This document shows, one piece after another, positions 1 to 38,793 of a DNA stretch of 38,793 bases. The stretch spans positions 1-38,793 of the forward strand of contig PSPR01000002.1 of assembly GCA_004195515.1 (NCBI GenBank), read 5' to 3'. How positions within the stretch are numbered: position 1 is the stretch's first letter; every line of letters starts with the position of its first letter. The notes beneath the pieces are model-generated. The model did no database searches, was not told the origin of the DNA, and saw nothing but the letters and a program-made list of their open reading frames with translations. Source of the stretch: Methanobacteriota archaeon. Lineage in GTDB: Archaea > Thermoplasmatota > Poseidoniia > Poseidoniales > Poseidoniaceae. A program made the position numbers and the translations under genes.

Positions 1-2
1 AA

Positions 3-86
3 TGCAGAGGGCAGGATTCGAACCTGCGAACCATTGAGGACTGGGACCTCATCCCAGCGCCGTTGACCAAGCTTGGCAACCCCTGC
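3..86 (-). tRNA. tRNA-Leu (anticodon GAG)
   Basis: Read on the minus strand this folds as a complete tRNA. The acceptor stem is GCAGGGG pairing with CCTCTGC, with discriminator A at position 3. The D arm is GCC...GGC. The anticodon stem is CTGGG/CCCAG around the loop ATGAGGT, giving anticodon GAG, which reads CUC leucine codons. A long variable arm of about 13 bases marks a type II (Leu/Ser) tRNA. The T arm is GCAGG/CCTGC around TTCGAAT. No CCA is encoded after the discriminator, so CCA would be added after transcription. No intron is visible. Confidence 0.95.
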
Positions 87-108
87 TTCAAGTTTGGCGT
101 GCTAGCGC

Positions 109-117
109 GTATATATC
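109..117 (-). promoter_or_regulatory. TATA box of tRNA-Leu
   Basis: On the minus strand the sequence GATATATAC lies 23-31 bases before the mature 5' end of the tRNA. This is the spacing expected for an archaeal TATA box with initiation at or very near the mature end. It shows that the tRNA has its own promoter even though it lies just downstream of the dimethylargininase gene on the same strand. Confidence 0.7.
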
Positions 118-131
118 AACAACGCGGGTAG

Positions 132-941
132 TCAATAGAACAGCGAACAGCAGGTCAAAGAACCATCTGCAGCCCTGATTTCAGACATGTCTAAAACGAT
201 TGTTTCAAAGCCGCGTTCTTCCAATGTAGCTCTTACGTTTGGATAACCATCTGCAATCAATACTTTTTTGCCAGGCAAGCCAATTGTATTGCAACCATAT
301 ACTTCCTGTTCTGGCATCATCAAGACTTCACATCCTTCGGGTAATTGACCAAATGATTGTGGGGAAAGATAGCCTTCTGGGGCAAGAATTATTTTATCGC
401 AAGGGGTTGAAGAAAAACTGGTTAAATGAAGTGTATGTGATGGAATATCAACAATTCTCAACTCGTGACCTAGGTGGTCGAGAAGGTCTTTCAATTCTGC
501 AATACCTTCATCGTTTGTTCGAGTAGACCTTCCTACAAAAAAGAGGTCCCCGAGACGAAGTAAATCGCCACCGTCCATCATAGCTGGAGAAGCCATTGAA
601 CAAACTTGGTGCCCTTTGAGAGAGTTGGAAAGAAATTCTGCGATCGGTGGCTGTTCGCCTCTTCTAGATTCGTGGCCTGGAACTGGCAACAATACATGAC
701 CATCGATTACCACCGCTTGGTCTTCAACGAAGATGCAATCCGGGTGATTATGGTCGGCTGGAAGGATGGTTACCTCTACGCCATTATTGGTTAATGCTTC
801 GACATAAGCCGCATGCTGGGCCTTTGCCTTGGTAATATCGGTTGGACCGGTCCCGAAATATTTTGCCAATGCTTCAGTATATGAATCTGGAACTGCGCGC
901 ACCATTGCGCGGCTCTTTTGATCCAACCTTACAGTTGCCAT
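132..941 (-). CDS. ddaH: N(G),N(G)-dimethylarginine dimethylaminohydrolase family protein (dimethylargininase)
   Basis: This is a 269-residue member of the arginine deiminase/amidinotransferase superfamily, closest by motifs to dimethylargininase, which hydrolyses methylated arginines to citrulline and a methylamine. Visible family motifs are PDCIFVEDQAVV (substrate-binding acidic residue), MDGGDLL followed by FVGRSTRTN, LHLTSF (catalytic His) and the C-terminal DGSLTCCSLFY (catalytic Cys). The length matches the family (255-285). The reading frame opens one codon earlier at a TTG; I chose the ATG at 941 because a TATA-like box lies 25-33 bases upstream of it. It is divergent from the M28 lipoprotein gene. 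Its physiological substrate is not shown by sequence; a plain arginine deiminase role is the main alternative. Confidence 0.88.
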   Translation of the reverse strand: MATVRLDQKSRAMVRAVPDSYTEALAKYFGTGPTDITKAKAQHAAYVEALTNNGVEVTILPADHNHPDCIFVEDQAVVIDGHVLLPVPGHESRRGEQPPIAEFLSNSLKGHQVCSMASPAMMDGGDLLRLGDLFFVGRSTRTNDEGIAELKDLLDHLGHELRIVDIPSHTLHLTSFSSTPCDKIILAPEGYLSPQSFGQLPEGCEVLMMPEQEVYGCNTIGLPGKKVLIADGYPNVRATLEERGFETIVLDMSEIRAADGSLTCCSLFY

Positions 942-965
942 CAAACCATTCGGGCTGATGTTTTC

Positions 966-974
966 GGTATAATG
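966..974 (-). promoter_or_regulatory. TATA-like box for the dimethylargininase gene
   Basis: On the minus strand CATTATACC lies 25-33 bases before the ATG at 941, the right place for an archaeal TATA box driving a leaderless or short-leader transcript. The same nine bases recur on the plus strand at 1019-1027. Confidence 0.55.
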
Positions 975-997
975 GTTGTCCTGATAGTGGAAAGTGT

Positions 998-1014
998 ATT
1001 CCGTACACCGGAAT
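998..1014. promoter_or_regulatory. Palindrome between divergent promoters, candidate operator
   Basis: ATTCCG-TACAC-CGGAAT is a perfect inverted repeat with 6-base arms and a 5-base spacer. It sits between the two divergent TATA-like boxes at 966-974 and 1019-1027, where a dimeric regulator could control both the dimethylargininase gene and the M28 peptidase gene. No regulator is identified. Confidence 0.4.
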
Positions 1015-1018
1015 TTAA

Positions 1019-1027
1019 CATTATACC
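1019..1027 (+). promoter_or_regulatory. TATA-like box for the first M28 lipoprotein gene
   Basis: CATTATACC on the plus strand lies 38-46 bases before the ATG at 1065, which would give a leader of roughly 15 bases. It is an exact copy, in opposite orientation, of the box serving the divergent dimethylargininase gene. Confidence 0.45.
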
Positions 1028-1064
1028 AATCACTTGAACAGGAAGATGTTGCCCCGGGACAAAT

Positions 1065-2654
1065 ATGAGTACTGTTCGGCCGTTGTTATTGGTGGTGATG
1101 ATGGCGATGGCTACATTGTCAGGGTGTTTTGGTGAAGACGCTGGGGGTGAAGCGGTCAATAAGTCTGATTTATCGATCTCGCCAAAGGTCTGGTCTGCGG
1201 GTCAATGGCAAATTATCGAATTAGATGCGAAGGCCGATCTAGTGCTTTACGTCCCTCATTTTGTCAAAGACCCTACAACTGGCTTCGTACAAAATGGAAC
1301 CATTATAAACGTGGATTCTGGTGATACTTTAGAATTGCAAATCCTTCCGTCTGCTCGACTTGATTCTGCTACTATCTTTATTGCAGACGCTGGAGAATCG
1401 CTCTTCCCAATCCGGGCGGCTAATGAATCTTGGAATACTTGGATGGAGCGAGGCGCTCCAAATATTGGCTCGGTTTATCCCGTTGCAAATATGGATGGTG
1501 GTGAATTGCCTTGGACAAATGTAAGTGGCGCTGAGGCCCCTCGGAGAATTCCTATCGTGGTCGATATGTATCGCGATGTTGATAATTCCCTAACCATCGA
1601 TGAAGGTCAAGCGCATTCCGAAGGTTGGGTCGATGGTCGAGCGGTTTACGAATGGATCGAGATGATTACCGATGAAACCCCAGACCCATTGGATTTGGCT
1701 GATGGTGCAAAGGGCTATCTCGATCGATGGATTGGCAACGGCAATCCAGCATATGAAGACGCAATCACATTCTTTTCAGGTGTTTTAGAAGGGTATGGTT
1801 TGGACGTTGTCGTTCATAGATTCCAAGCAGGAACCGCTTGGGCTGTAAATATCTGCGGTTACAAAACCGGTACCCAAGTCCCGGATGAATGGTTGGTCTT
1901 CGGAGCCCACTTCGATATTGCTCCTCCGGCCGCATATACTCCGGGCCCAGATCTTCCAGGCTACGGAACTAGAACCGGAGCTTATGATAATACCGCGGGC
2001 TCCTCTATGATTTTGGAAACCGCCGATTCATTATCGAGTATCGATACTCGTCGAACGATGGTATTCTGTTTATGGAGTAGTGAAGAAGAAGGCCTGTGGG
2101 GTTCATCTGCCTTTACTGGAAACTTGACTAATTATCCCGAAATAACCGTTACCAATTATGTCAACCTAGACATGATGGGTATCAATTGGCCCGGGGACTG
2201 GGTTCTTTCGTGTTATATCGGGCCTGAAGAAGACCCTGATTCAATCGACCAAAAGGCGATGTATGAATTGGCAGAATGGGTCGGCGCTGGCCAATTGGGT
2301 TTGGAACATGAAATTGCAAAGGGTTGGGCGGCTTGGTCCGAAGATGGTGAACAAGCAATGTGGTCCGACCAATATGAAGACACGGTCGCAATTTACGAAT
2401 CTCCAACTGCTAGGAGTGACCATGCTTCTTTCCAAGATGACCTTGGAACCATTACCTTGGGTTGGAATGGTGTGGTCGATGGTTATCCTTGTTATCATCG
2501 AGATTGTGATAGATTATCAAAAATGGAATCCTATATGGTTACTGAAGATGCAACTGGTGAACAAAATCTTGTCGAAAGTTTCGATGTGGTTGCATGGTGG
2601 GCAACGATGACATTTTTGACTCTAGACCAAGAGCCTATCATCAATCAAATTTGA
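1065..2654 (+). CDS. M28 family metallopeptidase lipoprotein
   Basis: This is a 529-residue exported zinc aminopeptidase-like protein. The N-terminus is a lipoprotein signal ending in the lipobox LSGC, so the mature protein is probably tethered outside the membrane. A domain of about 200 residues without a recognised family precedes the peptidase domain. The co-catalytic metal-site motifs of M28 are all present: FGAHFD (H282, D284), AYDNTAG (D308), SSEEEG (E340-E342), NLDMMG (D369) and SDHASF (H453). The likely role is peptide degradation at the cell surface. A close paralog with the same layout lies at 5324-7048. The stop codon touches the stop of the convergent LVIVD gene with no spacer. 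Confidence 0.9.
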   Translation: MSTVRPLLLVVMMAMATLSGCFGEDAGGEAVNKSDLSISPKVWSAGQWQIIELDAKADLVLYVPHFVKDPTTGFVQNGTIINVDSGDTLELQILPSARLDSATIFIADAGESLFPIRAANESWNTWMERGAPNIGSVYPVANMDGGELPWTNVSGAEAPRRIPIVVDMYRDVDNSLTIDEGQAHSEGWVDGRAVYEWIEMITDETPDPLDLADGAKGYLDRWIGNGNPAYEDAITFFSGVLEGYGLDVVVHRFQAGTAWAVNICGYKTGTQVPDEWLVFGAHFDIAPPAAYTPGPDLPGYGTRTGAYDNTAGSSMILETADSLSSIDTRRTMVFCLWSSEEEGLWGSSAFTGNLTNYPEITVTNYVNLDMMGINWPGDWVLSCYIGPEEDPDSIDQKAMYELAEWVGAGQLGLEHEIAKGWAAWSEDGEQAMWSDQYEDTVAIYESPTARSDHASFQDDLGTITLGWNGVVDGYPCYHRDCDRLSKMESYMVTEDATGEQNLVESFDVVAWWATMTFLTLDQEPIINQI

Positions 2655-4454
2655 TTAAACCGCTTGGCCGATGAATGGTTTATCTATATCCAGTTCAAAG
2701 ATAAATAATCCAGTCGAGATACAAGATGCATAAATTCTGCCCTCGTATTGCTCGACTGCCCAAATATATGGAGCCCAAGCAAAGTTGTAAAATTGACTTT
2801 GAATTTCTTCGCCATCGAGAGTCCCCATCGGAAGGTAATACCCTACCGTCGCTTCAAAGTGGATGTCGACTCTATTGGTCGATTCTGGTGCGATTAGGGT
2901 TTCAAGATCTAAAACCCATATGCCGGCGTGATAATGTGATAAGTAAAGCCTCCCGTCCCAGGTTCCACCTCTAGATGCATCGGTTTCCTCTGTGGTTTCA
3001 TAATAGGCACTATCGAGGTTATGTGGGCTGAATAAAAGCCATTCATCGGCTACAGGGAATGCCTCACAAGCTTCGCCAAAGCAGTGGTCTTCAGCGTAAG
3101 GAATCTCCCAATCTCTAGTCATGGTTATTTCGAATCTGAAATTACCGTTTTCTTCGCTATATTCTGTAGTATCGAGAAGATACACAATTCCGGTTCCGTT
3201 GATGAGTGATAAACATTCGACCGCTGCAGTAACATAATGGCGGGGTTTGTCGCCTAATCCAAGGTGGGATACATCGACAGCGACCGGGAATGGTTCTGCG
3301 TAATGGATGTAAGAGACCCTGCCCCCATTGACATTTCCAGTAGTACTGCTATCGGGATTTCCATCTTCGTCGAGATCTAGGAAATCCATCCAAGCCCCGA
3401 CCTCTGGTGCTCTCCATCTGCAGGTTACTGGATTTCCTCCGCCTGATTTGCAAAGTGTTGCCATTGCAGTATATTGAATCGGTGAATTTACTGGGTGGGG
3501 CACATCAGAAACATCTGCAATTCTGAGCCCTGCTTCCCAATATGAGCCGTAGATGAATGTCCGACCGTATCGGGGATCGTTTTGGTCTTCTCCGGGCCAG
3601 ATTTGGACCGTCATATCGTGAATGTAAATCCAGCCACCCCTCGTTGTTTCCCAAGCGACTTCATATTCACCAACCTTGATGATGGTGTGGCCAAGGCCGC
3701 TTGCTGGAACCCCTTGCAGCACCCTTGATGCGCTGCCTTGAAGATTGAGGTGGGCGATAGTGACTCCACCACAAGCTTCGCCAACCGCGGCATCACATTG
3801 TTCGTATTCCGGATTTGCAACGAAGATATACCATTCGCCATCGATCATATGGGGATAGAGATTGTGAGGGCCGCTTGGGTGGTCTACATCGTACCAAGAG
3901 TCGACGAAGGTTGGGTTGGCTTTGTCTGTCACATCGATAAGGGTGACCGATACTTGCATTGGATCATTCCACTCGCCGATGCTAGGATCTGCATAACCGG
4001 GATCAACCAATTGATTCTGAGTAATAATATATTCATCGCCGTTGAATTCGAGATATTTTACATCGAGAACCTGCGTGTTTGGGTCATTATAGACCCCAAC
4101 TACAACTGGGTTTGAAGCGTTGGTGACATCGACGATATGGATGTCGTTCCATCCGGCTTGGTAAGCATATACGTTACCGTCGGGCGATTTTGCCACCGAG
4201 ATTTCCGCATTACCTCTTGAGGTTAATTCGTTGAAGGATATCTGTTCGATATTGTCTGTGCCCGCATCGTGTTGGCTGACGTTTTTATGGTCGTGGTCCT
4301 CGCTTTGGAATAGTGGATCTCCGGCTGCAAAAACTATATTTTCCTTCCCAGAAGGGGTTGAAATCGACTCATTATCTAATCCAAGCGCAAGAATTGCCGC
4401 TGAAGATGCGAATAAAATCGTGAGGATGGTGAGTGCAACCATCTTGTTGTCCAT
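2655..4454 (-). CDS. Secreted LVIVD-repeat beta-propeller protein
   Basis: This is a 599-residue protein with an N-terminal hydrophobic segment (about residues 5-25), followed by a large extracellular region. Repeats such as DIHIVDVTNASNPVVVGVY, VTLIDVTDKANPTFVDSW and LRIADVSD are typical LVIVD repeats, which are thought to form a beta-propeller. The C-terminus continues in the same style (GIWVLDLETL, GLFIFELDID). There is no clear C-terminal membrane anchor. No enzymatic motif is recognised, so the function is unknown; such proteins may bind partners or ligands at the surface. The frame extends five codons upstream to a TTG; I prefer the ATG at 4454, which leaves a signal sequence and places an AT-rich box 30-39 bases upstream. 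Confidence 0.82.
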   Translation of the reverse strand: MDNKMVALTILTILFASSAAILALGLDNESISTPSGKENIVFAAGDPLFQSEDHDHKNVSQHDAGTDNIEQISFNELTSRGNAEISVAKSPDGNVYAYQAGWNDIHIVDVTNASNPVVVGVYNDPNTQVLDVKYLEFNGDEYIITQNQLVDPGYADPSIGEWNDPMQVSVTLIDVTDKANPTFVDSWYDVDHPSGPHNLYPHMIDGEWYIFVANPEYEQCDAAVGEACGGVTIAHLNLQGSASRVLQGVPASGLGHTIIKVGEYEVAWETTRGGWIYIHDMTVQIWPGEDQNDPRYGRTFIYGSYWEAGLRIADVSDVPHPVNSPIQYTAMATLCKSGGGNPVTCRWRAPEVGAWMDFLDLDEDGNPDSSTTGNVNGGRVSYIHYAEPFPVAVDVSHLGLGDKPRHYVTAAVECLSLINGTGIVYLLDTTEYSEENGNFRFEITMTRDWEIPYAEDHCFGEACEAFPVADEWLLFSPHNLDSAYYETTEETDASRGGTWDGRLYLSHYHAGIWVLDLETLIAPESTNRVDIHFEATVGYYLPMGTLDGEEIQSQFYNFAWAPYIWAVEQYEGRIYASCISTGLFIFELDIDKPFIGQAV

Positions 4455-4483
4455 GGCTCCAGCCACCAACCTCTTCCGTTTGG

Positions 4484-4493
4484 TCTTTATTCT
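4484..4493. promoter_or_regulatory. Shared AT-rich box between divergent genes
   Basis: TCTTTATTCT lies in the 59-base gap between the divergent LVIVD gene (ATG at 4454) and the plus-strand gene at 4514. It is 21-30 bases before the plus ATG and 30-39 bases before the minus ATG, so one AT-rich element could serve as TATA box in both directions. Confidence 0.35.
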
Positions 4494-4513
4494 GTGGCGT
4501 GTCGGCTTAAATC

Positions 4514-5071
4514 ATGCGAGTTGCACTAATTTTGGCGGGTCTAATCTTGATGGTAGGTCTTGCGTCCGGCCATACCCAAGAGGTTTACACCGTTATTTAC
4601 AATGAAAATGGTGCGGCGCCTGCTGATATTCCAAATGAAACAATTAGAAAACATGATGCTGTTTGGTTTTGGATGAAGGATTCAACCGCAAATGCATCAC
4701 TAATCGTTACATTAACCAAAGGTGATCTGGAGTATTCATCGACGAATCTTACCAAAGAATGTGCGGTCGATGAAGATGGAAATAAAGTCGATGATGCTTG
4801 TGAGACTAGATTTGATTTTGATTTTGAAATGGCGGCTGCTGTTGGTTTATGGATCATAAATTATTCAAAATACATCAATGGGTCGCTTAGCGAATACGAA
4901 GAGGGTTCTGTTTATGTTATGGAATTGTCACATGGTGAATTAGAAGAAGTGGAAGATTCTCTATTCACTTTGCGAAATATTGCCTATGGTATTGCAATAC
5001 TATCATTCATAGGTATGCTCTTCTTGACGGTCTCGATTCTAAAGAATCAAGATTCCTCTGAAGAGGAGTAA
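4514..5071 (+). CDS. Small exported membrane-anchored protein of unknown function
   Basis: I do not recognise the family of this 185-residue protein. Residues 1-19 form a signal peptide (hydrophobic stretch followed by ASG). The next 125 or so residues look like an extracellular beta-rich domain with several N-x-S/T sites and two cysteines (KECAVD and DACETR) that could form a disulfide. Near the C-terminus there is one membrane helix (about residues 153-175) followed by a short acidic tail, DSSEEE. The topology is therefore an outside domain on a single C-terminal anchor. It lies between two peptidase-related genes, but nothing in the sequence shows a peptidase function. Confidence 0.72.
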   Translation: MRVALILAGLILMVGLASGHTQEVYTVIYNENGAAPADIPNETIRKHDAVWFWMKDSTANASLIVTLTKGDLEYSSTNLTKECAVDEDGNKVDDACETRFDFDFEMAAAVGLWIINYSKYINGSLSEYEEGSVYVMELSHGELEEVEDSLFTLRNIAYGIAILSFIGMLFLTVSILKNQDSSEEE

Positions 5072-5227
5072 TTATCCTTCGATCACCGGAGTTAGATTCT
5101 CTTTTTCCTCTCGGACCATTTTGGCCCAGAGAAATGAGGTCCGTCGTGGGCGGCAAATTCCGTCCTTACAACGCTTCTTTCTCAAGATTTCATGGACAAG
5201 TGGTGCTGTCATTACCATTGTTCTCAT
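5072..5227 (-). CDS. Candidate small basic protein, 51 residues
   Basis: A short open frame fills most of the gap between 5071 and 5324 on the minus strand. Its stop (TAA at 5074-5072) abuts the stop of the convergent plus-strand gene exactly, the same arrangement seen at 2654/2655. The predicted product is basic with a paired-cysteine segment, RKKRCKDGICRPRR, followed by SFLWAKMVREEKENLTPVIEG in two pieces (SFLWAKMVREE, KENLTPVIEG). Alternative ATG starts are at 5218 and 5212. The AT-rich box at 5279-5288 could also serve this gene. No family is recognised. The frame is short enough to occur by chance, so this rests on the composition and the fit of its ends. Confidence 0.42.
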   Translation of the reverse strand: MRTMVMTAPLVHEILRKKRCKDGICRPRRTSFLWAKMVREEKENLTPVIEG

Positions 5228-5278
5228 TATTACATGGACCTGTACCCTATTGAAACCTTCGCTTCATTGAATTTGATG

Positions 5279-5288
5279 TAATATAGCG
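5279..5288. promoter_or_regulatory. TATA-like box upstream of the second M28 gene
   Basis: GTAATATAGC lies 36-45 bases before the ATG at 5324. It is the only clear AT-rich box in the gap. Read on the minus strand (GCTATATTAC) it lies 52-61 bases before the candidate small gene at 5227, so it may act in both directions. Confidence 0.45.
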
Positions 5289-5323
5289 CAGCATTGAGAA
5301 GGGAGCCTCCCTAGGCCCCTTAC

Positions 5324-7048
5324 ATGAGCCGCCCGATTCAAGCGCTAATTCTCGTTCTATTGATGAGTCTTGCGCCTTTGTCTGGCTGCTTTGGTGGCAA
5401 CGATGATGACTCGTTGAAATCGAGTGACGTCGAGGTTACCCCCTCAGTTTTAACCGGTGGAACCTTTCAAGGTTTAACCATAAAAGCAAGCCAAGATTTA
5501 TCGGCATTTATCCCATATTTAATCCTCAATAAAGAGACTGGTTTCGTTCAGAATTCAACCGTGGTTGACATAAAAGCCGGGGACTCGGTCCAAATTCAGG
5601 TTTTGGCACCACCTCGCACCGATACCGCTCTAATCATGATAGGAAAATATGGCCGAGAAGATTGGCCTATTCGCAATATAGACGAATCCTGGAGAACCTG
5701 GGTCTCCCGTGGTGGAATGAATGAAATTGATAATCAAGGTATAACAAGAGTGGCTAACGACTCCTTGGATACTGTCAATTTCTCAGAAAATAACGGGGGA
5801 ACTGTAATTGGAATCGTATTAAAGATCGAACGCCCGATGGCTGCTGGCTATTCTGTTGACGAGGGCGGTCGACACTCAACGGGGGTTGTGAGTGGCCGTG
5901 ATACCTACAATTATCTCTCGATGTTTACCGATCAATCATTGGATCCAACCGATGCTGCCGATGGTGCGGTCGGTTATCTCAACCGTTGGGCGGGACAAGG
6001 CAACCAAGCCTACGAAGATGGAGCTCGTTATCTGATTCAAAAGTTGGAAAGTTTTGGCTTAGAGGTCATGTCACATCGTTTTGAATTTACTGATATTTTT
6101 GGAAAGCAAAATCCTGAAGCATACAATATCTGTGGTTATCGATGGGGAGAAGAAGTTCCGGATGAATGGATGGTTTTCGGTGCACATTTCGATGTGGCTC
6201 CTCCTGCGAATGCTATTGCTCTGGACCCTCATATCACCGGCTCTCGTACCTATGGAACTAGGGTTGGGGCTTACGATAATACCGCAGGGACAAGTATGGT
6301 GATGACGGTTGCTGAGGCTATGAGTGGCTATTCGACTCGACGGACTATGGTTTTCTGTTTGTGGTCTGGAGAAGAAGGCGGGAAGCGCGGTAGTGATTAT
6401 TGGACTGATTATTTTGTAAAGGAAGACAATCCAAACGTCGAGGTTACCAATTACGTAAATCTCGATATGGCCGGTGTAAACTGGCCCGGTGGAGGCGGTG
6501 CGCCTCATGGTGACCCTGACCCAACAATCGATTCTAGTGGATATCCAAAAGACGACGAGGTTTGGCCGATGCGGATTTATATCGGGCCGAGTGAAGACCA
6601 CGATGTTATGAATCAAGCTGGAATGATTAATTTGGCCCTATGGATCGGTTCTGATGCTATCGGCGTCGAGGATGAAATGTCGACGCTAATTGGTGTAGAT
6701 CACGCTGTTGAGACTTGGAAAGTGGATGATTGGTTAGCCAAAGAACGTCCGGCAATAATCGTTCATGAGGATACGACCGCTCGTTCTGATCATGCTAGTT
6801 TCCAAGATAACCTTGGAACGGTTACCATGGGCTTTGGTGGGCTTGTTGATGGATATTGGTGTTACCACCAAACCTGTGATACTCTCGAAGAAATGGAAGA
6901 TTGGATGGCGACGACAGGTAAGGATTATGGAGAGGAACATTCGGGTAAAAGCAATCTGGTCGATAGTTTGGATATTATCACCTGGTGGGCAACATATTCC
7001 TTCTTCCATCTCGATGAATCTCCGGTAATCAATTCTTACAACGAATAA
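5324..7048 (+). CDS. M28 family metallopeptidase lipoprotein (paralog)
   Basis: This is a 574-residue lipoprotein with signal and lipobox LSGCFGG, closely similar along its length to the 1065-2654 protein (both carry TGFVQN, GAYDNTAG, TRRTMVFCLWS, RSDHASFQD and a C-terminal DGY-x-CYH). The M28 metal ligands are present: FGAHFD (H288, D290), AYDNTAG (D318), SGEEGG (E350, E351), NLDMAG (D381) and SDHASF (H490). It is longer mainly through a loop after NLDMAGVNWPGG (about residues 386-405) and an insertion before RSDHASF. The role is probably extracellular peptide hydrolysis, with a different specificity or localisation from its paralog. Its stop is three bases from the convergent M50 gene. Confidence 0.9.
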   Translation: MSRPIQALILVLLMSLAPLSGCFGGNDDDSLKSSDVEVTPSVLTGGTFQGLTIKASQDLSAFIPYLILNKETGFVQNSTVVDIKAGDSVQIQVLAPPRTDTALIMIGKYGREDWPIRNIDESWRTWVSRGGMNEIDNQGITRVANDSLDTVNFSENNGGTVIGIVLKIERPMAAGYSVDEGGRHSTGVVSGRDTYNYLSMFTDQSLDPTDAADGAVGYLNRWAGQGNQAYEDGARYLIQKLESFGLEVMSHRFEFTDIFGKQNPEAYNICGYRWGEEVPDEWMVFGAHFDVAPPANAIALDPHITGSRTYGTRVGAYDNTAGTSMVMTVAEAMSGYSTRRTMVFCLWSGEEGGKRGSDYWTDYFVKEDNPNVEVTNYVNLDMAGVNWPGGGGAPHGDPDPTIDSSGYPKDDEVWPMRIYIGPSEDHDVMNQAGMINLALWIGSDAIGVEDEMSTLIGVDHAVETWKVDDWLAKERPAIIVHEDTTARSDHASFQDNLGTVTMGFGGLVDGYWCYHQTCDTLEEMEDWMATTGKDYGEEHSGKSNLVDSLDIITWWATYSFFHLDESPVINSYNE

Positions 7049-7051
7049 TTA

Positions 7052-7951
7052 TCATAATAGATTAGCGATTTGTACTACTAAACTCATCGCACTCCATTTA
7101 CCTGTTATCATCAAAAATGATAATCCGAGAAAGAAAACGAAGAAACCAAACCAAACTCCTTCGTTCCAGTCTCTGATTTTTGCTCCGTCAAGCGGCCCAA
7201 ATGGTAACATGTTGAAGGTTGCTAAAATTAGGTTTGCGCTGATCCAAAATAAAACCAAATCATAAATCATTCCTGCGAAATAAATTCCGTTTGCGCCAAT
7301 ATATTCACCGGTGGTTGCGGTTTGGGTGCCGGTTAATCCCAATAATAAGCCACCTAGAGGAATTCCAATGATGAATAATAATAAATTAACGACCGGTCCT
7401 GCTAATGCAATATGGCCGTTTTGGCGTTTTGTCACTATGCCGGCAACCATTACCGCGCCGGGTGCCATAAAGACGATGCCGAGAATTGCCGCAAGGCTTA
7501 CTCCAAATTTCAAACCTTTGGGGTCGGATCTGAATTCTGCCCAGCAACCATAATGTTTAGCCACCACTTTATGGCCGATTTCATGAAGTAAAAATGCTGG
7601 CCCTACCGCAATTAACATCACTGGCATCGAGAGCAATAGCAAACTTATCCAAATACCTATATTGGGGTAATCATCTATTCCAAAAATTCCTCCAACCCGC
7701 ATCAATCCTAAAGCTACGGTAAAGGCCCCGGTCGCTAATAGAAGGTGGTTTTTTTCTTCCTCGGAAAAATGCCAAAGCCGTCCTTGGTGTAATTCGATCG
7801 GTTTTTGTTGATTAATTCCAAAAAATCCACGATTTGTATTGAAATGGATTGTACCATCGTGCGCTTGTTGAGCATGCACCCGATGGATGTGTACTCTTTG
7901 CTTAGGAAAGAGGTCATCCTCGAGGATATCAGCACGGGAATCTCTTGCCAT
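7052..7951 (-). CDS. M50 family membrane metalloprotease (site-2 protease-like)
   Basis: This is a 299-residue polytopic membrane protein with the two signatures of intramembrane zinc proteases. One is HEIGH (H123, E124, H127) inside a membrane segment. The other is NMLPFGPLDG, with the third ligand D255. A hydrophilic N-terminal region of about 70 residues precedes the first membrane segment, and five or six helices follow. Archaeal relatives are often annotated as site-2 proteases; the substrate is unknown. The frame begins one codon earlier at TTG; I use the ATG at 7951. It is divergent from the zinc-motif gene at 8028 and convergent with the M28 gene. Confidence 0.85.
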   Translation of the reverse strand: MARDSRADILEDDLFPKQRVHIHRVHAQQAHDGTIHFNTNRGFFGINQQKPIELHQGRLWHFSEEEKNHLLLATGAFTVALGLMRVGGIFGIDDYPNIGIWISLLLLSMPVMLIAVGPAFLLHEIGHKVVAKHYGCWAEFRSDPKGLKFGVSLAAILGIVFMAPGAVMVAGIVTKRQNGHIALAGPVVNLLLFIIGIPLGGLLLGLTGTQTATTGEYIGANGIYFAGMIYDLVLFWISANLILATFNMLPFGPLDGAKIRDWNEGVWFGFFVFFLGLSFLMITGKWSAMSLVVQIANLL

Positions 7952-7952
7952 C

Positions 7953-7978
7953 AAACCCCTTGTCCGGGGGGTGGGTTT
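7953..7978. repeat. Inverted repeat just upstream of the M50 start codon
   Basis: AAACCC at 7953-7958 and GGGTTT at 7973-7978 form an inverted repeat with an internal G/C-rich segment, one base upstream of the ATG (7951-7949). It could be an operator overlapping the transcription start or a small stem in a short leader. The low base complexity weakens the case. Confidence 0.3.
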
Positions 7979-8027
7979 TGAATCCTCGGGCGAAAGGATT
8001 CTTTGCTATGGGTGCAAACCGCCGGTT

Positions 8028-8690
8028 ATGGCGATGCCGAGGCGGGCGATGAAGGACTTGGGTTTCCAAGCTTGTTGTTTGCGTTGTGATGCTTCCAATA
8101 ATGTTGGAACCGAACGCTGCCGGTCTTGTATAAGTCACCACAGAAAGGTCAGAGAAGAGATTACAAGAGCGCCTACGAATGATGTTTTGTATCAATTTGC
8201 CCGTGAATTGATGGCGATGGCGGCTAATCCTCACCGCTACGACCACGATGAGTGTCATGGGCCGGTTTTGCGAGACCAACAACGTTTGGCGAATTCGATG
8301 GCTGGAGATAAACCATTACCAACCGGGGAAGATGTTGCTGCTTCTTTTGCTGTTCAGGCTGCAAAGAAAAAAAAGACGGTGCAAAGTGAGATCCCCTCGC
8401 AAGAGATTATTGAAATTATGTCCAGTTCATTAAATCTTGAGGATATGGAATATGGCGCAAGGACTATTCCAAGTAAGATTATCCCTTCTGTAGACCGATC
8501 AGATAGAGTCGGTGAAGATAGAGAGATGGTCGATAAAATTGAGGCAGAAAAGGCTTCTTCTACAACTCCTAAAGTGTTGAAAGAGGTAATTGAAACGGCA
8601 ACGGTAGAAGAACGTGTGCGTAAAAGAGGGAAATGGGATGAAACTCTTAGTGAAGTTTCAGAATTGTTGGATGATGATTTAGACTTATAG
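8028..8690 (+). CDS. Hypothetical protein with N-terminal paired-cysteine (zinc-type) motif
   Basis: I do not recognise the family. The open frame extends upstream to 7887, but that part overlaps the divergent M50 gene. I therefore start at the ATG at 8028 (the ATG at 8034 is equally possible), giving 220 residues. Residues about 16-35 hold CCLRC and CRSC spaced by about ten residues, a typical small zinc-binding arrangement. The middle has a lysine run (KKKK) and the C-terminal half is charged and acidic, ending DDDLDL, with helical character. A nucleic-acid or protein-interaction role is plausible from the zinc motif only. Confidence 0.6.
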   Translation: MAMPRRAMKDLGFQACCLRCDASNNVGTERCRSCISHHRKVREEITRAPTNDVLYQFARELMAMAANPHRYDHDECHGPVLRDQQRLANSMAGDKPLPTGEDVAASFAVQAAKKKKTVQSEIPSQEIIEIMSSSLNLEDMEYGARTIPSKIIPSVDRSDRVGEDREMVDKIEAEKASSTTPKVLKEVIETATVEERVRKRGKWDETLSEVSELLDDDLDL

Positions 8691-8691
8691 T

Positions 8692-8735
8692 CTTCTTAAG
8701 AAGGGTTTATATTTATAATTAATTATTTAATTATT
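8692..8735. terminator. Palindrome and AT-rich tract between convergent genes, candidate terminator
   Basis: The 40-base gap between the convergent ends at 8690 and 8731 contains the perfect palindrome CTTCTTAAGAAG (8692-8703), followed by an almost pure A/T stretch. Archaeal termination depends mainly on T-rich tracts, and this tract offers them on both strands. This is the only convergent junction in the window with room for such a signal. Confidence 0.4.
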
Positions 8736-9483
8736 GGATGGAATAACTGATTCTTGTCGTCCCTTTTCCCTTGTTCTTTTTTCCAAGATATTCTAGTGTT
8801 CCAATCTCTCCAATATTGCGAACATGGGTCCCCGCACACGGACATAAATCCAAATTATCACCTATTTTTACAACTCTAAGTTGCTTGACGCTAATAGGTA
8901 ACAAATCCATATTAGTGCGTTCTGGTGGCATGATTTTATTGATTTGTTCTCTTGTCATTATGCAGTCGCTTACCACAAGACTTGTCTCGATTAAAGAGTT
9001 GGCTTTTTCGAATAAATGGTCTAACATTTCTTGGTCGAATTTTACCGGGTTAAAATCGATCCTAGATCTATCGGTGTGAATTTGATTGCCGACTGTTCTA
9101 GCACCATCGTACATCTCATAGACCAATCCACTAACCAAATGTTGAGCGGTATGCATCTTCATATGGGCATAACGGCGCTCCCAATCGATTTTTCCTTCGA
9201 CTGAATCGCCGATGGAAATACCATGATCTTCGCCAACAAAGTGTTGGATTTGTCCTCGGCCCTGAACTTCGCTAACCTCTACAATTCCGCCATCCCATTC
9301 AATTGTGCCAACATCCCAATTTTGACCGCCTCCAAGTGGATAAAATAGGGTTTGGTCGAGTGAAATTGAATTTGTATCAACGTTGGTTACTTTTGCACAA
9401 AAGTCAGTTGAATAACCTGCATCGATGCTCTCCATGTACAGTTTAACCGTGCTCATGGATAGGCACCGGTGGGTATTGGTCAT
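8731..9483 (-). CDS. alaX: AlaX-type trans-editing alanyl-tRNA deacylase
   Basis: This protein of about 250 residues resembles the editing domain of alanyl-tRNA synthetase, which removes serine or glycine wrongly attached to tRNA-Ala. Visible motifs are FYPLGGGQ (the G-rich loop of the AlaX editing domain), HTAQH (two zinc-ligand histidines) and CAGTHV (third and fourth ligands Cys and His). The length fits the medium AlaX class. Three starts are possible. The ATG at 9483 overlaps the purQ stop in an ATGA, suggesting translational coupling. An ATG at 9456 would begin at MSTVKLYMES, which aligns best with the family start. The frame's first ATG is at 9498. It is the last gene of a purSL-purQ-alaX operon. 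Confidence 0.88.
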   Translation of the reverse strand: MTNTHRCLSMSTVKLYMESIDAGYSTDFCAKVTNVDTNSISLDQTLFYPLGGGQNWDVGTIEWDGGIVEVSEVQGRGQIQHFVGEDHGISIGDSVEGKIDWERRYAHMKMHTAQHLVSGLVYEMYDGARTVGNQIHTDRSRIDFNPVKFDQEMLDHLFEKANSLIETSLVVSDCIMTREQINKIMPPERTNMDLLPISVKQLRVVKIGDNLDLCPCAGTHVRNIGEIGTLEYLGKKNKGKGTTRISYSIQ

Positions 9484-10304
9484 AGATTTGACTGACAATA
9501 TTCGACTGCGTTTCTAAAAATTTTCATGCATTCCCCCTCAATTTCTTCAACGATTTCATTTCGGGTGTGTTGAGGGTGTAAGAAGGTCGCATACGCTGCC
9601 TCGGGGTGGGGCATCAGGCCGAAAATCAAGCCGGTTGGGTCGCAGATTCCTGCGATATTTCTTGCGCTCCCATTAGGGCAGATTGGGAATGGTAATTCCT
9701 CATCGGTAATTCCTGCTCCAACCTCTGATTTGGGGTCAACATATCGGGTTACCAATTGATGATTGGCGTCCAATGTGTCCAAGTCTTCAAAATTGGGCAT
9801 CACAAATCGTCCCTCCCCATGGCGAATTGGGCATTCTAAGCGAGTAATTCCTTTGGTCCAAATACATGGGCTTTCGGAATCGAATTCGAGGGTTATCCAG
9901 CGGTCCTCATAACGGCCGCTATTATTGAGGGTCAAACTAGCTCTTTGCTCAAAATCTGGAATTTCTCGGCCTGGTAATAAACCGGTTTTTACCAATACTT
10001 GAAATCCATTACAAATACCGATAATTGGCTTACCTGCGGCGGCAAATGCTGTGAGTTGTTCTCTCATCGCATATCTCATTCTATTACCGAGCAATCTTCC
10101 TGAACCCAAGTGGTCTCCAAAGGAGAAGCCACCCGGAACGGCCAAAATATGATATTCAGATAGGTCTTTGTCACCATTTATGAAATGGTTAACGTGAACT
10201 CTCTCTGATTTTGCTCCGGCCAATTCAAAAATTGCTGCGGTCTCGCGATCACAATTAATTCCGAAACCAAATAAAACCGCAACTTTTGGTATTTCGACCA
10301 TCAT
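9480..10304 (-). CDS. purQ: Phosphoribosylformylglycinamidine synthase glutaminase subunit PurQ
   Basis: This is a class I glutamine amidotransferase of 274 residues that supplies ammonia to PurL for the fourth step of purine synthesis (FGAR to FGAM). The nucleophile motif is GICNGFQVL, and the His-Glu pair is in LMPHPEAA. The N-terminus VAVLFGFGINCDRET and VPGGFSFGDHLGSG are typical of PurQ. At 274 residues it belongs to the longer PurQ type that partners PurSL fusions rather than the short form of about 225 residues. Its ATG overlaps the stop of purSL by four bases (10301-10304), so the subunits are probably made together. Confidence 0.95.
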   Translation of the reverse strand: MMVEIPKVAVLFGFGINCDRETAAIFELAGAKSERVHVNHFINGDKDLSEYHILAVPGGFSFGDHLGSGRLLGNRMRYAMREQLTAFAAAGKPIIGICNGFQVLVKTGLLPGREIPDFEQRASLTLNNSGRYEDRWITLEFDSESPCIWTKGITRLECPIRHGEGRFVMPNFEDLDTLDANHQLVTRYVDPKSEVGAGITDEELPFPICPNGSARNIAGICDPTGLIFGLMPHPEAAYATFLHPQHTRNEIVEEIEGECMKIFRNAVEYCQSNL

Positions 10305-13300
10305 TGGTCACCCCCGGTCATGTCAAGGCTTCCTTTCCACGAATTGACTAAATCCTCGACTTTAGATTCTATGACCAAATCATCACCATAATAAATTAAA
10401 AGGTGGTCGGAATCGGTTGTTTCTCCGAGATACATAATTTCTGAGCCGGATAGTGCTTCCAAAAACGCTGGACGATTTTCTTGGCTTACCCCTACGATAA
10501 TTCTGCCAAGTGATTCACCCCATAGCCTACCCCAAAGGTCGGCGTTTCCAGGCCCATCTACATCGATTGCCGCTCCGCATCTGCCGCCGATACACATCTC
10601 TGCAATCGCTACTGCAACTCCACCTTCACTACAATCGTGAGCTGTGCGAACGATTCCGTTTTGGATCGCTTTGGTTAAAGATTTGTAAGATTGAAGTTTT
10701 ACTTCTGGGTCTGGTAGTCGTGGTACTTCGCCACCAATTCCATCCGCTTCACCAGATGCTTTTAGCATGAAAGCCAATTCGCTTGCACCCAATTCTTGTT
10801 TTGAAGTGCCGACCAAATAAAGGCTTTCGCCGGGTTTGAGATCCGAGGTGGTCGTATACCGAACGTCGGGGTGGTCACCGAATAATGAGAATAGTAAAGT
10901 CGGTGGAATCGAAATCTTGCCCTCTCCGCTTCCATAATCGTTTTTCATCGAATCTTTACCTGAAACACAAGGGACAAAGTATGCTCTACAAACCCGTTCC
11001 AATTCACGATTTGCTCGAACCAATTGGGCTAATTTGAATCGGCCATCTGGGGTTTTTTCGCTCTCGATGGGGTCTGGCCAACAGAAATTATCCAAGCCGG
11101 CGATTTTTGTCATATCAACCCCGGCACAAACCGCGTTTCTAACCGCCTCATCGACCGCTGCTGCCGCCATAGCTCCAGCATCGATATCGCTGTAGCGTGG
11201 CGCAATTCCGTTCGATACGACCAATCCGTGAGTTGAGCCATGAATCGGTGCGAGAACTCCTGCGTCGCCTGGTCCATCGCGTTCGACACCTACGAATGGT
11301 TTGACTGCGGTTTGCGCGATAACCTCGTGGTCGTATTGACGAACCCAAGTTTCTTTTGAGGCGATATTTGGCTGGGCTAACATTCTGATTAAAAGATTCG
11401 AATGATCTGGGTTTTCCGGTGGTAAAAACGGAGTTAATTCGGGGGTTTTCCATTCGCTTTCTAATTGAAGTTGAGGTACACCATCATGGAGAAACTCCAA
11501 TGGTAATTGGCATACGGTATCTGCACCATATCTGACGTGGAATAATCCACTATTCGTGAAGCAAGCAACCCATGAAATCTCAACTTCATGGAGGGCCGCG
11601 AGTTGTTCAAAGGCTGGAACGTCCTCTTCTCTAACCGAGACCGTCATTCTTTCTTGGCTTTCAGAAACCAAAATTTCCCAAGCCTTGAGGCCTTCTTGTT
11701 TTAATGGAACTTTTGAAAGGTCGATATCACAGCCATTTGTATATTCGGCCATCTCCCCAATACTCGAAGATAATCCCCCCGCCCCATTATCGGTAATGCA
11801 AGTCATCAAACCAGCATCACGGGCTTCGAGAATCATGTCCACCATCTTTTTCTGAGTGATCGGATCACCGATTTGAACCGCACTCGATGGAGATTCCTCT
11901 GTCAATTCCAAAGAGGAAAATGTTGCTCCATGAATTCCATCATATCCAACCTTTCCACCGACCATGTAAACCCGGTCGCCAGGAAGGGGGTTCTTGACGT
12001 GGGATTCTCGCCCATCCGGTAGGTGGCGAGGCATCATTCCAATTGTTCCACAATAGACTAGTGGCTTGCCAATGTATCTATCATCGAATACTATTGCGCC
12101 GTTTACTGTTGGAATTCCACTTTCGTTTCCGCCAACTCTGACCCCGGCGTGGACCCCTCGTAGAACCCGAGATGGGTGAAATAAATTATCTGGCAAGTCG
12201 CCTTGCCAATCGGGTGGTCCAAAACAAAATACATCGGTATTTGCTATCGGTCGTGCCCCTAATCCTGTGCCTAAAATATCACGGTTTACTCCAACGATTC
12301 CAGTCATCGCTCCGCCGAATGGATCTAAAGCACTAGGGGAGTTGTGGGTTTCAGCCTTCATGCAAATCGACCAATCGTCGTCCCAAGCTATTACGCCTGA
12401 ATTATCGTGGAATATCGACAAGAGCCAATCAACTTCGGCTTGCATATCGAAAGTGGGTTTCATGATATGGGTTTTGAAAAGAGAATCTATGGTACAATCC
12501 TCGTCGGTTTCGCTATCAACATGATGGATTTTTGCAGCAAAAATCTTGTGTTTGCAATGTTCAGACCATGTTTGGGCTAAGCATTCCAATTCAACATCGG
12601 TTGGGGCGTCTACCACCAACCCTGCCGCTGCTCGGGCCTTGCGAATTTCGGGATCTCGATAATGAGCCTGAATCGCATGCATCTCCTCTAAATTTAAAGC
12701 GAGTAATCCTTCATTAGAAATTCTAATTAATTCTTCATCGGGCACTTCGAGGTCGATCGATTTTGGGGCCGAATATTCGATTTTTCCAATTTCTGGAAAT
12801 TCAATTTCTGGAGCTGTTTCTCCTTTGATACCAATTACTACTTTTTCGATTAACCCATTGTGAAGTTCCCCTGCTAGCCAATTAGAATCTAAGTCTGTTG
12901 GGCCGCCATAAAAAGCATAGGTGAGATAGGTAGATACCTTTGCTGACGATTCGGTTTGTGGAAAAATAGTCCTAAAACCATCAAGGGCGGCAGAACCTGG
13001 GTTATCGGTAACCCCAGGCTTAAATCCTATTGAAATAACCAATTCTGGCGAATCGGCGAAAAGGGTTTTATCGTTGAGAATTAAAGCATCGGTAGTACCA
13101 ACTTCGATTATTGGGTCGGCGAATAAATCTTCGACCCTATCCGAGATTTCTTCACTCGATATTTCGCTCTTTACCAAGTAGCCAACAACCGACCTAACCT
13201 GAGTGAATTCTATTGCGTGGTCGGCTCGCAGTCTCCTCTTTATGAGGTCACCACGCACATCGCGAAATCCGCTTCCAACCTTTGGGGTTACTTCGATTCG

Positions 13301-13318
13301 AACGATGTTAGCGGCCAT
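10301..13318 (-). CDS. purL: Phosphoribosylformylglycinamidine synthase, PurS-PurL fusion
   Basis: This 1005-residue enzyme catalyses ATP-dependent amidation of FGAR in purine synthesis. The first 80 or so residues (IVRIEVTPKVG..., FTQVRSVVGYLV) are a PurS-like domain. Two AIR-synthase-type halves follow, with motifs WSEHCKHKIF, MKAETHNSPSALDPFGGA, DNGAGGLSSSIGEMAEY, SQERMTV and AHDCSEGGVAVAIAEM. The amidotransferase is separate, encoded by purQ just downstream. The open frame runs 41 codons further upstream through a G/C-rich hairpin with no family similarity, so I start at MAANIVRIEV. The PurSL plus PurQ arrangement is found in some bacteria, so lateral transfer is possible. Confidence 0.94.
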   Translation of the reverse strand: MAANIVRIEVTPKVGSGFRDVRGDLIKRRLRADHAIEFTQVRSVVGYLVKSEISSEEISDRVEDLFADPIIEVGTTDALILNDKTLFADSPELVISIGFKPGVTDNPGSAALDGFRTIFPQTESSAKVSTYLTYAFYGGPTDLDSNWLAGELHNGLIEKVVIGIKGETAPEIEFPEIGKIEYSAPKSIDLEVPDEELIRISNEGLLALNLEEMHAIQAHYRDPEIRKARAAAGLVVDAPTDVELECLAQTWSEHCKHKIFAAKIHHVDSETDEDCTIDSLFKTHIMKPTFDMQAEVDWLLSIFHDNSGVIAWDDDWSICMKAETHNSPSALDPFGGAMTGIVGVNRDILGTGLGARPIANTDVFCFGPPDWQGDLPDNLFHPSRVLRGVHAGVRVGGNESGIPTVNGAIVFDDRYIGKPLVYCGTIGMMPRHLPDGRESHVKNPLPGDRVYMVGGKVGYDGIHGATFSSLELTEESPSSAVQIGDPITQKKMVDMILEARDAGLMTCITDNGAGGLSSSIGEMAEYTNGCDIDLSKVPLKQEGLKAWEILVSESQERMTVSVREEDVPAFEQLAALHEVEISWVACFTNSGLFHVRYGADTVCQLPLEFLHDGVPQLQLESEWKTPELTPFLPPENPDHSNLLIRMLAQPNIASKETWVRQYDHEVIAQTAVKPFVGVERDGPGDAGVLAPIHGSTHGLVVSNGIAPRYSDIDAGAMAAAAVDEAVRNAVCAGVDMTKIAGLDNFCWPDPIESEKTPDGRFKLAQLVRANRELERVCRAYFVPCVSGKDSMKNDYGSGEGKISIPPTLLFSLFGDHPDVRYTTTSDLKPGESLYLVGTSKQELGASELAFMLKASGEADGIGGEVPRLPDPEVKLQSYKSLTKAIQNGIVRTAHDCSEGGVAVAIAEMCIGGRCGAAIDVDGPGNADLWGRLWGESLGRIIVGVSQENRPAFLEALSGSEIMYLGETTDSDHLLIYYGDDLVIESKVEDLVNSWKGSLDMTGGDQ

Positions 13319-13327
13319 GGGACACAC

Positions 13328-13346
13328 CTGCCCCCATAGGGGGCAG
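13328..13346. repeat. Perfect hairpin between uvrA and purSL
   Basis: CTGCCCCC-ATA-GGGGGCAG is an 8-base-pair perfect stem with a 3-base loop. It lies in the 70-base gap between the uvrA stop and the purSL start, ending nine bases before the purSL ATG on the minus strand. It could end uvrA transcription, mask the purSL initiation region, or be a protein-binding dyad. No T-tract follows it, which argues against a simple bacterial-style terminator. Confidence 0.55.
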
Positions 13347-13388
13347 CCGGGCGGCAGCGACGACCATCCATGAATGCTGCGATTGAAA

Positions 13389-16298
13389 TCAAAGAATTTC
13401 TTTGAGATAAGCCCCGGTAAAACTCGCCTTGGTTCTTGCAATTTTTTCTGGGGTTCCTGTTGCGATTAGCTTTCCGCCTCGGTCGCCGCCCTCGGGGCCG
13501 AGATCGATAACCCAGTCCGAGGATTTGACCACATCAAGGTGGTGTTCGATGACCACAACGGTATGGCCTAAAGAGCGTAATCTATGCAATACTTCGATCA
13601 ATTGTTTTACATCGGAAATTGCTAAACCGGTGGTCGGCTCATCGAGAATATACATCGTATGTTTTTGAGGCGGGCGCCGTAATTCACTCGCTAACTTTAG
13701 TCTTTGAGCCTCGCCACCCGATAGAGTGGTCGCTGGTTGACCAAGTCGAATATATCCTAACCCTACCTCGTTGATTGTGGACAATGTGCGATGGAGTTTG
13801 CGATGATTTACAAAGAATTTTTCTGCTTCATTTACTGGCATTTGAAGGATGTCGTGAATGGTTTTTCCTTTCCAACTTACCTCTAAAGTTTCACGAGTGT
13901 AGCGTTTGCCAGAGCAAATATCGCAAGTAATCCAAACATCTGGTAGAAAATTCATTTCCAATTTTATCGAGCCTGCGCCCGAACAAGCTTCACAGCGGCC
14001 GCCTTTGACGTTGAAAGAAAAATGACCAGGGGTATAGCCGCGCTCTTTTGCTAATTTGGTATTGGCGAATAGTTTTCTAATATCGTCAAAGACTTTGGTA
14101 TAGGTTGCGGGGTTGGACCTCGGTGTTCTTCCAATTGGGGCTTGGTTGATCACGATCACTTTGTCTACCTTTTCAATGCCTTGTATTTCATCGTGGGCGC
14201 CGGGTTGAACATCAGATCCGCTCAATTGACGTTGAAGGGCGGGGGCAAGAATACTCGAGATGAGCGAGGATTTCCCTGAGCCTGATACTCCGGTGATTGC
14301 AGTTAGTAGTCCAAGGTGAATTTCAACATCGATATTGTCCAAATTATTCTGGGTTGCGCCCATTATTTTCAAATTACCTTGGGTTGGTTTTACCCGTTTC
14401 TTGGGTAAAGGAATCTCTTCCCTACCAGATAGATACCTACCGGTAATCGATTCCTCGCATTCCATCACAACACTAGGAGGGCCGTTGGCGACAATAGTGC
14501 CGCCTTTGAGCCCTGCTCCAGGGCCGATATCACATAACCAATCGGCTTGACGTAGGGTGTCTTCATCATGTTCGACTACGATGAGAGTATTGCCTAAATC
14601 TGCTAACTCCCGCAATGTAGCAAGCAATCTTGAATTGTCTTTTTGATGAAGTCCAATGGATGGCTCGTCCAAGACGTACATTACCCCGGTCAATCTAGAG
14701 CCTATTTGTGTCGCTAATCTTATCCTTTGACTCTCGCCCCCGGAGAGGGTGTTCGCTCTACGATCTAAGGTTAGATAATCAAGGCCAACGTCGTTTAAAA
14801 ATCCAAGTCTACCTTCGATTTCTTTGATGATGTCTCGCCCGATAAATGCCGATCTATCATCCAAGGTTTCCGCGGTTTTTCCTTCGCCTTGCCAAGATTT
14901 TACCATTCCGAGTGCTTCGTGTACACTCGCCATTCCAACTTCGGGTAATCTGATTCCCCCCACGCTGACATTTCGTGCTGCGGCATTCAATTTTTCACCC
15001 TTGCAATTAGGACAATTTTCATCGGTCATACAAGCGATTAATCTTGATCTCGTCCTTTCAGAAGTTGTTTCAGTATAGGTTTTCTGAAGACGTTCGAAAA
15101 CTCCTTCCCATGGTTTGCTATACTTGTATTGCGAGCCTGTTTCTGAAATAAACTCAAAATTAATAATGGTAGATCCTGAGCCGTTCATCATAATGTCTTG
15201 AGCATCATCATCCAATTCAAAAAATGGAACATCGGTTGGGATTCCATAATGTTTAGCGGTTTGCTCCATTAATTTTCGATACCAATGTGGGGACATTGAT
15301 TGACGCCAAGGAAGCACACATCCATCGGAAATTGTTGCTTTTTTATTGAGTAATAATGATTCGCTAAAACGCCTTTGGACCCCTAAACCTTGACACGAAG
15401 GACAAGCTCCTAAAGGTGAGTTGAACGAAAATACCCTTGGACTCATTTCGGGCATGAACGCTCCGTGTTTGACACAAGCAAATTCCTCAGACCAAGACAA
15501 TGTTTCGCCTTGTTTGGTCTGGGTTGAAAGTGAGCCTTCGCTCAATTGATAGCCTTCTTCTGGACCTTGAATACTTTCGATCGAAACCGTTCCAGCGCCG
15601 ATTCTCAAACCGGATTCTATGCCTTCAGTAAGTCGTTGACGGCGGTCTCTTGTACATCGTAATCTGTCGATTCTAACATCGACATCGTGGCGAAGGTTCT
15701 TTTCTAAATCGTGATTTTCTTCAAAGGATTCTTCGCGGCCGTTTATCTTTCCCTCGGTCCAACCCTGTTCGACCAGATGGCGAAACAAATCAGCGTGGGT
15801 ACCTTTTTTATTTCTGATCGCTGGGCTCCAAATCGATATAGCGTGCCCTTCCATCTTCCACATGATATCATCAACGATTTCTTGAACCGTTCTCCGGGCT
15901 ACTTCGACCCCGCAGGTAGGGCAATGAGGTTTGCCGATGCGAGCCCACATCAAGCGAAGATAATCCATGATTTCAGTCACGGTTGCAACTGTTGACCGGG
16001 GGTTATGGGAACCTTGTTTTTGATCGATTGAAATGGCAGGCGATAAACCTTCGATGCTATCACAATCGGCTTTTTTCATTTGACCGATAAATTGGCGAGC
16101 ATAAGAAGAAAGGCTCTCTACATACCTTCTTTGGCCTTCTGCGTACAAGGTATCGAAGGCTAGACTTGATTTCCCAGATCCAGATACGCCGCTGATAACG
16201 ACAAATTTTCCCCTCGGCAACAAAACATCAATGTCTTGTAAATTGTGGGTGCGGGCACCTCGCACCTCAATCCAACCGGCGTCATATTCCTCACCCAT
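13389..16298 (-). CDS. uvrA: Excinuclease ABC subunit A (UvrA)
   Basis: This full-length 969-residue UvrA is the damage-recognition ATPase of nucleotide excision repair. Two ABC modules are complete: Walker [20 protein letters not shown] with [12 protein letters not shown] and [11 protein letters not shown], and [15 protein letters not shown] with [12 protein letters not shown] and ILDEPTTGL. The zinc-binding CxxC pairs are present (CPSC, CPNC, CEAC, CDIC). UvrA is a bacterial protein acquired by some archaea, so it implies uvrB and uvrC elsewhere in the genome; neither is in this window. A perfect 14-base palindrome lies 17-30 bases before the start. The upstream RluA-like gene is on the same strand 38 bases away. 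Confidence 0.97.
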
Positions 16299-16314
16299 CG
16301 GCCTAATGGGCGTG

Positions 16315-16328
16315 TCAAGAGTTCTTGA
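16315..16328. promoter_or_regulatory. 14-base palindrome upstream of uvrA, candidate operator
   Basis: TCAAGA-GT-TCTTGA is a perfect dyad located 17-30 bases before the uvrA ATG at 16298, where the TATA/BRE region of a leaderless gene would lie. It does not match the known LexA boxes. It could be a repressor site or a chance palindrome. Confidence 0.35.
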
Positions 16329-16336
16329 GACCTTGG

Positions 16337-17191
16337 TTAATTTTCTGGACCGAATGGGATTGGTGCTTCAAATCTCACCGGGTCATCGGTTTCTGGGTGA
16401 AGGAATTCTAGGCTTGTAGCATGAAGGGCTATTCTTCCAATTGGATTTCCTCTAGCGCCGTGTTGTTTATCGCCGATAACCGGACATCCTAAGTTTGCCA
16501 ATCCAACTCTAATTTGATGGCGGCGGCCGGTTTCGATGGTTAGTTGAATCAGGCTAGCGGACTCATCGCTATCCACAACATTCCAATGGGTTATTGCTTC
16601 GCGAGCATTTGGATTGCGCTTATTTACCGCTTTAACTCGAAGAAATTTATCTTCTAATAACCATTCTTGAATTGTCCCCGATCGTTCTTCGGGACCACCT
16701 TCGACCAAGGCGTGGTAGATTCGATGAACCTCCCGGGCTGCAAATTGTTCTTGGAGGTATTCTTTATGGTGCTTATGTTTTGCAAAAATCATCACTCCAG
16801 AGGTCTCTCTATCAAGCCGGTGAACAATGAATCCCCAATTCTTTTCATTTTTATCTTTTAAATAATCGACAGTTCTAGAATGGAGGGTGTCCGGTTCCAT
16901 TTTATCGGTTGCTACAGAAAGTAGGCCCGCTTGTTTATTCACTACTAGTAGATGTTCGTCCTCGAATAAAATTTTGATTCGAATAGTTTTTTTCTTAGGG
17001 ATTGGTGGGGGTGAGGTTTTGGCAGCTATAATTTTATCTGTAATTTCAATTTCATCATCGCTCTCAACTAGATGGGTGGCTTTGTGGATGGTTTTTCCGT
17101 TCACTAAAACCCTTCCTCCGGTCAACATTTTTCGCAAGGTATTGCGAGAAGAATTTGGGAATAGTTTTTGGATTTCATCTATTAATTTCAT
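16337..17191 (-). CDS. RluA-family RNA pseudouridine synthase
   Basis: This 284-residue enzyme converts specific uridines in rRNA or tRNA to pseudouridine. The N-terminal 55 or so residues are an S4-like RNA-binding domain (NTLRKMLTGGRVLVNGK). The catalytic domain follows with the signature HRLDRETSGVMIFAK, where the Asp is the nucleophile, and IETGRRHQIRVGLANLGCPVIGD. The type is bacterial (RluA/RluC/RluD group), and the exact target base cannot be told from sequence. A strong ribosome-binding site (AGGAGG) lies eight bases before the ATG. It is downstream of moeA with a 17-base gap. Confidence 0.9.
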   Translation of the reverse strand: MKLIDEIQKLFPNSSRNTLRKMLTGGRVLVNGKTIHKATHLVESDDEIEITDKIIAAKTSPPPIPKKKTIRIKILFEDEHLLVVNKQAGLLSVATDKMEPDTLHSRTVDYLKDKNEKNWGFIVHRLDRETSGVMIFAKHKHHKEYLQEQFAAREVHRIYHALVEGGPEERSGTIQEWLLEDKFLRVKAVNKRNPNAREAITHWNVVDSDESASLIQLTIETGRRHQIRVGLANLGCPVIGDKQHGARGNPIGRIALHATSLEFLHPETDDPVRFEAPIPFGPEN

Positions 17192-17199
17192 TATATTTT

Positions 17200-17205
17200 C
17201 CTCCT
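17200..17205 (-). promoter_or_regulatory. Ribosome-binding site of the RluA-like gene
   Basis: AGGAGG on the minus strand with eight bases to the ATG at 17191 is a near-ideal Shine-Dalgarno site in the moeA-rluA gap. It shows that internal operon genes here use leadered initiation, while many first genes look leaderless. Confidence 0.65.
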
Positions 17206-17208
17206 ATA

Positions 17209-18414
17209 TCATAATAGTAAAAGATCGATAATTTCGCCAATTTCGGCTGTACTACCGGCCGGTAAAAGTGTTAATGCGTCACTAGTGGTAATACTTGCAA
17301 GATTTCCAGAGCCTTGGTGCACTTTCTGATATGCTATAATTCCACTTTCTGTGAATTCAACCGATAATCGGCGAAGGGTCAAACAATCCGCTGTTGCCTT
17401 GACGGAAGTGGTTAATTTGGCTTTAATTTGCAATTCTTGTGGTCCTAAAGCTCCAGTCATCTTACGAATCCATGGTGCGACAATCATTCTAAACACCGTA
17501 TGAGAACTTACGGGGTTACCTGGTAAACCAAAAATAGGAACCTTGTTCCACAATCCAAAGAGTGGTGGAGATCCTGGCCTGATTTTCACTCGCCAGAAAT
17601 GTAAATCTCCTTCTTGCTCCATTATTTTTCGGACCAAATCCCACTCTCCCATCGATACACCACCGCTGGTTAAAATTAAATCACAATCTTCACTTACTCG
17701 ATTCAAAATCTCTCTTAATTCTTTGAGTGAATCGTCGACCGCTTGAATTCTAACCGGATCGTGGCCGAGCCATTTAACCAAACCTGCTAAGCCAAAGGAA
17801 TTTGATTCATATATTTCACCTGGTCCAAGTTTTTCGCCTGGTTGAACCAATTCATCACCGGTGGAAATTATTGCAATTTTTAATTTCTTTACTACTGGAA
17901 TTGAATCATAACCCATGGTGGCGCAGAGACCGGCTTTTGCCGGGGATAATATCGATCCGCTTTTCAGGGCGACATCTCCGCATTTCAAATTTTCACCCAT
18001 TTTTCTAATAAAATGTTTTTTTGATTCTTGGTTTAGAATTACGTTTTCACCTTGAACCTCACATAATTCGATCTGTAAAATTGAATCTGCCCCCTTTGGC
18101 ATCGGTGCACCCGTCATGATTCTGACCGCTTGACCAGGGTGAATTTCTGGCATCATTTCTTGAGATGATGCTTGAATAGTACCAATAATTTTTAGTTTTT
18201 TTCCACCACCAATGGTATCATCATAACGCATTGCAAAACCATCCATCGCCGAATTATCGAATGGGGGGTCGTTTACTTTTGATTCTAAACTCTGTGCTAA
18301 AATACGGCCGTGACAATCATCTAGTCCAACCATTTCTACTATTGTAGGGATTGTTGTTTTTTGCGATATTTCTCTAGCTTCACCTAAGGTGACGAAATAT
18401 GGAACATCGCTCAT
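17209..18414 (-). CDS. moeA: Molybdopterin molybdotransferase MoeA
   Basis: This 401-residue MoeA inserts molybdenum (or tungsten) into adenylated molybdopterin, the last step of Mo cofactor synthesis. Family motifs are visible: PFDNSAMDGFAM near residue 54, MTGAPMPKGADSI, ISTGDEL followed by PGEIYESNS, LTSGGVSMGEWDLV and GLPGNPVSS. The frame begins two codons upstream at TTG; I use the ATG at 18414 (MSDVPYFV). A perfect 7-base inverted repeat abuts the ATG. No other Mo-cofactor gene or molybdoenzyme is in the window. Confidence 0.95.
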   Translation of the reverse strand: MSDVPYFVTLGEAREISQKTTIPTIVEMVGLDDCHGRILAQSLESKVNDPPFDNSAMDGFAMRYDDTIGGGKKLKIIGTIQASSQEMMPEIHPGQAVRIMTGAPMPKGADSILQIELCEVQGENVILNQESKKHFIRKMGENLKCGDVALKSGSILSPAKAGLCATMGYDSIPVVKKLKIAIISTGDELVQPGEKLGPGEIYESNSFGLAGLVKWLGHDPVRIQAVDDSLKELREILNRVSEDCDLILTSGGVSMGEWDLVRKIMEQEGDLHFWRVKIRPGSPPLFGLWNKVPIFGLPGNPVSSHTVFRMIVAPWIRKMTGALGPQELQIKAKLTTSVKATADCLTLRRLSVEFTESGIIAYQKVHQGSGNLASITTSDALTLLPAGSTAEIGEIIDLLLL

Positions 18415-18438
18415 GGCCAATCCACAGGGCGATTGGCC
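18415..18438. promoter_or_regulatory. Inverted repeat abutting the moeA start codon
   Basis: GGCCAAT at 18415-18421 and ATTGGCC at 18432-18438 are perfect 7-base arms around a 10-base spacer, and the repeat ends exactly at the base before the moeA ATG (18414). It could be a repressor dyad over the transcription start or an RNA stem that blocks initiation. It is far smaller than the known Mo-cofactor riboswitch. Confidence 0.45.
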
Positions 18439-18471
18439 TTGAGTCTCTCGGTCTATGATGGTGAGAGAAAA

Positions 18472-18756
18472 TTATACGAAGGATTTCTGATTTTCACAAT
18501 GAGGGCAAGTAATCGTGTATTTTGCTTTCTTTGGTTTTGGAACTTTCATAATAGATCCACACATCTCACATTGATGGCGAATGGTGTCTGGTGCCCTTGG
18601 TTTGTCCGGTTCAGAAAGAGTTCTTCCAGCGTCGGTCGACCAACCTAAACCATCAGAATATGAATCGGTCTTTTTCATCTTAGAACTTTTTAGTGAAAGA
18701 CGAAGTTTTTTCTTTCGGCGGCGCTTTTTGCCCGGGGCTGGTGCCTTTCCTGCCAT
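18472..18756 (-). CDS. Small basic zinc-ribbon protein
   Basis: This is a 94-residue protein of no named family. The first 35 residues are strongly basic (GKKRRRKKKLRLSLK). The C-terminal third holds a zinc ribbon: CEMC and, 18 residues later, CPHC. This architecture suggests RNA or DNA binding, for example a ribosome- or transcription-associated factor, but no specific role can be assigned. An ATG three codons upstream (18765) is an alternative start; the one at 18756 lies 23-30 bases after a TATA-like box, the spacing of a leaderless gene. It sits between moeA and a beta-CASP nuclease, all on the minus strand. Confidence 0.72.
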   Translation of the reverse strand: MAGKAPAPGKKRRRKKKLRLSLKSSKMKKTDSYSDGLGWSTDAGRTLSEPDKPRAPDTIRHQCEMCGSIMKVPKPKKAKYTITCPHCENQKSFV

Positions 18757-18778
18757 GATGACCATTCCCTCGCTTACC

Positions 18779-18787
18779 CTTTATCTA
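18779..18787 (-). promoter_or_regulatory. TATA-like box of the zinc-ribbon gene
   Basis: On the minus strand TAGATAAAG lies 23-31 bases before the ATG at 18756, within an A/T-rich gap of 54 bases after the beta-CASP nuclease gene. This supports a separate promoter and the shorter start for the zinc-ribbon gene. Confidence 0.45.
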
Positions 18788-18810
18788 TTCAATTACTTCG
18801 GCTTAAACCA

Positions 18811-20124
18811 TCAAATTATCGATTGAGGAATACCATTTACTGGTGAATGTACCACATGACCGTTTGCCTCGAGAGCCGCGACCAATGGTGGACGTGCATG
18901 ATTAGGGTCTGTGTGGTAAACCACCACAGTTGATGCTTCACAAGCCGCGGCGAAATCTACGATTTCTTTATGGCCGGCATGGGTTGAAAATGAATATTGG
19001 TTAACTTCTAATTCAATTTTAGTCTCTTTATCCCAAATTGGAATTTTCCCACTATCTAATAACATTCTGCCGCCTGATCCCGTTGCTTGATACCCGGTCA
19101 TTAAAACTGCATTTCTTTGATCTTCCCTTAATCTATTTAGATACCAAATCGATGGGCCGCCGTCCATCATTCCAGATGTTGAAACTATACAATCCGCGTT
19201 GAGTGCTTTCTTTTTATCCGATTTTGAAGAAACTCGACGACACCAAGCCCACGCGTCTTCCAATGCTTTTGGATCACGTAGAGATTCAGGATTTTCCATC
19301 TGTAATTTTGCCACATATTTACCCATTCCATCAACATGAACATCTAAATCTGGTAAATGTTCATGTAAAGTCATTACAATATCTTGAGTTCGACCGTTAG
19401 CAAATGCTGGGATGAGAGCGGTTCCACCCCTATCAGTTACCTCAACCACTCGATCGATGAATTGTTTTATCGTTTCATTTTTAGGTGGATGATCTCTTCC
19501 GCCATATGTTCCTTCTAAAAATAAAACATCACATTTTTCCGGCTTTGCACCTGTGGTTAATTGAGAATTTCTGGTGTCGAAATCTCCTGTGAATAATAAT
19601 TTATGAGAATCGGTTTCAACATGTAACATAGCTGCCCCAGGAATATGTCCCGCCCGTTCTAAACGTAATTTCCAATCGTTTTTTTGCCAAGTTTGACCAA
19701 AATTATGTACATTCCAAGATGCTACTGCTCCATCGATATCACGTTTATCCCAGGCTAAAGGATAACCTTCAATTCTACTAACTTTATAACAATCATTCCA
19801 CATCATCCTCGAGATTTCTGCAGTTAATTGAGTGCCGTGCAATCTTGTTCGGTGATTAGCACATAACCAAGGTGCCATACCAAGATGGTCGATATGAGAA
19901 TGGGTAATTACCGCATCTTTTACCATTGGAGCTTCATGGGGATATCTCGGTGGATTGGTTGGTGCTAATCCATAATCTAATAACATTCGAGTTCCTTTAG
20001 GATCTTCAAACATACAACCAACATTTCCAACTTCGTCACCTCCACCGAGATAATGATATCGAATTCCATTTTCTGGAGGTTTTTCCGGATAAGTCGAAGT
20101 TCGACCTGGAGAATAGATTACCAT
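18811..20124 (-). CDS. Beta-CASP metallo-beta-lactamase RNA nuclease (archaeal CPSF-like)
   Basis: This 437-residue protein is of the CPSF73/RNase J superfamily, whose members cut or trim RNA. The metallo-beta-lactamase core is present: THSHIDHLG (H75, H77, D79, H80), GHIPGAA and LLFTGDFDTRN. The beta-CASP motifs follow: STSGMMDGGPSIWYL (motif A region), FSTHAGHKE (motif B) and VVYHTDPNH (motif C). It lacks the N-terminal KH domains of archaeal aCPSF1, so it belongs with the shorter aCPSF2-like proteins. Endonuclease versus exonuclease activity cannot be decided from sequence. The ATG at 20124 follows a 360-base gap rich in inverted repeats. Confidence 0.9.
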   Translation of the reverse strand: MVIYSPGRTSTYPEKPPENGIRYHYLGGGDEVGNVGCMFEDPKGTRMLLDYGLAPTNPPRYPHEAPMVKDAVITHSHIDHLGMAPWLCANHRTRLHGTQLTAEISRMMWNDCYKVSRIEGYPLAWDKRDIDGAVASWNVHNFGQTWQKNDWKLRLERAGHIPGAAMLHVETDSHKLLFTGDFDTRNSQLTTGAKPEKCDVLFLEGTYGGRDHPPKNETIKQFIDRVVEVTDRGGTALIPAFANGRTQDIVMTLHEHLPDLDVHVDGMGKYVAKLQMENPESLRDPKALEDAWAWCRRVSSKSDKKKALNADCIVSTSGMMDGGPSIWYLNRLREDQRNAVLMTGYQATGSGGRMLLDSGKIPIWDKETKIELEVNQYSFSTHAGHKEIVDFAAACEASTVVVYHTDPNHARPPLVAALEANGHVVHSPVNGIPQSII

Positions 20125-20484
20125 AAATATCGCTCCACATCATTTGGTGATGAAGATACCGCACCCCTGTATTTCCACTGGAGTGTGTTTTTGAGGTTAA
20201 GAGGAGTTAGAGATGATGGTTAAGGTTAAGGACTATACGCGATACACATCAATGGGGCTTACTTCGCTTTTATCATGATCACATCATTACTTTCTTCATG
20301 ATCTCCATCAATATCTACTGGAGTGGAAATGGAGGGGTCGGAGGACGTACAACGAATCTTTTGATTTTCTTTTAAAATTCGTTTCTTCTGGAATTAAGAT
20401 TAATTAAATTTTATAATAATTTAATTCATCGCAATAGAAACCGAAGCGAAGATTCAATGAACATTCGGCCCCAGCATTTACAAT
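20125..20484. other. Gene-free 360-base region rich in inverted repeats
   Basis: This divergent gap separates the beta-CASP gene and the ferredoxin gene. I see no convincing coding frame on either strand. It holds several dyads: CATCA-TTTGG-TGATG at 20138-20152; two copies of ACTGGAGTG, each in an imperfect CCACT-GG-AGTGG palindrome; two copies of TCATGATC; AACGAAT at 20351-20357 with ATTCGTT at 20377-20383; and ATTAAATT-TTATAAT-AATTTAAT at 20403-20425. The last, AT-rich part probably contains the promoter of the ferredoxin operon. A structured non-coding RNA is possible but unproven; I found no SRP or RNase P RNA signature. Confidence 0.45.
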
Positions 20485-20676
20485 ATGGCCCAAGATTTCC
20501 AATCCACCTTCGTCGTGAATGAAAAATTATGCTATGGTTGTGGAGCTTGTATTGCTCTTTGTCCAACAAATGCATTGGAATTGGTTGGAAGACTAGCCAT
20601 TGTAACTCAAGATGATTGCACAAAATGTAATCATTGCATTCCATCTTGTCCGGTTTTCGCCCTTTCAATAATTTAG
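20485..20676 (+). CDS. 2[4Fe-4S] ferredoxin
   Basis: This 63-residue ferredoxin has two classic cluster motifs, CYGCGACIALCP (C16, C19, C22, C26) and CTKCNHCIPSCP (C45, C48, C51, C55). Each cluster draws three cysteines from one motif and the fourth from the other. It is a soluble low-potential electron carrier. It is the first gene of a three-gene operon with a FAD-binding protein 10 bases downstream and GGGP synthase. Archaeal geranylgeranyl reductases can take electrons from ferredoxin, so a role in lipid hydrogenation is a reasonable inference. Confidence 0.92.
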   Translation: MAQDFQSTFVVNEKLCYGCGACIALCPTNALELVGRLAIVTQDDCTKCNHCIPSCPVFALSII

Positions 20677-20686
20677 GTGAGAATAG

Positions 20687-21313
20687 ATGGTCAATATTGC
20701 TGGTGCAGGATTAACCGGTATGAGTTGTGCTCTAAAATTAATTGAATCGGAATATGATGTTAGACTATACGAATCGAGACAAGAAATTGGAAATCCAATT
20801 AGATCACCAGGATTTGCAAAAAATATTAATTTAGATTTTGTAAAAATATCCCTAGCAAAACAATCTTCTTTAGGTTGGGGATTTAGAAGAGAATGGTATG
20901 AAAAAGCATTTGCTGAATTAATTTTAATTAAAGGAGGTGAAATTTTTCTCAAAACCGAAGCACCAGATAATGCAATAAATTGTAAGGGTGGTAAATCAAT
21001 TTCATCAGGTTGGCCTAATTCCTCTTTAGATGACACCCTAACAACTTGGAATGGTGGTATTGTTATTGAGTCGGACCTACCAAAAAACATCGAATTAAAT
21101 TCAAAATCACCAATTCATATTTGTTTTCAAAGAGGTGATGATTTAGTTGAATATTGGACTAAAAATCAATTACCTAATCCTTCTAAAGGCTGGTTGGAAA
21201 TCATGCAAGGGGAGCATCCAAATGATGTAAATCTAATAGGAGCCGATGATGCTATCGCTAAAGGTATATCAATAGCCCAAGACTTCATTTCGAATAAGGG
21301 AGGCTCAATCTAA
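20687..21313 (+). CDS. Short FAD/NAD(P)-binding oxidoreductase, geranylgeranyl-reductase-like
   Basis: This 208-residue flavoprotein begins with a dinucleotide-binding fold, IAGAGLTGMSCALKLIES, followed by an acidic strand end (YESRQEIGNP). The C-terminal GADDAIAKGISIAQDFI resembles the segment after the GDA motif of geranylgeranyl reductases. At half the usual 400 residues it lacks most of the substrate domain of that family. It is either a minimal enzyme working with a partner or a non-catalytic derivative. AGGTGA before the ATG is a good ribosome-binding site. The TAA overlaps the ATG of GGGP synthase by one base. Codon use here is noticeably A/T-rich. Confidence 0.65.
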   Translation: MVNIAGAGLTGMSCALKLIESEYDVRLYESRQEIGNPIRSPGFAKNINLDFVKISLAKQSSLGWGFRREWYEKAFAELILIKGGEIFLKTEAPDNAINCKGGKSISSGWPNSSLDDTLTTWNGGIVIESDLPKNIELNSKSPIHICFQRGDDLVEYWTKNQLPNPSKGWLEIMQGEHPNDVNLIGADDAIAKGISIAQDFISNKGGSI

Positions 21314-22116
21314 TGTTAGGCGAGCAGTCATTATTAGATTATATTCTTTCAACAAACCATGGTTGCCGTCATATTACATTGATAGATCCGGGAAAACAAA
21401 GCCCACAAATTGCAACTTCAAGAGCGATAGCAGCAATTGAAGCTGGTTCAAAAATGATTTTCATCGGTGGTTCGACCGACACTCCAGATGAAATAGTTCA
21501 CTCTACCTGTAAATCTATCCAAGAGGAACTTGAATTGCGATGTTTTGCTGCAAGTCAAGATCCAAGTGCAGATGAATCAACTTGGGAAATTCCTGTAGTA
21601 TTATTCCCAGGTGGTGCTCATGCATTATCTCCAGCAGCAGATGGTATAACATTCATGATGTTAATGAATTCAAGAATCAGGAGATTTTTGATCGATGAAC
21701 AATTAAATGGTGCACCATACTTACACAAATTTTCAGTCGAAGCCTTACCTACAGGATATCTTGTATTTACCCCGGGTGGAAAGGTTGGTGAGGTGGGAGA
21801 GGTTGATTTGATAGAATCTGACCAAATTGAATTGGTGAATTCTTATGCTCGTACTGCTCAAATGTTCGGATTTAAAATCCTATATTTGGAGGCAGGGAGT
21901 GGAGCTAATACTCAAGTAAATTCGGAGTGTATAGAATCTGCAAGATTGGTAGAAGAATTATGTTTGATCGTTGGTGGAGGAATTCGAACAGGTCAACAAG
22001 CAGCCAAAGCAGCAAAAGCCGGCGCAAATTGGGTAGTAACTGGAACACTTACCGAAGATGCCGATTCGATTCAACAACTTAAAGAGAGAATATCTGAGAT
22101 AGTTGAAGCGATTTAA
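21313..22116 (+). CDS. Geranylgeranylglyceryl phosphate synthase
   Basis: This 267-residue TIM-barrel prenyltransferase joins glycerol-1-phosphate to geranylgeranyl diphosphate, the first committed step of archaeal ether lipid synthesis. Motifs of the GGGPS/PcrB family are visible: HITLIDPGK near residue 20, MIFIGGSTD, LYLEAGSGA (substrate phosphate and glycerol site) and IVGGGIRTGQQA. The length exceeds bacterial PcrB (about 230), as for archaeal enzymes. It starts one base inside the stop of the FAD-protein gene and ends with a four-base overlap with the convergent coiled-coil gene, so the ferredoxin, FAD protein and synthase form one transcription unit. Confidence 0.93.
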   Translation: MLGEQSLLDYILSTNHGCRHITLIDPGKQSPQIATSRAIAAIEAGSKMIFIGGSTDTPDEIVHSTCKSIQEELELRCFAASQDPSADESTWEIPVVLFPGGAHALSPAADGITFMMLMNSRIRRFLIDEQLNGAPYLHKFSVEALPTGYLVFTPGGKVGEVGEVDLIESDQIELVNSYARTAQMFGFKILYLEAGSGANTQVNSECIESARLVEELCLIVGGGIRTGQQAAKAAKAGANWVVTGTLTEDADSIQQLKERISEIVEAI

Positions 22117-23402
22117 TCTTCATCTTCAAATAAAACCGGGTCACCAGTTCCACCTGGTGAGTTAGGTCTCTTTTCATCAACATCTAAGCCTGTAGTCATC
22201 TCTTCAGTTGAAGTTTCAAGTTCGATTCTCCCACCTTCGGCTAATGTTTGCATATCCTTTGAATCAGGTGTTGAAAGTTTGCGTTCGACATCGGGTGAAT
22301 TAGCATAAATTTCACGCTTTAATTCTCGTTCATCATGACCCCGTACCAACGATAGTGAATCAGCAAAAACCCTTCCGACAACTTCACGAGTTCTTTCGGA
22401 TCTTCTCACACCATCCAATTCATCGACCGCGCTATCACGCTGAGATTCTAACTCTCTCAATTCAGCAGTTCGGTCGGTTAGAGCAGACTCGATATCAACA
22501 ATCGTGAGTGACATTTGTTGAATCCGCTCATCGCGCTCGAATACATCGTTATGTAAGCGGCGCTCACGCCGACGTAATGATTCATATTCCCGATTTCTTT
22601 CAAGTAATCTCCGCTTCAATTCCTCGATTTGTTCAACCAGATAATCATGTTCTGCGGAAACCGACCTAGGACCTTGCATCACCCTTTCCAATTGCTCTTC
22701 CAGTTCACCTAATCTTTGGTCACGTTGGTCGAGTAGACCGCGTAATCTATCAGCGATATCCCGTAAACGTTGGCGCTCTTCTTCCAAAGCATCATTTGCT
22801 GCCTTTTCAGCATCTAAATTTGCTGAAAGTGCATCAACTTGAACCTTTAACGCACGAACTTCATCTGCGGTTACACTAGTCAGTCCAGCATCAGCCGCCC
22901 GTTCGAGCGCTTCAACCATTAAACCAACCCGCCCTTCCATTTCAGCGATAACCTCATCCTGTTGAACTGTTAAATCTCGTAATTGGGAAGTTTCCTTTTC
23001 CAAAACATCTCTTTCTTCGGCAGAAATCGAGGATCTATTTTCAGCTAATTCCTTATTTACATCTTCCAATAATCGTTCTAAATGAACAATTTTCGATTGA
23101 TTCGATTCTAATTCAGATTCCGCAACTCGAAGCTGAGAAACCTCCGGGGCAACCTCGTCTTTTCTCTCAGCAAGGTCTAATTCAACAATTCTCAACCTTT
23201 GTTTTGATGTTAACAATTCTTCGTTACGAGAAGCGAGCTCTTCCCAAGCGATCAAAACTTCTTCAACCAATTGGTCAACCGGGTAACCGCGTAGCATTCC
23301 TTCGAGCGCAGCACGTTCATCACCAGACGAATCACCGATGCGGCCGATACCACTTGAAGACGAAGTCCCGAGAGTCATGGGGTAGGTTCGCACCCTCACC
23401 AT
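22113..23402 (-). CDS. Long coiled-coil protein with DivIVA-like N-terminal motif
   Basis: This 429-residue protein is mostly coiled coil. After a Ser/Gly-rich N-terminus of about 30 residues comes LRGYPVDQLVEEVLIAWEEL, which follows the DivIVA N-terminal pattern (RGY, then a hydrophobic/acidic pair, then a helix). From about residue 50 to 360 the sequence is heptad-rich with many Glu, Arg and Leu, without a globular domain. The C-terminal 70 residues are acidic and probably disordered (PVLFEDED). It is 50 bases downstream of the MreB-like gene on the same strand. A scaffold or filament-associated role is inferred from that. An internal ATG at 23378 is an alternative start. Confidence 0.75.
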   Translation of the reverse strand: MVRVRTYPMTLGTSSSSGIGRIGDSSGDERAALEGMLRGYPVDQLVEEVLIAWEELASRNEELLTSKQRLRIVELDLAERKDEVAPEVSQLRVAESELESNQSKIVHLERLLEDVNKELAENRSSISAEERDVLEKETSQLRDLTVQQDEVIAEMEGRVGLMVEALERAADAGLTSVTADEVRALKVQVDALSANLDAEKAANDALEEERQRLRDIADRLRGLLDQRDQRLGELEEQLERVMQGPRSVSAEHDYLVEQIEELKRRLLERNREYESLRRRERRLHNDVFERDERIQQMSLTIVDIESALTDRTAELRELESQRDSAVDELDGVRRSERTREVVGRVFADSLSLVRGHDERELKREIYANSPDVERKLSTPDSKDMQTLAEGGRIELETSTEEMTTGLDVDEKRPNSPGGTGDPVLFEDED

Positions 23403-23452
23403 TCTTCAACCTTTCATCTGTTGAGTAGGCCAAAGAGCCTCTTTTACTACCT

Positions 23453-24457
23453 TCAGTTGATAGCGGTATATTGCTCATCAGGCATATCCATAGCCAAAGC
23501 CATAGCCCCGGTTGCGACCTTTTCTATCGGGTCTTCTACACATGATACAGTAACATCTCCGATATCTGCAATCTCGTTTGCGATCGCATCTGCGATGCCA
23601 TCTATCAACGAGCCGCCACCAGATAGAATGATGTTATTTCGGAGGATTGGTTGGTATTCAGGATCAGCGGTTGCAACAATATTCTTAATTCCAGAACCAA
23701 CTTTTATGATAATCATTGTACAAGCAGCTTTAACCAAATCCCCAATGTCGACATTTTGCTTCTTTCCTTCGACCGAAAGAGCGACCATATGTTCGCGGTC
23801 ATCGCCACCAACATATGAGAATTCTTCTTTCCACTTGCGGACCATATCTTTTGTGACTTGAGCCCCAGTGTATTTTTTGCAGATTAATTCAACCAATTGT
23901 TCATCGATCCAATCTCCAGCTTCCATAATGGTGACCTGGTCATCTTCAGTTGGGAAGGTTCCGTGCAAACGTGCGATATCTGTGGTTCCAGCGCCGATAT
24001 CAACAACAATTGAACCTGCGATTTCTCCAATTCCATATGCGGTTGCGAATGGTTCGGTAACGACCATGATAGCGTTTACTTGACCACGTAGAGTTGCGAC
24101 TAAATTGCTCTTGTCGGTGAATGAAACGTGGGAAGGAGAACAGATCACTCCGAAAACCTCGTCATATTCCTCAGGGTCGACGGTCTCTACCAAATGGGTG
24201 ACAAACGCTCTTGCTGCTGCCATATTTGCTTCATCGTCTTGAGTAACACCTGCAGCCATAGGGCGGTAGATATTACAAGCCAATTTATTCTTTAGTGCAT
24301 CTGCACCAAATAATACATCTCGGCCGAGGAAATTTCGAGCGATTGGGTCCTTTGGTCGACCTACAACCGTTTCGATAGTTTCGATAGAACCAGAGCTTGA
24401 TGCTATGGTTGATTGATATGTTCCTAGGTCGATTCCCACATAGAGTCGTTCTGCCAT
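23453..24457 (-). CDS. MreB/MamK-like actin-family ATPase
   Basis: This 334-residue actin-fold ATPase has a length typical of MreB and MamK. The phosphate loops are VGIDLGTYQSTIA (residues 7-19) and VVDIGAGTTDIA. TEPFATAYGIG is the connecting helix and ILSGGGSLIDGIADAI the adenosine site. Such proteins form filaments that organise cell shape or internal positioning; the closest bacterial subgroup is not decidable by eye, and an Hsp70-type chaperone is excluded by size. The frame extends 18 codons upstream, but GGTGAG four bases before the ATG at 24457 supports the start I chose. It lies between a subtilase gene and the coiled-coil gene. Confidence 0.88.
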   Translation of the reverse strand: MAERLYVGIDLGTYQSTIASSSGSIETIETVVGRPKDPIARNFLGRDVLFGADALKNKLACNIYRPMAAGVTQDDEANMAAARAFVTHLVETVDPEEYDEVFGVICSPSHVSFTDKSNLVATLRGQVNAIMVVTEPFATAYGIGEIAGSIVVDIGAGTTDIARLHGTFPTEDDQVTIMEAGDWIDEQLVELICKKYTGAQVTKDMVRKWKEEFSYVGGDDREHMVALSVEGKKQNVDIGDLVKAACTMIIIKVGSGIKNIVATADPEYQPILRNNIILSGGGSLIDGIADAIANEIADIGDVTVSCVEDPIEKVATGAMALAMDMPDEQYTAIN

Positions 24458-24461
24458 TATA

Positions 24462-24499
24462 CTCACCATTAGTCCTACGGACGACTTGGCGACCAAGTC
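24462..24499 (-). promoter_or_regulatory. Ribosome-binding site and two tandem hairpins in the mreB-like leader
   Basis: On the minus strand, two perfect stem-loops lie back to back: GACTTGG-TCG-CCAAGTC (24499-24483) and GTCC-GTA-GGAC (24482-24472). The ribosome-binding site GGTGAG (24467-24462) follows, four bases from the ATG. They occupy most of the 76-base gap after the subtilase stop, so they may end subtilase transcription, protect a processed 3' or 5' end, or modulate mreB translation. Confidence 0.5.
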
Positions 24500-24533
24500 A
24501 CCTACCTTCAATGTTCACTCGCGCAACAATGGT

Positions 24534-26666
24534 TTATTCCTGTTCTAAAAAGGGGTCGGGTACATCCTGAAACACTTTCCTTTCTAAAGCCCTAAATGTA
24601 ATACTGGTCATAAATAATACCCCAGCAACAATTCCAAAAATACCCCAAAATAATGCTCTATTATCGCTACTTTTTGTAATGGTGTTATTTTGAGGCGGAA
24701 TGGATTTATTTTCCAAAGCCGGATTGTCCCACCAAAGTGTAAAATTGTCGCTTTGGTAATTTGAAAGAGTATAATTTGTCCAAGCAGATTCGTTATTATC
24801 AACCCATAAAAATTCTACCCGCCAGTCATGGCGATTAAATTGATAGAGAATTAAATCATCGGGTATTTTCACCACACATTGATTTGAATTATTTTCAATA
24901 ACATATATCGTACAGTTGTCTAGAACTATTGAATAATTTGAATTATTCAATCCAATCATTACAACAACACTATCATTTTCAAAATCAAATATACTCCAAT
25001 TTATCGAAAAATAATCACTATAGTTTTCTTTTAGATCTCCAACAAATAATATTGGCGCAGTATTGTGAATTACACAACCACTATCATTAACAGGCGCACC
25101 AAAATATGTATTATCACATTCATCAATTTCATTAGAGACACCATCAGAATCTTCATCTTGCCATACCCAAGGATTAGAATCAAGCCCTGTTGCAGAAAGG
25201 GAAAATCCCAATCTATTCCCATTGACTCCAACCGTCCCCGGCACAGAGCCATTGTGAATCCTCTTTGCAAAAACCTCAATTTCAACCCACTCACTATCAT
25301 TTAATTGGCTTGCAGGGATTCGAATCATAACCGTTGTTTCATTACTTGAATTCTTATCTTTTGAATCCATAAAAGACGGATAATAAAGCGGAGAAAACCC
25401 ACTTGATGTTAGATCGTCATCGATTGCATATTTCCCATCACTAGTATGGGCAATCAATCTCAAATCATCTATCTCATAAGGTTGGGGCCTAGAATTATAG
25501 GACATTGTGATTGTCACATCACTACCATTTATTTGTTTAAATTTAATTTTATACGAATCACCTTGTTCTAAAAACGGCCCTTCACTTCCAGAACCATTCC
25601 ACGGATTTTCTAATAATTCAAAATTTGAATCTCCGCGGGCATCAATGATCGAAGTATGATTTTCTGTCTGGAATGAATCATGAATCCAAATATCTTCAAC
25701 ATTTGAGATATTCGGTAATCCATAACCTTGCAGTTGGTCTGGAGAAGCTCCAGTTAATGGATCCGCTGAAAGCGCTAGCATTGCCCGTAATAACGCAGCG
25801 GAAGGAACAAATCCATATTCGTCTTGGATTTTTTGTTGTAATAAGGCGGTAAAAGAAGCAGCCATCGGGGTTGCCATACTAGTTCCCGTCATCGCTAAGG
25901 ATTCATTATTGAACGAATCTACAATTCCATCGCCCTTTGCCGAAACCACATCTACACCTGGAGCCGAGATCAAAATACCTCGGCGCCCATCGGCATCTGG
26001 GCCGTGGGAACTCGACGGCCAGAGGCTAGAATTTCCATCACTAGCAGCAACAGCAACAACATTTCTTGCATTTGCAGGCTCCAATAATCGACCACCATTA
26101 TTTCCAGGGGCGATAAAAATCAAACTCCATGGGTTTTCCATCGTCCAAGTGTCGATATTTGCTGACCGATTAGTATAGTCCACAGTATTATCACCCCAGG
26201 ACCAAGAATGAATTACCGCTCCAGCAGCCCCAGCTTCAGACAATAATTTGTCGACTGCGGGCGGGGTCCACCCAGAATCTCCGACAATATCTTGGACGAC
26301 TAATCTCGCTCCACTAGAGAGAGATGCCATTCCACCTTCCCCCTCCAAAGGGTCGCAACCGAGAATCCCAGCGATATGGGTTCCGTGCCGAAATTGTTGT
26401 TGGCCGGAATTATCCCAATTATCGATTGTATCATTGATCAAAACCACCTTTCGATGGTTTACCCCCGGGGTTCCAGTTTGGTTAATTGAATCTCTAAAAC
26501 AAGAATGGTCGAGATCAATACCGGTATCTGCAACCGAAATAATCACCCCCGTTCCATTTAGATTTTCGCTATACTCCGAGCCAATTATCATATTATCTGA
26601 TGCGAGTGAAGCCGACGCAGGGGTGATGATTGCAGCGAGTAAAATCACCACCATCAGCACTCGCAT
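24534..26666 (-). CDS. Subtilisin-family (S8) serine protease, secreted and membrane-anchored
   Basis: This is a 710-residue exported protease. The signal peptide covers residues 1-20 (ending ASAS). The catalytic triad is present: D47 in SVADTGIDLDHS, H94 in RHGTHIAGIL and S263 in GTSMATPMA, with the oxyanion Asn in APGNNGG. No long propeptide separates the signal from the catalytic domain. After the protease domain (to about residue 320) come beta-rich extracellular domains and an acidic segment DEDSDGVSNEIDEC that resembles a calcium-binding thrombospondin type 3 repeat. A membrane helix near residues 670-692 anchors it. It probably degrades external proteins. It is divergent from the eL20 gene. 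Confidence 0.93.
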   Translation of the reverse strand: MRVLMVVILLAAIITPASASLASDNMIIGSEYSENLNGTGVIISVADTGIDLDHSCFRDSINQTGTPGVNHRKVVLINDTIDNWDNSGQQQFRHGTHIAGILGCDPLEGEGGMASLSSGARLVVQDIVGDSGWTPPAVDKLLSEAGAAGAVIHSWSWGDNTVDYTNRSANIDTWTMENPWSLIFIAPGNNGGRLLEPANARNVVAVAASDGNSSLWPSSSHGPDADGRRGILISAPGVDVVSAKGDGIVDSFNNESLAMTGTSMATPMAASFTALLQQKIQDEYGFVPSAALLRAMLALSADPLTGASPDQLQGYGLPNISNVEDIWIHDSFQTENHTSIIDARGDSNFELLENPWNGSGSEGPFLEQGDSYKIKFKQINGSDVTITMSYNSRPQPYEIDDLRLIAHTSDGKYAIDDDLTSSGFSPLYYPSFMDSKDKNSSNETTVMIRIPASQLNDSEWVEIEVFAKRIHNGSVPGTVGVNGNRLGFSLSATGLDSNPWVWQDEDSDGVSNEIDECDNTYFGAPVNDSGCVIHNTAPILFVGDLKENYSDYFSINWSIFDFENDSVVVMIGLNNSNYSIVLDNCTIYVIENNSNQCVVKIPDDLILYQFNRHDWRVEFLWVDNNESAWTNYTLSNYQSDNFTLWWDNPALENKSIPPQNNTITKSSDNRALFWGIFGIVAGVLFMTSITFRALERKVFQDVPDPFLEQE

Positions 26667-26702
26667 AAATCGGCTGAAAACCTCTTGACGATTGAACCTT
26701 CA

Positions 26703-26711
26703 GGATAAACC
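26703..26711 (-). promoter_or_regulatory. TATA-like box of the subtilase gene
   Basis: On the minus strand GGTTTATCC lies 37-45 bases before the subtilase ATG at 26666. It sits next to the promoter of the divergent eL20 operon, with fewer than 20 bases between the two boxes. Confidence 0.4.
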
Positions 26712-26726
26712 GTGCGCGCCAGCGCG

Positions 26727-26735
26727 TTTAATACT
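26727..26735 (+). promoter_or_regulatory. TATA box of the eL20-prefoldin-ftsY operon
   Basis: TTTAATACT lies 22-30 bases before the ATG at 26757. This is the spacing of a leaderless archaeal transcript and also supports the internal start chosen for eL20 over the longer open frame. Confidence 0.55.
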
Positions 26736-26756
26736 AAATCACAGGTCGGCGGCACC

Positions 26757-27029
26757 ATGCAAGCATTCCGCATCTCCGGTATCGCTCCATTCGGCCGCCA
26801 ACGCCAAGAATTCACCATCGACTTAGCTGCAAGTTCTGCAGATGACGCAGAACACCGCTGCTATTCGATTATGGGTTCTCGCCACAAAGCGAACCGCCGT
26901 GCCATTACCATCAACTCGATTGAAGAAATCGATCCCCGAACCTCAACAGAACCAAGAGTTTTAGATGCTTTCCGGGAACAGATTGCTGCTGCCGGCGGTC
27001 GAATTGCACCTTCTCAAGAGGAAGAATAA
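26757..27029 (+). CDS. rpl18a: Large ribosomal subunit protein eL20 (LX/L18Ae)
   Basis: This 90-residue protein is the archaeal LX, counterpart of eukaryotic L18a/eL20, a component of the 50S subunit. The start MQAFRISGIAPFGRQRQEFT and the conserved HRCYSIMGSRHKANRR are characteristic, as is ITINSIEEIDP. The open frame extends 15 codons upstream, but that part carries the TATA box and has no family similarity. The order eL20, prefoldin alpha, ftsY is conserved in many euryarchaea, which supports all three calls. Confidence 0.95.
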   Translation: MQAFRISGIAPFGRQRQEFTIDLAASSADDAEHRCYSIMGSRHKANRRAITINSIEEIDPRTSTEPRVLDAFREQIAAAGGRIAPSQEEE

Positions 27030-27031
27030 AC

Positions 27032-27070
27032 CTCAATACCCGAATCGTCGGGTTCTTGAGTGCGGACTCA
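27032..27070 (+). promoter_or_regulatory. Two overlapping, mutually exclusive hairpins between eL20 and prefoldin
   Basis: The first stem-loop pairs CTCAA and ACCCGA (27032-27043) with TCGGGT and TTGAG (27048-27060) around the loop ATCG. The second, TGAGT-GCGG-ACTCA (27057-27070), reuses TGAG from the first stem, so the two cannot form together. The element starts three bases after the eL20 stop and ends 19 bases before the prefoldin ATG. It could be an attenuator-like switch, a processing site or an eL20-binding site. Confidence 0.45.
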
Positions 27071-27089
27071 ATGGCATGGACTGGTCAAC

Positions 27090-27602
27090 ATGGTCGATGC
27101 GGTCGAACTTCAAAAAATGGCAAGACTAGTCGATATGAATCGACAGAGGCTTGAGGAAATCGAAGCAAATATAACTAGACTGGAATCGTTGATATTAGAA
27201 CATCAAGATGCTATTTTAACTCTAAAGGCCTTAGAGGAAGGTAAATCGGGGCAAATTCCAATCGGTGCCGGCGTGATGGTCCCTCTACCCCAAGGCCAAA
27301 CTACAATAGTGGATTTAGGTAGTGGGGTTTTCGGTGAAAGCACACCCGAAGATGCGGCCGTACTAATTCAATCCAGATTAGAAGATTTGGTAAATGTAAA
27401 AATTCAATTTGAAACCGAAGCCGCCCAAATCAATCAAAGGATTGAGCAATTGGCTACAACCTTTGATGAAGCGGCTAAGGGGATCCCAACTCCAACCCCC
27501 GCCCTAGAAATCACCGAAGAGATAGTCGAAGAGTCTTCAACTCAGAAGACAAAGCCAAGACGAAAACGAGGTTTTGGTTCTGGCTTAACATTAGATGATT
27601 GA
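27090..27602 (+). CDS. pfdA: Prefoldin alpha subunit
   Basis: This 170-residue subunit of the hexameric prefoldin chaperone captures unfolded proteins for the thermosome. Two coiled-coil helices (about residues 1-45 and 95-135) flank a beta-hairpin region with PIGAGVMVPLPQG and TTIVDLGSGVFGE, typical of the alpha subunit. The C-terminal 35 residues are an extra, partly basic tail (KTKPRRKRGFGSG) not found in standard prefoldins of 140-150 residues. The frame is open ten codons upstream to a GTG; the ATG at 27090 matches the family start. The next gene, ftsY, begins 12 bases after the stop. Confidence 0.9.
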   Translation: MVDAVELQKMARLVDMNRQRLEEIEANITRLESLILEHQDAILTLKALEEGKSGQIPIGAGVMVPLPQGQTTIVDLGSGVFGESTPEDAAVLIQSRLEDLVNVKIQFETEAAQINQRIEQLATTFDEAAKGIPTPTPALEITEEIVEESSTQKTKPRRKRGFGSGLTLDD

Positions 27603-27608
27603 GGAGGA
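27601..27608 (+). promoter_or_regulatory. Ribosome-binding site of ftsY
   Basis: GAGGAGGA, overlapping the prefoldin stop codon, precedes the ATG at 27615 by six bases. It decides the ftsY start over the TTG at 27609 that also lies in frame. Confidence 0.6.
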
Positions 27609-27614
27609 TTGAAG

Positions 27615-28967
27615 ATGGGATTATTCGATAAATTTCGTAAAAAAGTAACCGAAGCGGTCGAACAGGTGGACAGCGAAGCCCTTTCGGTAGAAGCGGATCC
27701 CGAAGAAGCGACCCAACCAAAAAACGATATTCCAATTGAAGAGGAATGGGAAGAATTTGACGAAGAACCAATTACGCAATTACCACCTTCGAAGGAAGAT
27801 GAATGGGACGATTGGGATGAGGACGAAGAATATTTATTACCGGTTGAGTTAACGCGAAAAGAGAAGAAAATTTTGGAAAAAAAATCAAAAAAATTCGAAG
27901 CAGCAACAAAAGCCAAACAAAAAGAAATCAAACGCCGAGGTGGAAAAGAGGTTGGACGCCTAGATGGGTCGAAAGTCGATCTCCATATGATGAGAACGAC
28001 AACCGGGCGACAATTAGTCGAGGTAAAAGCGGCACCAAAAGGCGGAATCGGAACAAAAGAAACCGCTGGTATTTCCATAGATCTTGGTGGCGGTGTAGTC
28101 GATAGTGGCGGTAGAATCATTAAACCAGGCGATGCTTTGGATGAATTACTTGAAGAATTGGAATGGATAATGCTCGAATCCGATATCTCATCGGATGCGG
28201 TGAGCGCGGTAATGAGCGCCTTAAAATCAAATTTAATTGGTCAAAGATTGCGCAAAGGCGCAGATCTTGCCAAAGTCATGGAAGCAGCTCTAAAACGAGC
28301 CCTGAGAAACCTATTAAATGCCGGTTATTGGGATTTTGACGCATCGGTTCAGAGTTTTATCGATAAAGGAGACACACCAGTAGTTGTAATGTTTGTTGGC
28401 GTCAATGGAACTGGAAAAACCACAACCGTTGCTAAAATAGCAAAACGAATGCAAAACAAAGGATTGTCGGTAATCGCAGCGGCGGGGGATACCTTCAGAG
28501 CAGGGGCGATAGAGCAACTAGAAAGTCATTGTAAGACATTAGGAATCCGTTGTATCTCTTCTCAACGCGGTGGAGATTCTGCAGCGATCGCCAGAGATGC
28601 GATAGAATCGGCAAAAGCTAAAGGAATCGATATCGTATTGGTCGACACCGCAGGAAGGATGCAAAACAAATCCAATTTAATGGCCGAATTAGAAAAGGTT
28701 CGTAGGGTTGCAAATCCCCACCTAACCTTATTTGTCGGCGATGCATTAGCCGGCAATGATGCGGTCGACCAAGCAAAAATATTCCAACAATTATTACAAT
28801 TTGATGGCGCGGTTCTAACCAAGCTAGATACCGATGCCAAAGGGGGTGCCGGATTATCTATCGCTCATGCGACCGGGCGACCAATCGTGCTTTGTGGAAC
28901 AGGGCAAAAATATGAAGATTTAATTCAATTTGATCCCGATTGGTTATTGGAACAATTATTTGAGTGA
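27615..28967 (+). CDS. ftsY: Signal recognition particle receptor FtsY
   Basis: This 450-residue SRP receptor GTPase docks SRP-ribosome complexes at the membrane. The C-terminal NG domain holds GVNGTGKTTT (residues 262-271), DTFRAGAIEQL, DTAGR (344-348) and TKLD (402-405), and ends with a typical GTGQKYEDL. The first 130 residues form an unusually long charged region: an N-terminal MGLFDKFRKK amphipathic helix, a highly acidic Trp-rich stretch (EEEWEEF, EDEWDDWDEDEEY), then a lysine-rich stretch. The acidic region resembles the A domain of bacterial FtsY more than the short leader of many archaeal proteins. Confidence 0.97.
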   Translation: MGLFDKFRKKVTEAVEQVDSEALSVEADPEEATQPKNDIPIEEEWEEFDEEPITQLPPSKEDEWDDWDEDEEYLLPVELTRKEKKILEKKSKKFEAATKAKQKEIKRRGGKEVGRLDGSKVDLHMMRTTTGRQLVEVKAAPKGGIGTKETAGISIDLGGGVVDSGGRIIKPGDALDELLEELEWIMLESDISSDAVSAVMSALKSNLIGQRLRKGADLAKVMEAALKRALRNLLNAGYWDFDASVQSFIDKGDTPVVVMFVGVNGTGKTTTVAKIAKRMQNKGLSVIAAAGDTFRAGAIEQLESHCKTLGIRCISSQRGGDSAAIARDAIESAKAKGIDIVLVDTAGRMQNKSNLMAELEKVRRVANPHLTLFVGDALAGNDAVDQAKIFQQLLQFDGAVLTKLDTDAKGGAGLSIAHATGRPIVLCGTGQKYEDLIQFDPDWLLEQLFE

Positions 28968-28977
28968 AGGTGAAAAT

Positions 28978-29349
28978 ATGGTTGAAGAATTTTTTGAGGA
29001 TGAAAACACAGCCCACCTGTTCCAATTGGTTCACATGATTCAGCGTAGTGCGATGATGCACATGGGAATGATACAAGATTCCGAAGGCCGCCATCATTTT
29101 AATTTGGGTGAAACAAAGGCAGCAATCGACACTTTGACTATGCTAAAAAACAAAACCAAGGATAATCTCAGCCCAAAAGAAGATGCCATGCTAAAAGGCA
29201 TTGTCAGCGAATTACAACTTCAATTTATCAAAGCACCAGCCCGACAACGTTCATTTGAGGATGCTACAGCAAATTCCGAAGCGGTTCGTGAAACCTTCCA
29301 AGATCCAAAAACCGGCCCTGCTGAGATAATTTTAGATGAAGAAGAGTAA
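28978..29349 (+). CDS. DUF1844 family protein
   Basis: This 123-residue protein matches the DUF1844 pattern by eye: a helix with LVHMIQRSAMMHMGMIQD, then FNLGETKAAIDTLTMLKNKT, then LSPKEDAMLKGIVSELQLQF. Function of the family is unknown; it is small, helical and Met-rich. AGGTGA seven bases before the ATG at 28978 is a good ribosome-binding site and decides the start over an upstream in-frame ATG inside ftsY. It follows ftsY by 10 bases, so it is probably cotranscribed with the SRP receptor, a hint at a role in protein targeting or membrane assembly. Confidence 0.8.
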   Translation: MVEEFFEDENTAHLFQLVHMIQRSAMMHMGMIQDSEGRHHFNLGETKAAIDTLTMLKNKTKDNLSPKEDAMLKGIVSELQLQFIKAPARQRSFEDATANSEAVRETFQDPKTGPAEIILDEEE

Positions 29350-29412
29350 ACTTTTCACCTCACCTATGGGTTCAATTGATGAAGAATAGGCGCTTCACAT
29401 GAGCGTTAGCCC

Positions 29413-30087
29413 ATGACCCGAGTCGCCGATATAGATGATGACGAGGCCCCAACGGTACTCATTGTTGACAATAATCAAATGGCCCAACATAGGCTTACAA
29501 CCATCTTTAGGCAAAAGGAATTCAAGGTAATATCTTGTGAAGATGGCGACAAAGCGGTCGACGAATATATTCGATTAGACCCCGAATTAGTGATTATGTC
29601 ATTAGATATTCCTTCTTTAGATGGACATTTGGCCGCACTTGAGATGAGAGAACACGGTGGAGAATGTCGAATCTTATTCATCGCTCCAAAACACCAAGCC
29701 GAATTAGCCGCCGATGCTACCTTTTCGGCCGGGGCGATTGGCTGGATTGAAAAGCCGGTTACTACAGCCTCGATAGATGCGTTATGGTCGAGAGTTTTGG
29801 GTGAGGTTCCAGCAGCACCAGGGCTTGAAGACTTGGACGAAATTCATCCAGGTGCTGGAGAATTGAAAGTTTCAATAGAAGAAGATGATGGGCCTTTACC
29901 ACTAGTCGATTTGGTTTCTCTACCAAATCTTAATCTACCACATATTGGAGTTTCGCCAGTACAAATGGCAAAAAAAGCCAAGAAAAAATCTAGTAAGGTA
30001 AAACGACTATTGATCGTATTCACTCTTTTCGGTGTACTGGGAGCGGCTGGATTCCTTGCATGGAAGCGTGGCTTGATACCACTTTGA
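29413..30087 (+). CDS. Membrane-anchored pseudo-receiver (CheY-like) protein
   Basis: Residues 12-132 form a response-regulator receiver fold: TVLIVDNNQ, the ELVIMSLDIPSLDG strand-loop and GAIGWIEKPV. The phosphoacceptor Asp is replaced by Ser63, and the acidic pair is reduced to Asp19-Asn20; only the conserved Lys before Pro is kept. Normal Asp phosphorylation is therefore unlikely. An acidic linker follows, then a lysine-rich segment (KKAKKKSSKVKR) and a C-terminal membrane helix (about residues 197-217), so the receiver domain sits in the cytoplasm on a tail anchor. It follows the DUF1844 gene by 63 bases. Its 3' end overlaps the convergent gene by 68 bases. Confidence 0.8.
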   Translation: MTRVADIDDDEAPTVLIVDNNQMAQHRLTTIFRQKEFKVISCEDGDKAVDEYIRLDPELVIMSLDIPSLDGHLAALEMREHGGECRILFIAPKHQAELAADATFSAGAIGWIEKPVTTASIDALWSRVLGEVPAAPGLEDLDEIHPGAGELKVSIEEDDGPLPLVDLVSLPNLNLPHIGVSPVQMAKKAKKKSSKVKRLLIVFTLFGVLGAAGFLAWKRGLIPL

Positions 30088-30355
30088 CCGGGACCATCAT
30101 CACCCGGCCGTCCGCTAATTGAATAGGCATCATCGCGATTTGATTTTGTGGGATTACCGTTTTAACCAAGTCGATTTTGCTTCCAAAAGGAGCTCTTATG
30201 ACCTCACTAATATTGAATGAATTCGAATATAAAAGCGAATCATCACCGGCCGCAATCCTCGCATCCAAGGTCGCACTTGAATTCCAGATATACCATACAA
30301 ACCAGATAACAGCAGCCAATAATGGCGCAAATATTACCCAGCTTACAAATCCCAT
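30020..30355 (-). CDS. Small single-pass membrane protein of unknown function
   Basis: This is a 111-residue protein without recognised family. It opens with one membrane helix (FVSWVIFAPLLAAVIWFVWYIW, about residues 3-24, quoted here in two parts: FVSWVIFAPLLAA and VIWFVWYIW) and continues with an 85-residue domain of beta character (ADGRVMMVPVKVV). The ATG at 30355 lies two bases after the stop of pyrF, so it is probably translated from the same message. The last 68 bases overlap the 3' end of the plus-strand pseudo-receiver gene, an unusually long convergent overlap. Moderate confidence because there is no family support. Confidence 0.58.
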   Translation of the reverse strand: MGFVSWVIFAPLLAAVIWFVWYIWNSSATLDARIAAGDDSLLYSNSFNISEVIRAPFGSKIDLVKTVIPQNQIAMMPIQLADGRVMMVPVKVVSSHASMQGIQPLPVHRKE

Positions 30356-30357
30356 AT

Positions 30358-31149
30358 TTATCTCTCTAATAGGGCGTTCCAACTGGCTTTTGCATAAGCC
30401 ATTGCAGCCTTTACACAGTCATCAGAACGGTGGATTCCACTACCCACAATTATACAATCCGAACCAGCCAAAACCGCTTCTTTGGGATCACCATAACGCT
30501 GACCCATCCCCCCATCACCTATGGCGAGGTTTACTCCAGGAGTCCAAATCATTTTTGAGGGGCCTACTTTATTTCGTAATTCTTTCAACTCATTTGGCCG
30601 ACTGCCGTTGCCGATAAAACCGAAAACACCAGGATGGTTTTTACCAACCGACACCACATTGTCAGTATATTTTGAATCGAGTAAATTTCCTCGAGATGAC
30701 ATTTGAGCCAATAATAGTACCCCGCCGGTTCTTCCAACATCAGACCAACCTGCTTGGAGGCCATCGACGATATCTGGGCCGCTGATCAAGTGAGCGGTTA
30801 CGAGGTCGGACCAGGAGCGAATATCGTATACTCCAGCCATTTGGTTTTGGCTTATTTTACCGATATCAGCGAACTTTCGGTCCTCAAAAATCAGAAGATC
30901 GGTTTGGTGAGCCTTAGAACAAAATTCAGCCCAAGCTTCAGGAGTCCAATCGTCGATTAAATCAACATGGGTTTTGAGTGCGGCCAGATATGGGCCGGTT
31001 TGTTCGATTAATTTGTTGAGTCCAGCCATGGTATTTCGATCAGCAGCTAAGCAGACCAAAGATTGCTTTCGCGCCGCGGTTTCCATGAATCGTCGAGCGA
31101 TGTCTGAATCACATTCAGTCCAGCGCTCACCCCAAACCTTAGCCGCCAT
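30358..31149 (-). CDS. pyrF: Orotidine 5'-phosphate decarboxylase, eukaryotic (URA3) type
   Basis: This 263-residue enzyme makes UMP from OMP in pyrimidine synthesis. The catalytic motif LLIFEDRKFADIG (D90, K92, D95) and ALKTHVDLIDDW (K59, H61) match the yeast URA3 pattern, even in residue numbering, rather than the shorter archaeal or bacterial PyrF. LAQMSSRGNL and the C-terminal IIVGSGIH also fit. The frame begins one codon earlier at a TTG; I use the ATG at 31149. It lies 27 bases after an SDR gene and is followed by a small membrane protein gene two bases on. Confidence 0.93.
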   Translation of the reverse strand: MAAKVWGERWTECDSDIARRFMETAARKQSLVCLAADRNTMAGLNKLIEQTGPYLAALKTHVDLIDDWTPEAWAEFCSKAHQTDLLIFEDRKFADIGKISQNQMAGVYDIRSWSDLVTAHLISGPDIVDGLQAGWSDVGRTGGVLLLAQMSSRGNLLDSKYTDNVVSVGKNHPGVFGFIGNGSRPNELKELRNKVGPSKMIWTPGVNLAIGDGGMGQRYGDPKEAVLAGSDCIIVGSGIHRSDDCVKAAMAYAKASWNALLER

Positions 31150-31176
31150 CAAATGTGTCTGAGCCGGACCAATGTG

Positions 31177-32127
31177 TCAACCTTGCGCTCTAATAGAGTC
31201 ATATCCATCGAGCAAAGTTTGGTTTTTATCGACCGGATTTATCTGTAATATTGAATAGGATTGCCCAATATCATAAACAACCTTTGTACCTAGAGACTCT
31301 TTTAATTGGCGCCAAGATAATTTTGGGTGAAAAATCGCTAAAATATAAACTAAAAACTTTGGCAATCTTCGGGGAGAGTTCCCCTTCAAAACCATTCCGA
31401 TTTCTTTCATCGATAATGAACTGGAATGAATGATGTGCCGACCGCCATTATCTCCCATTTCTAGCGCATTTACATGGGCGATTGCAACATCTCTTACATC
31501 GACGAAATTTATGTTTAAATCAAGTATAAACGGCGGACCGCTTACAAAGTGCTTGAGGTATGACATCGACCCTTCACAATGACGAGGATGTAAAATTGGC
31601 CCGAAAACAACCGAAGGATGAATCGTTACCAAGCGAACATCACGCCCATTTGCCCAGACCCGCATTTTTCTTTCACCTTCTGCTTTTGCCAACCCGTACG
31701 AATTGGTTTTGATGGTAGCATCATCACACCAATCATCATTGGTGAAAATCTGGCCATTTTTGTATTCTGTCGACCTGATTGCTGCGACCGAAGAGGTGTG
31801 AATTATTCGCTTTACTGCGGTCATTACCGAACATAGATTCTCAACCCCAATTACCGAAGGATCGACTACATCTTTTTGCTTGTTTTTTGCACCGACATTC
31901 AATGCAGCAGCACAATGAATTACATCTCCACAACCATCGACAGCATTCTTCAGAGAATCGACATCGAATAAATCTCCCTTAACAAACTGTAAATTCTTAT
32001 TTTCTACAAACATTTTTTGCAAAGAGAGATCCCGCATCATCGCCCTTACTTTGAATCCCCTACTCAATAATTCCATTACGACATGCGAGCCGACAAAACC
32101 ACTCGCTCCGGTGACCAAGATAGGCAT
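31177..32127 (-). CDS. Extended short-chain dehydrogenase/NAD-dependent epimerase-reductase
   Basis: This 316-residue Rossmann enzyme of the extended SDR family starts MPILVTGASGFVGSHVVMEL, the NAD(P)-binding glycine motif TGxxGFxG. IHCAAALNVG, HTSSVAAI and the catalytic YGLAK (Tyr and Lys of YxxxK) follow, with RLVTIHPSVVFGP in the C-terminal half. It resembles dihydroflavonol reductases and 3-beta-hydroxysteroid dehydrogenase-like proteins; the substrate cannot be named. The open frame runs 43 codons further upstream, but that part overlaps the divergent S15 gene and lacks family similarity. It is followed by pyrF in the same direction. Confidence 0.85.
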   Translation of the reverse strand: MPILVTGASGFVGSHVVMELLSRGFKVRAMMRDLSLQKMFVENKNLQFVKGDLFDVDSLKNAVDGCGDVIHCAAALNVGAKNKQKDVVDPSVIGVENLCSVMTAVKRIIHTSSVAAIRSTEYKNGQIFTNDDWCDDATIKTNSYGLAKAEGERKMRVWANGRDVRLVTIHPSVVFGPILHPRHCEGSMSYLKHFVSGPPFILDLNINFVDVRDVAIAHVNALEMGDNGGRHIIHSSSLSMKEIGMVLKGNSPRRLPKFLVYILAIFHPKLSWRQLKESLGTKVVYDIGQSYSILQINPVDKNQTLLDGYDSIRAQG

Positions 32128-32182
32128 ATTCAACCCAAATGAATCAGGGTCATGTTCTTGCCGGGTGGGTGATTCGCACCTA

Positions 32183-33958
32183 ATGATGCGAAGAGCGGTA
32201 TTGCTATCCCTCTTAATTTTACTCGGGCCTATTTCTGGATGTTTTGGAACAAGCAATAGTGCCGAACCCGCCGCCGAAGAGGATTATTATCCCGATATAT
32301 ATGACCGGCACGAGTTAGATTGGAACTGGACAAATTCCTTTTCTTATACTCTTGAACCGGGGCCATACCACCCATTAGATGTTCAAGAGGCCACCTTCGA
32401 GGTCGACACTTCAGATATTTGGGAAACTGGCCCACCAACCTCCAATGTTCATCTTTCCTATTGGCTACCGTCAAATACCGAAGCGGGCGAAAAAGTCCCG
32501 GTCATCGCGGTGATTAGCCCTTATTTTTCTTTTGGCCAACCAGGCTCAGAATCTGGTGCGACCAATATTGTAGGTGCAGGTCGAGGCGAATTTATCTTCG
32601 ATAATTTTGTACCACACGGCTACGCTTACGCCCAAGTTGCGGTTTTCGGCACCGAGGAATCGAGCGGTTGTTTCGACTACCGCGGCGCCGGCGAAGGCCT
32701 CGGCATCCACGAGGCGGTCGAATGGCTCGGCCAGCAAGAATGGTCAAATGGCAATGTTGGTCTATATGGTAAATCATACGAGGGCGCAACCCAATGGGAA
32801 GCAGCAGCTCTTGGTAGTGAACATCTCAAAACCATCGTGCCGATTTCAGGTACGACCGCTTTACACCCACTGCTTTACAAGAACGGTAGTGCCGAGGCTA
32901 GAAGCCAGGTGATGCATATGAATTATTTTGGCAGCACAGTCGATTACGATAATGACGATATCGACAATGTTTGCCCTGACATCCTCGAAGGAGTTTTTGC
33001 CGGGCCAGTAACCTATGGGGCGGGAGAACTCGACCCCTATATGGAAAATTATTACCAGGAGCGCAGCCATATCGACAAAGCCTTCAACAACTGGAATGGC
33101 AGCATTTATTGGGTTCAAGGAATGCAGGATTGGAATGTAGATCCACACCAAGTTTTCGGTGGACCACCGGGGACAAATTGGTATTTGGATTATGCAGAAG
33201 CCGGGTATGATGTGCGCGGGATGCTTGGCCAATGGGAGCATAATTATCCTGACCAATGGTCAAAACACAACGCCCAAGAGCCGGGGTATGGTGGTGAAGC
33301 AATCCACAATATGACCAGATGGGATTGGGCTCAAGATTTATTTGAGTGGTTTGAATATTATCTCAAAGGAATAGGTCCAAAGCCGGGCTTATTTGCGCAA
33401 ATTCAGCGAAATGACGGCCAATGGCGTATCGAAGAGGTTTGGCCACCCCAAGATGCAGCATGGGAAGAGATTGACCTTAGTGGCTGTAATCAACAAGGTT
33501 CTAGAGTCGGCGTCGGATCTTCTGGTGTTGTCTTTGAGTGTGAAGGATTCTCATCTAGAATGTTGATTTCAGGTTTAGCCACCCTCCACCTAGAGGTTAT
33601 GGCATCATTTGATGGTGGACAGATTTTTGCTGAATTACAAGATAGTGAAACCGGAATGAGGATCGGTCATGCAACTATGGATATTCGCTATTATCAAGGT
33701 GGTTATGAGCCAACAACCGTGTTCCCGGGTCAAAGCTTGACCATGTTGATGGAATTCCAAGGAATTGATGCAATTCTCCCCGCAGGCCATGGAGTAATAT
33801 TGGTTTTGAGCGAGACAGGGGAGGATTATCTCACCCCGGCTTGTGGTGCTAATTGTCCGGTAACCGTCTTGGACGGAACCTTTTCTTTCCCCCACATTCA
33901 ACGCGATGGCAGCACAGTATTGACGACTCCTCAAAGCGAGGACGCAGCAAATAACTAA
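32183..33958 (+). CDS. S15/CocE-type alpha/beta-hydrolase lipoprotein (X-Pro dipeptidyl-peptidase-like)
   Basis: This 591-residue exported hydrolase has a lipoprotein signal ending LLGPISGC, so it is membrane-tethered. An alpha/beta-hydrolase domain carries the family nucleophile motif GKSYEG (S198), the acid in GMQDWNVD (D316) and the His in GQWEHNYPD (H353). YRGAGEGLG precedes the nucleophile as in S15 peptidases and cocaine esterases (DXRGxGxS type). The C-terminal 150 residues form a beta-jelly-roll-like domain usual in this family. Proline-specific peptidase or esterase activity are both possible. The open frame extends upstream to 32051 but overlaps the SDR gene; the signal peptide fixes the start at 32183 (or 32186). 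Confidence 0.88.
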   Translation: MMRRAVLLSLLILLGPISGCFGTSNSAEPAAEEDYYPDIYDRHELDWNWTNSFSYTLEPGPYHPLDVQEATFEVDTSDIWETGPPTSNVHLSYWLPSNTEAGEKVPVIAVISPYFSFGQPGSESGATNIVGAGRGEFIFDNFVPHGYAYAQVAVFGTEESSGCFDYRGAGEGLGIHEAVEWLGQQEWSNGNVGLYGKSYEGATQWEAAALGSEHLKTIVPISGTTALHPLLYKNGSAEARSQVMHMNYFGSTVDYDNDDIDNVCPDILEGVFAGPVTYGAGELDPYMENYYQERSHIDKAFNNWNGSIYWVQGMQDWNVDPHQVFGGPPGTNWYLDYAEAGYDVRGMLGQWEHNYPDQWSKHNAQEPGYGGEAIHNMTRWDWAQDLFEWFEYYLKGIGPKPGLFAQIQRNDGQWRIEEVWPPQDAAWEEIDLSGCNQQGSRVGVGSSGVVFECEGFSSRMLISGLATLHLEVMASFDGGQIFAELQDSETGMRIGHATMDIRYYQGGYEPTTVFPGQSLTMLMEFQGIDAILPAGHGVILVLSETGEDYLTPACGANCPVTVLDGTFSFPHIQRDGSTVLTTPQSEDAANN

Positions 33959-34209
33959 GGTTTTCTTAGTTTTATTACTCCGATAATTACCGAAACAATT
34001 GTCAAAATAGCGGCAATATTACTGTAAATAATCGGAGTAGCATCGATTAAAACCCCATATATTACCCATAGACTTAGAGTGAAGACGATGAGAAATAATG
34101 TCGGCAATGAAACTCCATCGTGACGTTTTTCAAACCAGACGGTTCGAACTTGAGGGAACCAGGCGAGGACACCAAGGATTCCTGCTAAAAAGCCAATTAA
34201 TTCTATCAT
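33955..34209 (-). CDS. SemiSWEET/PQ-loop sugar transporter
   Basis: This 84-residue protein has three membrane helices and the PQ motif (AWFPQVRTV) of SemiSWEET transporters, which dimerise to move sugars down a gradient. LSLWVIYG and IIYSNIAAIL are also typical. The ATG at 34209 overlaps the NERD gene stop (TGATG) and is preceded by GAGGAG nine bases upstream; a GTG three codons earlier is the alternative. Its stop overlaps the stop of the convergent S15 gene by four bases. The substrate is not determined by sequence. Confidence 0.88.
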   Translation of the reverse strand: MIELIGFLAGILGVLAWFPQVRTVWFEKRHDGVSLPTLFLIVFTLSLWVIYGVLIDATPIIYSNIAAILTIVSVIIGVIKLRKP

Positions 34210-35024
34210 CAACCCCACTCCTCTTTTGGATTACTGAATTCGATTTTAGAAATATGAGCGAATGGAATAGTTCGCGACCCCTTTTCGCCAACTACCGAAA
34301 TATGAGGGCCGGTTAAATCTATGACCATTTGTCCGGTTGAGAGTTTAGATTTAGGTCCAACGATCAAACCGAATAATCCACTATTTCTAATAGAACAATC
34401 CCTTTTTGTGAAAGGGTATTTTAAAATATCACCATGGAGGGTTTTTCCGCCATTTAAGTGGATGGTATCCCAAGTTCCAAAACCTTCTAAAGTTTGTTTT
34501 AATTGTTCATCCGGTGCTGATTTTTGCATTTTATCTAACATATCAATGAAGCCGAGTTCATCATATGTTTCAGCGCCTTTTGGAATGGCAGACCATTTGA
34601 GATTTGAATTTGAAAACACCAAAATTGTTTTGGCCTTTGGAAGGTCTTGTCCACAGCGATCTTTGTGAATTTTGGCAATGATATCACCCTTTCTTGTCGT
34701 CCAAGCGACAATGTCTTTATGTTCTAAAAAAGAACCATTTTTTCTTTTTTGTAAAAACTTCCCTTCACCGGTTATGGAAAAAGACCCCGACCAATGTTTT
34801 TGTTCGATGAATAAAATTTCATTCTTGGTTGCAATTACCATATCCAATTCTCTCCGGCCGCCTTGCTCGGGGTCTGGAAATCTAATCCCTTCAAGGACCA
34901 ATGCGTTCTTTGAAACCGCACGGGTTAACTTGAGTAATCTGTATTCTGCTAATCTTCCAGAAACCACATGGCCTTCTGGCTCAAATGATTTTCTTCGTGC
35001 TAACCATTGAGAAATCCGACCCAA
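34209..35024 (-). CDS. NERD (nuclease-related) domain protein
   Basis: In this 271-residue protein, residues about 20-130 form a NERD domain related to Holliday-junction-resolvase-like nucleases: GRRELDMVIATKNEILFIE followed by QKHWSGSF gives the conserved Asp and the ExK pair. The C-terminal half (IRNSGLFGLIVG, GPHISVVGEKG, HISKIEFS) is a beta-rich extension of unknown role. The start is a TTG at 35024; no in-frame ATG precedes the domain, and GAGGTGA, overlapping the HAD gene stop, is a strong ribosome-binding site just upstream. It is part of a packed operon with the HAD phosphatase and SemiSWEET genes. Confidence 0.85.
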   Translation of the reverse strand: MGRISQWLARRKSFEPEGHVVSGRLAEYRLLKLTRAVSKNALVLEGIRFPDPEQGGRRELDMVIATKNEILFIEQKHWSGSFSITGEGKFLQKRKNGSFLEHKDIVAWTTRKGDIIAKIHKDRCGQDLPKAKTILVFSNSNLKWSAIPKGAETYDELGFIDMLDKMQKSAPDEQLKQTLEGFGTWDTIHLNGGKTLHGDILKYPFTKRDCSIRNSGLFGLIVGPKSKLSTGQMVIDLTGPHISVVGEKGSRTIPFAHISKIEFSNPKEEWG

Positions 35025-35028
35025 AATC

Positions 35029-35035
35029 TCACCTC
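35029..35035 (-). promoter_or_regulatory. Ribosome-binding site supporting a TTG start of the NERD gene
   Basis: GAGGTGA on the minus strand contains the HAD stop codon (TGA) and lies four bases before the TTG at 35024-35022. It is the main reason to accept the rare start codon. Confidence 0.6.
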
Positions 35036-35814
35036 AATAATTCATCGACCGAGTTTACAACAACATCAACACTTTTTCCAGAGGAGTCTAGATCGGCTAA
35101 AGTCGCCTCACCCGATAAGACCAAAACCGAAACACACCCAGCTCTAATAGCCATTTCCATATCGGTGTAAAGACGGTCTCCAACCATGGCACAGCGAGCA
35201 GGATCTAAGCCCAATTCTTCGATTTTATGCATTATCATTCCAGGATTTGGCTTCCCACTAATATGGACGGGATCTTTGCCGGTTGTCACCTTTAACATTG
35301 CCAAATAAGCACCAACGTCGGGCAAACCTCCATCAGGAGATGGACATACCATGTCGGGATGACTTGCTACCAATGGAACGCCACGATGCATGTGAATTGA
35401 AGCGGTAGAAATTTTTTCATAATCTATTTCGGTATCATAGCCTAAGACAACATATTGAGGATTTTCATCACGAGTGCTAATTCCCGCCTCTTCCATCATC
35501 TCTCTCATTCCTTGGGTTGCAATCGCCCAAGTTTTGGTGATATTATTCTTAGCGAGCCAAGACAATAAATCATGGGTTGATAATAAGATTTCATTTTTCT
35601 CACAGGGGATATTTAGCGAAGATAATTTTTCTTGGTACTGTTTTACCGATTTGCTGGAATTATTGGATAAAAAATAACGCTTCACACCTTGGTCATCACA
35701 GCGTTGTAAGAACTCTAATGCCCCCGGAATCAATTCTCCACCAAGATAAATGGTTCCATCTAAATCCAGAAAAACCGCATCAACATTTTCGAGTTTTGCA
35801 TCCATTTTCATCAT
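35029..35814 (-). CDS. HAD-superfamily (NagD-type, IIA) sugar/nucleotide phosphatase
   Basis: This 261-residue phosphatase of HAD subfamily IIA contains motif I FLDLDGTIYLG (D17 nucleophile, D19), motif II LSNNSSKS, motif III Lys in SGKPNPGM and motif IV MVGDRLYTDMEMA. A C2-type cap lies between motifs II and III. Relatives dephosphorylate small phosphometabolites such as glycerol phosphate, phosphoglycolate, UMP or sugar phosphates; the substrate is not clear. It begins one base after the stop of the geranylgeranyl reductase gene, so the two are translated from one message. Confidence 0.9.
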   Translation of the reverse strand: MMKMDAKLENVDAVFLDLDGTIYLGGELIPGALEFLQRCDDQGVKRYFLSNNSSKSVKQYQEKLSSLNIPCEKNEILLSTHDLLSWLAKNNITKTWAIATQGMREMMEEAGISTRDENPQYVVLGYDTEIDYEKISTASIHMHRGVPLVASHPDMVCPSPDGGLPDVGAYLAMLKVTTGKDPVHISGKPNPGMIMHKIEELGLDPARCAMVGDRLYTDMEMAIRAGCVSVLVLSGEATLADLDSSGKSVDVVVNSVDELLR

Positions 35815-35815
35815 C

Positions 35816-37138
35816 TCAGAATAATAAAGTCTTCACCATAAACCATTTTGAATGGAGATTTTCTTGTGCCTCTTTACTGGCGATCATCTCGGTCATCATC
35901 TCTTGGAGCACCGGCTTTTTACTGGCTTTTTTGACAAACCAATTTAGTAGCCACGCCTTTCTAGATGTTTTTTGCATCTTATATGAGTTGGTTAATTCAG
36001 GTCCAAGCAAAGCCCACATTTCTTCTTGATATGCAAGGCCACCTTTATTTTCAATAACATGTTCAGCGGCCATTTTTGCTGTAACCAATGCATTTCCGAC
36101 ACCTTCGCCCGAAAATGGATCGACCAAACTTGCAGCATCACCAATCAACATTGCCCCACCGGTAAAAGCTCGTCGCGGTTGGTTTTTTTCACCTTTCCTA
36201 GGGGATCCAAACGGAAGCAGCCAACCCTTTGAACTACCCTTAATCAATTCGGCATCAGCGAACCTATCTTTGAAAGAGGGATGATTTGCAATGACATCTG
36301 CTTGCATTGCTTTGAGTTTTTTCTTTTGCTTATCCATTAAGCCTAAGACCATTCCAATGCCGACGTTTACGGTCCCATCCCCTAAAGGGAATAGCCAGAA
36401 ATATCCTGGAATAACCGAATCCACGAAGTGTAATTCGATATTACCAGATTTGCCTTCACAGCCTTTGACCCCTTTCCAATATTGGCGGAATCCACCACAA
36501 TAATGCATTCGGTCGACCATTTGTTCACCATTCATTGTCTCGAGAATCGTTTTTGCCACCGGGCATTGATAGCCCCCAGCACCTATTGTCCATGGTGCAG
36601 AATAAGCGCGTTTTTCACCACGTTTTCCTCCGATTCCAATACTTATGCCCGTGATAGTTTTTCCACTATGATGAACTTCGGTAACCGTAGCACCTTGGAT
36701 GACAGAACCGCCGCTTTCAAGTACTAATTCAGTCGCTCTTTCGAATAATAACCAATCGAATTGTTGGCGCGGAAGAGAATATCCTGCCTCCATTTTTTCA
36801 ACATCGTCCTCGGGTAAAGGAACAACCACTTCGTGGCCTTTTGGAGATGAAAACAGAATGCCGGTCACTCGGAAATGGGGCGTGGATTCCAATTTAGTTT
36901 TTATGCCGAGGGCGTTGACATGACCAAGCGATTTTCCTCCAACAGCATCACCACAAACCTTGTCGCGCGGCCAAATCCCCCTTTCTACCAATAAGACCCT
37001 TTTTCCAGCCATAGCAAGATAACTCGCACAAGCCGAACCGCCCGGTCCACCACCGACTACGATCGCATCGAATTTGGATTCTGAATCAGGGATTGGTCCG
37101 GTTTCGATTGGCTCATCCCAGAATCTCGCACCTGCCAT
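35816..37138 (-). CDS. Geranylgeranyl reductase family flavoprotein
   Basis: This 440-residue FAD enzyme starts the fold at AIVVGGGPGGSACASYLA (about residues 25-42). CGDAVGGKSL follows, then the substrate motif PRQQFDWLL and the second FAD motif GDAASLVDPFSGEGVGNAL. The family saturates the geranylgeranyl chains of archaeal lipids or reduces related isoprenoids. The length and both motifs are complete, unlike the short homolog at 20687. The C-terminal 80 residues form a helical tail. Which of the isoprenoid substrates it uses is not visible from sequence. It heads into the HAD, NERD and SemiSWEET genes and follows a YdjM-like gene by 11 bases. Confidence 0.88.
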   Translation of the reverse strand: MAGARFWDEPIETGPIPDSESKFDAIVVGGGPGGSACASYLAMAGKRVLLVERGIWPRDKVCGDAVGGKSLGHVNALGIKTKLESTPHFRVTGILFSSPKGHEVVVPLPEDDVEKMEAGYSLPRQQFDWLLFERATELVLESGGSVIQGATVTEVHHSGKTITGISIGIGGKRGEKRAYSAPWTIGAGGYQCPVAKTILETMNGEQMVDRMHYCGGFRQYWKGVKGCEGKSGNIELHFVDSVIPGYFWLFPLGDGTVNVGIGMVLGLMDKQKKKLKAMQADVIANHPSFKDRFADAELIKGSSKGWLLPFGSPRKGEKNQPRRAFTGGAMLIGDAASLVDPFSGEGVGNALVTAKMAAEHVIENKGGLAYQEEMWALLGPELTNSYKMQKTSRKAWLLNWFVKKASKKPVLQEMMTEMIASKEAQENLHSKWFMVKTLLF

Positions 37139-37149
37139 GAAGAACCGCT

Positions 37150-37461
37150 CTAGGGTTTAGGTTCAAGAGCGTTGGTGCGCCAAGTTGCGGTCATAACCGA
37201 GGTTGCATACCACGCGGCCCCAGCCAGAGTGATACAAATCGCCCGCCAAAGGGGTGACCAACTCCAAGGATCACCAATTCCTTCAATTTGGCCCGGAAGT
37301 GGGAAAAACGGCCAAGTAGACCAAGCACCGGTATGCGATAGAATATCGATTGCGCCATGGCTTGCCCAAGCCATTAATGGCCAGGTGCGCCAACCTTTCT
37401 TTCTAAATCCTAAAAAAACGATGAATACCAACAATAGCGAATGGGTAAACCAATATGGCAT
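37150..37461 (-). CDS. YdjM-like membrane protein, apparently lacking the N-terminal part
   Basis: This is a 103-residue membrane protein. FTHSLLLVFIVF and SHGAIDILSHTGAW followed by WPFFPLPG match the C-terminal half of the YdjM/DUF457 family (putative membrane-bound metal-dependent hydrolases), where a THSLL helix is followed by a SHxxxDxxxH segment. The usual first helices and the PDxD segment are missing. An in-frame stop lies seven codons before the ATG. In another frame the bases just upstream (37523-37463) would encode HLVDWVDSGFHHP, so a frameshift or recent truncation is possible. The proposed role is inference from the family. Confidence 0.55.
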   Translation of the reverse strand: MPYWFTHSLLLVFIVFLGFRKKGWRTWPLMAWASHGAIDILSHTGAWSTWPFFPLPGQIEGIGDPWSWSPLWRAICITLAGAAWYATSVMTATWRTNALEPKP

Positions 37462-37521
37462 GGGTGATGAAATCCAGAATCAACCCAATCAACCAAATGA
37501 CAAGAACCCATCGCAAAACCC

Positions 37522-38445
37522 ATGGTGACACGCCGCCAAGCAGGATTTGGATTGCTTTTAGTCACCTTTGTTTGGGGCGCGACCTTCATTTGGATGAAGC
37601 AAGCGTTGAACGTTCTCGCTCTAGAAATCTCATTATATTCTAATTCAGCAGTAGTTGGAATTTTGGTAGCGGCAAGGTTTTTGATAGCATTGATTTTATT
37701 GATATTATTTTCAACCAAAGCTAGGGCGGGGCTAATGGATAAAGAGAGTTGGAAAGGTGGATTGATCTTAGGTGGATTGATGTTTGCCGGTTTCTTTTTG
37801 CAAATGGTTGGAATCGAATCTATCGACCCTTCGGTTTCAGCATTTCTCACCTCTCTCTACGTGGTAATGACCGCGGTAATCTTAGCAAAAATTAGCGATA
37901 AAAAGCCAACCAGGGTGATGGCCTTTGGAGTATTTTTAGCGACTATCGGTGCTGGTTTAATTTCCGGCCCACCACAATTAACCTGGGGTATTGGTGAATT
38001 ACTTACAGTACTATGCGCATTCTTCTTTGCATTACACATCATCTTGACCGATAAAATAACCAAGAAATTAGAACCGATCGGATTGACTGCAACATCATTT
38101 ACGGTGTTGATAATAATGTCATTAACCACCGGGCTTTTCGCTGCAAAAGATATTTCGGTCATCAAAATAATCATCGTCGAAGGAGTGGCATTGCCATTAC
38201 TTTTGCTCGGAATTTTTGGATCTCTAGTTTGTATCCTCGCTCTAAACATTCTTCAACGACATCTCAATCCGACCCATGCAGCAATCATCTATTCATTCGA
38301 ACCGGTTTGGGCAACATTTTACGGATGGGGTGTAGGTTTGGTTGAGCCAAATTGGTGGTTATTGATGGGATTATTACTATTGGCCGGAAATATAATCGTC
38401 GAATTGGACGAGCATCATCTAAGTGAAGATGCCTTACCCGCGTAA
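37522..38445 (+). CDS. DMT superfamily (EamA) transporter
   Basis: This 307-residue protein has ten predicted membrane helices in two EamA repeats. GFGLLLVTFVWGATFIWMKQ is the typical first helix, and GIESIDPSVSAFLTSLYVV and LNPTHAAIIYSFEPVWAT are the conserved helix-4/9 segments of the family. Members export or import metabolites such as amino acids, nucleotide sugars or cofactors; specificity is not visible. The ATG overlaps, on the opposite strand, a possible start of the YdjM-like gene. The 3' end overlaps the convergent Lrp/AsnC gene by 31 bases. Confidence 0.92.
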   Translation: MVTRRQAGFGLLLVTFVWGATFIWMKQALNVLALEISLYSNSAVVGILVAARFLIALILLILFSTKARAGLMDKESWKGGLILGGLMFAGFFLQMVGIESIDPSVSAFLTSLYVVMTAVILAKISDKKPTRVMAFGVFLATIGAGLISGPPQLTWGIGELLTVLCAFFFALHIILTDKITKKLEPIGLTATSFTVLIIMSLTTGLFAAKDISVIKIIIVEGVALPLLLLGIFGSLVCILALNILQRHLNPTHAAIIYSFEPVWATFYGWGVGLVEPNWWLLMGLLLLAGNIIVELDEHHLSEDALPA

Positions 38446-38793
38446 TCATAAAACGAAACCATAGTTTGGGTATTGGCGATTCCGCCGACCTTTGATAATT
38501 CATCTAAAATCGCATCTCCAAGCGAGTCCATCGAAGGACTCACCACCTCGATCAACAGATCCCAATCCCCGGCGATTACATTACATCTGACCACAAAAGG
38601 CAATTCACACATTTTGCTCGCAATATCCCGTCGATCGATATTTCCTCGTTCACAACGAGCGAAAATAAAAGCCCGAAGTTCATAACCCATCGCTCTAGCA
38701 TCTAAATCGACGGTAAATCTTTGAATGATCCCATCTCGCTTCAATTTGGCAATTCGGTCATGGGCGGTCACCCTTGCCAAACCAAGTTTTTCT
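38415..38793 (-). CDS. Lrp/AsnC family transcriptional regulator (5' end outside the window)
   Basis: The gene is cut by the window edge; 125 codons are visible. The first visible residues KLGLARVTAHDRIAKLKRDG are the end of the helix-turn-helix domain, followed by the linker IIQRFTVDLDARAMGY and a RAM ligand-binding domain (AFIFARCERGN, VRCNVIAGDWDLLIEVV). Lrp/AsnC proteins are amino-acid-responsive regulators; the effector is unknown. It is convergent with the DMT transporter gene, whose last 31 bases it overlaps. Confidence 0.92.
   Translation of the reverse strand, partial: EKLGLARVTAHDRIAKLKRDGIIQRFTVDLDARAMGYELRAFIFARCERGNIDRRDIASKMCELPFVVRCNVIAGDWDLLIEVVSPSMDSLGDAILDELSKVGGIANTQTMVSFYDYAGKASSLR

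Follow-up and report, generated by a model that had tools for sequence, protein, structure and literature searches.

MamK-family actins of magnetotactic bacteria work with coiled-coil proteins, one or two actins at a time: MamK acts with MamJ, and the magnetosome network of deep-branching magnetotactic bacteria contains coiled-coil Mad proteins (Mad20, Mad23, Mad25 and Mad26) with MamK and the actin-like Mad28 (PMC12748827). A MamK-related actin of Verrucomicrobiota, BeeR, occurs outside magnetotactic bacteria (PMC11929497), and MamK has been reported as the nearest actin subfamily to salactin, which like volactin is haloarchaeal (PMC10746226, PMC10869688). In other bacterial systems, DivIVA and GpsB combine a short helix, a turn with a tyrosine, and a long coiled coil. 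Among archaea, crenactin is encoded with partner genes (arcadins), including one for a coiled-coil protein.

Here we describe an actin and a coiled-coil protein, referred to as actin A and CC, encoded in a stretch of 38,793 nucleotides (the window) from Ca. Poseidoniales (Marine Group II, Poseidoniaceae); its nearest matching loci bear the names Ca. Poseidoniaceae or Marine Group II. Marine Group II archaea are very abundant in the ocean and have no cultured representative. The literature we searched yielded no published description of Poseidoniales actins or of an MG-II cytoskeleton, though most subscription journals and preprints lay outside its scope and this absence is not proof; the main phylogenomic paper on Poseidoniales mentions neither actin, MreB, nor cytoskeleton in its main text.

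The actin and its coiled-coil neighbour

The sequence-only reading of the window had noted an actin-fold ATPase with all its nucleotide motifs and a gene for a 429-residue coiled-coil protein that starts 50 bp after it in the same direction, and both observations were borne out (Table 1). Actin A matched Pfam MreB_Mbl (81 bits, E 8e-23) and carries the phosphate-1 (GIDLGTYQST), phosphate-2 (VVDIGAGTTDIA), and adenosine (IILSGGGSLIDG) motifs; a possible alternative TTG start lies upstream at 24511. The same reading had called the protein MreB-like: the actin fold stands, but MamK-like is the better description, as actin A scored 341 bits to the NCBIfam MamK model versus 76 to MreB, and its closest solved relative is MamK (PDB 5jyg, E 2e-62); it is 35% identical to MamK and 23% identical to E. 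coli MreB. Because 341 bits falls under the MamK cut-off (NF040964, 400 bits), we name it MamK-type and not MamK; it was also below the cut-offs of the BeeR (NF053558, 209 versus 530 bits), MreB (293 bits), and salactin (NF053533, 29 versus 400 bits) models. Judged from its sequence, actin A is a MamK-type, bacterial-style actin in archaea, and among 390 Thermoplasmatota genomes this actin family was detected in Poseidoniales only, plus a single genome, G254.

Table 1. Features of the actin A locus in the window, and the actin B locus on another contig
Feature	Position	Strand	Basis or remark
Actin A, MamK-type actin, 335 aa	23453..24460	-	ORF listing, Pfam/NCBIfam, PDB profile search
CC, coiled-coil partner, 429 aa	22113..23402	-	ORF listing, homologue comparison, AF2
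CC residues 27-171, N-terminal part with LRGY...QLVEEV	22890..23324	-	kept alone (~150 aa) in actin-less clade
CC residues 244-300, most conserved block, long forms only	22503..22673	-	pairwise identity; candidate actin-binding site
Subtilisin-like S8 protease, upstream of actin A	24534..26666	-	conserved neighbour; missing from site in actin-less clade
GGGP synthase-like gene (GGGPS), convergent flank anchoring orthologous locus	21313..22116	+	ORF listing, locus comparison
Ribosomal protein L18A, second locus anchor	26712..27029	+	Pfam scan, locus comparison
Actin B locus with zinc-ribbon neighbour	L001:2571-3614 with 1447-2580	-	gene directly upstream of actin B

By analogy, the nearest worked-out parallel to actin A and CC is the Mad coiled-coil network with MamK and Mad28, with CC likened to MamJ and the Mad proteins by system logic. 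Unlike the actins of MamK systems, actin A is archaeal and scores below the MamK cut-off, and no magnetosome (mam) genes were recognised within the window. Like BeeR, it is a MamK-related actin outside magnetotactic bacteria, but BeeR has a disordered N-terminal extension of 30-50 residues that is missing in actin A. Salactin and volactin share with it a euryarchaeal host, though its score to the salactin model is very low, and crenactin with its arcadins also pairs an archaeal actin with a coiled-coil partner, but belongs to another actin family, and CC had no arcadin match in our scans.

In the AF2 model, CC consists of a short helix (residues 27-37), a turn, and long helices at 42-125, 128-171, 179-242, and 248-368, with a coiled-coil periodicity of 3.48-3.58 residues; LRGYPVDQLVEEVL lies at residues 37-50. 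Mean pairwise identity was 0.81-0.91 in the block 244-300 versus 0.53 in residues 27-171. CC had no Pfam or NCBIfam hit and no recognised actin-binding motif, PDB profile searches returned weak coiled-coil matches only and no solved relative, and Foldseek, which is little informative for coiled coils, found no match for either CC model.

Gene order had been put forward as a check on the pair, and it proved conserved: actin is followed by CC on one strand at a distance of ≤200 bp in 81 of the 87 loci holding both genes (a count that includes a few re-fetched copies of one genome), which span two families; the adjacency is not due to chance. In the remaining six loci, 0.5-3.9 kb separates the two. 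One of these six (L160:6255-9944) carries a 1229-aa adhesin-like gene between actin A and CC, on their strand. Another genome, G030, has actin and CC on separate contigs.

Actin loss and CC truncation in Thalassarchaeaceae

We surveyed 148 genomes of family f2 of the compared set, which we take to be Thalassarchaeaceae (PMC6461757). A long CC was present in 23 genomes (genera g15, g17, g19, and g21), 22 of which also carry actin A, and a short CC in 54 genomes (genera g12, g13, g14, g16, g18, g20, and g22), none of which carries actin. Actin A was found in 23 Thalassarchaeaceae genomes, all within the long-CC genera. The exceptions were G061, a 70% complete genome with a long CC and no actin, and G141, with actin and no CC found. 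The short CC matches only about the first 170 positions and is cut to the N-terminal ~150 residues, a half that stays conserved in sequence. In the loci examined it sits between L18A and GGGPS (the GGGP synthase-like gene, so named from its sequence), as CC does in the window, marking the locus as orthologous. These short genes (L144-L147, L188-L202) are maintained without actin, so the N-terminal domain has some actin-independent role.

At the actin-less locus, what lay upstream (protease and actin) and what lay downstream (the C-terminal half of CC) have both gone, and the N-terminal half between them stays; because the losses flank a retained segment, a single contiguous deletion cannot account for them. 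In the tree, the genera without actin group as a single clade (bootstrap 100) that sits within the actin carriers, so the pattern reflects one event and the genome counts are not independent; a Fisher p-value calculated from them carries no evidential weight. Parsimony favours loss, not gain, of actin. On this reading, one Thalassarchaeaceae lineage lost actin together with the half of CC that probably worked with it, and this natural truncation indicates which part of the partner matters for testing.

Functional readings of the pair

We suggest, at somewhat better than even chances, that the locus encodes a MamK-type filament and an adaptor specific to it, and that CC serves the filament through its C-terminal half. 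Actin A would be a MamK-family filament-forming ATPase, polymerising with ATP into MamK-like filaments, and CC would be their dedicated adaptor or cross-linker. The block 244-300 in the C-terminal half may bind or bundle the filament, and the N-terminal half (residues 27-171) would dock on some partner or site whose importance does not depend on actin, which may be why it was kept after actin loss. We consider it highly likely that actin A and CC are functionally linked, and reasonably likely that the C-terminal half is the actin-facing part. Together, filament and adaptor would hold something in position or give the cell order, by a logic like that of MamK with MamJ or the Mad coiled-coil proteins; positioning rather than shape is a role to which we would give slightly less than even chances. 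If true, an archaeal MamK-type actin with a dedicated partner would mean that members of this actin family serve a purpose unrelated to magnetosomes.

General genome reduction could strip unrelated genes together, which counts against this explanation, as do the singleness of the loss event, the MamK score under cut-off and the lack of a recognised actin-binding motif in CC. The two genes could then be mere neighbours whose shared loss reflects streamlining in one clade, a reading that fits a single loss event and the smaller actin-less genomes (~0.8-1.7 Mb without actin and 1.2-2.2 Mb with it, from incomplete assemblies). Streamlining, however, predicts a neighbour either lost or left whole, not one truncated with its N-terminal half conserved, and with gene order this tight across two families we regard the reading as quite improbable. 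Actin A and CC could also organise the shape of the cell or the growth of its envelope, a process in which the neighbouring subtilase would take part: the three genes are codirectional and closely spaced, and the actin-less clade has no subtilase at this locus. Only the local subtilase copy was tracked and others may exist, and actin A has no obvious N-terminal amphipathic helix (by inspection only), making a shape or envelope role unlikely, though less so than a chance pairing. A ParM/AlpA-like or SMC-like role in chromosome segregation would draw on the weak match of CC to SMC coiled coils, but these matches cover the coiled coil only, lie far under cut-off, and were judged coiled-coil noise; with no DNA-binding domain found and actin A chromosomal and distant from ParM, such a role is very unlikely.

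The sequence-only reading had instead proposed a polarity or shape module with a DivIVA-like CC; in such a module, CC would mark curvature in the manner of DivIVA and recruit the actin. In the AF2 model, the N-terminal outline of CC (a short helix, then a turn containing GY, then a long helix) does resemble DivIVA, and Y40 is invariant in a 12-row alignment. Homology was undetectable, however: Pfam, NCBIfam, and Foldseek gave no support, the DivIVA model PF05103 never found CC in 41 genomes at E≤10, and the profile comparison of the CC N-terminus with DivIVA by hhalign reached a probability of 0.25%, a test that had power because the same procedure recovers GpsB from DivIVA at 96.7%. Nor is the motif itself conserved, as 99 distinct long homologues have KGY (49), RAY (18), RGY (12), or KSY (11) at the RGY position, with Tyr as the constant letter and Gly kept in only 64 of them; the short forms have lost the triplet. 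DivIVA homology is thus largely refuted by profile, structure-search, and motif tests, and a DivIVA-type marker is extremely unlikely. Two outcomes had been named as jointly counting against the module, absence of a DivIVA match and unconserved gene order; the match is absent, but the order is conserved. What endures of a bacterial-type module in archaea is the actin with its coiled coil, their conserved order, and their concerted loss, without the DivIVA part.

A second actin paralogue, actin B, is ~45% identical to actin A and encoded on another contig. The actin B sequences scanned scored 344-377 bits to NF040964, below the MamK cut-off (400), and the split between A and B is weakly supported (73) in a tree with few outgroups. 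The protein encoded directly upstream of actin B matches zinc ribbons weakly at each end, with scores under the cut-off, and may have some resemblance to TerB-like domains. Its full-length homologues occur in actin-carrying genera only, and actin B and this neighbour are also absent, at their separate locus, from the actin-less Thalassarchaeaceae clade; they probably belong to the same system as actin A and CC. Tentatively, Marine Group II may possess a MamK-type cytoskeleton built on two actins, A acting with CC and B with the zinc-ribbon protein, whose task, outside magnetotaxis, would be to position cell contents or to order the cell interior. Most lineages of the order would have inherited it, and it would have been lost a single time, as a whole. 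The archaellum was rejected as the actin-linked structure, since archaellin is present in the actin-less genera g14 and g22.

On the complete MG-II chromosome CM001443 (L155:5433-6457), actin B appears as two adjacent ORFs, probably through a frameshift or assembly error. Outside Poseidoniales, the 5 Mb Thermoplasmatota genome G254 encodes a MamK-family actin (L181:7128-8225) that scores 435 bits, above the MamK cut-off. After a gap of 197 bp comes the gene of an unrelated protein of 618 aa (L181:8423-10279), which appears coiled-coil by eye and was not alignable with CC. A plasmid search for relatives of this actin returned none. Though 7% contamination is listed for the genome, a Kae1-like gene adjoins its actin.
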